A stretch of DNA of 64,000 nt from the NCBI GenBank assembly GCA_903824675.1, contig CAIJXV010000093.1, positions 1 through 64,000 of the forward strand. Direction: 5' to 3'. The notes beneath the pieces are model-generated. The model had not been told where the DNA came from, did not search any database, and worked only from the letters and a program-made list of their open reading frames with translations. Position numbers and translations under genes: made by a program. Every line of letters begins with the position of its first letter. Position 1 is the first letter of the stretch. Of the stretch, positions 1 to 64,000 are shown piece after piece. Source of the stretch: an uncultured bacterium (lineage in GTDB: Bacteria; Verrucomicrobiota; Kiritimatiellia; CAIKKV01; CAIJXV01).

Positions 1-52
1 ATGTACCGACTGGCAATCCGTCCTCCCCCACTCTCCCCTCCGACCAAACCAA

Positions 53-134
53 TTGGCAGACTGAATGCGCCCTACACCCTTGGCAAACTAAATGCGCCCC
101 TTCCGCCCATAGGGGGTCGCAGTTAGTTTGTCAA
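53..134. mobile_element. possible end of an IS21-type insertion sequence
   Basis: A motif of about 20 bp, TTGGCARACTRAATGCGCCC, occurs twice in direct orientation (53-72 and 80-100) and once inverted with changes (112-134). Clustered repeats of this kind near a terminus are typical of IS21-family ends, and the TGTCA-like outer edge at 129-133 fits. No transposase is visible because the element would lie mostly upstream of the window. Bases 1-52 and 135-234 hold nothing else that I can identify. The assignment rests on the repeat pattern alone. Confidence 0.35.
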
Positions 135-234
135 TTCACCGCTACCTCTTTTAGACCTAAATTTAATACTCCAGAGATTGACAGGCTTCGGCTTCAAGGC
201 CAGAATACCGGCCAACTGCTTTCGGAGGGCTCTC

Positions 235-1575
235 ATGGCCGACCTCGCGCCCCCGTCCATTAAAACGATCGTCAAACGCAACGGCACCCTGGTAGCTTAT
301 CGCCGGGACCGGATAGCCAACGCCATCTATCAGGCCACGGCGGCCATCAGTCAGCCCGATCAGGATCTTTCCGACCGCATGGCCGCCGCCGTCGAAGCAG
401 AACTTCTCGCCGCTTATGGACCGGAGGGCCAACCCACCGTCGAAGATATTCAGGATGTCGTCGAAGCCACGCTTATGACGCACCGCCTGACCCGTCTTGC
501 CAAAGCGTATATCATCTACCGGCATGATCGGGCTCTCGCGCGTGCCGCGCGCTCCCTTCCCGGCGAAATCTCCGATAATATCCCCTATAAGCACATCTAC
601 GAAGTTCTCCTCTGGAACTCCGACCAGGGCTGTCTCACGGCCCAGGATTTGAATGAAACCCTCGCCCAAGACCGTCTCGCCCCCTTGATCGCCGCCGCCG
701 AGGCCCGGTATCAAGAACAATTGGAAATCGTGTCCCGCCAAATTCTCACCCGCCGCGACCAGGTTCGCCTGGTCATCGTCGCCGGCCCCTCCTCCTCCGC
801 CAAAACCACCACCACTCTCCGCCTCCGCGCACGCCTCGCTCACGCGGGAATGAATTTGCTTTCAATCGAGTTAGACCACTATTTCTTCAATCTGATCGAC
901 CATCCCCGCGACGACTTCGGCGATTATGATTACGAACGCCCGCAAGCCCTCAACCTCGATCTGATCAATCGCCATATCGCCGACCTCCTTGCCGGCCGGG
1001 AAATCAAAACACCCCATTACGATTTCAAAACCGGTATCAGCACCCCGGAGGTCCACCCCCTCCGCCTCCCCGCAGACGGCGTCCTGCTCATCGACAGCCT
1101 CCATGGCCTCTATGCCCCCATGACCGACCTGACCCCCAATCCCCACAAATTCAAGGTCTATGTCGAAACCCTCGCCCAATTCCGCGGCGCCGATGGTAAT
1201 TTCATGCGCTGGGCCGATTTGCGCCTCCTCCGACGGATGGTCCGCGACAAGGCGTTTCGCAATCTCCAGCCGCTGGACACATTGACCCATTGGCACTATG
1301 TGCGCCGCAGTGAGTTACAGGACATCATTCCCCATATCCATCTCGCCGATGCCATTCTCAATACCGCCCTGCCCTATGAATTGCCCATCTTGAAACAACG
1401 GCTCTTTCCCTATTTCCCCGAAGCCCTGGAGCGCTTCCGCAATGTCCCGCGAAGACAGGATGCCTTCCGGCGCGCCCAGCGGATTTATGATCTACTCGCC
1501 CCACTCTCCTCTGCCGAAGCGCCTTCCACCATCCCGAAAAATTCCGTCATCCGCGAATTCATTGGCGAAGATTGA
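235..1575 (+). CDS. ATP-cone domain fused to a uridine kinase/phosphoribulokinase-like P-loop kinase
   Basis: The 446-residue protein starts at ATG 235, 5 nt after GGAGGG; a TTG start at 178 is possible but has no ribosome site. Residues 8-100 form an ATP-cone (IKTIVKRNGTLVAYRRDRI), the nucleotide-sensing module of NrdR and ribonucleotide reductases. From residue 180 a P-loop kinase of the uridine kinase/phosphoribulokinase type follows (GPSSSAKT at 184-191, then ELDHYFFN). The usual Gly before the P-loop lysine is Ala. The likely role is nucleoside or similar small-molecule phosphorylation with allosteric control by ATP/dATP, but the substrate is not shown. It is a single gene, convergent with the transporter that follows. 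Confidence 0.8.
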   Translation: MADLAPPSIKTIVKRNGTLVAYRRDRIANAIYQATAAISQPDQDLSDRMAAAVEAELLAAYGPEGQPTVEDIQDVVEATLMTHRLTRLAKAYIIYRHDRALARAARSLPGEISDNIPYKHIYEVLLWNSDQGCLTAQDLNETLAQDRLAPLIAAAEARYQEQLEIVSRQILTRRDQVRLVIVAGPSSSAKTTTTLRLRARLAHAGMNLLSIELDHYFFNLIDHPRDDFGDYDYERPQALNLDLINRHIADLLAGREIKTPHYDFKTGISTPEVHPLRLPADGVLLIDSLHGLYAPMTDLTPNPHKFKVYVETLAQFRGADGNFMRWADLRLLRRMVRDKAFRNLQPLDTLTHWHYVRRSELQDIIPHIHLADAILNTALPYELPILKQRLFPYFPEALERFRNVPRRQDAFRRAQRIYDLLAPLSSAEAPSTIPKNSVIREFIGED

Positions 1576-1599
1576 CCCCCGGGCGGCCCGTTGATGGGT

Positions 1600-2538
1600 T
1601 CACCGGTTTAAGCCCAAGGCAAAAAGGCTGACGCCGAGGATCGCCAGTATAAGGGTGAGATACCAGGCCGGTGTTCGCTTCTCCTTGAAAATACAAACGG
1701 CAATCATAGCGATGGTCACAAAGCCGGCGATATTGGCCAGCGCAAAGCCGATCCCCCCGGGCAGGGCGGAGATCAGACAAAAAGTTAAAAAGCCGCCGAT
1801 GGACCCAAGGGCGGCAAATCCCCCGAGCAGAAGCGCCCTTCGCGTTTGGAAATGCGACCATCCCGTATGGGTCAGGATGAGGCCGGTGCCGACTCCGCCG
1901 CATCCGTAAGTCAGAAATAAAAAAAGCCCCAGGTGACAGGTGAGGAGCGTGGTGGATCCACACGGCATCGCCTGGAGTTGTTTCATGGCAATGGTGGCCA
2001 GACTGGACGAGACCATCAGGCCTAGCAGAAAAAGAGGATAGAGCAGGAAATCCATTCGAGACCGGACGATTGGGGCGGAAGCGAAAACCGGTTGCGCTTT
2101 CCCGGCCACCAGCACACACCCGAGCGCCGCCACCAATCCCAGGCACTGGATCAGGGTGATGTGTTCCTTTAACACGCCCACGGCATAGAGAGCGGCCGGA
2201 AGAAAAACAAGATTCATGGCGCAAAAAACCGGAGCCGAGGGTCCCCGTTTCTGCGCGGGATCAATCAGCGCAATGGTCGCCACCTGACCCATCCCGCCCA
2301 TGATCGTAAAAACCCAAACCGGCCAGGGTGCCTTCCAGGGATTTCCGGGCGGCAACCCCTGAACCCGATGTTGGTAATATAAATAACCCAGAAAGAAGAG
2401 GCACCCCGTCATCAGCGCGACGAAGGCAACTTGATTGGCCGGAACCTTCCATTTGCGTCCCATTTGATAGGACCAACTCATGGATCCAAAGCAAACTCCG
2501 GATAAAAGGGCGACAAAAAATAATGCTGTTTGCGACAT
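1600..2538 (-). CDS. DMT-superfamily (EamA-like) membrane transporter
   Basis: A 312-residue very hydrophobic protein with about ten predicted membrane helices, including two runs rich in G, A and L that fit the duplicated five-helix EamA layout. It begins MSQTALFFVALLSGVCFGSM and ends in a short basic tail. The start at 2538 was chosen because translation begins directly with a membrane helix; an in-frame ATG at 2571 adds 11 residues, and neither has a good ribosome site. DMT carriers move metabolites such as amino acids or sugars across the inner membrane; the substrate cannot be read from the sequence. Confidence 0.75.
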   Translation of the reverse strand: MSQTALFFVALLSGVCFGSMSWSYQMGRKWKVPANQVAFVALMTGCLFFLGYLYYQHRVQGLPPGNPWKAPWPVWVFTIMGGMGQVATIALIDPAQKRGPSAPVFCAMNLVFLPAALYAVGVLKEHITLIQCLGLVAALGCVLVAGKAQPVFASAPIVRSRMDFLLYPLFLLGLMVSSSLATIAMKQLQAMPCGSTTLLTCHLGLFLFLTYGCGGVGTGLILTHTGWSHFQTRRALLLGGFAALGSIGGFLTFCLISALPGGIGFALANIAGFVTIAMIAVCIFKEKRTPAWYLTLILAILGVSLFALGLNR

Positions 2539-2622
2539 AGGTTGAGCGTGCGGTTTGAAAACCGTCGACATTGCCGGAAAAAGCAAACCCTGTAAAGGGA
2601 TAATCGCTTTGCCCTTTCGCGA

Positions 2623-2902
2623 TTTCCATTCCCTTGGGGCGCATCTGCGATTCGGTGCACTGAAACCACCTAAAGGGTGTTTACACCAACCGTTTTTAAT
2701 CCATGTCGGCCCGCCCTGCATAGGATCTCTGTGGTGGGCGTCGGGAGAGGGAGGGGGCTGGATCCGCAGACGCCGGGCGCAGAGGCCCGGCCTACAACAA
2801 CGGGGAGTCGGGTTGTGGGCGAAGCCCCACCTGGGGCGGTTTATCAAGGAAATAGGCGAATTTACACCGAATCGCAGATGCGCCCGTTCCCTTTCCATTC
2901 CC
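2623..2902. mobile_element. intergenic palindromic element, type I, copy 1
   Basis: A GC-rich non-coding element of about 250 bp (2637-2885) bounded by perfect inverted repeats GGCGCATCTGCGATTCGGTG (left from 2638, right the complement ending at 2884). An 11-bp direct repeat TTTCCATTCCC lies just outside both ends (2623-2633 and 2892-2902). The core (about 2701-2812) is the module shared with the copies at 6.5, 9.5 and 44.0 kb. Short open frames here are not genes; their translation recurs in every copy. Confidence 0.7.
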
Positions 2903-2970
2903 GGCTTGTCAGTTCTTCCGGGTTCCGGTATCCTTTAAAAACATTAGCTAATCCTTAAAGGAGAGATCCC

Positions 2971-3495
2971 ATGTTCAAACCGGCGATCGCATTTGTTCTG
3001 GTGTTCAGTCTCGTCGCAGTGGGGGGATGTAAACGGGCCAGCGAAAAGCTGACTGAAAAAGTGATGGAAAAAGCCATCGAAAAAAATCAGGGCGGCAAGG
3101 CGGATGTGTCCATCAAGGATGGCGCTATTTCCGTTAAAACTTCGGAAGGCGAATATGTCGGGTTTACCGGTGGCGAAGGCACCCAACTCCCCAAGGATTT
3201 CCCGGCGGACGTCTTTGTGCCTCAAGACGCAAAACTCCTGACCACCGTCAAGGTGCCTGAAGGCTTTGCCCTTACGCTGGAATCTAAAATCTCCGCCGAC
3301 CAACTCGCCGCCGAGTGTTCCGCCAAAATGAAAGCCGGCGGATGGGATGAACAGACCTCCATGGTCATGGCTGAAAATCTGATGTTCAGCTACGGCCGAA
3401 AAACCGATAAACGGACCGCCACGTTCATGATCGCCCGGGGTGATAAAGGATCGCAAATGCAGATCACCTCCCTCACCGGGAAATCGGATAACTAA
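2971..3495 (+). CDS. small hypothetical lipoprotein
   Basis: A 174-residue protein with a strong Shine-Dalgarno (AAGGAGAG) before ATG 2971. The N-terminus is a lipoprotein signal ending in the lipobox VGGC at about residue 17-20, so it should be anchored in the envelope. A short charged helical stretch (about residues 21-45) follows, then a compact soluble domain with three regularly spaced segments. I do not recognise the domain. It stands alone between a repeat element and a convergent gene only 6 bp away. Confidence 0.75.
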   Translation: MFKPAIAFVLVFSLVAVGGCKRASEKLTEKVMEKAIEKNQGGKADVSIKDGAISVKTSEGEYVGFTGGEGTQLPKDFPADVFVPQDAKLLTTVKVPEGFALTLESKISADQLAAECSAKMKAGGWDEQTSMVMAENLMFSYGRKTDKRTATFMIARGDKGSQMQITSLTGKSDN

Positions 3496-3501
3496 AAAGC
3501 C

Positions 3502-4452
3502 CTACTCCGCCGGAGGCAGGAGTCCCTCCCGAACCAGCTGTTCGTCGATTTCAGGGGTCAGCGGAATCGGGAGGGGTTCACGTCCCTCCCGGATCGCTTG
3601 CATCTGGTATTCTTGAAGCTGACGCTCCATCTCCGACCCTTCCACCGGCGGCGGAATATCGCTCCGCGCGGTCGTCGTCGGAGTGGTGTTCGGTGATGTC
3701 GGCAACAGCGCGACGGTCTCCGCGTCGGCGTCTTCCGCCGGGAGAATCCGGCTTTGATTCAATTCCGCCCTTCGCTTACGAATCTCATCAATCATGCGCC
3801 GCCGTTCGGTTAATGTCCGACGCGGAGTTGTCGGTCCGGTCGGCGTCCCGGTCGCGGACGCCACCTCCGGCACGACCGGCGGCTCAACCGGCACCGACCG
3901 AACCCTGGCAACTTTCGCCCGGGATACAGACGGTACACGGGCAGCGGGAACGGGGCTCTCCACTTTTGCCGGAGGGGCCGATGTGGCGGCCGTTTCGGCC
4001 GGGATGGAAGTCGGAGCCTCGGCGGCCGCCTGGTCAGCCTCCTCCGCCCCAAGAGTGTAAGTCCCGTCCATGGTCAACCAATAGGCGAGGCTATCCTTGG
4101 AGATCAGCACCCGTTCGCGATCGAATTCGGCACGAACCAATAGGATTCCATCGGCCGACTCGCCTTCGGCCAGCAGATAACTTTGATTACTTCGGGTTTC
4201 GACCAATCCGACGCGAATGATGGGCGAAAAATCATCGCGCACAAAGGCCGAAATCTTGATGAATTTAATGAAAGGTTCGACGGCGGCAGACGCACCCGCC
4301 CCGCCGGCCGCGGAGGCCGGGGGCGTTTCACTTCCGAAAGGCTTGCGGTCCAGAATCACCCGGTAACGGCTGAGTTCAACTGGGCTTCCGGCCACATCCA
4401 TGGCGAGAAGGGCCGTTGATATTGCACCGAGAAATGGAATTAACCGCTTCAT
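3502..4452 (-). CDS. exported proline/alanine-rich hypothetical protein
   Basis: A 316-residue protein from ATG 4452, with GGAAGGG about 11 nt upstream. It has a signal peptide (about residues 1-22), then a structured domain of about 110 residues with regular beta-type periodicity. The second half is a low-complexity P/A/T/S-rich linker ending in a basic helical patch (TERRRMIDEIRKRRAELNQ) and an acidic tail. No known family was recognised; the layout suggests a periplasmic or surface-spanning protein. It is last in a minus-strand trio behind the barrel protein (34 bp gap), so it may work with it. Confidence 0.6.
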   Translation of the reverse strand: MKRLIPFLGAISTALLAMDVAGSPVELSRYRVILDRKPFGSETPPASAAGGAGASAAVEPFIKFIKISAFVRDDFSPIIRVGLVETRSNQSYLLAEGESADGILLVRAEFDRERVLISKDSLAYWLTMDGTYTLGAEEADQAAAEAPTSIPAETAATSAPPAKVESPVPAARVPSVSRAKVARVRSVPVEPPVVPEVASATGTPTGPTTPRRTLTERRRMIDEIRKRRAELNQSRILPAEDADAETVALLPTSPNTTPTTTARSDIPPPVEGSEMERQLQEYQMQAIREGREPLPIPLTPEIDEQLVREGLLPPAE

Positions 4453-4486
4453 TTTCGTCAATCCCTTCCGGCGCAGCACAGCCGGA

Positions 4487-5341
4487 TCAGAAGGTGTATT
4501 TCAGGCCCATCTGGTAGGCCCAGTTATCCAGCGGAAAGGTATAAGTACCCCGGTCGTCGCGCACCACTCCGCCAAACGAGAGCGTATAATGCGCATCCAC
4601 GTCCAGCATCATGTATCGCGCCTGCAGATCCAGCGAAAGGTGATCGAAGAGCTTGATCGAACAGCCGCCCGCAAAAAACGTCCCCATTTCATCGGAAATG
4701 TCGATGTTTCGCTGGTACCCGCCGTTGGGCCAGGCTGGCGAACCCATCGCCTGCCAGTCGAAAAAGGCCTGGCCATATTCGGGGAACCCGTTATGCCACC
4801 ACTTGGCATATTGGAATCCACCGTTCGCCATGAAAAGACCCGCCTGCCCATAGGGCGTGAATCGAGTTTCATTCGGATAGCGGCCCACCAACGAGAACGC
4901 CGGTCCATCCACCTTGATGATCCCGTCTGTGTCATAGGTGCTGGTGTATTTCCGGGTGATCAGCGACATCTCTTCCCACGACAACTCAACGCCCACATAG
5001 GGCACGGGGAAATAACGGGCATAGGGACGGAGCTGACTGCTCTGTTCATCTTCCAGCTCATTGATACTCCCCAAAAAATAATTGCCGTCCCCATCGGGAT
5101 CGTTGTTTTTCCCTTCCGTCAACTGGTAATAGGTCATGCGCAAACCCAGTTCAAGTTTATCCTTGAGCACATTGAACGGTTCCTTCGCATCCGGGGTCAC
5201 CCCGCCGGACCCACTGGCCACTTGCGAATCGGCAATCGCCGCAGGGGGCGCGGTTTGGCCGAATGCCGGCATCGCCGTCATCCAACCCGCCAGCATGATC
5301 GTGATCAGAACCATCCAAGCCATTGTCCGTCCCTGTTTCAT
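4487..5341 (-). CDS. outer-membrane beta-barrel protein
   Basis: A 284-residue protein from ATG 5341, with AAGGAG 8 nt upstream. A signal peptide ends near PAFGQTA. The mature part has alternating aromatic/polar strands and loops and closes with a terminal aromatic strand (WAYQMGLKYTF), the usual C-terminal signature of porin-type barrels assembled by BAM. Overall it resembles the eight-strand OmpW/OmpA-barrel superfamily more than large porins. Cargo or function is not readable. It sits between the SDR gene (38 bp gap) and the exported proline-rich protein and is probably co-transcribed with both. Confidence 0.65.
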   Translation of the reverse strand: MKQGRTMAWMVLITIMLAGWMTAMPAFGQTAPPAAIADSQVASGSGGVTPDAKEPFNVLKDKLELGLRMTYYQLTEGKNNDPDGDGNYFLGSINELEDEQSSQLRPYARYFPVPYVGVELSWEEMSLITRKYTSTYDTDGIIKVDGPAFSLVGRYPNETRFTPYGQAGLFMANGGFQYAKWWHNGFPEYGQAFFDWQAMGSPAWPNGGYQRNIDISDEMGTFFAGGCSIKLFDHLSLDLQARYMMLDVDAHYTLSFGGVVRDDRGTYTFPLDNWAYQMGLKYTF

Positions 5342-5379
5342 CGTTGAACTCCTTCTCCACGCTTGTCCACCTGATTGCC

Positions 5380-6363
5380 TCACAAATAACCTTCCCGCCG
5401 GCACCATTCCGCCGTGGCCTTCAATCCCTCATCAATCCCCACCCGCGGCCGGTAGCCCAGATCGCGTTTAGCCTTGTCAATCTTGAAGGCCCGATTCTGT
5501 CGGTACCAATCAACCCGCCGCGGAAAAATCGGCGGAGTGATCTTGAACGGCTTGCAGATTTTTTCGCAAATATGTCCCGCGACAACCACCGGCCAGACGG
5601 GATAATGCGGAATGCGAACCGTCACGCCCAGTGCCTTCGCCACCCGCCGCACCAGTTCCTCAATTTCAAAATAGTCCTCGTCGGCGATCAGGTAAGCCTG
5701 CCCATCCCCCTTGCCCGGCTCCATCGCCAGCAAAAAGGCATCCACCAGGTTGTCGACATACAAAGGATGGTACAAGGTCCGCCCGGATCCGAACATCGGG
5801 AACCGTCCCCGGGCCACCCGCTTGAAAATCATCATGAATCGCTCCGGATCGCCCGGACCATAAATCGCCGCCGGCCGGAGAATGACAGACGGCAACCCCT
5901 GCCGGTTGGCTTCCAGCACCAGCGGTTCGGCCTCATACTTGGTTTGCTGATAGTAATCCGCCGGCTGGATCGGGGAATCCTCGCCGCCGGGTGGATGCGC
6001 GATATTCCCATGGACTCCGCAGGTGCTGCAATAAATGAACTTCCGCACCCCGGCCTTGCGCGCCGCCGCCAGCATCAGCCGGGTCCCCCCGACATTCACC
6101 TCGGTGTAATACGAATTGGGAACGTTCAATTCCCGGAAAGCCGCCGCCAGGTGCATCACAATCTCCACCCCGGACATACAGCGCTCCACCACCCCGGCAT
6201 CGGTCACCGAGCCGATGATCACCTGGGCGCCCCAGGTTCTCAGTTCCTGGGATTTCAAGCCTTCTTTGTAATCCAACGCGACGACGGAATGCCCCCCGTC
6301 CAACAAGCGTTTGACCAGGGCTTTCCCTGTAAATCCCGTTCCGCCGGTAACCAGTATTTTCAT
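5380..6363 (-). CDS. NAD-dependent epimerase/dehydratase (extended SDR)
   Basis: A 327-residue extended short-chain dehydrogenase. The N-terminal Rossmann motif is TGGTGFTG (about residues 6-13), and the catalytic YxxxK is YYQQTK at about 150. Length and C-terminal substrate domain fit nucleotide-sugar epimerases/dehydratases or 3-beta-hydroxysteroid-like SDRs. Likely substrates are nucleotide sugars, or lipids if it serves the envelope genes downstream. GGAG precedes ATG 6363. It is first in the minus-strand trio. Confidence 0.85.
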   Translation of the reverse strand: MKILVTGGTGFTGKALVKRLLDGGHSVVALDYKEGLKSQELRTWGAQVIIGSVTDAGVVERCMSGVEIVMHLAAAFRELNVPNSYYTEVNVGGTRLMLAAARKAGVRKFIYCSTCGVHGNIAHPPGGEDSPIQPADYYQQTKYEAEPLVLEANRQGLPSVILRPAAIYGPGDPERFMMIFKRVARGRFPMFGSGRTLYHPLYVDNLVDAFLLAMEPGKGDGQAYLIADEDYFEIEELVRRVAKALGVTVRIPHYPVWPVVVAGHICEKICKPFKITPPIFPRRVDWYRQNRAFKIDKAKRDLGYRPRVGIDEGLKATAEWCRREGYL

Positions 6364-6444
6364 AGCTCTACTCCACCCCTGCCCCGTGGCAATTCACAAA
6401 GTCGCCTGATTAAATTTTTATCAGGAACACCCCCGAATAACCAG

Positions 6445-6738
6445 CCCTTTTTAACGGCGGGTGAAGTGTAAAGTTAAATGCCGCAGAAGTTTTCACGCGA
6501 TGTCGGCCCGCCCTGCCTAGGCGGGCGTCGGGTGATGGAGGGGTTGGATCCGCAGACGCCGGGCGTAGAGGCCCGGCCTACAATCCATGAGATCCCTCGA
6601 CTTCGCCTGCCCTGAGGATATCGGAGGGCTCGGGAGGACAATGGGTAGGGCGGATCTTCCAGCCTTCGTAGTCACGCCTTGGCGTGACGGAGTAGGCCCG
6701 AGCGAGCCGGTTACCATTCTCTCCCTTTTTAACGGCGG
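6445..6738. mobile_element. intergenic palindromic element, type II, copy 2
   Basis: A non-coding GC-rich element flanked by a perfect 16-bp direct repeat CCCTTTTTAACGGCGG (6445-6460 and 6723-6738). Six bases inside the left repeat lies the terminal sequence TGTAAAGTTAAATGCCGC (6467-6484), which matches the ends of the 44 kb copy with few differences. The shared core spans about 6498-6583, followed by the arm containing GTAGTCACGCCTTGGCGTGA. The matching right terminal repeat is not found. The right direct repeat contains the stop codon of the neighbouring PIG-L gene. Confidence 0.65.
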
Positions 6739-7523
6739 CGCAGGGCATCCTTGAGCCGTTTTAACGGCGGCTCCACCGTGTGCACCCAGGGAATCCACCA
6801 TCGGAGGCCCCGGAAGAGGTCGCGGTCCGATACAGCCCGGCGCGAGTCGACAAAGAATTCACGGCCCCGACATTCCTCGTCGATCAGATCGGCGTGGAGC
6901 ACCGGAAAATCGCGTAATCCCGGCTCCACCCGCACCTGGCTCTCATACGATTCCAGTGCCCTGCGTTTCCGTCGACCGTAATCGCCGATATCGAAATGCT
7001 CCAGAACCTCCCCGCGAATCCAGCGCCGGATGTCGCGGCCGGGCAACAGCTGCCACCGGTGATAAACAAAATATTCCCGGGCCCGTATCGTCGAATCGTT
7101 AGTCAAGGCCTCAACCGCCCGGTGCACCGCCAGGTGATCCGTATGCCGGTCATACCGGAAAGGATAGAGGATGGTCGCCGGCCGGTATTCCAAAAGAATC
7201 CGGTTTAAGGCGGCGCCCAAGGCCATGAAATGAGATTGAAACACCCACTCCTCGAACCCCAAAAAGTCCAGCGCCTTTGCGGGCAACCCCAATTCACGGG
7301 CCGCCTGAACCGCCTCGGTCTGCCGGCGCCGACGCAACTTCTCCGCTTGCGCACCGGTCCGCACCGCCCGGGGAAACGAACCCAGCCCATCCCCGGCAAA
7401 GACGACCCGCACCGCCCCCCCCTCCGCCAGACGGGCGATCGTGGCGCCACACCCCAAGGCCTCATCATCCATGTGCGGCGCAACCACCAGCACCGGATAG
7501 GCCCATTCTTTCAAGGGATCCAT
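6729..7523 (-). CDS. PIG-L family N-acetylglucosaminyl deacetylase-like protein
   Basis: A 264-residue protein from ATG 7523, with GAGGAA 8 nt upstream. The defining zinc-site motif PHMDDEALGCG is at about residues 16-26, and the second metal-binding region HTDHLAVH is near 130. The family removes acetyl groups from N-acetylglucosamine-type substrates (LmbE, MshB, BshB). No glycosyltransferase neighbour identifies the substrate. The last codons overlap the direct repeat of the adjoining repeat element, so the original C-terminus may have been touched by its insertion. Confidence 0.85.
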   Translation of the reverse strand: MDPLKEWAYPVLVVAPHMDDEALGCGATIARLAEGGAVRVVFAGDGLGSFPRAVRTGAQAEKLRRRRQTEAVQAARELGLPAKALDFLGFEEWVFQSHFMALGAALNRILLEYRPATILYPFRYDRHTDHLAVHRAVEALTNDSTIRAREYFVYHRWQLLPGRDIRRWIRGEVLEHFDIGDYGRRKRRALESYESQVRVEPGLRDFPVLHADLIDEECRGREFFVDSRRAVSDRDLFRGLRWWIPWVHTVEPPLKRLKDALRRR

Positions 7524-7603
7524 ACAGGTTCCTCGCGGACTATTAAAACCAGCAGTATACCCCCCCCAAGCCATCCGGCAATCGAAAAGTCCGCGCCTGC
7601 CGG

Positions 7604-8269
7604 TCAACGCTGTGCCTTCACGAAGGAGGACGAAGGAATAAGTCGGGCTTTGATGCCGAATTGGCGGCAGATACGGCAGTGCTCCAAAGAATGCCCCCGG
7701 GCCGGACAATATTCGCGCCCGTAAAAAATAATCTGGAGATGGAGCGCATGCCATTCCGCTTCCGGAAAAACACGCTTTAAATCGGCCTCTGTTTTTTCAA
7801 CCCGGGTTCCGTCGGACAACCCCCACCGCCAGGCCAACCGGTGAATGTGCGTGTCGACCGGGAAAGCCGGCTTGCCAAAAGCTTGCGCCATGAGGACCGA
7901 TGCCGTTTTATGCCCCACTCCAGGCAGGGCTTCAAGCTCCGCAAACGTGTCGGGCACCCGGCCGGCATACTTCTCACAGAGGATCCGGGACAACTCCTTT
8001 AAATGACCCGATTTGGTCGGCGCGAGCCCGCACGGGTGGATCAACGTCTCGATCCGGGTGCGGGGCAAGGCCGCCAGGGCAGCCGGCGTATCGGCCACAC
8101 GGAACAGGGCGGGCGTCACTTTATTGACTTTCACATCCGTACATTGGGCGGAAAGAATCACCGCCACCAAGAGGGTAAAGGGATCCCGATGCGTGAGGGG
8201 CACCTGGGCATCCGGGTAGAGTTGTTTGAGAATCGCCTGAATGGCAGATGCTTTTCCCTGACGGGTCAT
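7604..8269 (-). CDS. nth: endonuclease III (DNA glycosylase/AP lyase)
   Basis: A 221-residue base-excision repair enzyme for oxidised pyrimidines. The helix-hairpin-helix LPGVGHKTA carries the catalytic Lys121, and FPVDTHIHR carries the catalytic Asp139, as in E. coli (Lys120, Asp138). The C-terminal iron-sulfur loop is changed: cysteines are at 188, 198 and 201 (C-x9-C-x2-C) and the expected fourth cysteine is absent, so the 4Fe-4S cluster may be missing or ligated differently. It lies between the terC-like and PIG-L genes on the same strand, with no evident functional link. Confidence 0.92.
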   Translation of the reverse strand: MTRQGKASAIQAILKQLYPDAQVPLTHRDPFTLLVAVILSAQCTDVKVNKVTPALFRVADTPAALAALPRTRIETLIHPCGLAPTKSGHLKELSRILCEKYAGRVPDTFAELEALPGVGHKTASVLMAQAFGKPAFPVDTHIHRLAWRWGLSDGTRVEKTEADLKRVFPEAEWHALHLQIIFYGREYCPARGHSLEHCRICRQFGIKARLIPSSSFVKAQR

Positions 8270-8322
8270 ATGAACTCAGGCTCCCCAGTGAGGCTTGGCG
8301 AAAAGAAACTAAAGGCTCCGGT

Positions 8323-9255
8323 TCAATCGGGTTTGGCGGCCTCTTTGCGGTCCGAGCGGAAAGTGGCCAGGATCTCTATCACCAAGCCGAGAACCACGGC
8401 CAGGAGGAAATAGAGGAGTGCGGGATAGTTGAATAAAAACCGTTTGATCTTGTCGCCCAAAAAACAGAGGGCCAGAAACAGGAAGAGGTTGCCCAGGAAA
8501 ACACCCCGCCAATTCGCTGCGAACCACCGGGCGATCCGCCGGTCACTGTTGGGTTTGACATATTTGGCATGCAACTGGAATCCCACAATGCCCAGGATGA
8601 GACTGGCAACTGGCAGAATATTCACATGGAACAGATGCGTTTCCAACTCCCGGCCGCCCGCCAGCAACATCTCGATGGCGACAAACAAAACGATCAATAG
8701 TCCCAACCACTGAATTTGAGGGAATCGCGCCATCTTCCGGGCGATATAGCCCGAGGCCAGAGCCATCAATAAAATCGAAACCACCAACCCGATGCCCAAC
8801 ACCAGCAGGCTCTCCCGGGACGCGCCCGCCACGGCCAGTACATTATCCAGACTCATCGACACATCGGCCAGCACGATCAACCAGACGGCCCCCCATAATG
8901 ATTTGAGCGTCCGCACAACGCCCGCCTCGGCCTCCTGGTTTTTTTCCGTGCGTAATTCTTTATAGAATTTCCATACCACGTACAAAAGGAGAATTCCCCC
9001 GGCAAATTTGAGTCCGATGGTCTTCATCAGAAAGACCGCCGTACAGGCAAAAATAATCCGCAGAATCGTTGCGAGGGCCACCCCGATCATAATCACCCGC
9101 CGCCGGTCTTTTTCCGGCAAATCCCGCGTGGCCAACCCAATGACAATGGCATTATCCCCGCTCATGACTATGTCGATAAGGATGACATTCACCAACGCCA
9201 GCAATCCCGCCGGCGTCAGTAAATGGGCGATATCGGCTATCATCTTTTCAATCAT
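8323..9255 (-). CDS. TerC family integral membrane protein
   Basis: A 310-residue protein with about eight membrane helices. The two family signature repeats are present: IVMSGDNAIVIGLA near residue 29 and LADVSMSLDNVLAVAG near 125, with conserved Asp-Asn pairs in the membrane. TerC proteins are linked to metal-ion homeostasis (Mn efflux or metalation of exported proteins) and tellurite resistance. The start at 9255 is favoured over ATG 9243 on length only. No manganese riboswitch was recognised upstream. Confidence 0.87.
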   Translation of the reverse strand: MIEKMIADIAHLLTPAGLLALVNVILIDIVMSGDNAIVIGLATRDLPEKDRRRVIMIGVALATILRIIFACTAVFLMKTIGLKFAGGILLLYVVWKFYKELRTEKNQEAEAGVVRTLKSLWGAVWLIVLADVSMSLDNVLAVAGASRESLLVLGIGLVVSILLMALASGYIARKMARFPQIQWLGLLIVLFVAIEMLLAGGRELETHLFHVNILPVASLILGIVGFQLHAKYVKPNSDRRIARWFAANWRGVFLGNLFLFLALCFLGDKIKRFLFNYPALLYFLLAVVLGLVIEILATFRSDRKEAAKPD

Positions 9256-9401
9256 CAGCTTTCTGCCCCCACATCTCCAGGGTTCTACGGGCGCACTCAT
9301 CCGTTGCCAACGGCTGGATTGCACGCCGTCGTGGACGTTTACCAAAAGAACGGCGCGAAGGCAACCCCATCAACCGGGCTGTTAACCGGGCAAATCCGCC
9401 G

Positions 9402-9604
9402 GTTTCCTTGATAAACCGCCCCAGGTGGGGCTTCGCCCACAACCCGCTTCCCCGTTTTGTCAGCCGGGCCTTTGTGCCCGGCGTCCGCGGATCCAACCCC
9501 CTCCATCTCCAGACGCCCGCCACCGGGCGGGCCGACATCGATTGAAAACGGTTGGTGTAAACGCCCTTTAGGCGGTTTCTGTGCACTGAATCGCTGATGC
9601 GCCC
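9402..9604. mobile_element. intergenic palindromic element, type I, copy 3 (reverse orientation, one end lost)
   Basis: In reverse orientation this carries the same module order as copy 1: the terminal sequence CACTGAATCGCTGATGCGCC (9584-9603; two changes from copy 1), the AAACGCCCTTTAGGCGG hairpin arm, the shared core, and the arm GGCTTCGCCCAC near 9428-9440. The other terminal repeat is not recognisable near 9.36-9.40 kb, so this copy looks truncated or decayed. The 412-bp gap between terC and manA is mostly this element. Confidence 0.65.
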
Positions 9605-9667
9605 CGCCCTTGTGGGCGCAAATAAAATCTCCACCTCGTTGAAAAAGTATGCTATAGGCCTTTAATA

Positions 9668-10657
9668 ATGAATGCCGCCATGTTCTATCCCCTCACCTTT
9701 CAACCCGTTTACCAATCCTATCTCTGGGGCGGACAGCGCATTGCAAAAATCTATCACCGATCCGAAACCCCGCCGGTTTGCGCCGAGTCCTGGGAAATCT
9801 CCGATCGCCCTGAGGGGGTGAGTCGGGTGCTGAACGGCCCATGGAAAGGACGCGCCCTGGATGAATTACTCCGCGCGCACTCCCATGAAATCCTCGGTCC
9901 CCAGGCCGCAGCTCCCCGGTTTCCCCTGTTGATCAAGCTGATCGATGCCGCCGAGCGACTCAGCCTCCAGGTACATCCCAACGACGTCTCGGCCGACCTC
10001 GTCGGCGGCGAAGCCAAAACCGAAATGTGGGTGGTCCTGGAAGCCACACCCGGCGCCTACGTCTATGCCGGGTTCAAGAATCCCTTGACCGCCGAACGAT
10101 TCAAGAACGCTTTGGCTGAACGAAAACTTACCGACCTTCTGCACCGCGTGGCCGTCCAACCCGGAGATGCCCTGTTTATTCCCGGGGGCCGGGTCCATGC
10201 CATCGGCGAAGGCTGTCTGCTCCTCGAAATCCAGCAAAACTCCAACTCCACTTTCCGGGTCCATGACTGGGACCGGATCGGACCCGACGGGCGCCCCCGT
10301 GCTTTGCATCTGGAACAGGCCCTGAAGGTCATCGATTGGGACAATACTGAATCGGGGCTGATCCGCCTCACGCCCGCCGATTCGATCGAGCCTTCTCTTC
10401 TTTTCGAATGCCCCCTATTCCGGGTGGAACGACGGGGCATTCGGGCGCCGACCGAGTGGTCCCGGCATCCCGACGGTTTTCAAATTCTATTCATCGCGAC
10501 GGGGTCGCTGATCCTGGAGGGTGGCGGCCACGAAATACCGGCGCAGTGCGGTTCGTCATGGCTGATCCCGGCAGGCATGGACCGTCTACGGCTCTGCCCC
10601 GGAACGAACGACAGCGAATCCCGCATTCTGCGCATTACCGTGCCGCAAGCCCGCTGA
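9668..10657 (+). CDS. manA: mannose-6-phosphate isomerase, class I type
   Basis: A 329-residue cupin enzyme interconverting mannose-6-phosphate and fructose-6-phosphate. Zinc-site signatures are in order: QVHPND near residue 100, KTEMWVVLEA near 117, GGRVHAIGEG near 177 and IQQNSNSTFRVHDW near 194. The length fits the short bacterial form. ATG 9668 is used; a second ATG lies 12 bp downstream. Its 3' end overlaps the convergent ROK kinase by 23 bp, which may restrict simultaneous high expression of both. Confidence 0.88.
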   Translation: MNAAMFYPLTFQPVYQSYLWGGQRIAKIYHRSETPPVCAESWEISDRPEGVSRVLNGPWKGRALDELLRAHSHEILGPQAAAPRFPLLIKLIDAAERLSLQVHPNDVSADLVGGEAKTEMWVVLEATPGAYVYAGFKNPLTAERFKNALAERKLTDLLHRVAVQPGDALFIPGGRVHAIGEGCLLLEIQQNSNSTFRVHDWDRIGPDGRPRALHLEQALKVIDWDNTESGLIRLTPADSIEPSLLFECPLFRVERRGIRAPTEWSRHPDGFQILFIATGSLILEGGGHEIPAQCGSSWLIPAGMDRLRLCPGTNDSESRILRITVPQAR

Positions 10658-11603
10658 TCGCCACGGCCAAGGCACCCAAGTCCCCGATGCGCCGCCCCAG
10701 AATGCTGGGTACCACCTGACAATGCTGCCGCGGCAAATCCCAGGTATAGCGGGGAATTTTTTGCCGGATCGGATCCATCACAAAATCGCCCCCATGGATC
10801 GCGATGGTGCCCAGGACGATCGCATCCGGATTAAAAATCATGATCAGGTTCCCGATTCCCTGAGCCACCCGATCGGTAAACCTCTCCCACTCAGCCAAGG
10901 CAAAGGTATCCCCCTGGCGGGCCGCCTTCTCAAATTCAACCATTGATATTTTATCGATCGCCCCGCCGACCAGATCCGTCAAGGCGGTCTGAATAGATTC
11001 GTTGCGAATCCGTTCCTGAAGCCGGAGCGCCACGTTGCGGCCGCCGACATAGGATTCCCAACACCCCCGCATCCCACACCCGCAAAGAGGACCCTGGGGA
11101 TCCAGAATATGGTGCCCCACCTCGCCCGCCGAATCCGTTTCCCCCTGCACCAGTTGTCCATTCAGAATGATCCCGGCGCCCATTCCGGTACTGAAGGTCA
11201 GATAGATCAGATTCCGAGTACCCCGAAACCGTCCGAAATGCCACTCCGCCAACACACTGGCCTTGCCGTCATGGTTCATCCACACCGGAGCCGACAGCCA
11301 ACTCTTGACGATCGACACAAACGGAACATCCCGCCAACCCGGATTATTGGGGGGCGCAATCAGAACTCCCCGTTTGACATCCAGCGGACCGGGCGCAGAA
11401 ATTCCCACCCCATCGACCTGCTCGGGGGCCACCCCCCCATTCCGCAGGACATTCAAGACCGACGTTTTCAAACTCGCGAAATACTCCTCCTGCGTGGTCG
11501 CCTCGGCGGAAGGGAATCGCTCGGATCCGATCAGCTCGCCCTTCTCGGTGCCCAGACAAATCGAAGTTTTCGTGCCCCCGACATCAATTCCAATCAGGTT
11601 CAT
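10635..11603 (-). CDS. ROK-family sugar kinase (glucokinase-like)
   Basis: A 322-residue kinase. The N-terminal phosphate-binding motif is IGIDVGGTKT (residues 4-13), and the ROK zinc motif CGCGMRGCWESYVGG lies near residue 175 after the HHI metal ligand. It has no N-terminal helix-turn-helix, so it is an enzyme rather than a ROK repressor. It probably phosphorylates glucose, N-acetylmannosamine or a related hexose; being next to manA supports hexose metabolism. Convergent 3' overlap with manA. Confidence 0.87.
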   Translation of the reverse strand: MNLIGIDVGGTKTSICLGTEKGELIGSERFPSAEATTQEEYFASLKTSVLNVLRNGGVAPEQVDGVGISAPGPLDVKRGVLIAPPNNPGWRDVPFVSIVKSWLSAPVWMNHDGKASVLAEWHFGRFRGTRNLIYLTFSTGMGAGIILNGQLVQGETDSAGEVGHHILDPQGPLCGCGMRGCWESYVGGRNVALRLQERIRNESIQTALTDLVGGAIDKISMVEFEKAARQGDTFALAEWERFTDRVAQGIGNLIMIFNPDAIVLGTIAIHGGDFVMDPIRQKIPRYTWDLPRQHCQVVPSILGRRIGDLGALAVAISGLAAR

Positions 11604-11731
11604 ATCTTGATCTCCGGTTTTAATCGGGGTTGCCCAACGGCCCCGGATCTTCTATGATTTCAAACATGATTCCGATAAAAAAATCTTTTAAAGTCAAACA
11701 GATTGTGGGCGTTTTGCAAGGACATTTGAAA

Positions 11732-13141
11732 ATGGCCCGCCGCCTGTTTCTGGCTTTGGGGCTCCTGGCCGGCATGTGCGGATCCAGCAGGGCTCAAAAC
11801 CCACCCCCCCAGCGGCAGGTCACTCTCGATCAAGTCAATGCCCGGTTTCGTGAAAACACCGCGCGCTTCGGAGCCGATTCGAATATCCTCGTCCGATTCG
11901 GCCTGCTCGCCGATCGCACCGGACGCTGGGTTCGGATTGAAGCCGAAGCCTGTGGACACAAGGCCCCCACTCCGACTGAATTTTTCTTGATCAGCAGCCG
12001 TAGCGGGCACGACTACGAAGCGCTCGCGGTATCCTTTGCCTCCGGCCGGGATCTGCATTCGGCGCTTGAATTCATCGGGCTCCCCCCGGGTCTGCCGGTG
12101 GATCCCTCCGCGCATCGCTACTGGCCCCGGGGCGAACGGGTTCGGACCGAATTTTCCTGGTCCGATTCCAACGGCAACCACCGCGCAATGGCCGAGGAGT
12201 TGATTCTGGATCAACGCACCGGTCTGGCGCTCCCCGCGAAAGGCTTGGTCTTCACCGGTTCCCGGATCGTCCGTCTGCCCGGAACCGATCAGACGGGTTT
12301 CGCCGCCGACGACGTCGAACCCCAGGCGTTTGCGGCCAATTTCAATCATCCGGATGTGGTGCTTGATGTTCCCCGGCAAGTTACGCAAGGCGAGGTTTAC
12401 AGCCACCTCGTTCCCCATCCTGCATTTCCCTTAAACATCGGGCAACCCCTCACCATCACTTTCACCCCCGAATACCCCGATGGCCGGAAACGGGTTCAAA
12501 ATTTAACCCTGACCGTTCTCCCCCCCGCCGCCTCCGACCCGGAAAAGCCGATCTTCGATCTCGTCGGCGACCCATCCAACGAATTGACCCATGCCCCCCT
12601 GACCAGCCTGCTGGCCGCTTTCGGACGGATAACCGACGCCGGCCGGGATCCGTATGTCACGCTGAACTTCGACGATAACCTGCCCCTTCACGACGCCCAG
12701 GCCGTGGCCATCCTGATCGCCTCCATCGAGGGGGAAAACGGGATCCGCATAAACGCGCCCTTGCCGGATAATTTTTATTACCGCGCACTGATCGCCCAGG
12801 AATCGAGCCGGTTGCGCCCGAATCGTCCCACGCAACCGTGGGAATTCCACTGGCCTTCCCGAAATCTCGACAACGCCACCGGCACGCTGACTCGACTCGA
12901 AGAGGAGTGGCAGGATGCCAAGAACGACTATGCCCTTATCATCCGGGATTTCCCGGTGACCCATCCCCGTGATCTGGCCGACATTCTCAAACGCGAGGGC
13001 GGCACACGGGTGGTTTTTGTTTACTTCCCGCCGGACACCCCTTATCATGCCATCCGGACATGGATTCAAAGCATTCAATCCACCCATCCGACGATTTTTA
13101 TTTACGCCGAATCCGCCGCCCGAAAGAGCGATCATGACTGA
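11732..13141 (+). CDS. exported YdjY-domain-like protein
   Basis: A 469-residue protein starting at ATG 11732 (AAGGA about 9 nt upstream); an in-frame upstream ATG at 11654 gives a less credible N-terminus. The signal peptide ends near SSRAQ. Residues about 60-160 resemble a YdjY domain (RWVRIEAEAC, then alternating strands and GLPPGLPV), known mainly from PVC exported proteins of unknown role. The C-terminal part has the organisation of an ExbD/periplasmic sensor-like alpha/beta fold (FDDNLPLHDAQAVAILI), but I do not name it. It overlaps the next gene by 8 nt, indicating coupled translation. Confidence 0.6.
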   Translation: MARRLFLALGLLAGMCGSSRAQNPPPQRQVTLDQVNARFRENTARFGADSNILVRFGLLADRTGRWVRIEAEACGHKAPTPTEFFLISSRSGHDYEALAVSFASGRDLHSALEFIGLPPGLPVDPSAHRYWPRGERVRTEFSWSDSNGNHRAMAEELILDQRTGLALPAKGLVFTGSRIVRLPGTDQTGFAADDVEPQAFAANFNHPDVVLDVPRQVTQGEVYSHLVPHPAFPLNIGQPLTITFTPEYPDGRKRVQNLTLTVLPPAASDPEKPIFDLVGDPSNELTHAPLTSLLAAFGRITDAGRDPYVTLNFDDNLPLHDAQAVAILIASIEGENGIRINAPLPDNFYYRALIAQESSRLRPNRPTQPWEFHWPSRNLDNATGTLTRLEEEWQDAKNDYALIIRDFPVTHPRDLADILKREGGTRVVFVYFPPDTPYHAIRTWIQSIQSTHPTIFIYAESAARKSDHD

Positions 13142-13889
13142 GGATACAAAGCCCAAATCGTCAACCCCATCCGGTACGGAAACCGCACTGCACAAGCCGG
13201 TCAAGTTACGCTGTCCCTATTGTGCTTATATCTTCGAGCCCCACACCGGCGCCTCCTGTCCGCAATGCAAACGGGTCATGACCATTCCGTCCACTTTCCG
13301 CTCCGAGCCCCGCCATCATCGAAAATTGAGTGCTTCGGAACGCCGCAAGTTGGGGGGGGGGAACAAGGGACCGGGGTGGGGTTCCCACGTCAGTGATTTT
13401 TTGATATCCCGCCGGAGAACCCGGTTCCTGATCTGGGTGCTTTTTGCCTTGTTTATTTTGGGATTCCTGTTGCTTCGTCAACTATCCCGAAACCCCCACC
13501 CCTTCGCCCCCAATTCTGGACGTCAGCCTCCTGAAGAAAGGACGATGGAGGATCTTCAAAATCTCCAGGTGGCTCTCGAATTATTCAAGGAACATTGCGG
13601 CCGATATCCGACGACGGAAGAAGGCCTGAAAGCCCTGGAACGGCAGCCGGGCTACCGCCAATGGCAGGGACCGTATATCATCCGGCTTCTGCCCGATCCC
13701 TGGAAAACCCCGTATGTGTATGTCTATTCCAACCCGGTCTATTCCCTGTTGAGTGCCGGACCTGACGCCTTGGTGGGAACCCCCGACGATATCGCACCCC
13801 TGCAGTTTAGCGCCACCAATCCCCCCCCCATCCCGCTCCCCGAAGCCCCGGATCCCAACGAGCCACCGAACGTCAAGATCGGACCCTAA
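13134..13889 (+). CDS. zinc-ribbon, membrane anchor and GspG C-terminal-like domain protein
   Basis: A 251-residue protein from ATG 13134, inside the end of the preceding gene. Residues about 25-50 form a zinc ribbon (CPYCAYIF then CPQCKRV). One membrane helix lies at about 102-121 (LIWVLFALFILGFLLL). The C-terminal domain matches the soluble part of type II secretion major pseudopilin GspG: GRYPTTEEGLKAL, DPWKTPYVYVYSN and a calcium-loop-like GPDALVGTPDDI. A prepilin peptidase site is absent, so this is not an assembled pseudopilin; the fold seems reused on a cytosol-to-periplasm anchored protein. Confidence 0.72.
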   Translation: MTEDTKPKSSTPSGTETALHKPVKLRCPYCAYIFEPHTGASCPQCKRVMTIPSTFRSEPRHHRKLSASERRKLGGGNKGPGWGSHVSDFLISRRRTRFLIWVLFALFILGFLLLRQLSRNPHPFAPNSGRQPPEERTMEDLQNLQVALELFKEHCGRYPTTEEGLKALERQPGYRQWQGPYIIRLLPDPWKTPYVYVYSNPVYSLLSAGPDALVGTPDDIAPLQFSATNPPPIPLPEAPDPNEPPNVKIGP

Positions 13890-13925
13890 GGGATTCGGCT
13901 TTTCTGTGGCGGCTTAAACCACCCT

Positions 13926-15200
13926 TCATTCTTCCCGGACGACATCGGCGCCAAGCGCACGCAACTTGACATCGAGCGCCTCGTAACCGCGGTCGATCGA
14001 TTGGGCATTATCGATCCGACTGACACCCCGCGCCGCCAGGGCGGCGATGACCAGGGCCATCCCCGCGCGAATATCCGGGCTGGCGATATGCATCCCCTGC
14101 AGACGGGTCGCCCCCGACACGATCACCCGATGCGGATCGCATTGCACGATATGGGCGCCCATCCCGATCAGTTGATCGACAAAATACATCCGGCTCTCAA
14201 ACATTTTTTCAAAAAAAAGGACGGTGCCGCGGGCCTGGGTGGCGGCGACGATGGCCACGCTCATCAAGTCGGAGGGAAAGGCCGGCCAGGGACCATCCTC
14301 GATCTTGGGTGTCGCCGATCCGAAATCCCGGGCAATCCGGCGGGACCCCCGGCCGGTCAGGCGCAGGACATTGCCCTCCCACGTCCAGGTAATACCCAGT
14401 CGGTGAAAGGGCCGCGCAATAATGGCCAACTCATCGGCCGGCACATCGGTCAGAGTCAAATCCCCGCCCGTCACTGCGGTCGCCGCCAGAAAGCTGCCGA
14501 TCTCAATCAGATCGGGCTGGACCCGGTATGTCACGCCATGAAGCGACTTGACGCCCTCGATGATCAGGCGATTGGTGCCCAACCCTTCGATGTGGGCCCC
14601 CATCCGGTTTAACATCCGGCTGAGATCCTGAACATGCGGCTCGCAAGCGGCATTGAAAATCGTCGTGCGCCCTTCGGCCAAAACCGCTGCCATCAGAATA
14701 TTTTCGGTGGCCGTGACACTGGCCTCATCCAGAACGATGGAGGCGCCGCGCAGTTGCTTGCAGCGAAACCGAAAATCGCGCCCACCCGTGACCGTGATGC
14801 CCAGCGCCTGTAACCCCTCGAAATGGGTGTCCAGTCGGCGACGCCCGATGATATCCCCACCGGGCGGCGGTAAGACCACCCGCCCAAGACGCGCCACCAG
14901 GGGGCCCGCCAGCAAAATAGAGGAACGGACTCGCCGACACAACTCGGGCGACAAGTGATTGCGGCGCAAGCCGGCGGCACACAGTCGAACCCGGTGTTCC
15001 TCTCTTTCGACAGACACCCCCAAATCGGCCAGCAGATCGAGCATGATCCGGACATCGTCAATCCGGGGAACGTTTTCGAGGATCACCGCGTCTTCAGTCA
15101 GAACACTCGCGGCCAGCATCGGCAAAACGGCATTTTTATTGCCACCCGGCGTCAACGTGCCAGTCAGGCGACGTCCGCCCCGGATCACAAATCGCGCCAT
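13926..15200 (-). CDS. murA: UDP-N-acetylglucosamine 1-carboxyvinyltransferase with Asp in place of the fosfomycin cysteine
   Basis: A 424-residue enzyme of the first committed peptidoglycan step (enolpyruvyl transfer from PEP to UDP-GlcNAc). Lys22 sits in GGNKNA, and the loop motif is PPGGDIIGRRRLD. The residue aligned with E. coli Cys115 is Asp116. The Cys to Asp change keeps activity and gives fosfomycin resistance in Chlamydia, Mycobacterium and others, so natural resistance is predicted. GGAAAGGA precedes ATG 15200. It follows transketolase on the same strand, 42 bp downstream. Confidence 0.95.
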   Translation of the reverse strand: MARFVIRGGRRLTGTLTPGGNKNAVLPMLAASVLTEDAVILENVPRIDDVRIMLDLLADLGVSVEREEHRVRLCAAGLRRNHLSPELCRRVRSSILLAGPLVARLGRVVLPPPGGDIIGRRRLDTHFEGLQALGITVTGGRDFRFRCKQLRGASIVLDEASVTATENILMAAVLAEGRTTIFNAACEPHVQDLSRMLNRMGAHIEGLGTNRLIIEGVKSLHGVTYRVQPDLIEIGSFLAATAVTGGDLTLTDVPADELAIIARPFHRLGITWTWEGNVLRLTGRGSRRIARDFGSATPKIEDGPWPAFPSDLMSVAIVAATQARGTVLFFEKMFESRMYFVDQLIGMGAHIVQCDPHRVIVSGATRLQGMHIASPDIRAGMALVIAALAARGVSRIDNAQSIDRGYEALDVKLRALGADVVREE

Positions 15201-15242
15201 GGGCGTTCCTTTCCCCGCCGACGACGGGCGCCGGCGAAATAT

Positions 15243-17237
15243 TTAACGGGCCGCGCGCATGGACTTGACCATCTCAACCACATGGGCCGGGACAAATCCA
15301 AACTTCTCCGCCAATACCTTGAAGGGCGCAGACGCCCCGTAATGATCGATACCCAAAATCCGGCCCCGATCGCCGACATATTTCTGCCAACCCAAGGTCG
15401 TTCCGGCCTCAATCGCAAGACGCAAGGTACAGGCCGGCGGCAACACCTCGTCCCGATACGACGCCGGCTGACGGTCAAAATATTCCCAGCAGGGCATGCT
15501 GACCACCCGCACGATGCCCTCTTTCGCCAGTTCGCGGGCGGCTGTCAACGCCAGGCTGACTTCGGACCCGGTGGCGATCAACAGCATCTCCGGCGTACCG
15601 GGCGCGCTTTGCCAGAGAACATAGGCGCCCTTTTCCAATAGGCTGGCCGACGGATACACCGTCCGGTCCAAGACCGGCAAATTATGACGGGTGAGCAACA
15701 ATAACGTCGGCCCCTGTGTGTTCTTCAGCGCGGACACCCACGCCGCCGCCGTTTCGGTGGGATCCGCCGGACGGATGATGGTGAGACCGGGCATCAATCG
15801 CAGGCTCATCAACTGCTCGATCGGTTCATGGGTGGGGCCATCTTCACCGACATAAAAGCTGTCATGGGTGAAGACATAAATCACCGGCACCTTCATGATG
15901 GCGCTCAACCGGATCGACGGCCGACAGTAATCCGAAAAGACAAAGAAGGTGGCGCCGAACACCCGGAATCCACCATGGAGCGCCATCCCGTTCAGGATCG
16001 ACGCCATGCCCAACTCGCGCACCCCGAAATGCAGATTTCGCCCATCATACTGGCCGGGCTTGACGGAAGGATACCCGTCGAGAAACGTCCGCGTACTCGG
16101 CGCCAAATCCGCCGCGCCACCCACCAGGAAGGGGAAGAGTTGCGCCAGTTTTTGCATGACCTTGCCGGACGCGACGCGGGTGGCAATCGGCTTGTCCACT
16201 TCGAACGTCGGGAGTTGCTCCATAAGATCAGCCGGCAACTCTTGCTTGAAGAAGACCTCCCACTGCGCCGCGCGATCCGGATGGGCCGCGTGATATTTCT
16301 GAAGATCGGAATCCCAGGCGGCCACTTTGGCTTCCAGTTCACGCGCGCGCGCGGCAAAGGATTCCCGCACCGCTTCAGGCACATAAAAATCCTGATCTTC
16401 GGGAAAACCCAGGTTATGCTTGGTGGCCTTGATCTCCTCCGCGCCCAACGGTTCGCCATGGGCCTTGTGCGAATCGTGCAAATTCGGAGAACCCTGGGCG
16501 ATATGCGTATGAGTGATGATCATCGTCGGCCGCTCTTTTTCCGCCTTGGCAGCGACCAGCGCCTTCTCGATTTCGTCCAGGTTATGCCCGTCGATTTCGA
16601 GCACATTCCAGTGGTAACCCTGAAAACGCTTCCGGACATCGTCACTATAAGCCAGTTCGGTGGATCCTTCGATGGTGATCTTGTTGTAATCGTAAAACAC
16701 GACCAGCCGGTTCAGCTTCAAGTGCCCAGCCAGCGCCAGGGCTTCGTGACTGATCCCTTCCATCAAATCGCCGTCGCCACAAAAAACATAGGTGGTGTGA
16801 TCGATCGGCACGTGGGCGCCGATATTCAGGCGGGCCGCCAACATGCGTTCCGCCAACGCCATTCCAACCGCATTGCCACATCCCTGCCCCAGCGGGCCGG
16901 TGGTGGTTTCCACACCCGGCGTATGTCCCACCTCGGGATGGCCGGGAGTCTTGCTATTCCATTGCCGAAAGGCTTTCAGCTCTTCCAAAGGCAACCCATA
17001 GCCGGAGAGGTGCAACAGGCTGTATAACAGCATCGATCCGTGCCCCCCCGAAAGCACAAAACGATCCCGGTTGACCCAATCCGGACGGCTCGGACAATGA
17101 TTCAAATGATTCAAAAAAAGGACTGCGGCCACATCCGCCATGCCCATGGGCATTCCGGGATGCCCGGAGTTCGCCTTTTGAACGGCATCTGCCGCCAGGC
17201 AACGAATGGTATTGGCCACTAAATTCAGATTTTTCAT
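15243..17237 (-). CDS. tkt: transketolase
   Basis: A 664-residue full-length, thiamine-diphosphate-dependent enzyme of the pentose phosphate pathway. The N-terminal substrate motif is [13 protein letters not shown]; the ThDP-binding [13 protein letters not shown] lies at about 153-165; the second half starts near residue 350 and includes the pyrimidine-domain stretch [14 protein letters not shown] and [19 protein letters not shown] lies 7 nt before ATG 17237. It is upstream of murA on the same strand and probably co-transcribed with it. Confidence 0.96.
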
Positions 17238-17483
17238 CGTCCATCCTTTATCGTTGGTTTGACATCCGCCCCCGCACTCCTACCCGGCAAGGGAATCCGC
17301 GAAATAAAGGCATTCATCGTAGCGAAACAGGGCCCATTGTCCAGCCTGTAATGCCCTCCTTTCAACGGAATAGTGGAAATACGTTGTAAAGCTGAAATCC
17401 GGGCGTCGGGCAGCACACGATCCGACTTGATTCGTCCTGCGCTTTCTGGCATTAAGAGGGGATACATGGATAGAGGAAAACTT

Positions 17484-18578
17484 ATGATCCCTTTCTTCCC
17501 GCTTTTTCGGAAAATCGTCGCCGGAGCTTGTTTTCTGGCCACTGTTTCTTGCGTGACCGCCAATCCGACTTCTCCCACCAGTACCGACGATCCCGCCCGA
17601 AACCGCCTTCGGGCAGCTTATTCAAAAAGTATCGAAGCCGAATGGGCTGAAGCCCAAAGTAACTGGACCCAGGCCGCCACCTTGCACGGGGAAGTGGCGG
17701 ATCTCCTCGTCGCCCTGAAACGCGACTATCCCGGCTGGCAAACGGATCTGCTGGATCGACGCATTGCGGAATGCCGCAATCGCGGAGACCAGGACAAATT
17801 AAAAAATCAGGCAGGCCCCCTCGCCCCCCCCAAGATGACCTCTGCCCAACGGGAAGAACATCTCGAACGTCTCTTGGAAGAGCTCACCCGCGTCCGCGCG
17901 ATTCTCGCCGATAATTCATCCGCGACCCCGGTCGATCTTTCGCCAGCCGATCAACCGGATTCAGATCTGATCCGGACCAACCGGCTGTTACAGACGGAAA
18001 TCGTCAAGCTTCAAAAACGAGTCCGGGGGTATGAAAAGCAAAAAACGGGATCCAAAAATGCGGGAGATACCGCCTCGCATTCCTCTTCCAATTCCGTGTG
18101 CGCCGCCCTGATCCGGGATACCGCACGGTCCCAGATTCTGGCGGGCCAGATCAACCCGGCGATCGAACTCTTGACCGAAGCCGGTCAGGTCTATCCGGAC
18201 GATCCCGAAATGGCCCGTCTGCTGGCCTCGGCCTATTGCCGCGCCTCCCGGTTTCGGGATGCCATTCGCCTGTTATCTGAGATTCCCGATCCACCTCCGG
18301 AAACCCAGGTGATTCTGGGAAGCGCCTATCTGGCGACGGGGCAATTGGGACCGGCCCGACGGGCCCTGGAAGCCTGCCTCAAAGCCCAACCCGATCTGGC
18401 GGAGGCCTCCTATAACATGGCTCAGCTTCTGCTGGCGTTGAACCCGCCCGACACGACCGGCGCGCGCACCTATTACCGGGCGTCACTGGAATCGGGAGGG
18501 GCACGGGACCCGAACCTGGAAAACACACTCGGCCAGGCCACGATGCTCGAAAACATCAAGCACTTCAAACACAAGTAA
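17484..18578 (+). CDS. exported tetratricopeptide-repeat protein
   Basis: A 364-residue protein. ATG 17484 is preceded by AGAGGA at ideal spacing; ATG 17466 would add six residues. The N-terminus is a signal peptide (FRKIVAGACFLATVSC), with a possible but imperfect lipobox at TVSC. Residues about 110-190 contain a helical, partly coiled region, and residues about 210-350 hold three or more TPR-like helical pairs (ARSQILAGQINPAIELLTEA; GSAYLATGQLGPARRALEAC). It probably scaffolds an envelope complex; the partner is unknown. Confidence 0.72.
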   Translation: MIPFFPLFRKIVAGACFLATVSCVTANPTSPTSTDDPARNRLRAAYSKSIEAEWAEAQSNWTQAATLHGEVADLLVALKRDYPGWQTDLLDRRIAECRNRGDQDKLKNQAGPLAPPKMTSAQREEHLERLLEELTRVRAILADNSSATPVDLSPADQPDSDLIRTNRLLQTEIVKLQKRVRGYEKQKTGSKNAGDTASHSSSNSVCAALIRDTARSQILAGQINPAIELLTEAGQVYPDDPEMARLLASAYCRASRFRDAIRLLSEIPDPPPETQVILGSAYLATGQLGPARRALEACLKAQPDLAEASYNMAQLLLALNPPDTTGARTYYRASLESGGARDPNLENTLGQATMLENIKHFKHK

Positions 18579-18694
18579 CGCCGGACCGACGGTCGGTGCA
18601 GAGCCCGACCCTTCAAAACCCAGATCAAGCGGAACCCGTTTCATGATTTCGAACAGACGGCCGCTCACCCTGATTCCGGCCGCTGAGGGGCGAC

Positions 18695-19720
18695 TTAAAA
18701 TGCGCCAAATAAAATAGTGGTGAAGGATGTGATCGGTGAGGTTTCACGGAAATCGTCGATCGCCGCACGGAATTCCTTGATGGCCGACTGGGCATCCGTG
18801 TAGAGACTGTCATCCGTAACCAGACGCCCCAACAAACCCTCGCCATTTTCCACCTTGGCTGTAATGTTTTTCAATGAAGCGGCCGTCGCCGACAGATCCT
18901 TGTACAACTGGTCGTCCTCAGACAGCAATTTACCGAGCGTCCCCTTGCCGTCGTTGAGCCGCTGGCTGACCGACACCAGGTTGGAACTCAGGCGGGTCAG
19001 ATCGTTATAGACCGCATCCTCTTTCAGCAGTTTGCCGATCGTCCCTTCCCCGCGGTTCACCGATGAAATCAACTGATTCACCTGCGCCGAGGCTTCCCGC
19101 AAATCCTTGGTGATCGATGTCAAATCTTCGTAGACCGCCTTGTCGGTGATCAATTTACCCAGCGTCCCCTCGCCCTGGTTCAACTTGGTGGTGATCCCCC
19201 GAATTTCAACCATGGTCGCTTCCAGGTTTTTCAGAACCCCGCCCTCGTTCAGGGATTGCTTCAAATCATGCACCAGGATCGAGGCCTCTTCCATCAGATC
19301 CACCGGCAATTCCCCTTTCAGATTCACGGTATCGTCCAGCGAGGGAGACCCTGAAGTGCCCTCCCGAATTTCCAGGTACCGCCCGCCCAAAATGGAAGTG
19401 GTGACGATGATGGCCCGGTAATTCGCATGCAATTGCAGGGGGGACGACAACTCCCCGACCACCGTGACCCCGTCCTCCATCGTTCGGCCCAACTGGAGAT
19501 CCGTGACCTTGCCCACCGGCATCCCGCGCACGACAATATTGTCGCCCTCCTGTAACCCCATGATCTTGTCGAACCGCACTTGAACGGGATATTTCTTCAC
19601 AAACAGATTCTGGCGCGACAGGACAATCGTGAACCAGAACAGGCCCACGAAAATCGCAAACAAAAAGGCGCCCACCACCAGTTCCATCATCATTTGCCAT
19701 TCAACGGTTTTTTGTTTCAT
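18695..19720 (-). CDS. mlaD: MlaD-family MCE lipid-transport protein with four C-terminal repeats
   Basis: A 341-residue protein with one N-terminal membrane helix (about 13-35) and one MCE domain (about 43-120) of the lipid-tunnel type that carries phospholipids across the periplasm with MlaE and MlaF. Residues about 180-310 hold four repeats of the pattern GEGTLGKLxxDxxxYxDL, at 183, 224, 258 and 293, spaced 34-41 residues. E. coli MlaD is only about 183 residues, so the long helical repeat tail is extra and may lengthen the tunnel. ATG 19720 overlaps the mlaF stop (ATGA). Confidence 0.88.
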   Translation of the reverse strand: MKQKTVEWQMMMELVVGAFLFAIFVGLFWFTIVLSRQNLFVKKYPVQVRFDKIMGLQEGDNIVVRGMPVGKVTDLQLGRTMEDGVTVVGELSSPLQLHANYRAIIVTTSILGGRYLEIREGTSGSPSLDDTVNLKGELPVDLMEEASILVHDLKQSLNEGGVLKNLEATMVEIRGITTKLNQGEGTLGKLITDKAVYEDLTSITKDLREASAQVNQLISSVNRGEGTIGKLLKEDAVYNDLTRLSSNLVSVSQRLNDGKGTLGKLLSEDDQLYKDLSATAASLKNITAKVENGEGLLGRLVTDDSLYTDAQSAIKEFRAAIDDFRETSPITSFTTILFGAF

Positions 19721-20478
19721 AGGGTGTGTTTCTCCCAGGATCCCCGGGTTGTGATATATTGCGCTTCGAGAAAACGGACCACCGCCTCCGTCTTTGATTT
19801 AATAAAATCCTCCGGCGTCGCCAGTTCGACGATCCGGCCCTCCGACAACATGGCAATCCGCGTGGCGATCGACAGCGCACTGTGAAGATCGTGGGTCACC
19901 ACCACGCTGGTCACCGTCAACTTTTGCCGCATATCTTCGATCAGGGCGTCAATCGTACGCGAGGACACCGGGTCCAACCCCGAGGTCGGTTCATCATATA
20001 ATATGATTTCCGGATTACGGATGATCGCCCGCGCCAAACCCGCCCGCTTGCGCATCCCGCCCGAAATCTCCGAGGGATGTTTCAATTCATCTTTTTCCAG
20101 GCCGACCAGACGCAGTTTTTCGCGCACCCGCTCTGTAATTTCATCTTCACCGGTCTGGGTTTTTTCGCGCAACGGCAGGGCGACATTTTCAAACACATTC
20201 AACCATTCCAGCAGGGCGCCACCCTGGAACAAAACCCCGAATTTTTCGCGCAATCGTTCCAAATCCCGGCCGGTCGCCTCGCTGATCGCTTCCCCGCCGA
20301 CCAGGACCCGACCGGCGTCCGGGGTCATCAACCGCACCATATGCTTGAGGCTGACGCTCTTGCCCGTCCCCGAGGGACCGACAATCGCCAGGGTCTCGCC
20401 CTCGCGAATCTCGAGGTCGATCCCGTCCAGGACCTTGCGGCCGCCCAGCGTTTTAGTCACTTGTTCGAATCGAATCAT
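19717..20478 (-). CDS. mlaF: MlaF-type ABC transporter ATPase
   Basis: A 253-residue ABC ATPase powering retrograde or anterograde phospholipid transport with MlaE. Walker A is GPSGTGKS (about 34-41), the ABC signature is ISGGMRKRAGLAR (about 138-150; the M in place of Q is typical of this subfamily), Walker B is IILYDEPTSGLDP, and the switch histidine is in VVVTHDLHSA. ATGA overlaps join it to mlaE upstream and mlaD downstream, so the three are translated as a unit. Confidence 0.93.
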   Translation of the reverse strand: MIRFEQVTKTLGGRKVLDGIDLEIREGETLAIVGPSGTGKSVSLKHMVRLMTPDAGRVLVGGEAISEATGRDLERLREKFGVLFQGGALLEWLNVFENVALPLREKTQTGEDEITERVREKLRLVGLEKDELKHPSEISGGMRKRAGLARAIIRNPEIILYDEPTSGLDPVSSRTIDALIEDMRQKLTVTSVVVTHDLHSALSIATRIAMLSEGRIVELATPEDFIKSKTEAVVRFLEAQYITTRGSWEKHTL

Positions 20479-21287
20479 ACGTAGAAAAACCGGGTGATGA
20501 AATAACCGACGATCAGGATGGTCAGAAACGACAGGATTACCGTCCGCCGTGTGGCATTCCCGACGCCCACGGCCCCCTGGGTGGTCGAAAAGCCCTGGTG
20601 ACAGGCGACAATCGTGATGATGATGCCGAATATAAAGGCCTTGAATACTCCCACATACAAGTCCTTCGCATCCGCATACCGGGTGGCATTCTGCCAGTAG
20701 GCAACCCAGGCTACGCCCAACTGCGTCTTGCCGACCAGGGCGCCGCCCAATACCCCCATCATGCAGCTATAAAAGGATAACAGGGGCGTCATCACCGCCA
20801 ACGCCACCAGCCGCGGCAACACCAGGAATCGCACCGGGTTGATCGACATGATTTCCAGCGCCGCGATCTCTTCGGAGACCACCATGGTACCCATCTGCGC
20901 CGCATACGCCGATCCCACGCTGGCCGCCATGATCAAGCCCGTCATGAACGGTCCCATTTCCCGCAGCATCGAAACCATCACCGCCGCCCCGATATTCACT
21001 TCCTGTCCGAACTTGCGAAGCTCGATCCCTGTTTGCAAAGCCAGGATCATTCCCGTGAAGCCGGCCACAACCGTGATCACCCCCAGGCTTTTGATCCCAC
21101 CGACAAACATCTGCAGAATGATTTCCCGGCGGGTCCGGGGCGAAAAAATGAACCGGAGATTCGCCACCGCCTCAGTCAACAACAGGATGGCCCGGCCGGC
21201 GTTGCGAAACGTGAACAGAACCTTCCGTCCGAAATTGGCAACCCAATTTCGCGGCGGCGGAAAATCTTCCGGTTCACGCGTGATCAT
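20475..21287 (-). CDS. mlaE: MlaE-type ABC transporter permease
   Basis: A 270-residue MlaE/YrbE permease with five to six membrane helices and the conserved family stretch ESLGPFMTG-like (REMGPFMTGLIMAA) and AAQMGTMVVSEEIAALE in the cytosolic loop. It forms the inner-membrane channel that passes lipids to the MCE ring. Its ATG overlaps the stop of the WPI-repeat gene (21284-21287) and its stop overlaps mlaF; such tight coupling implies that all four gene products are made together. Confidence 0.93.
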   Translation of the reverse strand: MITREPEDFPPPRNWVANFGRKVLFTFRNAGRAILLLTEAVANLRFIFSPRTRREIILQMFVGGIKSLGVITVVAGFTGMILALQTGIELRKFGQEVNIGAAVMVSMLREMGPFMTGLIMAASVGSAYAAQMGTMVVSEEIAALEIMSINPVRFLVLPRLVALAVMTPLLSFYSCMMGVLGGALVGKTQLGVAWVAYWQNATRYADAKDLYVGVFKAFIFGIIITIVACHQGFSTTQGAVGVGNATRRTVILSFLTILIVGYFITRFFYV

Positions 21288-22777
21288 TTGTCATCCCCGG
21301 TATCGAAAGTATACAAAAAACGATAGGATACCTTGCCGTCCACTTCCCGCCGGGCGATCAGGCCCCGCAAAATGGACCACTCCTTGAATTGCTGATTCTG
21401 CGGGGATTGGGTCCATGAAACAAGCGGAAAAACGGACACATGCCGGTAACGGCCGCGCGCGCGGTCGTGTCGGAAGAGTCCCCACAACAACTCGTCCTCC
21501 ACGGCATCCCCTTTTAATTTATGCGAGTAGATCGTCCAGATCGGCGACCAATTACGCTCCACCGGCGCGATATGGAAGGGCCACAGATCGAGCGTTCTGA
21601 AATCCTTGTCGTGCCCATCCCGCGCGTAGGTGGCCAGGGGCCAGAGCGTAAACCGGCGCTGGCGGGCCGGGGCGGAAGGCGGCTCCCGCGGGGTCACCGC
21701 ATTATAATATAACAGGGGCAAAACCCACCACCGGGAATCCTCCTCATTCTTCAACGGGTGGTTGCGCCACCCGCCAATCGGCCAAAGAACAAATCCGCTC
21801 GTTTCGCCCTTGTCATAGGATCGATATCCGGCCACCGGCCAGAAATAGAATTTATCCACATCGCCGGAACTGTACTGAATGAAGGGCCAGGGACAATACC
21901 CCTGCACCAGACTCGAACTTCGCGAATGGCGGATAAAGGGGGGTATCACAAACCAAGACTCCTGATTTTCGGTCTTGATATGGCCATAAATAGGGATCAA
22001 AACAAACCCGCCGCCTCGCGTGCCCGGCCGATAGTAATGCACGTCGGTCCAGAAGGGCCACAGGATAAACCGTTTCTCCCACTCGTCTTCCCGGGTGGAT
22101 CGGCCGTAAATGGGAAAAATCCGGAATCGGTCCATGCCATCCCCGGTCGTGCGCGAATAAATCGGCCAGAAAAGGCTGGTGGTCTCCGCCTCGCCGATCG
22201 TGCTGTGACCCCAAATCGGAAACAGGGCAAAATCGATCTTATCCCGCCCCAGGAATTCGCGGATCTCCCCCCCGATCGGGAAAAAGGCCGCATATCCGTT
22301 GGATTCAGCACTGCGCCCCCAGTAAAAAAAGGGGAAGATCCAGGTCCGGTACCGCCCCTCCGGATTCGTCGGATCGAAATCCGTGCCCAGGGCGGTCAGA
22401 ACCCGCCAGTGACTTTCTCCCCGAAGATCGCGGGTGGATCCCACCGGCCATAAAAATTCCTGCCCCCCAACGGATTCAGACGGATTCACCCGCCGCGAAA
22501 CAAACGGCCGGATCGCCCAAAACCGATTGGAAGCCGAATCGGAAACCGATTCCACGATGGGGCCCATGGCCCGAAATTGAGGACGCCCCTCGATATCGGT
22601 CCAAGGGGGAATTGGCGGATCGTAAGACCAGATCGGACCGGCCAGTAAGCCGCTACACAGCCCGATCCACACGGCCCCTAAAATCACCCAACAAGCAGGG
22701 AGTCCCCGGAGAGGACGGAACGTGGAAGTCCTTCCCATCCCTTCCGGATCAGTGCGATCCGTAGCATCCGTGGTCAT
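21284..22777 (-). CDS. WPI-repeat envelope protein coupled to the Mla operon (unknown family)
   Basis: A 497-residue protein with an N-terminal hydrophobic segment (about 27-47) acting as signal or anchor. The body is built of about 13 repeats of a short motif (F/L/I)(F/W)P(I/F/L)xG, for example FFPIGGE, LFPIWGHST, FWPIYSRT, IFPIYGRST, LIPIYGHI, FWPVAGYRS and LWPIGGWRN, about 20-30 residues apart and rich in Trp, Tyr and Phe. This suggests a beta-repeat or beta-barrel fold, perhaps in the outer membrane. I recognise no named family. The start at 22777 is uncertain; ATG 22738 is an alternative, as the first codons look like a recurring GGATGCTACGGATCGCACTG-type repeat. Confidence 0.65.
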   Translation of the reverse strand: MTTDATDRTDPEGMGRTSTFRPLRGLPACWVILGAVWIGLCSGLLAGPIWSYDPPIPPWTDIEGRPQFRAMGPIVESVSDSASNRFWAIRPFVSRRVNPSESVGGQEFLWPVGSTRDLRGESHWRVLTALGTDFDPTNPEGRYRTWIFPFFYWGRSAESNGYAAFFPIGGEIREFLGRDKIDFALFPIWGHSTIGEAETTSLFWPIYSRTTGDGMDRFRIFPIYGRSTREDEWEKRFILWPFWTDVHYYRPGTRGGGFVLIPIYGHIKTENQESWFVIPPFIRHSRSSSLVQGYCPWPFIQYSSGDVDKFYFWPVAGYRSYDKGETSGFVLWPIGGWRNHPLKNEEDSRWWVLPLLYYNAVTPREPPSAPARQRRFTLWPLATYARDGHDKDFRTLDLWPFHIAPVERNWSPIWTIYSHKLKGDAVEDELLWGLFRHDRARGRYRHVSVFPLVSWTQSPQNQQFKEWSILRGLIARREVDGKVSYRFLYTFDTGDDK

Positions 22778-22815
22778 AGCGTTGTTTTTAATTGCCGGCC
22801 CCCGTATTGAAAGCG

Positions 22816-23907
22816 CTATCGCACCGACGCATAATAGCCATCGATCAACCGTTCCTTTTTAAAAATCAAAGCCATCAAGGCCGCCCGAATCCACATCCCG
22901 TTGCGCATCTGCCGCCAGTAAACCGCCCGGGGATCATGGTCGATCGCCGTCGGAATCTCCTGCCGGCGCGGAAAGGGATGTAGAATCACCGCGTGCGGCC
23001 CCAGCCGATCCAGGTACTCCGGCCGAAAGTGATAGCGCGAGGTGTCGATTTTCCGGCTCTCGCCCTCGGTCGTGTCCCATTCGTCCTGAATCCGCGTCAT
23101 GTAAATCGCATCGGCCTCCGGAATCGTTGTCTCGAAGTCCGAAGCCAATTCATAGGTCACCCCGGCGGCATCGAGCAAATTGAGGATGTCCCGGCCAATC
23201 TGCAGGGGTTCAGGGGCCACAAAGATCATGCGCACCCCGGTGTAATTGGTCAACAGCCAAGCCAGGGATCGGACCGTCCGCCCCCGCGCCAGGTCGCCCA
23301 CGAAAACAATCGTCTTGCCGTCAATCCCTCCGCGTGCCTCAAAGCTCCGTTGGAGGGTGTAGATATCCAGCAAGGCCTGTGTCGGATGCTGGTCTTTGCC
23401 GGACCCGGCGTTGATGATCGGAATCGGCCGCTCGGTATTGGAGAGGACCCAGGCCGTGTGCTCGGCCAACCCGCCCACCTGGGTGCGCATGACGATCATA
23501 TCGAAATACGAACTGAACGTGCGGAGGGAATCCTCCTGCGATTCGCCCTTGAATTCGCTGGACGTCGCCGTATCCCGCACCTCCCCCACATTCACTCCGA
23601 GAATCTGGCAGGCGGAGGAAAACGACAAAAAGGTGCGACTGCTGGGCTGGGTAAAATAAAGCATGGCCCGCTTATTGGCCATCAAACCCCGCAGGAATGT
23701 CATGCCCTCCTCGGTTTTGGCCGTGCGCCGGATCCGGGTGGCCAGTCCTCCCAGCGAATCCAGGGCCGCCCGGTTGAACTGCTGGGCCAGCAGGACATGA
23801 AAAACCCGTCCGTCCGATCCCGCCAGATAGGGGGCTTTCTCCGTGACCGGCAACCGGTTGAAGGAGTCCCATCCGATATGACTCAACGGCATGCTCTCCT
23901 GTGTCAT
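22816..23907 (-). CDS. pyrB: aspartate carbamoyltransferase catalytic subunit
   Basis: A 363-residue enzyme of pyrimidine synthesis that joins carbamoyl phosphate to aspartate. Signatures: QPSSRTFLSF for carbamoyl phosphate (near residue 90), GKDQHPTQALLDIYT, GDLARGRTVRSLA and HPFPRRQEI. The GRTVRSL loop is the ATCase form rather than the ornithine form. It is about 50 residues longer than E. coli PyrB, mostly at the N-terminus. The start is ATG 23907, with GGAG eight nt upstream; a GTG nine nt further out overlaps that ribosome site. 13 bp downstream of argF. Confidence 0.9.
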   Translation of the reverse strand: MTQESMPLSHIGWDSFNRLPVTEKAPYLAGSDGRVFHVLLAQQFNRAALDSLGGLATRIRRTAKTEEGMTFLRGLMANKRAMLYFTQPSSRTFLSFSSACQILGVNVGEVRDTATSSEFKGESQEDSLRTFSSYFDMIVMRTQVGGLAEHTAWVLSNTERPIPIINAGSGKDQHPTQALLDIYTLQRSFEARGGIDGKTIVFVGDLARGRTVRSLAWLLTNYTGVRMIFVAPEPLQIGRDILNLLDAAGVTYELASDFETTIPEADAIYMTRIQDEWDTTEGESRKIDTSRYHFRPEYLDRLGPHAVILHPFPRRQEIPTAIDHDPRAVYWRQMRNGMWIRAALMALIFKKERLIDGYYASVR

Positions 23908-23920
23908 GCGATCCACTCCT

Positions 23921-24913
23921 TCAAGTCAGGGTCGCCACCATCAACGCCTTGATGGTGTGCATCCGGTTTTCAGCCTGGTCAAACACCTTCGAATACGGCG
24001 CCTCAAACACTTCGTCGGTCACTTCCAATTCCCCGATCGTCCGGGTCACTTCGGTGTCCCGATTATGGAACCCCGGCAGACAGTGCAGGAAAATGAACCG
24101 GCCGGACTCCAGGTTGCCGGTCCGTTCGACCATGGCCTGGTCGATCCGATACGGCTTCAACAGACGGACGCGCTCTTCAAATTGAGCTTCCTCCCCCATC
24201 GAAACCCAGACGTCAGTGTAAATGGCATGGGCTCCAATCACTCCGTCGTGGGGATCGGTCGTCACCTTCAAACTGCCCCCATTCCGCACCGCCAACTCCG
24301 TGGCCCGCTCCACCAGGGCCGGATCCGGCGCCAGCATCGCCGGTGCGCAATTCACAAAATGCATCCCCACCATCGCACAACCGATCATGAGGGTATTCAC
24401 CATGTTGTTGCGACCGTCGCCGACATAGACCATCCGCAAGCCCTGGAGTGCGCCGAATTGTTCACGCAGGGTCAATAGATCGGCCAATACCTGCGTGGGA
24501 TGCCAGTCGTCGGTCAGGGCGTTCCAAACCGGAACCCCCGCACAGCGCGCCAGAGTCTCGACCGTCGATTGCTTGAACCCCCGGAAGGCGATCCCGTCAA
24601 ACATCCGGCCCAAGACCCGGGCGGTATCGACGATGGACTCCTTTTTGCCGAGATGGATATCGTGAACATCCAGATATTCCGCCTGTCCGCCCTCATCCGC
24701 GGCCGCCACCGTAAACGCACACCGCGTTCGAGTCGACGATTTCTCGAAAATCAACGCGATGTTTTTTCGCAGCAAAAGATCGCCACGCCCGCCGGAACGC
24801 TTGCGCGCCTTGAGGTCCGCCGCCAAATCCAGCAGATCGGTCATATCTTGGACCGACAATTCATCCAACGTCAACAGGCTCCGACCCCGTAACCGGGTTT
24901 TATTAATCGACAT
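23921..24913 (-). CDS. argF: ornithine carbamoyltransferase
   Basis: A 330-residue enzyme making citrulline from ornithine and carbamoyl phosphate in arginine synthesis (or the reverse in the deiminase pathway). Signatures: FEKSSTRTRCAF (about 56-67), HPTQVLADLLT, HCLPGFHNRDTEV with the active-site cysteine (family form HCLPAFH). GGGAG precedes ATG 24913. It is first in a two-gene operon with pyrB, so both carbamoyl-phosphate branches are expressed together. No arcA or arcC neighbour is present, so the anabolic role is favoured. Confidence 0.92.
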   Translation of the reverse strand: MSINKTRLRGRSLLTLDELSVQDMTDLLDLAADLKARKRSGGRGDLLLRKNIALIFEKSSTRTRCAFTVAAADEGGQAEYLDVHDIHLGKKESIVDTARVLGRMFDGIAFRGFKQSTVETLARCAGVPVWNALTDDWHPTQVLADLLTLREQFGALQGLRMVYVGDGRNNMVNTLMIGCAMVGMHFVNCAPAMLAPDPALVERATELAVRNGGSLKVTTDPHDGVIGAHAIYTDVWVSMGEEAQFEERVRLLKPYRIDQAMVERTGNLESGRFIFLHCLPGFHNRDTEVTRTIGELEVTDEVFEAPYSKVFDQAENRMHTIKALMVATLT

Positions 24914-25030
24914 TTTACACTCCCGCTATAAAAAACCGTCTGAATCCTGCCACATTCCCCGCCCTTCTCCAAGCCAAAACCCTTTATTTTCGTATAGCGG
25001 TCGTCTGAAAATAAACGGTATTATAAAAGG

Positions 25031-26518
25031 ATGTTGACGATACCGGAGCCGCTTAAACGTAAATTGGCCGAATTGCCCGATGAACCGGGCTGTTATCTGT
25101 TTCGCGACGCCCGGGGAACCATCATTTATGTCGGCAAGGCCATTTCCCTGCGCAAGCGGGTCCAATCTTACTTTCGGGCCGCCACCCTCCGAAGCGCCGA
25201 CCCTAAGTTGCGGGGGCTGGTCCGCGGCGTCGCCGACCTGGATATCCTGGTTTTGCACAACGAGGCGGAGGCGATCCTGACCGAGGGCCGATTGATCAAG
25301 GAATATCGCCCCCGCTACAACGTCGATTTCAAAGACGATAAGCGGTTTCTGCTCATCCGGTGCGGCATCCAGGATCCCTTTCCCACCGTCCACGCGGTGC
25401 GTCTTCAGCGGGAGGACGGGGCTCTGTATTTTGGCCCTTATGCCTCCTCGCCTTCGGCGCGGGCGGCGGTCGAATTCGTTCAGAAACGGTTCGGTCTCCG
25501 CCGGTGTCCTTATGCGGAGCCGGGGCCGGACGCCCACACGCATTGCATCAACGACATCGTCCGGTTCTGTTCGGCGCCGTGCATCGGACGGATCACCCCG
25601 GCGGATTACCGGGCACGGGTGGAGGAGGCTTGCGCGTTTTTGCGCGGCGCCCGTCCGCAGTTTCTGGAGGAATTGCGGGAGACCATGCGGGACGCGGCGA
25701 CCCGCCAGAACTACGAGCGAGCCGCGATCTTGCGCGACACCGTCCGCCTGCTGGAAGAGGCAACCCGACGCCACATGCGCGTCGCGACGACTCCCGCCCT
25801 GGCCCGCGCAACGGCCTCGGCCGGACTGGCCCAGTTGCAAGAGGCATTGGATTTGCCGACTCTTCCCCGGATCATAGAAGCCTTCGATGTGTCCAATATT
25901 TCCGGCACCCTCGCGGTGGCCTCGCGGGTGGTGGCCGTCGACGGAGTTCCCCAGCCGCAACGTTACCGCCGATTCCGAATCCGCACCGTCGCGGGGAGTG
26001 ATGATCCGGCGATGATGGCCGAGGCCATCCGGCGCCACTATGGCCGGATCCAGACCGAAGGGGGCGAATGGCCCGATCTCCTGCTGGTGGATGGAGGGCT
26101 CACCCAAAAACTGGCCGCCGAACAGGAGGTGGCCCAATTGGGTCACCCTGCGCTTCCCATCATCGGCCTGGCCAAAAAACGCGAGGAACTTCATGTCGGG
26201 CGAGACGATACCGCCCGGATTTTGCGCTTGGATGATCATTCACCGGCCTTGCAGTTATTACGCCGGCTACGGGATGAAGCCCACCGCTTTGCCCTCCGCT
26301 ATCACCAAAGCTTGCGCCGGGCTCGGATTCGCGAATCCTTGCTGGACGAGATTCCCGGGGTTGGCGCCCGGCGCAAAGCCGATCTATTGCGTCATTTCGG
26401 GTCCGTCTCCCGTCTCCATCACGCAACCCTTGAGGAGATTTCCCAAGCGCCGGGAATCGGCCCCGCACTCGCGAAGGAAATCCACCGGGTGTTATTTTCG
26501 AAATCAACGCCGGGGTGA
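25031..26518 (+). CDS. uvrC: excinuclease ABC subunit C, short form
   Basis: A 495-residue nucleotide-excision nuclease. GIY-YIG domain at about 14-95 (GCYLF, IIYVGKA), iron-sulfur cysteines C159, C172, C180, C184, UVR helix about 207-245, RNase H-like nuclease from 283 (EAFDVSNISG with Asp286), and two helix-hairpin-helix motifs at 434-490 (IPGVGARRKADLL, APGIGPALAKEI). E. coli UvrC has 610 residues; the 110 or so missing ones fall between UVR and the nuclease, while all catalytic parts are kept. AAAAGG directly abuts ATG 25031, so initiation may be atypical. Confidence 0.93.
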   Translation: MLTIPEPLKRKLAELPDEPGCYLFRDARGTIIYVGKAISLRKRVQSYFRAATLRSADPKLRGLVRGVADLDILVLHNEAEAILTEGRLIKEYRPRYNVDFKDDKRFLLIRCGIQDPFPTVHAVRLQREDGALYFGPYASSPSARAAVEFVQKRFGLRRCPYAEPGPDAHTHCINDIVRFCSAPCIGRITPADYRARVEEACAFLRGARPQFLEELRETMRDAATRQNYERAAILRDTVRLLEEATRRHMRVATTPALARATASAGLAQLQEALDLPTLPRIIEAFDVSNISGTLAVASRVVAVDGVPQPQRYRRFRIRTVAGSDDPAMMAEAIRRHYGRIQTEGGEWPDLLLVDGGLTQKLAAEQEVAQLGHPALPIIGLAKKREELHVGRDDTARILRLDDHSPALQLLRRLRDEAHRFALRYHQSLRRARIRESLLDEIPGVGARRKADLLRHFGSVSRLHHATLEEISQAPGIGPALAKEIHRVLFSKSTPG

Positions 26519-26600
26519 TCGGGAATGTCAGGCGCAGCCGGCTGGTCATTTTTGGGGCACGCCACCCGCAAATGGGGTATAAACAAACCCGGAGGACACC

Positions 26601-26801
26601 ATAGGATACAAAGTCAGAATACAGGGAGTGGATCGACCCACGAATCGTTCGTTTTACCTGAATTTCCCCGCGCCGTTTGCCGACGCCGTCAATATGCAAA
26701 AGGGTGAAGAATTGGAGTGACTACTCGAGGATCGCAATACTTTTATCATCAAAAGAGTAAAACCGCATAACTCCTTCCGCCCAAATAGTCATATCGCTTA
26801 G
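26601..26801 (+). pseudogene. degraded AbrB-like small regulator gene
   Basis: A reading frame of 66 codons behind a good ribosome site (GGAGGA at 26591-26596) begins with ATA instead of ATG at 26601. It encodes an AbrB/MazE-like pattern (YKVRIQGVDRPTNRSFYLNF, then KGEELE), is cut by TGA at 26718-26720 where a Trp codon is expected in this kind of protein, and continues in frame (LLEDRNTFIIKRVKP) to TAG at 26799. Two single-base lesions therefore inactivate it. Small proteins of this kind often accompany transposases or toxins; none remains here. The rest of 26519-26950 holds no other gene. Confidence 0.6.
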
Positions 26802-26950
26802 CTTGACGCGTATGCCCGGCACGGGCAAGGGAGGCGCCCGCAGCGGCTGCTTTGCGCAAATAAAAGTACGAAATGGGCGAGTCGTGCGCTATAAGGGGAA
26901 GTCCGCATTGGTACTGTATTCAGGTTCGCGTCGGCAAAACGGAGGATTCC

Positions 26951-27976
26951 ATGTCTCAAACCCCGCAGGACAGTCCCGCCACCCAACGGGTGGCGGAATT
27001 CAAGCAGGCTCACGATCGCATCATGGCTGAAATGGCCCGGGTCATCGTCGGGCAGCAATCCGTCATCGAACAAATCCTGATCGGCCTTCTATGCCGCGGG
27101 CATTGTCTGCTCGAAGGCATGCCGGGCCTGGCTAAGACCAGTATCATCCGTACGCTCGCCCGCCTGCTCGACCTCAAATTCCAACGCATCCAGTTCACCC
27201 CTGACCTCATGCCGGCCGATATTATCGGCACGGAGATCATCGAACAGGATCCTTCCGGCCGGCGATCCTTCCGCTTTATCAAGGGCCCGGTCTTCGCCAA
27301 CGTGATTCTGGCCGACGAAATCAACCGCACCCCGCCCAAAACCCAGGCCGCCTTATTGGAAAGCATGCAGGAACTGCACGTCACCGCCGCGGGCACCACC
27401 TATCCGCTCGATCCGCCCTTCCTCGTCCTCGGCACTCAGAATCCGATCGATCAGGAAGGCACCTATCCCCTGCCCGAAGCCCAACTCGACCGGTTCATGC
27501 TCAAAATCCTGGTCGAGTATCCCAACAAGGCGGATGAAATCCGGATTGCCGAAGCCTATATGTCGGACGAAAAACCCACCGACCGGCCACTTCTGACCCG
27601 CGATCAGATCGGCGATCTCCAGCATATCGTCCGCCAGGTGATTGTCAGCCGCCATGTCAGCTCCTATGCGGTCTCTCTGGCCCGCGCCACACGCCCCTCG
27701 GATCCGGATGCGCCCGACTTCATCCATCGCTGGGTCAATTGGGGTGCCAGCCCGCGCGCCTCGCAGTTCATGCTCGCCGCCGGACGCGCCCGTGCCATTC
27801 TGGATGGCCGGCTGAACGTCTCGTGTGACGACATCCGCGCCATGGCCCCCCCGGTCCTCCGTCACCGGCTCGGCGTCAGTTTCACCGCCGAGAGCGAGAA
27901 CATCAACGTGGAAACTATTATCCAGAAGGTTATCGAGGCGGTTCCCGAGCCCATTCCGCATCGCGGGGAAGGCTGA
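26951..27976 (+). CDS. moxR: MoxR-family AAA+ ATPase
   Basis: A 341-residue AAA+ chaperone. ATG 26951 lies 4 nt after GGAGGA. Walker A is GMPGLAKT (about 56-63), Walker B is VILADEINRTP, and the arginine-containing LPEAQLDRFMLKI follows. MoxR ATPases work with VWA-domain partners in maturation of enzymes or envelope complexes and in stress tolerance. It opens a plus-strand operon in which the following four genes carry DUF58, VWA and DUF4175-like domains, exactly the expected partners. Confidence 0.93.
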   Translation: MSQTPQDSPATQRVAEFKQAHDRIMAEMARVIVGQQSVIEQILIGLLCRGHCLLEGMPGLAKTSIIRTLARLLDLKFQRIQFTPDLMPADIIGTEIIEQDPSGRRSFRFIKGPVFANVILADEINRTPPKTQAALLESMQELHVTAAGTTYPLDPPFLVLGTQNPIDQEGTYPLPEAQLDRFMLKILVEYPNKADEIRIAEAYMSDEKPTDRPLLTRDQIGDLQHIVRQVIVSRHVSSYAVSLARATRPSDPDAPDFIHRWVNWGASPRASQFMLAAGRARAILDGRLNVSCDDIRAMAPPVLRHRLGVSFTAESENINVETIIQKVIEAVPEPIPHRGEG

Positions 27977-27982
27977 GAATAA

Positions 27983-28226
27983 GGGGCATAGGCTGTAGGG
28001 GCCTAGACCGTAGGAACGTAGGATGTATAGAGGAGCATAGGCTGTAGGGGTTGAGGCTGTAGGTGCAACCCACAATAACGAACGGTCAGGAAACCGAGTG
28101 AACCAATGTCAAAAATCAGCATGCTGGAATTGAAGACCCCAACGGGCAAAAGCGACTCCCTCCTCCTACCGCCTAACCCCCTACAGCCTATGCCCCTGCT
28201 CCCTATACCCCTACCGCCTATGCCCC
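27983..28226. repeat. long inverted repeat with CTACAGCC/GGCTGTAG arms inside the moxR operon
   Basis: The 257-bp gap between moxR and the DUF58 gene contains a perfect 19-bp inverted repeat, GGGGCATAGGCTGTAGGGG (27983-28001) against its complement (28178-28196). Further arm units are GCATAGGCTGTAGGGG at 28035-28050 and CCTATGCCCC at 28217-28226. About 100 bp between the arms is unrelated sequence. Transcribed with the operon, this would fold into a long hairpin that could slow or stabilise the message. A weaker relative lies at 39.3-39.5 kb. Confidence 0.7.
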
Positions 28227-28233
28227 TTTCCCC

Positions 28234-29121
28234 ATGAACCATCGTTATCTCGAAAATAAAGCGGTCCGCCGGGTCGGCAACCTTGAACTGGTGGCCCGGC
28301 TCGTCGTGGAAGGCTTCATGAGCGGCCGCCACCGGAGCCCGCTCCACGGATTCTCCGTGGAATTCGCCGGCCACCGGCCCTATGTGCCGGGAGACGAACT
28401 CCGATTCCTTGACTGGAAGGTCTACGGTCGGCAGGATCGCCTCTATATCAAACAGTATGAAGAGGAAACCAACCTTCGGGCGCACCTGCTCATCGATGCC
28501 AGTCGCTCCATGGGCTTCAAAAGCGGCTCGGTCTCCAAGCTTGAATACGCCTGTTACTGCGCCGCCGCCCTGTCCTATCTCATGATCCGGCAACGGGATG
28601 CGGTCGGCCTCGCCGTTTTCGATGAGAAACTGCGGTCCCATATCTCCGCCTCCAGCCGTCGTTCACAACTGCACCTGATCTTATCCCATCTCGACCCCCT
28701 TCAGCCGGCGGGGGGAACCGCCCTGGCGGCCAATCTCCATGCCCTGGCGGAACGCCTGCACCGCCGCGGCCTGCTCATCCTCTTCAGCGATCTGCTCGAC
28801 GACCCCGCTGAAACCATCAACGCCCTCCAGCATTTCCGCCATAAAAAACACGAAATCATCCTCTTCCATCTCCTCGATCCCGCTGAATTGGAATTGCCCT
28901 ATTCCGGGGTCACCCGGTTCCGCGACATGGAAGGCACCCGCGAAATCACCCTGAACCCCGCGTTGCTCCGCACGGAATATCTCCGGCGCCTGCACGCCTT
29001 CATCGACCGTTACCGGGGCGAATGCGGTCGCCTGAATATCGACTACGTCCCGGTCAACACCCAAACCCCGTATGATGATTTCCTGAGCGCCTATCTGACC
29101 AAGCGCGCCCGGCTGGGCTAA
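28234..29121 (+). CDS. DUF58 (VWA-like) protein
   Basis: A 295-residue protein with the DUF58 signature: RSPLHGFSVEFAGHRPYVPG, then FLDWKVYGRQDRLYIKQYEEE, and the metal-adhesion-like DASRSM near residue 89. DUF58 proteins partner MoxR ATPases. No membrane helix is seen here, in contrast to many homologues, so it is probably cytosolic. Next gene begins 6 nt after its stop. The long inverted repeat before it may tune its expression relative to moxR. Confidence 0.9.
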   Translation: MNHRYLENKAVRRVGNLELVARLVVEGFMSGRHRSPLHGFSVEFAGHRPYVPGDELRFLDWKVYGRQDRLYIKQYEEETNLRAHLLIDASRSMGFKSGSVSKLEYACYCAAALSYLMIRQRDAVGLAVFDEKLRSHISASSRRSQLHLILSHLDPLQPAGGTALAANLHALAERLHRRGLLILFSDLLDDPAETINALQHFRHKKHEIILFHLLDPAELELPYSGVTRFRDMEGTREITLNPALLRTEYLRRLHAFIDRYRGECGRLNIDYVPVNTQTPYDDFLSAYLTKRARLG

Positions 29122-29127
29122 AACAAC

Positions 29128-31377
29128 ATGACCCTTTTGCATCTAGGTTTCGGACTGGCGGGCCTCCTCCTGATGGGGATTCCCCTGCTCCTGCACCTCT
29201 TTTTGCGACGACGCCGAAAGGTCGTCGAATTAAGCACCTTCCGGTTCCTCTTTGAAACCTATTTCAATGAGGGGCGCTCGATGAAACTCCTCGAATACCT
29301 TCTCCTCGCCCTGCGCATGCTCATCCTCCTGTTCATGGGCCTCTGCTTTGCCCGCCCGGCGCTCTCCCCCTCGGGATGGGCCGGATTCGGCCATGCCGGA
29401 CGCGCCATCGTCCTCGTCATCGACAGTTCCGCCAGCATGAGCGCCGGCGATGCCGGCATCAGCCGTCTCGAAGTGGCCCGCGAACTCGCCCGGGAAGTCC
29501 TGGCCCGCGCCCGACCCGAAGATGAAATCACCCTGATCAACAGCCATTACGAGGCCGAAGTGCTCGCCGCCCACGTCTCCGGCGATATCCCCCTGGTCCG
29601 GGCGCGACTCGACACCATCCGCCCAACCCAGCGCACCGGCCGGATCGGACCCGCCCTCTCGCGCGCCGCCGCCGTCCTCCATGAAAGTCCCCTGCCTCGC
29701 AAGGTGATCTATTGGTTCAGCGATTGCCAGAAAAGCGCTTGGGACCAGTATCCCGCGGAACCCGACCAGGCCCTGATGGAGCGCGATATCTCCCTCTGTC
29801 TCGTCCGCGTGGGCCAGGATCAGGCCGAAAACTGCGCCCTCCGCCCCGATTCCACCCCCCGGACCCGCGCCTTCGTCCATGTCCCCACAACCCTCCGCCT
29901 GCGCATCATCAATACCGGCCTCCAACGCAAGGATGTCCTCTTCACGCTCACGCCGGCCGATGTGGGACAGGAAAACGCCCCGCCCATCCGCCGCGAACTC
30001 ATCAGCCTCCAGCCGGGCGAACAACAACTGCTCGAAACCGTTTACACTTTCGATTCGCCCGGTTCCCACGCCGTTTCCGCGCGTATTAGCGGCGATAGCT
30101 TCGCCGCCGATGACGCGGTCACCCTCACCGTCCCGGTCTTTACCGTCGCCCAGGTGTTGACGGTCGCGGGCAAAAACGGCATCCGGCCCGGCGATGGCGA
30201 CGCCTATTTCCTCACCCGCGCCCTCCAACCGGATCTTCGCGCCCAGGATCCCCGCAAGATCCTCGTTCGCCAAACCCTCTGCGAAACCCGCGATCTCCAA
30301 CCCAGCCTGCTCACCGGCAAACACGTCGTCATTCTCTCCAATGTGCCCTCGTTCCCCGCCCCCTTTGCCGTGGAACTCAAACGGTTCGTCCGAAATGGGG
30401 GAGGCCTGCTCGTTTTCTGCGGCGACGCCATCGATCCGGAATTCTACCGGAATCTGAGCATCACGAATGAACGGGCCGCCTCATTCTTACCGGCCGTCCC
30501 GCTCCGCACGTTCAGCGGCGGCGACGATCCCACCCGTTTCACCTATTTCACGGGTATCGATTTTCAGCATCCCGCTTTTTCCATTTTCCAGGGAGCCTTG
30601 GCCGCCGCCCTCATCCAACCCCGTTTCTACCGCATCTGGGAAATGGAGCCCGCGCCCCAGGGCAGTCGCCGCCTCGCCGCCTTCTCCGTCGGCCTCGACG
30701 CTCTGCGCGAACACCGCTATGGCGAGGGCCGCGTCATCGTCGCCGCTTTTCCCGCCCGCGTCGGCTGGACCTCGCTCCCTTTGAAATCCGCCTTCGTTCC
30801 CCTCCTTCATCAGTTCGTCGCCCACCTCTGTCCCGAAGATTGGAAAGACCAGATGGAGGATCCTGAAATCGACCAGCCGTTGCGCATCACCCTGCCCCAC
30901 GCCCTGCGCCTCAGCGAACTGACCCTCACCCCCCCCGAGGGCGTACCCACCCGCCTCCGGTTCAGTCCGGATGGCGACCGGTATGTGGCCTTGACCAACT
31001 GCCGGGTCATGGGCCCCCACCAACTGACCCTCCGCCGACCCGACAAATCGACGGACACCGCCATTGTGACGCCGCATCTGGCCTGGCGCGAATCGCTCTT
31101 TGAACCGGTCGCGGTCGAAGCGGTCCGTCGGTTGCTCCCCAACACCGGCGTCACCCTGGTCAACGCCACGGAGGGCATCAACCGGGTGGCGGAAAAATTG
31201 ATGGCCGGCCGCCCGCTCTGGCGCCTTTTGGGCTGGCTCATCGCCCTGCTGCTCCTGGCCGAATTCCTCGTGGCCAATCGCGCTTTTCTTCCCAAGGTCC
31301 CGCCGGCCTGGCGGCAACGGGTGTTCGATTTCTGGCGAGGTCGCTCATGGCAAAAAATAAAATTATTCAAACGATAA
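29128..31377 (+). CDS. BatA-like membrane protein with von Willebrand factor A domain
   Basis: A 749-residue protein. The N-terminal BatA-type double helix region is GIPLLLHLFLRRRRK with helices at about 5-25 and 58-77. A VWA domain follows from about 90 with MIDAS DSSASMSAG. The middle (about 250-520) contains beta-sandwich and amidotransferase-like segments, and a C-terminal membrane helix lies at about 692-712. It likely sits in the inner membrane with the VWA facing out, recruiting targets for the MoxR ATPase. The next gene starts 31 nt inside its 3' end. Confidence 0.85.
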   Translation: MTLLHLGFGLAGLLLMGIPLLLHLFLRRRRKVVELSTFRFLFETYFNEGRSMKLLEYLLLALRMLILLFMGLCFARPALSPSGWAGFGHAGRAIVLVIDSSASMSAGDAGISRLEVARELAREVLARARPEDEITLINSHYEAEVLAAHVSGDIPLVRARLDTIRPTQRTGRIGPALSRAAAVLHESPLPRKVIYWFSDCQKSAWDQYPAEPDQALMERDISLCLVRVGQDQAENCALRPDSTPRTRAFVHVPTTLRLRIINTGLQRKDVLFTLTPADVGQENAPPIRRELISLQPGEQQLLETVYTFDSPGSHAVSARISGDSFAADDAVTLTVPVFTVAQVLTVAGKNGIRPGDGDAYFLTRALQPDLRAQDPRKILVRQTLCETRDLQPSLLTGKHVVILSNVPSFPAPFAVELKRFVRNGGGLLVFCGDAIDPEFYRNLSITNERAASFLPAVPLRTFSGGDDPTRFTYFTGIDFQHPAFSIFQGALAAALIQPRFYRIWEMEPAPQGSRRLAAFSVGLDALREHRYGEGRVIVAAFPARVGWTSLPLKSAFVPLLHQFVAHLCPEDWKDQMEDPEIDQPLRITLPHALRLSELTLTPPEGVPTRLRFSPDGDRYVALTNCRVMGPHQLTLRRPDKSTDTAIVTPHLAWRESLFEPVAVEAVRRLLPNTGVTLVNATEGINRVAEKLMAGRPLWRLLGWLIALLLLAEFLVANRAFLPKVPPAWRQRVFDFWRGRSWQKIKLFKR

Positions 31378-34300
31378 CCCAATCTGAAGAGGCGCTTTTC
31401 CTCCACAGACTCCTGCGGGGATTGCGGCGGGCCTTTGATCGATTCGAGTTCGCTCGAACCGTTCTAGCCTTCCTCGCCATTGCCCTCTTCATCGCCTTTG
31501 TCGCGATCGGCCTCGATCTCCTCATTTCCCTCTCCCCCGGCTGGCGCTGGTTTGCCTGGGGGTTGCTCGTGCTCCTCGCCGCCGCCGCCCTCGCCTACCT
31601 GCTCGGGGTTACGCTCCTGCTACCGGCCGGAGAACGCTGGCTGGCCGTCCATATCGAACGTCGCCATCCTCAACTGAAAAACCGACTGATCACCGCGGTC
31701 CAAATCCTGCACGGCGGACCCGAAACCGCCGAGTTCGACCCCGACTTTTGTTTGCGCCTGCTCCGCGAAACCTGCCGGTTCCTGATCGGGCTGGACTCGA
31801 AAACCATTGTCCCCTGGCAATCCCTGCGGCCCTTCTGCGCCGTCGTCCTGATCGAATTGGCCGCCCTGACGGCCCTCTACCAGGCGTGGCCCGAAGGGTT
31901 CCGGATCGCGGCCACCCGGCTCCTCTTCCCCGGCCGGGCCCTTGAAGCCGCCACCCGCACCCGGGTTTCCGTCGAACCCGCCGGCGGTATCACGCTCGCC
32001 CGCGGCGATTCGCTCCGTTTCCGCGCCCGGATCTCCGGTCGACCCGCGCCCCTCGTCTCGTTGAATGTGCGCCGCCCCGGAAAACCGTGGACGACCCTCT
32101 CGATGATGCCCGAACAAGGCCTGCTGTCCAACGCCGTCCCCAACGGATTCACCTACGAAATTCGCGACGTCACCGATCCCCTCGAATATTTCGTCTCGGC
32201 CGGCGATGGCCGCACTCCGGTCTATAGCGTCCATATTCTCGACCGGCCCCGCATCCGGGACATCGCGGTTGAATACCGCTTCCCGGCCTATCTCGGTCTC
32301 CCCCCCCGCCGCGGCGAAGCCGGCGCGGGAATCCTCGAAGCTCCCATCGGCACCGTCGCCTCGCTCACCGTCGACACCGACAGCCCCGTCAGCGGCGGTC
32401 ACCTCAAGCTCACGCTCCAAGGTGAAACAACGCCGCGCCAACTGCCTCTCCGGGGCGTTGAGCCCAACCGGTTGACCGGCGAAATCACCCTCGAAAAGAG
32501 CGGATCCTACAGCCCGATCGTCACCAACTCCGCCGGACTGGGCGAAAAACAGCCTCCCGAATATGGCATCCTCGCACAACCCGATACCCCGCCGATCATC
32601 GAGATCCTCGAACCGGCGCGCGACCTCGTGATCGACGATCTCCAGTCGATTCCCGTCCTGGCCGCCGCGCGCGACGATTTCGGCCTCGCTTCGATTTATA
32701 TCTTCATCGCCACCACCAATGCCATCCCCGCCGTATCCAACGGGCCGGCCGGACCCATCGTGCCCGGCCGAAAACTGGTCGACCTCCCGGAGCCCGGAAC
32801 GCTCAACCAGAATGCTGGATTGGATATTCGATGCGACCTGATCGCCGATTTCACACAAGTCGGCCACCTTTCGTATACGTTCTATGCCGTCGACCGCAAA
32901 GGACAGGTAAGCGCATCCCGCCCTTACACGATCACCCTTTCCGGAAACGGCCGGGACCGCGCCCTGTCCGAACAATCCTCCAGCACCCTCCCGGAACCGC
33001 CCCCCCTGCAAAACGGCGAAACCAACAAAGCCGCCCTTCCACCCGAAGTGGCCCGACTCGAAGCGCTCATTCAAAAACAGCAAATTCTGCTCGACCAAGT
33101 CCACCGGGCTGCCGAAGAAGCCGACAAATTCCGGCCCAAGCCCGCCGAATTGGCACAGGATGTCCGGGGTGCATTCGATGGCGAAAAACGACTGGCCGGC
33201 GAACTGGCTGAAACCCGGAACTGGGCCCAGGACAAGCTGGATCAGATGGCCAAAGCCCCCACCCGCCAAAACCCCAATTTCGACCGTGCCTTAAGGACCA
33301 CCCGTGATCTGATGGACTCCCTGCGCCAGGACGAAGTCCCCAATGTATTGGACGCCCTGCGCGAAGCATTCCTGAATGTGGCCCCCGCCGGCACCAACCC
33401 GCCGTCGACAACCGCCGCCACTTCCTCACCCGGCACTCCGGCCGCTCCGGGTTCGCCGGCGAAGCCGTCCACCGGAACGCCGGTTGCGCCAACCGCGCCG
33501 CCAGCCGGTACACCCGCCCATCCGCCCTCATCCGACGAATCCACCCGCCCCCAACAACCCCCCGAACCGGTCAAATCCCTCTCCGGCGCGGATAAGCGCG
33601 ATGTGCGCGAGACCCTGGCCCGCGCGATCAAGGAACAGGAACAAATTCTCAACAAGCTCGACGCTCTCAAGCAACGCATGGAATCTTCACTGCCCGGCGC
33701 CGTGGACGAGGCCGCCCTCAATGCCTTGGACCAAAAGGCCCGCGATGATTTCGCCGCCGAAGCCGAGCAATTCAAGGATGGCCTCCAATTCGCCTCGGAT
33801 AAAATTGAAGCGGCAGCTGAAAAATTCAAGCCGCTCGCCGAACGGCAAAAGGATATTCGCGCTAAAACTCTCGAAACCGAATCCGAGCGGATTCGTAATC
33901 TGGCCAAATCCGAAGACCGGTTGAAGCTCGATACCGGCCATACCGAGGACTATCTGAAGGAAAACCTGCCGTGGTTTAAACCGACTCCCCCGCCCCCCGC
34001 CGCCATCCCTCAGGCGATGGCCGAAGCCCAGGCGCCCCAGATCGCACCCGCCCCCGTCCCCCCCGCCCCACGTAAAACCGGCATCCCCGGCGAACAACCT
34101 CCCGGCTCTTCCGTGGAAGAACCGAACGAACCCAATCCCACCCCGAAAATGCTCATGCCCGATCGCTACCCCAGCACATTCCGCGGCGATTTCAAGGATC
34201 AACCCATTCCCCCTCCTCCGCCCATTGCCGCCAAGGGTAAAATGCCCACCGCCTCTTTGAAAAAAATGAGCGATGCCGAAAAGGAAGCCCTGCACAAGGA

Positions 34301-35345
34301 ATCCATGCTCGACAGCCTCGAAATCAACGACGACGGCAAAGCCATGGGAATCGGAGCCGGCGGCCACGAAGAGATTCCGGAAGAAATGGTACTCGAACCA
34401 GGCGCCCAATATACCTCCGGGCCTTCCATCGGCGAAACCTCACGGCCGGGCATGGAACTCGGCCAGATGACCGGTGAAAATCTCGGCTCGCCTCAGCAAC
34501 CCCCCATGGGCGGCGGAGGGGGCGGAGGCGGCGAAAAAAATGGACCGCCACCGCCCCCCTCTTCTTCTCCCGGACAGCCCACCCCGCCGAATGCTCCGCC
34601 CAGTTCCGGAAGTTCCTCCGGCGGATCTTCCGGCGGGCAAAGCAATCCCTCCGGAAAGCCCGGCAAACCGGGCCAACCAGGACAGCCCCAACCACAGCCC
34701 GGCCAACCCAGCCAGCCCGGCCAACCCGCCCAGCCGGGGAGCCAGCAGAATCCGTCCGACCAACCGGGACAAGCGAACCAACCCGGTCAGCCGGGGCAAC
34801 AGGGCCCAACCCCCGACTCTCCGGCGGCCAGCGCCATGCAACAGGCGGCGACCGCGCTCGGCTCCTCCGATCGCACGGCCGCCCTAGCCAACCAGGATGC
34901 CGCGCTGGCGGCCATCGATGACCGCCTGGCCCAATTGAACCGGATCGGCGGCCAGGTCGCCGATTTAAGCCGACAATTCGATGCCGTTCACCGGATCGTC
35001 GGCTCCCCCGATATCCGTCAGGCCGAAGCGCTGAACACCTTGGAACAGGCGCTGAAAAATCCCGCCTGGCAGATTCTCAACGAACCGCTCAGCGATCCCA
35101 CCCGTCTCCAACTCCAAACCCTGCGCGACCGACTTCAACAGGCCTATTCTGCGCTCGGCGGAACCGCTCGTTTCCCGGTCGCGGAAGTGACCCTCGGCAA
35201 TCAAACCAACCTGCTCGATTGGGCCACCTTCAACCTGCCCCCGCACCTTCGGCAGGAACTACTCGATGGCTTGCGCGAAACAGGACCCGCCGCCTACCGG
35301 CAGATCCTCGAAGACTATTACCGGTCCATCTCATCGGAGAAATAA
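31347..35345 (+). CDS. giant DUF4175-like membrane protein with coiled coil and collagen-like tail
   Basis: A 1332-residue protein, start ATG 31347 after GCGAGG. Membrane helices lie at about 37-60, 68-93 and 153-176. An extracytoplasmic beta-domain region (about 200-540) follows, then helical coiled-coil stretches (about 565-690 and 745-870) broken by an A/P/T/S-rich linker. Residues about 1030-1170 are Gly/Pro/Gln-rich with collagen-like GQP and GKP triplets, followed by a helical C-terminus (about 1180-1332). It is organised like DUF4175 proteins of other bacteria. The role is probably structural in a large MoxR-dependent envelope machine; this is inference. Confidence 0.75.
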   Translation: MAKNKIIQTITQSEEALFLHRLLRGLRRAFDRFEFARTVLAFLAIALFIAFVAIGLDLLISLSPGWRWFAWGLLVLLAAAALAYLLGVTLLLPAGERWLAVHIERRHPQLKNRLITAVQILHGGPETAEFDPDFCLRLLRETCRFLIGLDSKTIVPWQSLRPFCAVVLIELAALTALYQAWPEGFRIAATRLLFPGRALEAATRTRVSVEPAGGITLARGDSLRFRARISGRPAPLVSLNVRRPGKPWTTLSMMPEQGLLSNAVPNGFTYEIRDVTDPLEYFVSAGDGRTPVYSVHILDRPRIRDIAVEYRFPAYLGLPPRRGEAGAGILEAPIGTVASLTVDTDSPVSGGHLKLTLQGETTPRQLPLRGVEPNRLTGEITLEKSGSYSPIVTNSAGLGEKQPPEYGILAQPDTPPIIEILEPARDLVIDDLQSIPVLAAARDDFGLASIYIFIATTNAIPAVSNGPAGPIVPGRKLVDLPEPGTLNQNAGLDIRCDLIADFTQVGHLSYTFYAVDRKGQVSASRPYTITLSGNGRDRALSEQSSSTLPEPPPLQNGETNKAALPPEVARLEALIQKQQILLDQVHRAAEEADKFRPKPAELAQDVRGAFDGEKRLAGELAETRNWAQDKLDQMAKAPTRQNPNFDRALRTTRDLMDSLRQDEVPNVLDALREAFLNVAPAGTNPPSTTAATSSPGTPAAPGSPAKPSTGTPVAPTAPPAGTPAHPPSSDESTRPQQPPEPVKSLSGADKRDVRETLARAIKEQEQILNKLDALKQRMESSLPGAVDEAALNALDQKARDDFAAEAEQFKDGLQFASDKIEAAAEKFKPLAERQKDIRAKTLETESERIRNLAKSEDRLKLDTGHTEDYLKENLPWFKPTPPPPAAIPQAMAEAQAPQIAPAPVPPAPRKTGIPGEQPPGSSVEEPNEPNPTPKMLMPDRYPSTFRGDFKDQPIPPPPPIAAKGKMPTASLKKMSDAEKEALHKESMLDSLEINDDGKAMGIGAGGHEEIPEEMVLEPGAQYTSGPSIGETSRPGMELGQMTGENLGSPQQPPMGGGGGGGGEKNGPPPPPSSSPGQPTPPNAPPSSGSSSGGSSGGQSNPSGKPGKPGQPGQPQPQPGQPSQPGQPAQPGSQQNPSDQPGQANQPGQPGQQGPTPDSPAASAMQQAATALGSSDRTAALANQDAALAAIDDRLAQLNRIGGQVADLSRQFDAVHRIVGSPDIRQAEALNTLEQALKNPAWQILNEPLSDPTRLQLQTLRDRLQQAYSALGGTARFPVAEVTLGNQTNLLDWATFNLPPHLRQELLDGLRETGPAAYRQILEDYYRSISSEK

Positions 35346-37720
35346 TGCATCTCGTTTGGCAAACCTTCAGACAGTGGTTCGGCTGGGCGCCGGACATGAC
35401 GCCCGATGCCACCCTCCAATTTGAGTGGGCCACCGATCGCCTCAGCCTGATTATGATCGTCGGAGTCTGTCTCCTGCTGATCACCCTGGCCGTCAACCTC
35501 TACCTCAAAACCGCCGGCCTCACCGGCCGCGGACACGCCCGGATTCTCCTGTCCCTCCGCCTGGCCCAGGTGATTCTTCTCGCCCTGATTCTGGCCAACC
35601 CCCTGCTCGCGTTGCGCGAAGACAAGGACATCCGCAGCCGCCTGATGGTCCTCGTGGATCGTTCCGCCAGCATGAAAGAAAAGGATCTGGCCGGGACAAC
35701 CGAAACGCTCAAGCAGACGGCCATCGGCATCGGCCGCATCCAGCAGGTTTCCAATGCCGTGCCCGAATCCACCGTCGCCGAAATCAAGACCCTTTCCCGG
35801 CTCGAATTCGCCCGGCGCCTGGTCGCCCGGGATGACGGACGCTTCTGGCGACGGCTCGGCGTCCGGCGCGATCTCCGCCTCGCCGCGTTCGCGTCCGGAC
35901 TGGAGCCGCTCTCCGGGTCCCCGACCAACGGGTGGGAGCAGACTCTGACCAACGCCTCGGGCGAGGCCACTTTCCTCGGCTCCGCCCTGCGCGAGGCGGT
36001 CAATCAAAACCAGGGAACCTTGACCGAAATCCTGCTCCTGACCGATGGCGCGGCCAACGGCGGCATCGATCCCCTGCAGGCCGCGCTGGAGGCCCGGGCC
36101 GCCGGAGTTCGCATCTTCCCGGTCACCCTCGGCGCCCCCTCCGGCAATCCGGATACCATTTTGCTCTCCGCCGCCGCCAACCTCCTGGCCAACAAGGGGG
36201 ACCAGGTCGAGGTCATCGTCGAAATCAGTACCCGCGGGTATTCCGGGCAAACCACTACGGTCGAACTCCGCCTCGGCGACCGGGTGCTCGACCGGAAACC
36301 GGTCACCCTTCAGGCCGATACCCATCAACGGGTCGCCCTCAGTTTCCGCGCCGACCGCGTGGGCGGACTCGGCCTGGCCGCCGTGCTCGTACCCCAACCC
36401 AACGAAGCCAATCGCGACAATAACACCCATCTCTTCACCGTTCGCGTGGTTGAGGACAAGTATGATGTGCTCTACGTCGACGGCTATCCCCGCTGGGAAT
36501 ACCGCTTCCTTAAAAATTTGCTCATGCGCGATACCAGCCTGCGAAGCCGGATCGTCCTGCAAAACGAACCGAACCAGCCGGATCCTCTGCCCGACCACCT
36601 CAAGGCCCTCGAAAAAACCGATGTCATCGTGCTCGGCGATATCTCCCCGCGTTTCTTTTCCCGACCGCAACTCGATGTTCTCGAACAATTTGTCGCCAAA
36701 CAGGGGGGCGGGCTCATTCTCATCGCCGGTGAAGATTTCATGCCGACCGCCTTTCGCGATTCCCCGATGGAAACCCTCCTGCCCGTGGTCCTGCCCGCCC
36801 CCGGTCAACCGTCCGCCTACCGCGCCCGGAAAGACGAACCGTTCTTTATGGAACTCACCCCCGAAGGATCCTCCCACGCCGCCATGCGACTCATGGAAGA
36901 TCCGCTCGCCAATCTCCAGGCCTGGGCGCGAATGCCCGGGCACTACTGGTGCCGCACCCTGGATCGAATGAAGCCCGGCGCCTCGGCGCTGGCTGTCCGC
37001 TCCGCCCAACCGGGCACCCCTGACCGCCTGCCGCTGATCGTCCACATGCGCTATGGCAAAGGACAGGTCCTGTATGTCGCCCTGGATTCCACCTGGCGCT
37101 GGCGGCACCTCTGGGGGGAAACCCATTTCGACCGGTTCTGGGGTCAAATGATCCGCAACCTCGCACCCGAACGCGACGAAGGCCGACGCCAGAGCCAGAT
37201 CCGGTTGTCACGCGCCACGTGCGCAGTCGGCGACCCGGTTGAAATCAACGCTCTCGCCTATGAAACCGATAACCGGCCGGTCCAGGGCGACGCCTTGACG
37301 ATCTCCCTCTCCACCGGTGAAACCAATCTTCCGCCGCTCCTCCTCCAACGCGGATTCACCCTGGGCGCCGGCGAATTCAAAGGCCGCTGGAGTCCGCCCC
37401 GCGACGGCAGTTACCTGGTCCGGATTGATGGACCGGGGCTTATTCCCGCCGCCGCATTGCTGCGCGTCGGGCCGCTTCGAAGCGAACTGAACGAGACGGC
37501 ACCGGACCCCCTCCTCCTCAAGCAGATCGCAGATCTCTCCGGAGGAACGGTCTTCGATCCGGCCGGCCTGGCCAAACTGCCCGACCTCCTGCCCAACACC
37601 CGGCGGGTCACCGAACAACAGTCCCGCCAGACGATGTGGGATAACTGGGTCCTGTTCTGCCTGCTGGCTGGCGCCAATCTCGCCGAATTATTTTTGCGCA
37701 AACGATGGGGACTTCTATGA
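35345..37720 (+). CDS. membrane VWA and amidotransferase-fold protein
   Basis: A 791-residue protein whose ATG shares one base with the previous stop (TAATG), GGAGA upstream. Two N-terminal membrane helices (about 35-54 and 67-86) precede a VWA domain (VLVDRSASMKEK near 103, LLLTDGAANGG near 228). Residues about 385-560 form a glutamine amidotransferase-like domain (DVLYVDGYPRWEYRFL, then GGGLILIAGEDF), seen in this family without clear catalytic residues. A final helix lies near 768-785. Probably an inner-membrane subunit of the MoxR/Bat-type complex. Confidence 0.85.
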   Translation: MHLVWQTFRQWFGWAPDMTPDATLQFEWATDRLSLIMIVGVCLLLITLAVNLYLKTAGLTGRGHARILLSLRLAQVILLALILANPLLALREDKDIRSRLMVLVDRSASMKEKDLAGTTETLKQTAIGIGRIQQVSNAVPESTVAEIKTLSRLEFARRLVARDDGRFWRRLGVRRDLRLAAFASGLEPLSGSPTNGWEQTLTNASGEATFLGSALREAVNQNQGTLTEILLLTDGAANGGIDPLQAALEARAAGVRIFPVTLGAPSGNPDTILLSAAANLLANKGDQVEVIVEISTRGYSGQTTTVELRLGDRVLDRKPVTLQADTHQRVALSFRADRVGGLGLAAVLVPQPNEANRDNNTHLFTVRVVEDKYDVLYVDGYPRWEYRFLKNLLMRDTSLRSRIVLQNEPNQPDPLPDHLKALEKTDVIVLGDISPRFFSRPQLDVLEQFVAKQGGGLILIAGEDFMPTAFRDSPMETLLPVVLPAPGQPSAYRARKDEPFFMELTPEGSSHAAMRLMEDPLANLQAWARMPGHYWCRTLDRMKPGASALAVRSAQPGTPDRLPLIVHMRYGKGQVLYVALDSTWRWRHLWGETHFDRFWGQMIRNLAPERDEGRRQSQIRLSRATCAVGDPVEINALAYETDNRPVQGDALTISLSTGETNLPPLLLQRGFTLGAGEFKGRWSPPRDGSYLVRIDGPGLIPAAALLRVGPLRSELNETAPDPLLLKQIADLSGGTVFDPAGLAKLPDLLPNTRRVTEQQSRQTMWDNWVLFCLLAGANLAELFLRKRWGLL

Positions 37721-38727
37721 ACCGATATTTTCTGGCCGCCCTTTTCGCCCTCGCCCTGGCGGGACCGGTCCCGGCCCAGTCGGGATTTCGAACTTCAGAC
37801 CCGCTCGAGTCGGCGCTTCGGGCCGTCGACCGCGGTCTCGATTATCTTTACACCACCCAGACCGATGATGGCGGGTGGGTTTCACCCGGCTACGGAAAGA
37901 CCACGGCGGTCCCGGCGCTGGCGGCTCTCGCCTTCATGGCCCGCGGCCATGTGCCCGGACAGGGACCCTATGCCGATTGCCTGGAACGAGCCACGGCCTA
38001 CCTGCTGGCCAATGCGGCGGACAATGGGCTGATCGCCTCGGGCACTGCCCCGCCCATGTACCAGCATGGCCTGGCCACCCTGGCCCTGGCGGAATTGTAC
38101 GGCATGACCCGCCGGCCGGATATCCGTCAGCGGCTCGAGGCGGCCGTGGGCCTGATCGTGCGGACCCAGAATGATGCCGGGGGCTGGCGTTACCAGCCGG
38201 TGAAAGCCGATGCCGACATGTCGGTCACCGTCATGCAAATCGTCGCGCTCAAGGCGGCGATGAACGCGGGGATCAAGGTGCCGCAAAGCTCGATCGCGCT
38301 CGGGGTCAAATATGTCAAGGCCAGCGCCTGTAAAAAAGGCGGTTTTGGCTACACCCCAGGCGCCGGACCGGGGATCGGAGCCAGCCCCGCCGGCACACTC
38401 GCCCTGCAGATGTGCGGCGAATATGACGCGCCCGAAGTCCTGGCCGGTCTTGAATACCAGGCCAAACAACCGATCCAATACGGCGGCAGCATGTTCTTCT
38501 ACGCCACCTACTACGCCGCCCAGGGCATGAATCAGGCGGGGGGAATTTACTGGCTCGACTGGATGCCCAAAATGCGCGCCATTCTCCTGTCCAAGCAGGC
38601 GGCAGACGGCAGTTGGCCGGCCGAAAACGATAGTTCCGCCAAAAGCGCCGGCTTGCCCTTTTCCACCGCCATCGCCTCGCTCGTCCTCGCCATCGACTGC
38701 CATTATCTGCCGATTTATCAGAGATAA
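37717..38727 (+). CDS. exported prenyltransferase/squalene-cyclase-fold repeat protein
   Basis: A 336-residue protein whose ATG overlaps the previous stop (ATGA). The signal peptide ends near PVPAQS. The mature part has alpha/alpha-toroid repeats with QxxDGGW motifs: TTQTDDGGW, VRTQNDAGGW and LLSKQAADGSW. The acidic DXDD catalytic motif of cyclases is absent, so it is a binding or structural toroid rather than a terpene cyclase. PVC genomes often place such proteins at the end of MoxR/VWA operons; its partner is presumably a neighbour in the periplasm. Confidence 0.83.
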   Translation: MNRYFLAALFALALAGPVPAQSGFRTSDPLESALRAVDRGLDYLYTTQTDDGGWVSPGYGKTTAVPALAALAFMARGHVPGQGPYADCLERATAYLLANAADNGLIASGTAPPMYQHGLATLALAELYGMTRRPDIRQRLEAAVGLIVRTQNDAGGWRYQPVKADADMSVTVMQIVALKAAMNAGIKVPQSSIALGVKYVKASACKKGGFGYTPGAGPGIGASPAGTLALQMCGEYDAPEVLAGLEYQAKQPIQYGGSMFFYATYYAAQGMNQAGGIYWLDWMPKMRAILLSKQAADGSWPAENDSSAKSAGLPFSTAIASLVLAIDCHYLPIYQR

Positions 38728-38765
38728 TGAGCGGGCGCGGGGGATCAGAAACTCACATCAAAACG

Positions 38766-39152
38766 TCACTCCAAATCCCGCGCCTTCATATCCTCTTCTT
38801 CCCATCCCAAATAATGTCCCAACTCATGCAGATAGGTGCGCCGGACTTCCGCCCGAAAGCACTCCGGATCCCCCTCTGCTTCCTCCCACAGCGGCGTCAG
38901 GAATAAAAATATCCGGGGAGGGAGTTCACCCTGTCCGTCGCGCTCGTGAACAAAATCAGATCCGACAAACAAACCCAACGTATCCGGCTCCACCCCGTCC
39001 GCCACCAAACCCGGATCGGGCTCCGGTTCATACCCCACGGGGATCCCTTCCGCCTGAATCCGAATATCAGCGGGCAGGGAGGCGCGCACCGCAGCCACCT
39101 CCCGTTCCGCCCATTGGGCGAGCGTCTTCCCCTTCGGTTTTGTTTTACGCAT
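38766..39152 (-). CDS. minimal zincin metallopeptidase-like protein
   Basis: A 128-residue protein with the zinc motif HELGHYLGWEEEDM near its C-terminus: two histidines, the catalytic glutamate and the downstream acidic residue typical of small zincins (PF06262-type). The size is normal for this group. ATG 39152 is used; a GTG at 39164 would add four residues. The physiological substrate of the family is not known. It is convergent with the toroid gene. Confidence 0.82.
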   Translation of the reverse strand: MRKTKPKGKTLAQWAEREVAAVRASLPADIRIQAEGIPVGYEPEPDPGLVADGVEPDTLGLFVGSDFVHERDGQGELPPRIFLFLTPLWEEAEGDPECFRAEVRRTYLHELGHYLGWEEEDMKARDLE

Positions 39153-39285
39153 AACACCCCGCACCCCGACCTCTCCCTCGCGGAACGAGGGCGGACACCG
39201 GTCAAGACACCTGACATTAGTACCTGAATCATCTGAAACTGCGATAACAAAACAAGCGCCTCAAGCGATTCCTCATACAAACAGA

Positions 39286-39470
39286 AGCCTGTGCACCCCA
39301 ATAGGATGCACAGGCTATAGGGTTTCAGGCTGTCGGCTAGTAGAAAAGTTCCAGAAACAGAAAAGTTTGACCTGCCTAAACCTGCGGCCATTTCCGATTT
39401 CGTACGCACCTCGTTTTGTGGTTGGACCTAATAGCCTATCGCCTAATCTCCTACAGCCTGGACGTCCCCG
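39286..39470. repeat. perfect hairpin and CTACAGCC-type arms in the 39.2-39.6 kb gap
   Basis: The 418-bp gap contains a perfect 10-bp stem, AGCCTGTGCA (39286-39295) and TGCACAGGCT (39307-39316), with an 11-nt loop. Arms like those of the 28 kb element follow: AGGCTATAGGG with CAGGCTGTCGG at about 39312-39338, and AATAGCCTAT with CTACAGCC at about 39430-39460, around about 90 bp of unrelated sequence. Nothing else is recognisable between 39153 and 39570 apart from the ribosome site of the next gene. Confidence 0.55.
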
Positions 39471-39570
39471 GGGGACGCCCGTGAAACAGAAGGATTGCTC
39501 CATATCTAGCGGTCTGGTATATTTAAAACTGTTTTTTGTGCGAAATGGCGTGAACTCCTTTTGGAGCACT

Positions 39571-41811
39571 ATGAAATCTGACACTCCAGAACCCCGCCGG
39601 GGCGTGGCTTGGCTGTGGGCGTTGATCGGCTTGATTGCGGTCTGCACGGCCGCTCTCCTGACCCCTTTATCCCACCGCCTCAAGTCGCAACCGGAGGCCC
39701 CGCCCGAAATCGGAATTTCGGCTCTCGCCCCGGTTCAGAGCCTCATCTCGTCGACCCATTCCAGCAGTGCATCGACCGGCGGCGTAGCCCGACTCGTTCC
39801 CGACCCCCTGTATGGACGAATTTCCCGGTTGGTCGCCAACGCCCTGCCCTCTATGCATCTAACCCGTGCGCCGCTCGATGATACCGTCGCCACCAACGCC
39901 TTCGTCCTTTATATCAACAGCCTCGATTTCGATCATTCCATTTTCCTGGCCACGGATATCGAACGGTTTCAGGCCCAGTCCCCCCAATTGGATAATCGAC
40001 TCCGCAACGGGGATGTCGCATTCGCCTTCGAGGTCTTCGAATGTTACCGCGAACGACTCCGCAATCGGGTGACCTTTGTCAACCAGCGGCTGGAACAGAA
40101 ATTCGATCTGAATCAAACAGACGACTATCTCTGGAAACGCAAAACCGCTCCCTGGCCCTCATCCGAAGCGGAATGGAATCAAATCTGGGACCTAAAAGTC
40201 CGCAATGAATACATCACCCGTATCGTCAGCCGCCAACTGGCCGACGAAAAACCGGCGACCAGCAACGCGACGCCCGAAACGCCCACCCTCCTGACCAATG
40301 GCCTGAACCGAATCACGGACCAGGAAAATGCCCTGCTCGCCCCGACCGAATTCATCCGCAAACGCTATGAACATTATCTCGGCGTGATCGAAGATACCGA
40401 CGCCGAATGGGTTCTCCAAACCTATCTCTCCGCCTTTTTTCACGCCTATGATCCGCACTCGGACTATCTCTCCGTCAGTAGCGCCGAGGATTTCGATATC
40501 GGCATGAAACTTTCGCTCGTCGGGATCGGTGCCATCCTCAGTAGCGAGGACGGAGCCGCCAAGATCGAACGGCTCATCCCCGGCGGCCCCGCTGATCGCG
40601 ATGGGCAGCTCAAGCCCGGCGACAAGATCATCGCCGTCGCCCAGGGCACCAATGAACCGGTCGATGTCCTTCATTGGCCGCTCACCAAAACCGTCCGGCT
40701 CATCCGCGGCGAAAAAGGGACGCCGGTCACCCTTACCATCCTGCCCGTCGGCGACGCCGGGGGAGCGCGGACCACCACCCTCCAACTCATCCGCGATGAA
40801 GTCCAGCTCGAGGAACAGGCGGCCAAGGGCCAGGTTGAAAAAATCACCCACGACGGCCACACCCACTCCTTGGGCGTGATCGTGCTCCCCACCTTTTATG
40901 TCGATCTCAAAAGCAAGTTGAACGAGGGTGAATCCTTCCGCAGCGCCTCCCGCGATGTCGCCCAAATCGTCTCCGACATGAAAACCGGGGGGGTCGAGGG
41001 AATCGTCCTGGATCTCCGCAATAATGGCGGCGGCTCTCTGGCCGAAGCGGTCGAAATGACCGGGCTCTTCCTCCCCGCCGGACCCATCGTTCAGGTCAAA
41101 GAAATCCGGGGCACCCAGGCGCTCAGCGATCCCGATCCCGGGGTACTCTGGAACGGGCCCCTGATCGTCCTGGTCAACCGCCAGAGCGCCTCCGCCTCTG
41201 AAATCCTGGCCGCCGCGCTTCAGGACTACGGGCGGGCCTTGATCGTCGGCGACTCCAAAACCCACGGCAAGGGATCGGTCCAGTCTCTCGTCAATCTCGA
41301 CCAACGCGATCCCCGCCTGGGCTCGGTTAAATTGACCACCGCCAGTTTTCACCGGATCACCGGTTACTCCACCCAGCGCCACGGAGTCACCCCGGATATC
41401 CGGGTCTCCTCCCTTTTGGATGGCCTTGAAGTCGGCGAGGAATTTCTGCCCCATGCCCTCACCGCCACGCGGGTCCCCCCCTTGCTTTTCCGGCCCAGCA
41501 ACCGAATGGCGGGTATCGCCCCCCTCCTCCAAACCCGTTCCGAAGCCCGCCAACAAGGTTCCCCCGCCTTCAAGAATCACCGCGAAATGATGGCCAAACT
41601 CGCGGAACAACAGGCTGCCCAATCCATCTCGCTCAACTACAATAAACGCCTCGCCCTCGCCCGGACGGAAACCGATTTGCAACAACTGCAGGATGACATC
41701 GAGGCCGGCGCTGAAAATCCGGAATCCCCCATCAAGGGCGATATCGTCCGCCCTGAAACCCTTTTTATTCTGTCGGATTGGATCAGCCTGACCCCGGAGA
41801 CGTCCCGATGA
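39571..41811 (+). CDS. Tsp/Prc-like carboxy-terminal processing protease (S41)
   Basis: A 746-residue protein, ATG 39571 with TTGGAG upstream. One membrane helix (about 14-33) anchors it in the periplasm. A Tsp-type N-terminal helical domain precedes the PDZ domain (about 318-400; IPGGPADRDGQLKPGDKI) and the S41 catalytic domain (about 440-590): GIVLDLRNNGGGSL, NRQSASASEI with the nucleophile serine near 540, and GDSKTHGKGSVQS with the catalytic lysine near 562. The C-terminal part fits the Prc extension. It probably trims or degrades periplasmic proteins. Its stop overlaps dapF. Confidence 0.92.
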   Translation: MKSDTPEPRRGVAWLWALIGLIAVCTAALLTPLSHRLKSQPEAPPEIGISALAPVQSLISSTHSSSASTGGVARLVPDPLYGRISRLVANALPSMHLTRAPLDDTVATNAFVLYINSLDFDHSIFLATDIERFQAQSPQLDNRLRNGDVAFAFEVFECYRERLRNRVTFVNQRLEQKFDLNQTDDYLWKRKTAPWPSSEAEWNQIWDLKVRNEYITRIVSRQLADEKPATSNATPETPTLLTNGLNRITDQENALLAPTEFIRKRYEHYLGVIEDTDAEWVLQTYLSAFFHAYDPHSDYLSVSSAEDFDIGMKLSLVGIGAILSSEDGAAKIERLIPGGPADRDGQLKPGDKIIAVAQGTNEPVDVLHWPLTKTVRLIRGEKGTPVTLTILPVGDAGGARTTTLQLIRDEVQLEEQAAKGQVEKITHDGHTHSLGVIVLPTFYVDLKSKLNEGESFRSASRDVAQIVSDMKTGGVEGIVLDLRNNGGGSLAEAVEMTGLFLPAGPIVQVKEIRGTQALSDPDPGVLWNGPLIVLVNRQSASASEILAAALQDYGRALIVGDSKTHGKGSVQSLVNLDQRDPRLGSVKLTTASFHRITGYSTQRHGVTPDIRVSSLLDGLEVGEEFLPHALTATRVPPLLFRPSNRMAGIAPLLQTRSEARQQGSPAFKNHREMMAKLAEQQAAQSISLNYNKRLALARTETDLQQLQDDIEAGAENPESPIKGDIVRPETLFILSDWISLTPETSR

Positions 41812-42632
41812 AAATTCCCTTCTTCAAAATGCACGGCGCCGGCAATGATTTCATCCTGGTCGATGATCGCGCGCTTCGCTTTCCGGCCGGCGACACCGCC
41901 TGGCTCGCCCGTATCTCCTCCCGTCGCACCGGGATCGGCTGCGAAGGCGTCATTCTGATTCAACCGCCGGCCACGGGCAATTTCCGCATGCGGTTCTTCA
42001 ATCCGGATGGATCCGAAGTCGATATGTGCGGCAATGGCGCCCGGTGCATCGCCCGGCTGGCCCATGAGCTTGGAGTTGCGCCGGCGCACATGAGTTTTGA
42101 AACCCCCGCCGGCACCCTCCAGGCCGATGTCGATCACAACCAGGTCCGCCTCCAAATGACCGCTCCCAAGGATTGGCGCCTGAATCAGCGATTGAAAATG
42201 AAAGAAGGGGAACGGGAGTATGGGTTCGTCAACAGCGGGGTCCCCCATGTGGTCATGCCCATCACGAATCTGGATGCCTGGAATGTCAAGCAGACGGGCG
42301 CGGAAATCCGGTATCATTCGGACTTCGCCCCCAAAGGGACCAATGCCAATTTTATCGCCATCACCGGCCCCGATAGCTTGCGCGTGCGCACTTATGAAAG
42401 GGGCGTGGAAGACGAAACCCTGGCCTGCGGCACAGGCATGGTCGCCTGTGGGCTGGTCGCCGGAAAAATGGGCTGGGTCAAGCCCCCGGTCCGGATTACC
42501 TGCGCCAGCGGCGACGTGCTCATCGTCGATTATATCCTGACCGCCGGCGGGGCTGAAAAGGTTACTTTGCTCGGGCCGGCCGAACACGTTTTCCAGGGGA
42601 TTTTAGACTACCCCGGCCCGACCCCCGGATGA
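41808..42632 (+). CDS. dapF: diaminopimelate epimerase
   Basis: A 274-residue PLP-independent racemase converting LL- to meso-diaminopimelate for lysine and peptidoglycan. Both catalytic cysteines are present, in MCGNGARCIA (near 74) and ACGTGMVACG (near 207), and the start MKIPFFKMHGAGNDF is canonical. ATG 41808 overlaps the protease stop (ATGA). Its 3' end overlaps the convergent oxidoreductase gene by 71 bp, which lies in the last 23 codons. Confidence 0.95.
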   Translation: MKIPFFKMHGAGNDFILVDDRALRFPAGDTAWLARISSRRTGIGCEGVILIQPPATGNFRMRFFNPDGSEVDMCGNGARCIARLAHELGVAPAHMSFETPAGTLQADVDHNQVRLQMTAPKDWRLNQRLKMKEGEREYGFVNSGVPHVVMPITNLDAWNVKQTGAEIRYHSDFAPKGTNANFIAITGPDSLRVRTYERGVEDETLACGTGMVACGLVAGKMGWVKPPVRITCASGDVLIVDYILTAGGAEKVTLLGPAEHVFQGILDYPGPTPG

Positions 42633-43710
42633 GTTGTTTCAGCCGACGCGCGTAGGCGGCCCCGTTGAGCGGAAAAACCACCGGCTTGCCCGTCAGGCTG
42701 GAATAGATCATCGCATTGGACAGTTCCAGGGAATTCAAGCCTTCCCGCGCGGTCGCAATCAAGGGCGTCCCCTTGAGAATGGCCTCGGTGAAGTTGGACA
42801 GGACCACGAGGTGTTCATTCCCTTCCTTTTCCGCAGGATATTCAGTCACTTCCGGCACCGGTTTAGGCATCGTCTCCCGGCTGGTCCGGCAGAGTTTCGA
42901 GGTCGGCATCCGATTGCGGCGCAAGATCGTCCGCCCATCGCTAATCACCTCGACCTGGGCCTTGTCGCCCGCCAAAATCAAATGGTCGGTCCCCGGCCAT
43001 TCACCGGTGGTCGCAACAAAAGTTCCGGTCGCGCCATTGGCATATTCCAGGTAAGCCGTCACCTCATCCTCGACTTCGATCGGATGGTGGGCCCCCATTT
43101 TGCAAAAAGCCATCAAGCGCGTGGGCATCCCGCAAAACCACTGCAGAAGATCCAACTGGTGGGGACATTGATTCAACAACACGCCGCCCCCCTCGCCCTT
43201 CCAGGTGCCCCGCCAGCCGCCGCTCGCATAATAATGGTTGGTCCGGAACCAGTGCGTCGCCATCCAGGTCACCCGGACCAGAGAGCCCAACGTGCCGTCC
43301 TGAATGAACTGGCGTACCCGTCGATACCGGACGGTCGCCCGCAAGTTGAACATCGCGGCAAAAACCTGGCGGGGGTTGCGATGCGCCGCCAGCAACCGTT
43401 CCGCGTCCGCCTTGTGCACCGAAACCGGCTTCTCCACCAATACATGCAGTCCGGCCTTCAAGGCCTCGATCCCCACCACCGTGTGTCCGTAATGCGGAGT
43501 GGCGATCACCACGGCATCAATCAAACCCGACCGGATCAGGGCCGACACCGAATCAAACTTGCGCGGCCCCACCACCCGATCCAGATTGGGCGTGTAAGTG
43601 TCACACACGGCGGTCAATTCCGCATCTTTGACCGACCCATTCAATATCGACTGGGCGTGGGCCGTACCCATCACCCCCAAGCCCACAATTCCCATTCGTA
43701 CTTTTTTCAT
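42562..43710 (-). CDS. Gfo/Idh/MocA-family NAD(P)-dependent oxidoreductase
   Basis: A 382-residue protein. Rossmann motif GIVGLGVMGTAHA (residues 8-20), the EKPVSVHKADAERLL helix with the conserved EKP lysine near 97, and the C-terminal beta-sheet domain with GGVLLNQCPHQLDLLQW carrying the GG and HxxD motif. These enzymes oxidise or reduce sugars, inositols or their derivatives. GGGAGAGGG precedes ATG 43710. The C-terminal basic tail overlaps dapF. Confidence 0.9.
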   Translation of the reverse strand: MKKVRMGIVGLGVMGTAHAQSILNGSVKDAELTAVCDTYTPNLDRVVGPRKFDSVSALIRSGLIDAVVIATPHYGHTVVGIEALKAGLHVLVEKPVSVHKADAERLLAAHRNPRQVFAAMFNLRATVRYRRVRQFIQDGTLGSLVRVTWMATHWFRTNHYYASGGWRGTWKGEGGGVLLNQCPHQLDLLQWFCGMPTRLMAFCKMGAHHPIEVEDEVTAYLEYANGATGTFVATTGEWPGTDHLILAGDKAQVEVISDGRTILRRNRMPTSKLCRTSRETMPKPVPEVTEYPAEKEGNEHLVVLSNFTEAILKGTPLIATAREGLNSLELSNAMIYSSLTGKPVVFPLNGAAYARRLKQLIRGSGRGSLKSPGKRVRPARAK

Positions 43711-43824
43711 TTACCCTCTCCCCATGTCGCAATCCCGGAAGTCCCAATCCTTGGATTCCCGGCGCCGAGTCTTCGATAGATTGGGTAAATTATCAGCCTC
43801 GCGGCGGGATGCAAGCCTTTTCAG

Positions 43825-44190
43825 CCCACAAAAGCCGTTGACAGAATTGTAAGGTGAAATGCCGCTTTATAACTGCGTGCTGTGAGCCCTTTTATTCAGC
43901 TCAGGCTCGCTCGGGCCTACTCCGTCACGCCAAGGCGTGACTATGAAGGCTGGAAGAGCTCGCCCTACCCATTGTCATCCCGAGCACTTGGACATCCTCA
44001 GGGCAGGCGAAGTCGAGGGATCTCATGTTGTTGTAGGCCGGACCTCTGCGCCCGGCGTCCGCTGATCCAATCCCCTCCATCACCAGACGCCCGCCACCGA
44101 GGGCGGGCCGACATCGATTGAAAACGGTCGGAGATCAGGGAAAACTTGTGCGGCATTTCATCTTACAATCCACCCCACAAAAGCCGTTGA
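43825..44190. mobile_element. intergenic palindromic element, type II, copy 4 (complete)
   Basis: The most complete copy. A perfect 17-bp direct repeat CCCACAAAAGCCGTTGA brackets it (43825-43841 and 44174-44190). Inside lie terminal inverted repeats TTGTAAGGTGAAATGCCGC (43847-43865) and its complement with one change (44150-44168), each 5 bp from the direct repeat. Between them, in reverse orientation relative to copy 2, are the arm with CGTCACGCCAAGGCGTGAC (43923-43941) and the shared core (about 44031-44116). It fills most of the 535-bp gap between the oxidoreductase and aminotransferase genes. Confidence 0.75.
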
Positions 44191-44245
44191 AATGGAGCGG
44201 GGATCTGATACCGTTTGGGGCGAAAACCCAACCGCAGGAGCCCGC

Positions 44246-45418
44246 ATGCCAAGCACCAGTGAGCGTACCCGACATTTCACCGAATCCGTCATCCGACGCA
44301 TGACGCGGGTGGCGAACGAATATCAGGCGATCAATCTCTCCCAGGGGTTTCCGGATTTTGATCCTCCGGAGGAATTGCTGAAGGCGGCCGAGCACGCCGG
44401 CCGGAAAGGCCCGCATCAATATGCGATTACCTGGGGCGCCCTGAAATTCCGGCAGGCCCTGGCTCGTAAACAGTCCCTGTTCATGGGGCTGAAGCTGGAT
44501 CCCGATGCGCATTTCGTGGTCACGTGCGGCAGCACCGAGGCCATGATGGCGGCCCTGATGACCGCCTGCAATCCCGGAGACAAAGTCATTGTGTTCTCGC
44601 CGTTCTATGAAAACTATGTCGCGGATACCATCCTGTCCGGCGCGGAACCGATCTATGTGGCGTTGCGGCCGCCGGACTTCGCTTTCGATCCGGACGAACT
44701 CCGCCGGGCTTTTGCGCAGAAACCCAAAGCCCTGATCCTCTGTAATCCCTCGAATCCCTCGGGCAAGGTATTCACCCGGGAGGAATTGCTCTTCATCGCG
44801 AAACTCGCGGAGGAATACGACACCTTTGTCATTACCGATGAAGTGTATGAACACATTCTCTATGCGCCGCATACCCACACCTATTTCGCCGCTTTGCCCG
44901 GCATGTTCGAACGGACGATCTCCTGCAGTTCGCTGTCCAAAACCTATTCGATCACCGGCTGGCGTCTCGGCTATGTCATCGCGCCCCCGGCCATTATCAA
45001 CGCGGTGCGGAAGGTCCATGATTTTCTCACCGTGGGCGCCGCCGCCCCGTTACAGGAAGCCGCCGTGGCCGGCCTGGAACTGCCCGGGAGTTATTACGGT
45101 GAACTGCAGCGCCTTTACACCGAAAAACGCGATGTCTTCCTGAACTATCTCGACCGGGCCGGACTGACTTACACCCAGCCGCAAGGTGCCTATTACGTCA
45201 TGGTGGATATTGCGGAGTTCGGCTGGGCCGATGATACGGAGTTCAGTGAGTGGCTGGCCCGCGAAGTCGGCGTGGCCGCGGTACCGGGCTCGAGTTTCTT
45301 CCGCGAACCGGTCCGACACCTGATCCGGTTTCATTTCGCCAAGCAAACCGGAACCCTGCGCGCCGCCGGCGAACGATTGCTGACCTTGCGAGACAAGGCG
45401 CATAAAGCCCGGACCTGA
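44246..45418 (+). CDS. class I/II pyridoxal-phosphate aminotransferase
   Basis: A 390-residue enzyme, ATG 44246 with AGGAG 5 nt upstream. The PLP lysine is in SSLSKTYSITGWRLGY (near residue 232), with NPSNPSGKV and the aspartate ITDEVYEH. It resembles the methionine/kynurenine/aromatic aminotransferase subgroup (YbdL, MtnE-like); SQGFPDF at the N-terminus is typical. Being just upstream of a sulfur-amino-acid locus, methionine or its keto acid is a reasonable substrate, but this is inference. Confidence 0.9.
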   Translation: MPSTSERTRHFTESVIRRMTRVANEYQAINLSQGFPDFDPPEELLKAAEHAGRKGPHQYAITWGALKFRQALARKQSLFMGLKLDPDAHFVVTCGSTEAMMAALMTACNPGDKVIVFSPFYENYVADTILSGAEPIYVALRPPDFAFDPDELRRAFAQKPKALILCNPSNPSGKVFTREELLFIAKLAEEYDTFVITDEVYEHILYAPHTHTYFAALPGMFERTISCSSLSKTYSITGWRLGYVIAPPAIINAVRKVHDFLTVGAAAPLQEAAVAGLELPGSYYGELQRLYTEKRDVFLNYLDRAGLTYTQPQGAYYVMVDIAEFGWADDTEFSEWLAREVGVAAVPGSSFFREPVRHLIRFHFAKQTGTLRAAGERLLTLRDKAHKART

Positions 45419-45456
45419 AATTTCGCGGCCAGCTGACCTGAAGGATCTAAAATTTA

Positions 45457-45485
45457 TTGACAAATCCTGTTGTTTGACATAAAGT
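45457..45485 (+). promoter_or_regulatory. sigma-70-type promoter for the structured RNA
   Basis: TTGACA (45457-45462), a 17-nt spacer and TAAAGT (45480-45485) form a plausible sigma-70 promoter in an AT-rich stretch unlike the surrounding GC-rich sequence. The expected start is near 45492, just ahead of the structured RNA. A second TTGACA at 45474 offers a shifted alternative. Confidence 0.5.
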
Positions 45486-45491
45486 ATATTG

Positions 45492-45698
45492 TATTGATAG
45501 GAATACTTGTGTATTGATTGGAGTAGAGCCGTGAAAAGAAACGTCAGAAGAACACGTCCAACCGTAATCCGCACCCACGCGATGCGGGGGTGTTGCCGTG
45601 GGTGTAGTCGCCCCGAAGGAGGAGCTACGCGTTACTGTTGATTTTAAACAGTTATTGACGACCTAGCCCACCCCCGGAAGACGGGAGGTGGGCTTTTC
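45492..45698 (+). ncRNA. candidate structured RNA of about 205 nt
   Basis: No protein is encoded, yet the stretch is full of helices: CACCCACG/CGTGGGTG (45572-45579 with 45597-45604, perfect), GTAG/CTAC (45604-45607 with 45625-45628) around a CCCCGAAGGAGG loop, ACTGTT/AACAGT (45634-45639 with 45647-45652) and a terminator hairpin. The order of helices around a GCGTTA-hairpin segment recalls HEARO/omega-RNAs of IscB elements, but no IscB or TnpB gene is present, and this is from memory of the fold only. It does not fit tRNA, tmRNA, 6S or SRP RNA. It could also be a leader for the small gene downstream. Confidence 0.45.
45665..45698 (+). terminator. intrinsic terminator of the structured RNA
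   Basis: AGCCCACC (45665-45672) plus CCCG pairs with CGGG plus GGTGGGCT (45687-45694) with one bulged A and a short AAGA-type loop; four T residues follow. A strong rho-independent terminator. Confidence 0.75.
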
Positions 45699-45755
45699 AT
45701 TCGTTAGGTAAGAAGCAAGGGGTCCGTGGTGGTTTTCAAAGTAGTGGAGTCGGGT

Positions 45756-46088
45756 ATGGTCAATTCAAATGAAGAATTCCGGCGATCTGGCGCCGGTGAC
45801 GTGCACACGGTCCTGCGCGAGATCCTCAGCCGGGTGCAGGCCATGCGGATCGTAGAGGTCGAACGACAGACGAATCTGGACGCAATGAATGTTCGGAAAG
45901 GGCTGGAATATCTGATCGCCGCACGGAATGTGGAAGTGCTGCGGCCTCTGTTCGAACCGGAACGAACGGAATACGTGCGCCTCATCCGCGAGACGGACGG
46001 GCAGCATCTCTGGCAACAGGATCTCGCCCGCCGCAGGACGCCGGATCGGCCGGCGGATGCCCGACGCCTGGCGAGGATGGGAATGTAG
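45756..46088 (+). CDS. small hypothetical, winged-helix-like protein
   Basis: A 110-residue protein; ATG 45756 has GGAG 6 nt upstream, and an in-frame GTG at 45726 is the alternative. Residues about 14-60 (VLREILSRVQAMRIVEVE, then LDAMNVRKGLEYLIAARNVEVL) have the helix-turn-helix-plus-wing rhythm of small winged-helix proteins. The C-terminus is Arg-rich. The family was not recognised. It lies between the structured RNA and the convergent Rrf2 gene and could be another regulator of the sulfur locus. Confidence 0.5.
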   Translation: MVNSNEEFRRSGAGDVHTVLREILSRVQAMRIVEVERQTNLDAMNVRKGLEYLIAARNVEVLRPLFEPERTEYVRLIRETDGQHLWQQDLARRRTPDRPADARRLARMGM

Positions 46089-46107
46089 CCGGCGAAAGGC
46101 AGAAGGA

Positions 46108-46551
46108 TCAAATGTCGTAATTGAGCCCCGACCGAGCCTCGCGGTCTGTTTGCCGCTGGATCAGATCTTTCAAGGTGATCCCCCGCATGGCGGCATTCAG
46201 TTGGGTCTCGATCTCCGACCAAGCCTCGCGCGCCGTGCAGGCGATACTGCGCTCACAGGTCTCGGGTTTGGCGACACAGGTCACCAAAGTCAGGTCGCCT
46301 TCCAGGACTTCGACCAGGTCCCGAATGGAGATGGCCTCAGGCGGACGCGCCAGCGCGTAGCCCCCATGCACGCCCCGAACCGTGCGAAGAATACCGGCGG
46401 CTTTTAGCGGATTAATCACCTGCCATAAATATTTCTGAGAAATGGCCTGACGGCGGGAAATATCACGCAAGGTCACAACCCCTTCGCCCTGATTTAAAGC
46501 GATGTCCAGCATCACCCTTAAACCATATCGTCCTTTGGTCGAAACTTTCAT
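46108..46551 (-). CDS. Rrf2-family transcriptional regulator (IscR-like cysteines)
   Basis: A 147-residue winged-helix regulator. Residues 1-85 form the Rrf2 DNA-binding domain (VSTKGRYGLRVMLDIAL, then ISQKYLWQVINPL and VRGVHGGYALAR). Cysteines at 92, 99 and 105 (C-x6-C-x5-C) closely match the Fe-S ligands of IscR (92, 98, 104), so it can probably hold a cluster. It is divergent from the sulfur operon starting at 46712, with a palindrome over that promoter, so it is the likely repressor. CymR, the classical cysteine regulator of this family, lacks these cysteines. Confidence 0.9.
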   Translation of the reverse strand: MKVSTKGRYGLRVMLDIALNQGEGVVTLRDISRRQAISQKYLWQVINPLKAAGILRTVRGVHGGYALARPPEAISIRDLVEVLEGDLTLVTCVAKPETCERSIACTAREAWSEIETQLNAAMRGITLKDLIQRQTDREARSGLNYDI

Positions 46552-46650
46552 ATATCACCCCGAATAGACGGACAATAAACTCTCGTGTGCGCTTGAAAAT
46601 ACATCATAACCTATTCACATGAAAGGCTTTTAAAGTTATCCTAATTATTC

Positions 46651-46697
46651 TTGACACGTCAATCATCTAATTGGATAGTAAACCAATAGATTATTGG
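46651..46697 (+). promoter_or_regulatory. promoter and overlapping operator of the sulfur operon
   Basis: TTGACA (46651-46656), 17 nt, GATAGT (46674-46679) is a sigma-70-type promoter for the operon beginning at 46712. Perfect inverted repeats overlap and follow the -10: ATTGG-N8-CCAAT (46670-46687) and CCAATA-N3-TATTGG (46683-46697). They cover the transcription start, as expected of a repressor site, and the adjacent Rrf2 gene is the natural candidate. AGAGGAGA at 46701-46708 is the ribosome site. Confidence 0.6.
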
Positions 46698-46711
46698 AAA
46701 AGAGGAGACTC

Positions 46712-47860
46712 ATGTCACGTGATGGAAAAAAATTGGCGACAACGCTGGCGCAGGCCGGAAGTCGGCGCGATGCGCGGACAGGGGCTGTTTCCGTCCCCAT
46801 CCATCAAACCGCCTGCTTCAATCATCCCGCATTGGGGCAGTCAACCGGTTTCGACTATTCTCGCACCTCCAACCCCACCCGCCTCGCCTTGGAAGAAACC
46901 CTCGCCCTGGCCGATGGCGGATGTCGCGCATTTGCCTTTGCCTCGGGTCTGGCTGCGATCGACAGTACCCTGCGCCTGTTCCGTACCGGTGACCGGCTCG
47001 TGGTGACCGAAGATTTGTATGGCGGCACGTTCCGCCTCTTCGACAAGATATTCGGTCCCCTGGGCATCGAAGCGATCTACGTCGACACCACCCATCTGGA
47101 ATCCGTTCGCCAGGCCTTGAAGGATCCCCGGGTTCGGGGGGTCTTCATCGAAACCCCCACCAACCCTCTCTTGCGTATTGCCGACATCCGGGCCATTGCC
47201 ACCCTGGCCCGGGAACACCAGGCCCTCATGATCGTGGACAATACTTTTTTGACCCCCGTCCTGCAAAGACCCCTGGAGCAGGGCGCGGACCTCGTGGTCT
47301 ACAGCGCCAGCAAGTATTTGGCCGGACACAATGATGTCGTGGCCGGGGCCGTGGTGGCCTCCACGCCTGAACTGGCGGACCGGATGGCGTTCTGCCAAAA
47401 CGCCATCGGCGCCATTCTGGGTCCCCAGGATTCATGGCTGACCCTGCGCGGAATGAAAACCCTCCCCCTGCGACTGGCACGGCAACAGGAAAACGCCACC
47501 CGCCTCGCCGCCTGGCTATCCCGGCATCCGCGCGTACCGGCCGTCCATTACCCTGGACTTCCCGACCATCCGGGCCGGAGTATTCTCGACCGGGAGCATG
47601 CGGGCTATGGCGCCATGATCGCCTTCGAAGTCGACGATCCCGCCCGGGTGCCGCACATCCTCGCAGGCGTCAAGACCTTCCTCTTTGCGGAAAGCCTGGG
47701 CGGCGTGGAATCGCTGATCACCTATCCCGCCGTCCAGACTCACGCCGACTTGGATCCCGCCGTTCGGGAACGGCTGGGCATCCATAACCGCCTGTTGCGG
47801 CTCTCGGTGGGAATCGAGGATGTGGAAGACTTGATGGCCGATCTGGAGGCACTGTTATGA
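46712..47860 (+). CDS. transsulfuration enzyme (cystathionine gamma-synthase/beta-lyase family)
   Basis: A 382-residue PLP enzyme of the Cys/Met metabolism family. The cofactor lysine lies in YSASKYLAGHNDVVAG (near 201); the start region has HQTACFNHPALGQSTGFDYS and the C-terminal ESLGGVESLITYPA that closes the active site. Family members make cystathionine or split it; synthase and lyases cannot be told apart safely. First gene of the sulfur operon. Its stop overlaps the next start (ATGA at 47857), so it and the second paralogue are made together, one perhaps forming and one breaking cystathionine. Confidence 0.9.
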   Translation: MSRDGKKLATTLAQAGSRRDARTGAVSVPIHQTACFNHPALGQSTGFDYSRTSNPTRLALEETLALADGGCRAFAFASGLAAIDSTLRLFRTGDRLVVTEDLYGGTFRLFDKIFGPLGIEAIYVDTTHLESVRQALKDPRVRGVFIETPTNPLLRIADIRAIATLAREHQALMIVDNTFLTPVLQRPLEQGADLVVYSASKYLAGHNDVVAGAVVASTPELADRMAFCQNAIGAILGPQDSWLTLRGMKTLPLRLARQQENATRLAAWLSRHPRVPAVHYPGLPDHPGRSILDREHAGYGAMIAFEVDDPARVPHILAGVKTFLFAESLGGVESLITYPAVQTHADLDPAVRERLGIHNRLLRLSVGIEDVEDLMADLEALL

Positions 47861-49038
47861 ACGTTCATACCCGTCTCGTGCACCCCCATGACGACCGCGA
47901 ACAACATCACGGCGCATCCTCCGTGCCGATCTACCAGACCTCCACTTACCATCAGTCCGATCCGGAACATCTGGGTCCTTACGATTACGCCCGGAGCGAC
48001 AATCCGACCCGCGAAGCGCTCGAGCAGGCCATTGCCGGACTCGAAGGGGGTGCGCGCGGGTTCGCCTTCGCCTCGGGCATGGCCGCCACCTCTTCTGCTC
48101 TCCTGCTCTTTCAGCCCGGCGATCACATCGTGGCGGGCCGAGACCTCTACGGGGGCACCTACCGCATCCTCACCACGGTGTTCCACCAGTGGAAATTGGA
48201 CGTCTCGTTCGTGGACACCACCCACCCCGACCTCGTCCGCCAGGCCATCACCCCCGCCACCCGGGCCTTGTTCATCGAGACACCCGCCAATCCGCTCTTC
48301 TCCATCACCGATCTGCGCGCCATGGCCGCCCTCGCCCGGGAACACAACCTCCTGGCCATCGCGGATAACACCTTCATGAGCCCCTACCTTCAGCGGCCGC
48401 TGGAGTTGGGCTTCGATCTCGTACTCCACAGCGCCACCAAATTTCTAGGCGGGCACAGCGATTTGATCGCCGGACTGGCGGTCGCCCGAGACCCCGCTCT
48501 CGGCCGGCGACTTCGGTCGATTCAAAACGCCTTCGGCGCCATCCTCGGGCCGCAGGATGCCTGGCTGGTGTTACGGGGAATCAAGACGCTGGGCGTGCGC
48601 ATGGAGGCCCAGCAGCGCACCGCGAACACCGTGGCCCGCTGGTTGGCCACCCGACCCGAAGTCCGCCGCGTCCTCTACCCCGCCCTGCCCGGCCACCCCG
48701 GCCATGACATCCACCTCGGTCAGGCCGACGGGGGCGGAGCGGTGCTGGCGTTCGAACTCGCGGACGGCCCCACCGCCGTAGCTTTCCTTAAACGCGTCCG
48801 GCTTCCGCTCGTGGCCGTCAGTCTCGGGGGCGTGGAAAGCATCCTGTCCTATCCCGCCACCATGTCCCACGCCGCCCTACCCCGCCCCGAACGACTGTCG
48901 CGCGGAATTACCGACGGACTCGTTCGTCTCTCCATCGGGCTGGAAGCCGAAGAAGATTTGATGGCAGATCTGGAATCCGCATTAACCGGCAGAACCGATA
49001 GTCCACCCCCCAAAAAAAGAAAAACCCAACATGAGTAA
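47857..49038 (+). CDS. second transsulfuration enzyme (cystathionine lyase/synthase family)
   Basis: A 393-residue PLP enzyme, paralogue of the previous gene product. PLP lysine in [16 protein letters not shown] (near 195), [14 protein letters not shown] at the N-terminus and [13 protein letters not shown] near the C-terminus. The last about 15 residues are a basic hydrophilic tail (PPPKKRKTQ). The pair plus cysteine synthase forms a compact route between serine/homoserine-derived precursors, cysteine and homocysteine. Overlaps the next gene by 8 nt. Confidence 0.9.
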
Positions 49039-49990
49039 AATATATCGGAACAATCCTGAATCGATCGGCAACACCCCGCTGGTCCAACTCAACCGCGTCA
49101 CCCAGGGCGCGAAAGCCCGCGTGCTGGCCAAGATCGAAGGTCGCAACCCGGCCTATTCCGTCAAGTGCCGCATCGGTGCCGCCATGATCTGGGATGCGGA
49201 ACAGCGTGGCCAATTGAAGCCGGGAGTGGAAATCGTCGAACCGACCAGCGGAAACACCGGCATTGCCCTGGCTTACGTGGCTGCAGCGCGGGGGTACAAA
49301 TTGACCCTGACCATGCCGGAGACGATGAGCATCGAGCGACGCCGCGTCCTCGCCGCTTTCGGAGCCCATCTCGTACTGACGCCCGGCGCCGAGGGGATGA
49401 AGGGCGCGATCCAGCGCGCCGAGGATATCGCCGCATCCGAACCGGGCCGCTTCTTCCTCCCCCAGCAATTCAAAAACCCCGCCAACCCGGCCATCCACGA
49501 AACAACCACCGGTCCCGAAATCTGGAATGACACGCAGGGAGCGATCGACGTCCTGGTCTCAGGCGTCGGCACCGGCGGCACCATCACCGGCATATCGCGT
49601 TACATCAAGAACATCCGCGGAAAGAAAATCCTGTCCGTCGCCGTGGAACCGAAGGAAAGCCCCGTGATCACCCAGAAACGCGCCGGGCAGGAACTGAAAC
49701 CCGGGCCCCACAAGATCCAGGGCATCGGCGCGGGTTTTATTCCCGACACGCTCGACCTCTCGATCATCGACCGGGTCGAACAGGTGGATAGCGCCGAAGC
49801 CGTCGCCTTTGCACGGCGACTGGCCCGGGAGGAAGGCCTGTTGGTCGGCATTTCCTGCGGCGCGGCGGGTGCCGTGGCAGCGCAACTGGCGCAGCAGAAT
49901 GAGTTCGCCGGCAAAACCATCGTCGTTATTTTTCCGGACTCCGGCGAGCGCTACCTTTCAACCGTGCTGTTCGATGGAGTGGGCGGCTAA
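49031..49990 (+). CDS. cysK: cysteine synthase (O-acetylserine sulfhydrylase)
   Basis: A 319-residue PLP enzyme forming cysteine from O-acetylserine and sulfide. PLP lysine 45 is in YSVKCRIGA, substrate loop [10 protein letters not shown] near 74, phosphate loop [10 protein letters not shown] near 180. It matches the CysK type; the C-terminal peptide-binding regulatory tail is not obvious. In Firmicutes, CysK partners an Rrf2 protein (CymR), so linkage to an Rrf2 gene here is suggestive. A cystathionine beta-synthase activity cannot be excluded given the neighbours. Confidence 0.93.
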
Positions 49991-50004
49991 GACGTCGGAT
50001 CAAC

Positions 50005-51345
50005 ATGCAGACCCTCACCCCCCCGCCCGCCGCCCCCGTTGGCGAACGATATCTCGCGGATTGCGCGATGGCCCTGGACCTCGCGCTGGACCAGGCCCCT
50101 TTTTACGAATCGTGGCGCCCGCGGGATCCGGGCCAAACCATTCCCGTTGATGCCCGTTATGCCGCCCTGCCGGTGCTGACCAAACGCGACCTGCGGGCGC
50201 ACATGCCTCGAGGGTTTGTCCCCCGTCCCCGGGATTTTCAGACCGGGATCGCAACCGGCGAAATCGAACTGGTCTCCACCAGCGGCACATCGGAAGACCG
50301 CGCATCCATCGTCTGGCATCAGCCCTGGTGGGACGCCTCGGAGCACTCCGCTGCGAGCCTGTATCAAGGGCTGGACCGCGTCATCAACGGGTCTCAACGC
50401 GAAGCCGTTTTGACCACCCCGTTGTGCGCGGGAACGGTCTGCCATATCGGCGAGCTCACCCAGGCGGAACGCACCTTGGGCCGATTGCTCTTTCTCAATC
50501 AAAAGGCGGATCCAAACCACTGGACCCCGGCGGATAAGAATCGCATGCTGGAGGAACTGCGTCTTTTTGAGCCGGATGTGCTGGAAGCGGATCCGGCCTA
50601 TCTGGCCATCCTGGCGCGATATGCAGCGGAGACCGGCGCCCCCGCCCCCAAACCCCGGTTCATTTCGCTTACGTATGAGTTTCCCTCCCGCGTGCATTAC
50701 CGTCAAATCCGTCGGCTTTTCCCCAACACCCCCATCCTGAGTTCCTATGGATCAACCGAAACGGGACACGTTTTCACCGAGTGCGAACAGGGGCGCTTTC
50801 ACCAGAATGCCGCCTTCTGCCGGGTTGATTTCCAACCCTTCAGAAACGGGCGGGGCGCGGAACACGTCGGCCGGATTTTCATCAGCATACTCAACAATCC
50901 CTGGATGGCCCTGGTGCGATTTGATGTGGGCGATTTGATCCGTCTCTCAACCGACCCGTGCCCCTGCGGCCGGACCCGGGGGCTCACGGCCCTGGCCATT
51001 GAGGGCCGCACCCGGGATCTGACGTTTACGGTTGGGGGAGAAGCGGTCACCGGGGGACAGGTGGATCGCGCGATCGGGGACCTGGAGGGTTTGCTGGCCT
51101 ACCAGGTGGAACAACCCGGACCCGGAACCTATCGTTTCCGCGGCGTGGTCGAACCCGCTTTCGAAAAACAATTGTTTGCCGAAGCCGAGGCCCGGCTGCG
51201 CGGACTGTATGGCGACACCGCCCGCATCACGACCCAACGGGAATCGGCCATCGGCGCAGAACAGTCCGGTAAGTTCCGCCTGACGCGCACCCTCTTCCCG
51301 TGGGACACCACGGACCTCTTCGAGCCGAAAGGAACCGTATCGTGA
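50005..51345 (+). CDS. PaaK-like adenylate-forming enzyme in the sulfur operon
   Basis: A 446-residue enzyme of the phenylacetate-CoA ligase/CapK type. The phosphate loop is STSGTSED (about 91-98), the A5 motif YGSTETGH (about 248-255), the dyad aspartate in VRFDVGDLIRL, and a zinc-like CPCGRTRG near 319. These enzymes activate a carboxylate as an acyl-adenylate and pass it to CoA or another acceptor. No phenylacetate pathway gene is nearby. 14 bp after cysK and 4-nt overlap (GTGA) with the desulfurase, so it belongs to the sulfur operon; its acid substrate and acceptor are unknown. Confidence 0.83.
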   Translation: MQTLTPPPAAPVGERYLADCAMALDLALDQAPFYESWRPRDPGQTIPVDARYAALPVLTKRDLRAHMPRGFVPRPRDFQTGIATGEIELVSTSGTSEDRASIVWHQPWWDASEHSAASLYQGLDRVINGSQREAVLTTPLCAGTVCHIGELTQAERTLGRLLFLNQKADPNHWTPADKNRMLEELRLFEPDVLEADPAYLAILARYAAETGAPAPKPRFISLTYEFPSRVHYRQIRRLFPNTPILSSYGSTETGHVFTECEQGRFHQNAAFCRVDFQPFRNGRGAEHVGRIFISILNNPWMALVRFDVGDLIRLSTDPCPCGRTRGLTALAIEGRTRDLTFTVGGEAVTGGQVDRAIGDLEGLLAYQVEQPGPGTYRFRGVVEPAFEKQLFAEAEARLRGLYGDTARITTQRESAIGAEQSGKFRLTRTLFPWDTTDLFEPKGTVS

Positions 51346-52562
51346 CCCCACCGGACCCGTTCCCCGCCCTGGACTGGACCCGCGCGGATTTCCCCCTGCT
51401 CCGTCGCCAGATCGACGGCCACCCCCTGACCCACCTGGATAGCGCCTCCACCGCGCCCAAGCCGGATTGCGTGATCGAGGCGGTCTGCCGTTTCTACCGC
51501 GACCACACCGCCAATGTTCATCGGGGCGTCCATGTGCTTTCCGAGGAAGCGACCGAAGCCTTCGAACGGGCCCGCGAGGAAGTGGCTTCCTTTTTGAACG
51601 CGTCGCCCGCGGAAATCATTTTCACCCGCAATTCCACCGAGGGGATCAACCTCATCGCTCACAGCCTGGATTTAAAACCGCACGACGAAATTATTCTGCC
51701 CGCGCTGGAACATCATTCCAACTTCATGCCCTGGCGCATCCATAGCCGGGCCGTCCCCATCCGCCTGGCGCCCGACGGGATACCGCATTACGAAGACCTG
51801 GACGAACACCTGTCCCCTCAAACCCGGCTGGTCGCGCTGGCACATGTATCCAACATCCTGGGCGTGGTGGCACCCATCGAAAAATGGATCGACTCCGCCC
51901 ATCGGCGCGGAGTGCCCGTGTTGATCGATGCCTCCCAGAGCGCCAGTCATGTTCCCCTGGATGTGAAGGCGCTGGACTGCGACTTTCTCGTCTGTTCAGG
52001 CCACAAGTTACTCGGCCCCTCGGGCGTCGGGGTGCTGTACGGCAAACGGGAGAAACTGGAGGCCCTTTCTCTTTACCAGGTCGGCGGGGGAATGGTGAAG
52101 GTACACGATGACCACCAGTTTACAACCCAGGACCTGCCGTGGCGGTTTGAGGCCGGAACCCCCAATATCGAGGGTGTGATCGGGTTGGGCGCCGCGGTCG
52201 CCTATCTGCGCCGCATTGGAATGAACACGGTGTTCCGCCATTCACAAGCGCTCGGCGCCCGCCTGGTGGAACAGCTCCGCACGTTGCCGGGCACGGTCAT
52301 TCTAGCCGATTCGGCTCCCCTCGAACAACGCATCGGCCTGGCCACCTTCACCCTCCACGCCCCCGGCTGGGGATCGGAAAGCGTGGCGCGCAACCTCTGC
52401 GACCGCCACCAGATACTGGTCAGCGGCGGGTATCACTGCGCTCATATTTTACATCACCGCCTGGCGCTGGAAGGCACTGTTCGCGCGTCCACCCATGTCT
52501 TTAATACCCCGGATGAGATCGACCGGCTCGTCGCCGCACTTCGGGAATTCACAGGGGGCTGA
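51342..52562 (+). CDS. SufS-like cysteine desulfurase (class V aminotransferase)
   Basis: A 406-residue PLP enzyme beginning at GTG 51342 within the previous stop. PLP lysine in CSGHKLLGPSGVGVLYG (near 221) and the persulfide cysteine in GGYHCAHILHH (near 366), where SufS has a GHHCAQ-type sequence. It therefore can lift sulfur from cysteine (or selenium from selenocysteine). No SufE, SufU or scaffold gene accompanies it, and a full NifU-NifS pair lies at 59.5-61.5 kb, so this one probably serves a dedicated acceptor rather than general cluster assembly. Confidence 0.88.
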   Translation: MTPPDPFPALDWTRADFPLLRRQIDGHPLTHLDSASTAPKPDCVIEAVCRFYRDHTANVHRGVHVLSEEATEAFERAREEVASFLNASPAEIIFTRNSTEGINLIAHSLDLKPHDEIILPALEHHSNFMPWRIHSRAVPIRLAPDGIPHYEDLDEHLSPQTRLVALAHVSNILGVVAPIEKWIDSAHRRGVPVLIDASQSASHVPLDVKALDCDFLVCSGHKLLGPSGVGVLYGKREKLEALSLYQVGGGMVKVHDDHQFTTQDLPWRFEAGTPNIEGVIGLGAAVAYLRRIGMNTVFRHSQALGARLVEQLRTLPGTVILADSAPLEQRIGLATFTLHAPGWGSESVARNLCDRHQILVSGGYHCAHILHHRLALEGTVRASTHVFNTPDEIDRLVAALREFTGG

Positions 52563-52564
52563 TC

Positions 52565-53305
52565 ATGGCCAATATTAAACCCGTGTACCTGCTCTCCGGC
52601 GATGCGCATCATCACCGCAAAACACGTGACCCCCTGATCCGCGAGATGCTCCGGGAAACCGGGCGGGATCAGCCCACCGTCGCCTATATCGGCACCGCCA
52701 GTGGCGACGATGCCGCGTTCTTCCGGATTCTCCAACGCCTCTTCAACAACACGGGCGCAGGACACGTCGCCCTGGCCCCCCTGTCCTCGCCTGAGGTGGA
52801 TCTGCGGCATAGCCGCTCTCTGCTGGAGACCGCGGATGTTATCTTCCTCAGCGAAGGCGATGTTGACTTGGGCATGCGCACGCTTGCAGAACGGGATCTC
52901 GTGCCGCTCCTGCATGAACGATTCGAAGCCGGGGCCGTATTTTCCGGGTTTTCGGCCGGGAGCATCCTGATGTCCCGTCAATGGGTCCGGTGGACCGATC
53001 CGTCCGACGACACCACCGCTACCCCCTTCGACTGCCTCGGGCTGGCCCCGCTCGTGTGCGATACACATGATGAGATGGATGGCTGGGAAGAATTAAAAAC
53101 CCTGATCCGCCTCCGCCATGTCGATGGCGAGATTGGCTACGGAATTCCCACTTCGATGGGGCTTCGTGTTTTGCCGGATGGCCGAATTGAGGCCATCGGC
53201 GGGTTCGTCCACCGCTACACCTATCGCAACGGTCGCGTGGACAATATCGGCGACATCAGCCCCGCCTTTTTTGTTCATCCGGCGGAATACGAGTATCAGA
53301 TCTGA
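52565..53305 (+). CDS. peptidase S51-like protein
   Basis: A 246-residue protein of the alpha-aspartyl dipeptidase/cyanophycinase fold (class I amidotransferase-like). The nucleophile elbow is FSGFSAGSILM with the serine near residue 129, and YIGTASGDDAAFF and FLSEGDVDLG are in the expected order. Members cleave Asp-X or beta-linked Asp dipeptides. It starts 2 nt after the desulfurase stop and is last in the sulfur operon, so it may release an amino acid or handle a small peptide intermediate; this is inference. Confidence 0.82.
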   Translation: MANIKPVYLLSGDAHHHRKTRDPLIREMLRETGRDQPTVAYIGTASGDDAAFFRILQRLFNNTGAGHVALAPLSSPEVDLRHSRSLLETADVIFLSEGDVDLGMRTLAERDLVPLLHERFEAGAVFSGFSAGSILMSRQWVRWTDPSDDTTATPFDCLGLAPLVCDTHDEMDGWEELKTLIRLRHVDGEIGYGIPTSMGLRVLPDGRIEAIGGFVHRYTYRNGRVDNIGDISPAFFVHPAEYEYQI

Positions 53306-53640
53306 TGGGATTCCGCAGAATTTCACGCGGAGGCGCGGAGGTCGCGGAGGATAGAGGCCGAAAAGAAGGCCGCGTGATGAGTCCCGCCTTGGAGACGGAA
53401 TGCATCACGCGTCCGGTGTTCGTTCTTATGACGACGTAAAGGAAAATGCAAGCGGTGGCGTGATACCCGGCCACGTTTCGTGGACGCTCATCGCGGCCCC
53501 TCTTCCTTGGCGAACTCCGCGACGAGAAGGCCGTGCGAGGCCCCCCCCCGGTCCACCCCGGGAATCGCGATCCCTTTTGGGCGACTGACTTTTCACTGCA
53601 CAGCAGATGGATTTGCTCTTCATAACCCAGGGCCGGTCAG
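53306..53640. other. non-coding region with decayed repeats and a perfect inverted repeat
   Basis: GC-rich, no credible gene. It opens with a tandem-like stretch, CACGCGGAGGCGCGGAGG (from 53330), of the kind scattered in PVC genomes. A perfect 9-bp inverted repeat CGCGTGATG/CATCACGCG (53371-53379, 53403-53411) has a 23-nt loop. From about 53640 to 53800 the sequence turns strongly AT-rich ahead of the sigma-54 promoter and could hold activator-binding or bendable DNA. Confidence 0.5.
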
Positions 53641-53800
53641 GAGGCTTATAGATTAATACATTTTCGTAGTTAAAATGAAATTTAATACCGATATGTAACT
53701 ATTCATTTAAATTTACGCCGACTTATGGTCCAACGCATTATCTGTAAGTTATTTTTTTAAAACGTTTTATACATCAACAAATCGCTCAAGACCATGGGGC

Positions 53801-53816
53801 TGGCATGGTCTTTGCT
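53801..53816 (+). promoter_or_regulatory. sigma-54 promoter of amtB-glnK
   Basis: TGGCATGGTCTTTGCT fits the sigma-54 consensus (TGGCACGG-N4-TTGCA): GG at -24 and GC at -12 with exactly 10 nt between them. The start would fall near 53828, giving a leader of about 46 nt with CGGAGGG before ATG 53874. An NtrC-like activator must act from upstream; no clear palindromic NtrC site was found, but the AT-rich stretch 53640-53800 would be the place. Confidence 0.75.
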
Positions 53817-53873
53817 AATAACCAGATGAACTTAACAACCAGTTAAGATCGCGATGAAACGGAGGGTTATCAA

Positions 53874-55205
53874 ATGAGAAAATCCGGCCTAGTCGGATAT
53901 GGAATGGCAGGTCTTGCATTGCTGCTTTCAATCGTCGGGCCAACTGCGGCCTTCGCGCAAGGGTCAGCCCCCGTCGTCGCCCGGATCGACACCGGCGACA
54001 CCGCCTGGGTTCTGGCCAGCGCGGGTCTCGTGTTGCTGATGACACCCGGACTCGCCTTCTTCTATGGCGGCTTGGTCCGGCGAAAAAATGTTCTCTCCAT
54101 ATTGATGCAATGCTTCACCGCCATGTGCCTGGTCACTTTGCAATGGGTTCTATTCGGCTATACGCTCGCATTCGGACCGGATGTCCATGGATTGATCGGC
54201 AATCTGAAATGGGCGTTTCTGTCCACCGTGGGCGCGGATCCGAATCCGGACTACGCCGCGACAATTCCCCAGACGGCCTTTATGGCCTTCCAGCTCAAGT
54301 TTGCAATCATCACCCCGGCACTGATCCTCGGTGCCTTCGCAGAACGCATGCGATTCCCGGCCTTTTGCCTCTTCACTCTGCTCTGGGCCACCCTGGTTTA
54401 TGACCCGGTGGCACACTGGGTCTGGGGCGTCGGGGGATTCCTGCGGAACCTGGGTGCCCTGGACTTCGCGGGGGGCACGGTCGTGCATATCACCGCAGGC
54501 ATGGCGGCTTTGGCCGCCGCCCTCGTCCTCGGAAAACGAGTCGGCCCCACCTCCCCACCCCATAATCTGCCCTTGGCGATTCTCGGCGCCGGCATGCTGT
54601 GGTTCGGTTGGTTCGGCTTTAATGCGGGGAGCGCACTCGGAGCCAACGGACTGGCGGCAAACGCCTTTGTCACAACCCACATTGCCACGGCGGCCGCCGG
54701 ACTGACCTGGGCGCTCCTGGATGGGGCTTTCCATCGCAAGGCCACGACCTTGGGCATGATCACCGGCGCCGTCGCGGGGTTGGTGTCCATCACCCCGGCC
54801 TGCGGATTCGTAACCCCGCTCAGCGCCATCTGGATTGGAATGGGAGCCAGCGGGGTTTGCTTCCTTTTTGTCACCTTCGTCAAGGCGAAGTTCGGCTATG
54901 ACGACACCCTGGACGCATTCGGCGTGCATGGGGTGGGCGGCATTTGGGGCGCGCTCGCGACCGGACTATGGGCGACTCAGAAGGTGAATGCCGCCGGCGC
55001 CAACGGTCTTTTTTATGGCAACCCGGTTCAGTTTTGGATCCAGCTCAAAACCACCGTGATCACCATGGTGTTTTCGTTCGTAGCCTCCTACGCACTGCTC
55101 AAACTCGTGGATTTCCTGGTCGGCCTGCGGGTATCCGAACACGATGAGCGGGTGGGCCTGGATCTAACGCAACACCGGGAAGCCGCCTACACCATGCTCG
55201 ACTGA
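53874..55205 (+). CDS. amtB: ammonium transporter
   Basis: A 443-residue Amt protein with cleavable signal (AAFAQG) and 11 membrane helices. The conserved pore features are visible: DTAWVLASAGLVLLMTPGLAFFYGG at the start of the mature protein, the first pore histidine in YDPVAHWVWG and the second in DAFGVHGVGGIWG. It conducts ammonium into the cell and is gated by GlnK. The sigma-54 promoter upstream and glnK 24 bp downstream form the classical nitrogen-limitation operon. Confidence 0.97.
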   Translation: MRKSGLVGYGMAGLALLLSIVGPTAAFAQGSAPVVARIDTGDTAWVLASAGLVLLMTPGLAFFYGGLVRRKNVLSILMQCFTAMCLVTLQWVLFGYTLAFGPDVHGLIGNLKWAFLSTVGADPNPDYAATIPQTAFMAFQLKFAIITPALILGAFAERMRFPAFCLFTLLWATLVYDPVAHWVWGVGGFLRNLGALDFAGGTVVHITAGMAALAAALVLGKRVGPTSPPHNLPLAILGAGMLWFGWFGFNAGSALGANGLAANAFVTTHIATAAAGLTWALLDGAFHRKATTLGMITGAVAGLVSITPACGFVTPLSAIWIGMGASGVCFLFVTFVKAKFGYDDTLDAFGVHGVGGIWGALATGLWATQKVNAAGANGLFYGNPVQFWIQLKTTVITMVFSFVASYALLKLVDFLVGLRVSEHDERVGLDLTQHREAAYTMLD

Positions 55206-55229
55206 CCTTTCAGAAAGGAACATCCCAAT

Positions 55230-55571
55230 ATGAAATATATCATTGCTGTCATCCAACCGGATCGATTGGACGCCGTACTGGATCTGCTTGAAGATAAAGA
55301 GATCCACCTCGTAACGGTCTCCCCCGTCATGGGCCGGGGCCGCCAGAAAGGCATCGCCGCTGTCTACCGGAGCCACAAGGAAGCCGGAAGCCTCCTGAAA
55401 AAAATCAAACTCGAGATCGCCGTCAACGAGGCGTTCGTGCAGTCAACCGTCGACGCGATCACCCAGGGCGCCCGTACGGGAAACATCGGTGATGGCAAGA
55501 TTTTCGTCCTCGACCTCAATGAGTGTATTCGCATTCGGACCGGGGAAATCGGCGGAGTCGCCATCGGCTGA
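55230..55571 (+). CDS. glnK: PII nitrogen-regulatory protein with a non-uridylylatable T-loop
   Basis: A 113-residue PII protein; AGAAAGGA precedes ATG 55230. T-loop GRGRQKGIAAVYRSHKEAG retains Tyr46 but has Glu51 in place of Tyr51, the residue uridylylated in enteric GlnB/GlnK. The C-terminal nucleotide-binding stretch ARTGNIGDGKIFVLDL is intact, so ATP/ADP/2-oxoglutarate sensing is likely kept. It probably blocks AmtB through nucleotide and 2-oxoglutarate signals alone. Confidence 0.93.
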   Translation: MKYIIAVIQPDRLDAVLDLLEDKEIHLVTVSPVMGRGRQKGIAAVYRSHKEAGSLLKKIKLEIAVNEAFVQSTVDAITQGARTGNIGDGKIFVLDLNECIRIRTGEIGGVAIG

Positions 55572-55662
55572 GACGCAACAACACCTTTGATCCCGATTCC
55601 CCTTCGATTTCGGGCGCCCGCTTTTTCTTCGCAGTTTCCCGGTTTTATGTTAAATGGAAGCC

Positions 55663-57612
55663 ATGCGCAAACTTCTCTTTTTTGCTCTCCTGATCCTGAC
55701 CGGCGCGTCTGTCGGTTGTAAAACCCGTAGCGCAATCCCCGCCCCTCCATCCCCCACCCCACCCCCCACCGCCTTTACCATCAATGCCGGATCCGCTCCC
55801 CGCATCGCCGTCATTAAGGCCACCGTTTCCGCCAGTTCCGTCGCCGATCGATCCTATGCCCAAAGCCTTTCCAGCCGCATCGCCCAATGGATTATCCAAA
55901 ACGGGGTCCCCGTTAAAACCCTCTCCGATGAGGATGTCATCGCCGGGAAGCTCCGCGGCTTTTCCGTCGCGCTCCTCGCCTATTCGCCCCACCCCACTCC
56001 GGCGCTGCTCTCCGCCCTCCAGCGCCATCTGAAAGCCGGCGGAAAACTCATCGTATTTTACGGCTCCGACCCCACCCTGGCGGCCCTCATGGATGTCCGG
56101 CTCGATCGCTACCGCCAAACCCCGTCACTCGCCCCCTGGTCCGGCTGGACTTTTATCGCCGATGTTCCGGCCGATGTTCCCCGTCAAATTGAACAATTCT
56201 CCGCCAACATTTTCACGGTCCTCCCCGCCCATCCCAAATCCCGCATCATCGCCTATTGGAAGACCGCCGCGGGGCGCGCCCCTGAATCCCCACCCGCCTG
56301 GCTCAAAACCCCGGGGGGATTCTGGATGACCCACATCCTGCAGGATGGAGATGGCGCCGCCAAGAGCCAGATGCTCCTCGCCCTTTGCGGCGAGCTCGAT
56401 CCGCTCGTCTGGCGACAAGCGGCTGAAGCCGCCCTGCGCCAAGCCCGATCCCTCGCCCACCACTCCCGCAATGCCGAAACCCTGCGCGCACTGGACACCC
56501 TGGAACACGCCGCTTCGGCCGGAAAATATCCCGAAGTCGTCCGGGAAGGGAAACGCCTGCAGGAAGCCCTCCTCATCGGCCTGGCGTGTGCCCAGAGACC
56601 GCGTCGACCTGAATTCCGCGGCGTGTGGGACCACTCTGGCACCGGATTGTATCCCGGCGACTGGAATCGCACGGCCAAAATTCTGGCGGATTCCGGCTTC
56701 CAGGCGATTTTCCCCTATTGCGGTTCGCCCGCCGAAGCGCTGTATGCCACCCCGCTCCTGCCTCCGGCCGATGCCTTCCAAAAATATGGCGATCAACTCG
56801 ATCAAGCCCTTCGCGCCGGTCACCCCAACGGCTTGGAAGTCCACGCCTGGGTCATCTGCTGGCGCATGGAAACCGCGCCGGCCGCCACCCGCGCCCGGCT
56901 TCGTCGTCTAGGCCGCCTTCAGGTGTCCGATACCGGTACGCCACTGGATTGGCTGTGCCCTTCACATCCCGAAAATCACTCCCTGATGCGGACTCAAATC
57001 CGGGACATCGCCCAACGGTATCCGGTCGACGGCATTCATCTCGATTACATCCGCTACAAGGATTCCCATCACTGTTTCTGCGCCGGGTGCCGGGCCCGGT
57101 TCGAATCGTCCATCGGACACTCCATCCGCCATTGGCCGGCCGACGTCCGTTCCGGTCCCCTTCAGGATCGCTATTCCGCCTGGCGATGTGAACAAATCAA
57201 CAGCCTGGTGGCCGAAGTGGCACAGGACTTGAAAGGCATCCGCAAGGATTTGAAATTGTCGGCGGCGGTCTGGGGCTATTATCCGCTTTGCATCAAAAGC
57301 ATTGGACAGGATTGGGGCGCCTGGCTCCGATTGGGCGATCTCGATTTCGCTTGTCCCATGAATTATACGGCCGATGCCGGTCAATTTACCCGCTGGGTCA
57401 AAACCCAGACCGCCCTGCCCGGCGCTTCGGGCAAAATCATGGCCGGCCTGGGGGTCACGGCCATGGAAAGTCGGCTGTCGCCAGCCCAGACCATCGAGCA
57501 GATTCAAATTCTGCGCCACACCGGGGCATCCGGATTCCTGCTATTCGATCTCAACAGCACCCTCGAACGGGAAATCCTGCCCTACCTGCGAATGGGCATC
57601 ACCGCTCCGTAA
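55663..57612 (+). CDS. glycoside-hydrolase-like (GHL10-type) lipoprotein
   Basis: A 649-residue protein. ATG 55663 gives a lipoprotein signal MRKLLFFALLILTGASVGC; ATG 55654 adds three residues and neither has a strong ribosome site. The N-terminal half (about 40-300) contains an alpha/beta ThuA or amidotransferase-like domain. The C-terminal TIM-barrel (about 310-640) matches GHL10/DUF187-type enzymes: FRGVWDHSGT, LEVHAWVICWRM and the key DGIHLDYIRYKD. It is probably a polysaccharide- or peptidoglycan-acting enzyme anchored in a membrane. CHCFCAGC is a Cys-rich insert common in this family. Confidence 0.85.
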   Translation: MRKLLFFALLILTGASVGCKTRSAIPAPPSPTPPPTAFTINAGSAPRIAVIKATVSASSVADRSYAQSLSSRIAQWIIQNGVPVKTLSDEDVIAGKLRGFSVALLAYSPHPTPALLSALQRHLKAGGKLIVFYGSDPTLAALMDVRLDRYRQTPSLAPWSGWTFIADVPADVPRQIEQFSANIFTVLPAHPKSRIIAYWKTAAGRAPESPPAWLKTPGGFWMTHILQDGDGAAKSQMLLALCGELDPLVWRQAAEAALRQARSLAHHSRNAETLRALDTLEHAASAGKYPEVVREGKRLQEALLIGLACAQRPRRPEFRGVWDHSGTGLYPGDWNRTAKILADSGFQAIFPYCGSPAEALYATPLLPPADAFQKYGDQLDQALRAGHPNGLEVHAWVICWRMETAPAATRARLRRLGRLQVSDTGTPLDWLCPSHPENHSLMRTQIRDIAQRYPVDGIHLDYIRYKDSHHCFCAGCRARFESSIGHSIRHWPADVRSGPLQDRYSAWRCEQINSLVAEVAQDLKGIRKDLKLSAAVWGYYPLCIKSIGQDWGAWLRLGDLDFACPMNYTADAGQFTRWVKTQTALPGASGKIMAGLGVTAMESRLSPAQTIEQIQILRHTGASGFLLFDLNSTLEREILPYLRMGITAP

Positions 57613-57710
57613 AACCATATCACGGGGCTCAGTGAATCACAGAGAATCGTAGCCGGTCACGGGCCCCATCGCCAAAGAGGGTCAAAATAGGACTGATGAG
57701 AAAACTCTTC

Positions 57711-58712
57711 TTAGCGCACTTTGGATCCGACAGCCTTTGTCGCCACAGATCCCGCGGATTTCGCCTCGGGTTCGGCGATGGGGTTTATCAACTCCAGCCA
57801 TTGGCCCCGCCCGAAACCCTGGCCGTCAACCCGTTCCGCATAGGATAACTTCTTGTCCGACTGCATAATCCGGATCGTTCCAACCCGGGGACCGGGCAAA
57901 TAATCCAGCACATCACCAGTTTCAGGATCGGTAACGGGTACCGCCGGCTGGCGGACGCAATATAATTGGCCTTCGTTGATTTTTCGATTCTGTCCACCAT
58001 TCAACACCACTTGATTACCCCGCACTTCGGCGACCATCGGCCGCCAGGGTTGACTGGGAATAGTTCGAATGATCCCTTCCACCCCTTGACGTACGGCCTC
58101 CTGGGTTGCTTCGCCGAGAGGCGTTTTAAAAAAGAGTTCGCCGCCAAACGAAATGTTTTTATATTCCGCCGACCCGTAAATCTGCCGGGCTCGTGCGGTT
58201 CCGGTACACTGGACCGAATCGATGATCCGCCCGCTCTCCACCTCGATCAGGGTAATGGTCATGGACACGCGGGCGACATAACCTCTCCCCCCGAAGGCCA
58301 GTTGGCGGAGTTTTACCCAGACCGCAGCCCCACCCGCCTGCGAAAAATCGCCGACCACCCCGCGAATCTGATAATGAGCGCCCTTTAAACGCCCCCCCTC
58401 CGTTCGGCCTTCTTTGCGAAAATAGGGATGCTTCTGCAGGGAGATTTCATCGACAATCCGGCCAAATTGTTCGCGCTCAACCACGGTGAAGCACTTGGTT
58501 TGAACCAATTCGGAGACCAGGAGATCACTCATTCCATCGCCCAGTTTCCACTGGCCTTCAAAACCCGACCGGTTTTCAAACGAGGTCACGGCGACGACGG
58601 GGAGAATACCCCGCCGCAGTGCCCGGGAGGCGCGATATGTGGTGCAAGCCGACAATAAAACAATCAGGGCCAGTGCCCCGGCCAATCCTTGAATAAAACG
58701 CAAGGGTTTCAT
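57711..58712 (-). CDS. CsgG-family outer-membrane lipoprotein
   Basis: A 333-residue lipoprotein (lipobox LLSAC) with the CsgG/HfaB domain in residues about 35-220: VVAVTSFENRSG, GDGMSDLLVSELVQTKCFTVVERE and LRGVVGDFSQ-type strands. CsgG forms the curli secretion pore in E. coli; many homologues secrete or anchor other proteins. The C-terminal 110 residues add a small beta-domain (VVLNGGQNRKINEGQLYCV). No curli subunit is nearby, so the cargo is unknown. GGATCC-region upstream shows no strong ribosome site. Confidence 0.8.
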   Translation of the reverse strand: MKPLRFIQGLAGALALIVLLSACTTYRASRALRRGILPVVAVTSFENRSGFEGQWKLGDGMSDLLVSELVQTKCFTVVEREQFGRIVDEISLQKHPYFRKEGRTEGGRLKGAHYQIRGVVGDFSQAGGAAVWVKLRQLAFGGRGYVARVSMTITLIEVESGRIIDSVQCTGTARARQIYGSAEYKNISFGGELFFKTPLGEATQEAVRQGVEGIIRTIPSQPWRPMVAEVRGNQVVLNGGQNRKINEGQLYCVRQPAVPVTDPETGDVLDYLPGPRVGTIRIMQSDKKLSYAERVDGQGFGRGQWLELINPIAEPEAKSAGSVATKAVGSKVR

Positions 58713-58781
58713 GTCAGATGAAGATACTTGTTTTCCAAATGAATTTCCATTTATTTTCCGTAGGACGGCCCTTCAAAAAAA

Positions 58782-59486
58782 TCACAACCCGCGGAACAAC
58801 AAGTCCATCGCCCAAATCATGACGGGCCGGAACAGACTCCCGAAAAAGAACCAGGCCACGATCAGCCCCAGCCAGCCGAGCGCGGGCTTCCGGACAAACA
58901 CCCGATATGATCGAAGCAGCTTTTCGGGAAGGAAAAGCCCCACCACGCTACTGCCATCCATGGGCGGGAGGGGGATCAGGTTAAATACCATTAAAATCAG
59001 GTTTAAAAAAAACATCACGCTTAATAAGCGGCTCACGGCCAGCCATTCGGGTCGGACGGCCATGACGACCTGATCGAGTTGAAAATGCAGCGGCGTCGAA
59101 AAAATACCCGCCACCAAACCCCATCGGAGCAAGGCAAAAGCGCTGACCATCACCAATCCGTTGGCCACGGGACCCGCCAGGGCCATCAGGGCGGATCGGC
59201 GGGGATACCGTTCGCTCCACTCCAAATTATACGGGGTGGAGGCCCATCCGAACATCCATCCCATCATGAAAAAGGAAAGCAAAGGCGCCCAGACCGTTCC
59301 AATCGGCTCCCGGCGGATATGCGGAAGGGGATTAAGAGTGACCTGACCGCTTCGCCAACCGGTTTGATCCCCTCCCAAAAGAGCGGCATAGGCATGAGCC
59401 GCCTCATGAATACACAACGAAAAGAGGAGTACGGCATACCATAACAAAGCCTGAATGATCGTCGAAATCGCTTGTGCACCGTCCAT
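58782..59486 (-). CDS. site-2 protease family membrane metalloprotease (M50)
   Basis: A 234-residue membrane protein with about six helices. The zinc motif HEAAH lies at 27-31 in the first helix, and the third ligand motif NLIPLPPMDG near 175-184. The short form lacks PDZ or CBS domains, like rhomboid-sized S2P proteins in many bacteria. Substrates may be membrane-bound anti-sigma factors, but none is seen. AGGGGA precedes ATG 59486. It follows nifU-nifS by 17 bp on the same strand. Confidence 0.9.
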   Translation of the reverse strand: MDGAQAISTIIQALLWYAVLLFSLCIHEAAHAYAALLGGDQTGWRSGQVTLNPLPHIRREPIGTVWAPLLSFFMMGWMFGWASTPYNLEWSERYPRRSALMALAGPVANGLVMVSAFALLRWGLVAGIFSTPLHFQLDQVVMAVRPEWLAVSRLLSVMFFLNLILMVFNLIPLPPMDGSSVVGLFLPEKLLRSYRVFVRKPALGWLGLIVAWFFFGSLFRPVMIWAMDLLFRGL

Positions 59487-59503
59487 AGTCCCCTACCCTC
59501 CCC

Positions 59504-60667
59504 TTATCCGCCCCGGGTCACAAACGGCGACATTTCCCGAAGACGGTTGACAATGGCCGGCATCCGGGCAATCACGTAATCAACCTCTTCCTCTGTATTA
59601 TAGCGCGACAGACTGAAGCGGATCGACCCATGCACCCGGGTAAACGGCACGCCCATGGCCCGCAAAACATGCGACGGCTCGAGCGAACCCGAACTACAGG
59701 CCGAACCGGACGAGGCGGCGATCCCGAGATCGCTCAACGAATATAAGATGGCCTCGCCCTCGATATATTCAAAACTGATGTTTAGCGTATTCGGCAACCG
59801 ATGCGCAAGATCCCCATTGACGGACGAATCGGGACACCGTTGCAGCAAGCCCGCTTCCAGCCGGTTGCGCAGAGCCGCCACCCGTGCCTGCTCTTCTTCC
59901 CGGCCGTTCCGGGCTAATTCCGCCGCGCGCCCCAACCCCACGATAAACGGAACGTTTTCCGTGCCGGCCCGTCGGGAGTCTTCCTGATGTCCGCCCAGGA
60001 GAAACGGTTTGATCCGGGTTCCCTTGCGCACGTAGAGCGCCCCCACCCCTTTGGGTGCATGGAGCTTATGCCCCGACAGCGACAACAAATCGACCGGTGT
60101 CCGCCGAACATCGATCGGCAGTTTTCCGACGGCCTGTACGGCGTCGGTGTGGAAAAGGCTGCCGGCGGCTTTGACCCGGCGGGCGATTTCATCAATCGGA
60201 AAAATCGTGCCGGTCTCATTGTTGGCCCACATCACACTCACGACCGCCGGCCCCAAACGCAGAGCTTCATCCAATTCGGCCAGATCGATCTGCCCAACTT
60301 CGTCCACATTCAGTTCAATCAGATTATAACCCCGATCCTTGAGTTCAAGGCAGGGGCCGAGAACCGCGGGATGCTCAACCCGGGTATTGATGATGTTGGG
60401 TTTCAAATCCGTGGCTGTCCCTGCGCCCAGAATGGCCGTGTTGTCACTTTCAGTCCCGCAACTGGTAAACACGATCTCCGCGGGCTCCGCATGAATCAAC
60501 GCGGCGACCAGCTCCCGGGCTTGTTCGACATATTTCCGAACGCCTCCGCCAAAGACGTGCATACTGGAAGGATTCCCCCAGAGCTCGGACAGGAACGGCT
60601 GAATCGCCTCAATCACTTCCGGCGCCGGGCGGGTCGTGGCGTTGTTATCGAAGTAAAGGGTTTTCAC
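59504..60667 (-). CDS. nifS: cysteine desulfurase NifS-type
   Basis: A 387-residue PLP enzyme starting at GTG 60667, which overlaps the nifU stop (GTGA), with GGAGGAGG upstream. PLP lysine 201 is in LSGHKLHAPKG, and the persulfide cysteine 324 is in ASSGSACSSG, the NifS/IscS (group I) form. It supplies sulfur for Fe-S clusters built on NifU. Being paired with NifU and not with nitrogenase genes, it is likely the housekeeping cluster system of this organism, as in several PVC and epsilon lineages. Confidence 0.95.
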   Translation of the reverse strand: MKTLYFDNNATTRPAPEVIEAIQPFLSELWGNPSSMHVFGGGVRKYVEQARELVAALIHAEPAEIVFTSCGTESDNTAILGAGTATDLKPNIINTRVEHPAVLGPCLELKDRGYNLIELNVDEVGQIDLAELDEALRLGPAVVSVMWANNETGTIFPIDEIARRVKAAGSLFHTDAVQAVGKLPIDVRRTPVDLLSLSGHKLHAPKGVGALYVRKGTRIKPFLLGGHQEDSRRAGTENVPFIVGLGRAAELARNGREEEQARVAALRNRLEAGLLQRCPDSSVNGDLAHRLPNTLNISFEYIEGEAILYSLSDLGIAASSGSACSSGSLEPSHVLRAMGVPFTRVHGSIRFSLSRYNTEEEVDYVIARMPAIVNRLREMSPFVTRGG

Positions 60668-61518
60668 TTGGACACCTCCTCCACCACGAGATCCGGACTG
60701 ACAAATTCCTTGAGTTTGGCTTCCACCACATCCTTCAAAGTGAATTGGGCGACCTGACAACGGGCGCACATGCCACGCAGGGCCACGATCACCCGCGAGC
60801 CCTCGACGTCAATCAACTCCAGGTCTCCGCCATCGTTTCGCAGCATGGGCCGGATTTCTTTCTCGATCGTCTCCTCGATCCGCCGGATTTTCTCGATCGT
60901 TGTCAGCCGCTTCCCGGCGGCTTCAGCCGATGTCGGCGGAGCGGCCTTGAGTCGCTCAGCCCGAATCCGTTCGACAATCACTTCGATATCACCCTTACAT
61001 TTCCCGCACCCCCCCCCGGCCTTGGTGTAATGCGTGACTTGCTCCACGGTGGCGAGGTTATTTTCCCGAACCACCATTTCAATGTCATGTTCGGTGACCC
61101 CGAAACATTTACAGATGACTTTCCCTTCCAGAACCCGATGGGCTTTCCCGCCGGTGCGATAACTTTCAATGGCGGCCAGGAGGGCTTCTCGGCCCATGAC
61201 GGAACAGTGCATTTTCTGCTCGGGTAAGCCGCCCAGATAATCGGCGATATCCTGGTTGGTGACGTTCTCGGCTTCCTCGATCGTTTTCCCCTTGATCATT
61301 TCAGTCAGGGCTGAAGACGAAGCAATGGCGCTGGCGCACCCAAACGTCTGGAATTTGACATCCTGAATCCGCTTGTTCTCATCCAGCTTGAAGGTCAACT
61401 TCAGCGCATCGCCACAGGCGAGGGAACCGACTTCTCCAATTCCATCCGGTTTATTGACAACCCCGACGTTCCGGGGATTCCGAAAATGATCCAGCACTTT
61501 GCCGGTATAGTCCCACAT
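60664..61518 (-). CDS. nifU: three-domain Fe-S scaffold NifU
   Basis: A 284-residue scaffold, ATG 61518 with AAGGAG. IscU-like domain about 1-125 with cluster cysteines 35, 61, 105; a ferredoxin-like (BFD/Fer2-type) centre about 130-180 with CKC at 136-138 and CGKC at 171-174; and a C-terminal Nfu domain about 210-284 with CxxC at 251-254. All expected ligands are present. Operon nifU-nifS, then the M50 protease. Confidence 0.95.
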   Translation of the reverse strand: MWDYTGKVLDHFRNPRNVGVVNKPDGIGEVGSLACGDALKLTFKLDENKRIQDVKFQTFGCASAIASSSALTEMIKGKTIEEAENVTNQDIADYLGGLPEQKMHCSVMGREALLAAIESYRTGGKAHRVLEGKVICKCFGVTEHDIEMVVRENNLATVEQVTHYTKAGGGCGKCKGDIEVIVERIRAERLKAAPPTSAEAAGKRLTTIEKIRRIEETIEKEIRPMLRNDGGDLELIDVEGSRVIVALRGMCARCQVAQFTLKDVVEAKLKEFVSPDLVVEEVSK

Positions 61519-61588
61519 AAAACACTCCTTGTTGAAAAACTTTTTTAATCTTATCAAATTATACGCAACTGGGGAAAAAGAAAATGGG

Positions 61589-63379
61589 TCACGGCGGGAC
61601 CAGCGCCTCCGGTCCCCGCCCGATCAGATCGGATCGACCGGCTTCCCGCAGAGCCTCCCGAGCTTTGGAATGATATTCCGGCAGATGACATAACAAGAGC
61701 GCCCGTTGTAAATTTTTTTCCCGATCCGTTCTGGCCACAGCAACCGATTCCCCGGTCAGGGGATCCTTCCCGGTGTAATACATCGCGGCGGCCAGACTTA
61801 AAGGCACGGGATAAAAATCCTGGACCTGTTCGGGACGGATCCCCATCCGTTTCAGCATTCGGGCCAATTCGATCATATCCGCCAGCGAGCAACCGGGATG
61901 CCCGCTGATGTAATATTCGTTCAACTGATCATGGCGGGCGTGTCGCCGTTGCAAGGCGGCCCAATGCTCCACAAATCGGCGATATTTTTCGGGCGGCGGC
62001 TTCCGCATGGCGGCCAGAACCTGCGGCACCCCGTGCTCGGGCGCGATTTTGAGCCGCCCGCAAATATGGTGGCGGACCAATTCATCGAAATATTCCGCGC
62101 CCCCGGTCGCTTCCAACAGGTCAAATCGGATGCCGCTGGTCACAAAAACATGACGGATCCCCGGCATTTTGCGGGCGGCAACCAGCAGATCTCGCGCCAG
62201 CCGTTGATCGGCTTTCAGCGAAGAGCACACCTCCGGATAAAGACAACTGGCGCGGGCACAAGGTCCTTCCGGCCGCCCGCACGACGTGCCGTACATATTG
62301 GCCGTCGGCCCGCCTAAATCACTGATCGTCCCATGAAAATCCGGCATGGCGGAACATCGCTTTATCTCGTCGAGGATGGCCGCAACCGAACGGGAAATAA
62401 TGGTTTTTCCCTGATGAGCACCGATGGCGCAAAAGGCGCACCCGCCATAACACCCCCGGTGGGTGGTGATCGAATCCCGGATCATATCATAGGCCGGTAT
62501 CCGGTTATTTCCATAGGCCGGATGCGGCTTGCGGGTGAATGGCAAGGTATAGAGCTTATCTAGGGCGGCGGGAGTGAGCGGAGCTGCCGGTGGATGAACG
62601 ACGACCCATCGGGGGCCATGTTTCTGCACTAAAGTCTCCGGCGATCCGGCGCGTTGATGAATCTGTAGGGCCATCCGGGCATAGGCGGCCCGGCCTTCTT
62701 CAGTGGGCGGGGCAACCTCCTCAAAGGAGGGCAGTTCCACCCATCCGGCGGCCGAATCGACCTGGGATACCATTTCGGCCGTTCCGGGAATGCCGTGAAG
62801 ATCGCGTCCATCCCGTAACCGGGCGGCAATTTCAGCCACACTCCGCTCGGCCATACCATAGGCAATCAGATCGGCCTTGGCATCCGGCAGGATCGAGCGA
62901 CGCACCCGGTCCGTCCAATAATCGTAATAAGCCCAGCGCCGCAAGGACGCTTCCAATCCCCCCAGGATGACGGGAACGCCCTTGGCCGCCTGTCGCACTC
63001 TGGAGGTATAGACGATCGAGGCATTGGCAGGACGCCCGCCAGAAATCCCTCCAGGCGCATAGGGATCATCCCTGCGAATTTTACGCATCACAGTCAGTCG
63101 CGCCAGGTTGCTGTCAAGATTTCCCGCGCTGACCCCCCAGAAGAGACGAGGGGCCCCCAGGACCTGGAACGCAGCTACTGACGTGTAATCCGGGCGGGCA
63201 ATCACCCCGACGCGGTACCCCAAACTCTCCAAAAAACGCCCGATCAAGGCCGGCCCAAAGGCGGGGTGATCGACATAGGCATCCCCCGTAACCAAAATGA
63301 TATCGCAAAGGTCCCACCCCCGGGCGTCCATCTCGGCCCGGGTCATGGGTAAAAAGAAAGAAGGCGGTTTGAGGTTCAA
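61589..63379 (-). CDS. YgiQ-family radical SAM protein
   Basis: A 596-residue radical SAM protein. The N-terminal YgiQ domain is typical (ILVTGDAYVDHPAFG), and the cluster motif is CYGGCAFC near residue 310. The physiological role of YgiQ is not settled. A TTG at 63379 is the likely start, since family members begin a few residues before FLP; the first ATG (63346) would remove this. No clear ribosome site. It sits between nifU and the DUF362 gene, both on the same strand, and other Fe-S genes are near. Confidence 0.9.
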   Translation of the reverse strand: MNLKPPSFFLPMTRAEMDARGWDLCDIILVTGDAYVDHPAFGPALIGRFLESLGYRVGVIARPDYTSVAAFQVLGAPRLFWGVSAGNLDSNLARLTVMRKIRRDDPYAPGGISGGRPANASIVYTSRVRQAAKGVPVILGGLEASLRRWAYYDYWTDRVRRSILPDAKADLIAYGMAERSVAEIAARLRDGRDLHGIPGTAEMVSQVDSAAGWVELPSFEEVAPPTEEGRAAYARMALQIHQRAGSPETLVQKHGPRWVVVHPPAAPLTPAALDKLYTLPFTRKPHPAYGNNRIPAYDMIRDSITTHRGCYGGCAFCAIGAHQGKTIISRSVAAILDEIKRCSAMPDFHGTISDLGGPTANMYGTSCGRPEGPCARASCLYPEVCSSLKADQRLARDLLVAARKMPGIRHVFVTSGIRFDLLEATGGAEYFDELVRHHICGRLKIAPEHGVPQVLAAMRKPPPEKYRRFVEHWAALQRRHARHDQLNEYYISGHPGCSLADMIELARMLKRMGIRPEQVQDFYPVPLSLAAAMYYTGKDPLTGESVAVARTDREKNLQRALLLCHLPEYHSKAREALREAGRSDLIGRGPEALVPP

Positions 63380-63414
63380 GGTTCTGATTTCGGAATTTCC
63401 GACAGGCTGATTGT

Positions 63415-64000
63415 TCAGGCTTTCGGCGGAGGGGAAACCACCCGACGACGACGCGCTGAGAATTCGGGCGCCTCCTTGATGCAGGTGCCCAACACTTTCA
63501 ATGATTGGAAAAACAGCTTGGCGCTTTCCTTCTTCAGCATCAACGGATCGGCGCCGACATCACGCCACCCCGGCAACGTCAGGTCACCCGGAGGCAAAGC
63601 CATCTGCTCCCAGTTGTGGAACAACCGACCCCAATCACTGTGGAGAATGCCGTGTACCAAATCCTGATGGGTGGGATACCAGAAGGAATCGTGGTAGAGC
63701 ACACTGGCAATATAGGCCCAGGGCGCCAGCACGGTTTTCAAAGACCATTCAACCGGCTTGCGCAACGGCCCCCAATAGATCTTGTGCTGCATTTTGCTGG
63801 CAAAGGTCATCTTTTTAAACGGACCGACAAAATTCCAGGACTCTTTCACCGCGTCGACATCCCCCACGATTTCGATGTCCCGGGGATCTCCACAACCGAG
63901 CCCCATTTCGTGGGCCAAACGAATGAACTTGATGTCCCGGAGTGGATCGAACCCCATCAACTTGGCGGCCACGGCATCGATCGCAACCTGGTCCGAGGAG
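63415..64000 (-). CDS. DUF362-family protein, C-terminal part (cut by window end)
   Basis: The last about 194 residues of a longer protein reading in from beyond 64000. The start of the visible stretch (SDQVAIDAVAAKLMGFDP) and KFIRLAHEMGLGCGDPRDIEIVG are the DUF362 C-terminal signature. Members are often lactate-utilisation or ferredoxin-linked proteins of unknown chemistry. The tail contains a basic end (RRRRVVSPPPKA). Its start is outside the window. Confidence 0.85.
   Translation of the reverse strand, partial: SSDQVAIDAVAAKLMGFDPLRDIKFIRLAHEMGLGCGDPRDIEIVGDVDAVKESWNFVGPFKKMTFASKMQHKIYWGPLRKPVEWSLKTVLAPWAYIASVLYHDSFWYPTHQDLVHGILHSDWGRLFHNWEQMALPPGDLTLPGWRDVGADPLMLKKESAKLFFQSLKVLGTCIKEAPEFSARRRRVVSPPPKA

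Follow-up and report, generated by a model that had tools for sequence, protein, structure and literature searches.

Introduction

Attenuators of the trp, his and leu type are characterised by control codons, by a stop codon situated next to or within the antiterminator region, and by hairpins that are mutually exclusive. For cysteine, the literature that we searched contains few leader-peptide attenuators, namely the leaders predicted upstream of cysS in Rhodobacterales and the mycobacterial cys leaders, which are without intrinsic terminators. The closest described element that we found is uORFC-8-2, located upstream of cysS in Rhodobacterales, a computational prediction with tandem Cys codons that is taken to be an attenuator sensing cysteinyl-tRNA (PMC8632094), and with which we compare our leaders by description only. 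The mycobacterial cys operons are preceded by Cys leader peptides, for which no conserved terminator hairpin has been reported (PMC1262725), and the title of Canestrari et al. 2020 (Mol Microbiol 114:93; cited in PMC13236596) describes the short open reading frames (ORFs) of these leaders as leaderless.

Here we analyse an element flanked by an aminotransferase gene and a small ORF at 45756 in a stretch of 64,000 nucleotides (hereafter the window) from a genome of the class Kiritimatiellae. From its sequence features we consider it, with a probability of roughly 0.85, to be a cysteine-responsive, ribosome-mediated transcription attenuator; the type of switch is well known and the leader family is previously undescribed. 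Like uORFC-8-2 (PMC8632094), it has tandem Cys codons in a short ORF, together with stems and a terminator ending in a U-run, and is proposed to act by ribosome-mediated attenuation that senses cysteinyl-tRNA. It differs in occurring in other bacteria, in having as putative targets a DUF3034 barrel gene, metY and other sulfur amino acid genes or a winged-helix-like gene rather than cysS, and in that the Kiritimatiellae leaders carry a cluster of three to four Cys codons and a stop codon inside the antiterminator. With the mycobacterial cys leaders it shares Cys codon runs near the stop and a position upstream of cysteine or sulfur genes, but the Kiritimatiellae leaders have an intrinsic terminator and, clearly so in the window copy, a Shine-Dalgarno sequence. 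As in the attenuators of the trp, his and leu type, the leader ORF contains clustered control codons of one amino acid (three to four Cys codons in each of eight copies), an intrinsic terminator separates it from the target, and the stop codon lies in the antiterminator region, with antiterminator and terminator excluding each other and the position of the ribosome being decisive in folding of the window copy and unevenly so in the others. The amino acid, however, is cysteine, and no protector hairpin is evident that would serve the leader when untranslated. A conserved family of this kind would supply the full set of parts of a cysteine switch (Cys codons, antiterminator and terminator) in a poorly studied class and would link the uncharacterised outer-membrane barrel DUF3034 to sulfur acquisition, while the case would also illustrate how a structured transcript taken for 'non-coding' may turn out to be a translated leader.

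The transcript and its reading frame

A sigma-70-type promoter, TTGACA-N17-TAAAGT, is found on the forward strand at 45457–45485, where the consensus scan gives 10 of 12 matches, a score expected by chance 0.8 times per 1.8 kb. In six relatives, promoter-like hexamers with a spacing of 17–18 nt also precede the leader ORF by 42–58 nt, the copy in genome G047 being without hexamers of that spacing at that distance. The RNA 45492–45698 folds at −73.1 kcal/mol (z = −3.0 against dinucleotide shuffles) and ends in an intrinsic terminator (45665–45698, forward strand) made of a hairpin of −24.5 kcal/mol at 45665–45694 and a short U-tract (TTTTC), a terminator absent from the list of the consensus scan. 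A hairpin with a U-run likewise stands 3' of the ORF in every one of the eight copies; for G004 and for the second copy of the window's own genome (G000, contig C13) the automatic choice of hairpin was poor, and the terminator stem was instead read from the sequences. An earlier note on this DNA had proposed a promoter, a structured transcript and a terminator here, and all three are borne out, the transcript by its unusually stable fold and the terminator in spite of its short U-tract.

The same note saw no coding potential in this transcript, which proved wrong. The Shine-Dalgarno sequence GGAG (45520–45523, forward strand) stands 7 nt ahead of a GTG start codon, from which an ORF of 36 codons (MKRNVRRTRPTVIRTHAMRGCCRGCSRPEGGATRYC; 45531–45641, forward strand) extends to a TGA stop, and profile relatives of this ORF at E ≤ 2e-6 are present in seven genomes. 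The putative sensor codons are Cys21 UGU, Cys22 UGC and Cys25 UGU (45591–45605, forward strand), belonging to a Cys cluster that recurs in eight of eight copies, and a further codon, Cys36 UGU at 45636–45638, immediately precedes the UGA at 45639–45641; such an extra Cys before the stop is seen in six of the eight. In the minimum-energy fold a hairpin within the ORF (45571–45605, forward strand) covers the Cys codons, and would presumably be unfolded by a translating ribosome. The Cys patterns themselves differ among copies (CCRGC, CCCC, CxCxCxC, with some C-x-C arrangements), the N-terminal half of the peptide is variable, and the two closest copies differ at 15 codons non-synonymously and at 5 synonymously. 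This excess indicates that the peptide as such is not conserved, in keeping with a leader in which nothing matters but the Cys codons and the RNA formed by the end of the ORF. The supposed non-coding RNA is thus most likely a short leader gene with a cluster of Cys codons.

Relatives of the leader

Seven relatives of the leader were found, one in the window's own genome and one in each of six other Kiritimatiellae genomes, all with ORFs of 34–39 residues containing a Cys cluster and followed by a terminator 20–35 nt beyond the stop. The copy on contig C13, a Cys-rich ORF of 35 codons with a near-identical terminator, was detected by DNA search in the same genome, and it was the sole match when the DNA search was extended to 57 other genomes; the DNA similarity search of phage records gave no match. 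A pattern derived from the two ORF ends and applied to 345 genomes of the class yielded one more copy (G305), and those in G004, G009, G135 and G047 were found by reading upstream of DUF3034 genes in members of the class. The profile built from these six peptides and that of the window recovered all seven at E ≤ 2e-11 and added a new copy, G133, at 2e-6. In this search of the class the next match, at E 1.8e-4, lies out of frame in another gene, and the six matches inspected at this level and weaker were judged to be due to chance. Across 387 genomes of the phylum the corresponding search revealed no convincing copy beyond the class, the matches below the five known copies being weak (E ≥ 8e-4) and resembling out-of-frame stretches of other genes. 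In a pattern scan of 84,980 species there were 13 matches, and an open leader ORF with a terminator was present only in an already known Kiritimatiellae locus; a match in Victivallaceae, inspected over its whole length, resembles part of a gene encoded in a different frame, the remaining ones being judged solely from the frame and the 90 bases after the stop.

The specificity of the combination was assessed on 2,961 short ORFs in 351 kb (strand-bases) of the window and neighbouring loci. Three Cys within seven codons occur in 27 of them, and a terminator follows 8 of those 27, namely the seven leaders scanned and one weak other ORF; within the window the leader is the sole ORF with both a Cys cluster and a terminator. 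Among the copies, that of G047 deviates in that nine consecutive G precede the conserved CTATGCG and its ORF ends in another frame without the terminal Cys, a difference that is either genuine or due to a homopolymer error of the assembly. Inside the leader ORF of C13 and G305, ATG CGG TAC TGT TGA is preceded by a strong AAGGAGG (L003 about 2060–2030, reverse strand; L007 1350–1324, reverse strand). The separate ORF of four residues, MRYC, that is possible in these two copies was set aside because it is missing in G009 and G047, and because the window has ACG in place of ATG.

Alternative pairing at the end of the leader

At every copy some 30 nt at the 3' end of the ORF, the stop codon among them, are able to pair with the spacer and the terminator 5' arm. 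In the window this antiterminator (45618–45672, forward strand) joins the end of the ORF to the spacer and the first bases of the 5' arm, and it and the terminator are mutually exclusive. It has a folding energy of −17.5 kcal/mol as against −8.4 ± 2.3 for shuffled sequences (z = −3.9), none of 300 shuffles being as good. With the best register, four copies have z values of −3.9 to −4.5 and two more of about −2, the folds of the C13 and G009 copies being no better than shuffles. Since the 3' half of the MAFFT alignment A2 is poorly aligned, pairs were not counted on it, and native pairing partners were instead compared with partners swapped among copies. Over the eight copies the native partners pair better, 288 of 40,320 permutations being as good, and with two copies dropped 6 of 720 are as good, in a test for which the segments were chosen by hand and kinship was handled only through the two dropped copies. 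The terminators differ in sequence among copies, those of G305 and G047 sharing little with the others, and so the pairing was kept while the sequence changed.

The dependence of this pairing on the ribosome was modelled by forbidding the ribosome footprint from pairing before the terminator 3' arm is made. In the window leader the pairs that involve the terminator arm then have a predicted probability of 0.86–0.87 when the ribosome is stalled at Cys21, 22 or 25, as against 0.00 when it has reached the stop. The same contrast is clear in G305, G004, G009 and G133 and weaker in the C13 copy, while in G135 and G047 the masks do not separate stop from stall. Once the whole terminator is present it wins at equilibrium in every ribosome state (P 0.93–0.95), which implies that the choice between the hairpins must be kinetic, made during transcription, as is the case for attenuators of the trp type. 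The antiterminator also forms without a ribosome, and a classical protector state is not evident; an untranslated leader might therefore read through, in departure from the textbook case.

DUF3034 and the downstream sulfur genes

All seven relatives stand directly upstream of a gene for a predicted DUF3034 (Pfam PF11231) outer-membrane barrel (for example L003 1065–1904, reverse strand, and L102 7576–8412, forward strand). Because the G004, G009, G135 and G047 leaders were found through DUF3034, the independent evidence for this link comes only from C13, G305 and G133, to which searches by DNA, pattern or profile led without recourse to DUF3034, and each of which lies upstream of it. The gene occurs in 71 of 332 genomes of the class, and no leader precedes the copies examined in the large family f35, from which it follows that the leader family is limited. 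The structural model of the protein (mean pLDDT 78.5) is a beta-barrel preceded by an N-terminal helix compatible with a signal peptide, and the solved folds nearest to it are those of the outer-membrane barrels FapF, NanC and KdgM. The literature that we searched names DUF3034 in two papers, once in each, and describes no function for it; judging from the model and the gene context, it may be a porin for a sulfur source.

Genes of sulfur amino acid metabolism follow DUF3034 at four loci. On C13 and in G004 the next gene encodes an O-acetylhomoserine sulfhydrylase (TIGR01326, above cut-off). In G133, DUF3034 is followed by a shortened metY-like gene, by genes for two Cys/Met PLP enzymes with that for a CBS-type PLP enzyme between them, and finally by cysK. 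In G047 a further Cys/Met-type stretch comes after DUF3034, and then genes for a PALP-CBS enzyme, a small winged-helix-like protein and a Cys/Met lyase, in that order. The G133 metY-like gene (L105 6968–7846, reverse strand) is 292 codons long and is missing the middle of the family profile, being a pseudogene or the product of a deletion or of an assembly error. The G009 and G305 leaders are close to the ends of their contigs, and the gene that comes next in G135 is unrelated and lies on the opposite strand.

Proposed mechanism and alternative explanations

We infer that the leader is translated, that cysteinyl-tRNA is the signal and that its scarcity favours expression. RNA polymerase would start downstream of the promoter at 45457–45485, and a ribosome would begin the leader ORF behind it. 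With plentiful cysteinyl-tRNA the ribosome would pass the Cys cluster and reach the UGA inside the 5' strand of the antiterminator, which would then be blocked, so that the terminator would fold and transcription would stop. With scarce cysteinyl-tRNA the ribosome would wait at codons 21–25, and the antiterminator would form before the terminator is complete, allowing the polymerase to read into the downstream gene, namely that at 45756 in the window, and DUF3034 followed by metY, cysteine synthase or lyase genes at other copies.

Alternatively, the leader could be translated and act through a stalled ribosome, the cue being not cysteinyl-tRNA but the binding of a metal by the nascent Cys-rich peptide or a modification of that peptide (persulfide formation or oxidation). 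Leader peptides that contain Cys and sense at the peptide level are known from other bacteria, and the clustering of the Cys residues, partly as C-x-C, and the additional Cys before the stop in six of the eight copies would suit it; yet the varying Cys pattern and the freely changing remainder of the peptide fit codon counting better than a binding site, and the downstream genes are those of sulfur amino acids and not of metal export, so that we regard sensing by the peptide as unlikely. It is very unlikely that the ORF simply encodes a small Cys-rich protein with a function of its own and no attenuation: such a protein would account for the promoter, the Shine-Dalgarno sequence, the terminator and the 36 residues with clustered Cys, but not for the variable N-terminal half and the non-synonymous excess, nor for the retention by native partners of antiterminator pairs that span the stop codon, nor for the constant position upstream of DUF3034 and sulfur genes. 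The window copy, detached from the DUF3034–metY genes found after other copies, might also act in trans, its terminated leader RNA, once released, or its Cys peptide regulating the second locus on C13, much as the Sinorhizobium trp leader peptide acts in trans, a role to which we give little credence.

The earlier note had favoured a stand-alone HEARO/omega-RNA on account of its helices. Several consecutive hairpins and a length of about 200 nt do recall such a guide RNA, but the 5' part, where a guide would lie, is a coding frame with relatives, HEARO (RF02033) is absent from the stretch even at E ≤ 10 and from the genome, and the genome contains no IscB (NF040563), which the note had suggested seeking outside the window; this or any other guide RNA thus seems extremely improbable. 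With all Rfam families, the window gives no match at the gathering score, the best sub-threshold ones being Trp_leader and CRISPR-DR28 (both E 1.2), and since no curated riboswitch model matched in the window, a riboswitch of a known Rfam class was discarded. The further suggestions of a sulfur-linked small RNA or a leader riboswitch for the gene at 45756 came closer as regards the sulfur link and the leader position, while a translated Cys-rich peptide is more likely than either a riboswitch or a stand-alone small RNA.

The window copy and its neighbours

At the window copy of the putative cysteine attenuator the first downstream gene is not DUF3034 but encodes a small winged-helix-like protein of 110 residues (45756–46088, forward strand), the presumed target, which has a distant relative in the G047 sulfur operon (E 3e-4). 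Relatives of this protein resemble FeoC-type winged-helix regulators, below cut-off. A paralogue in the same genome, on contig C88 (L112 3552–5947), lies between a Porin_5 gene and the gene of a phosphate-type (PBP_like_2) binding protein, which suggests that these proteins are a family of small regulators placed in nutrient-uptake operons; transporter-like genes come after the binding protein gene. Outside the switch, a convergent gene for an Rrf2-family regulator follows (46108–46551, reverse strand; TIGR00738, E 7e-39), the closest equivalogs of which are CymR and IscR, both below cut-off, and further on are two Cys/Met lyase genes, at 46694 and 47857.

Upstream of the window leader stands an aminotransferase gene that shares 87% identity with the one ahead of the G004 leader, while the Rrf2 gene shares 63% identity with that directly upstream of the G009 leader. 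On account of these identities the window looks like an ancestral site, from which the DUF3034–metY genes would seem to have been separated, being now on C13 behind their own leader copy. Elsewhere in the window two short tandem arrays of 15-base units lie close together, at 27982–28067 and 28165–28227.
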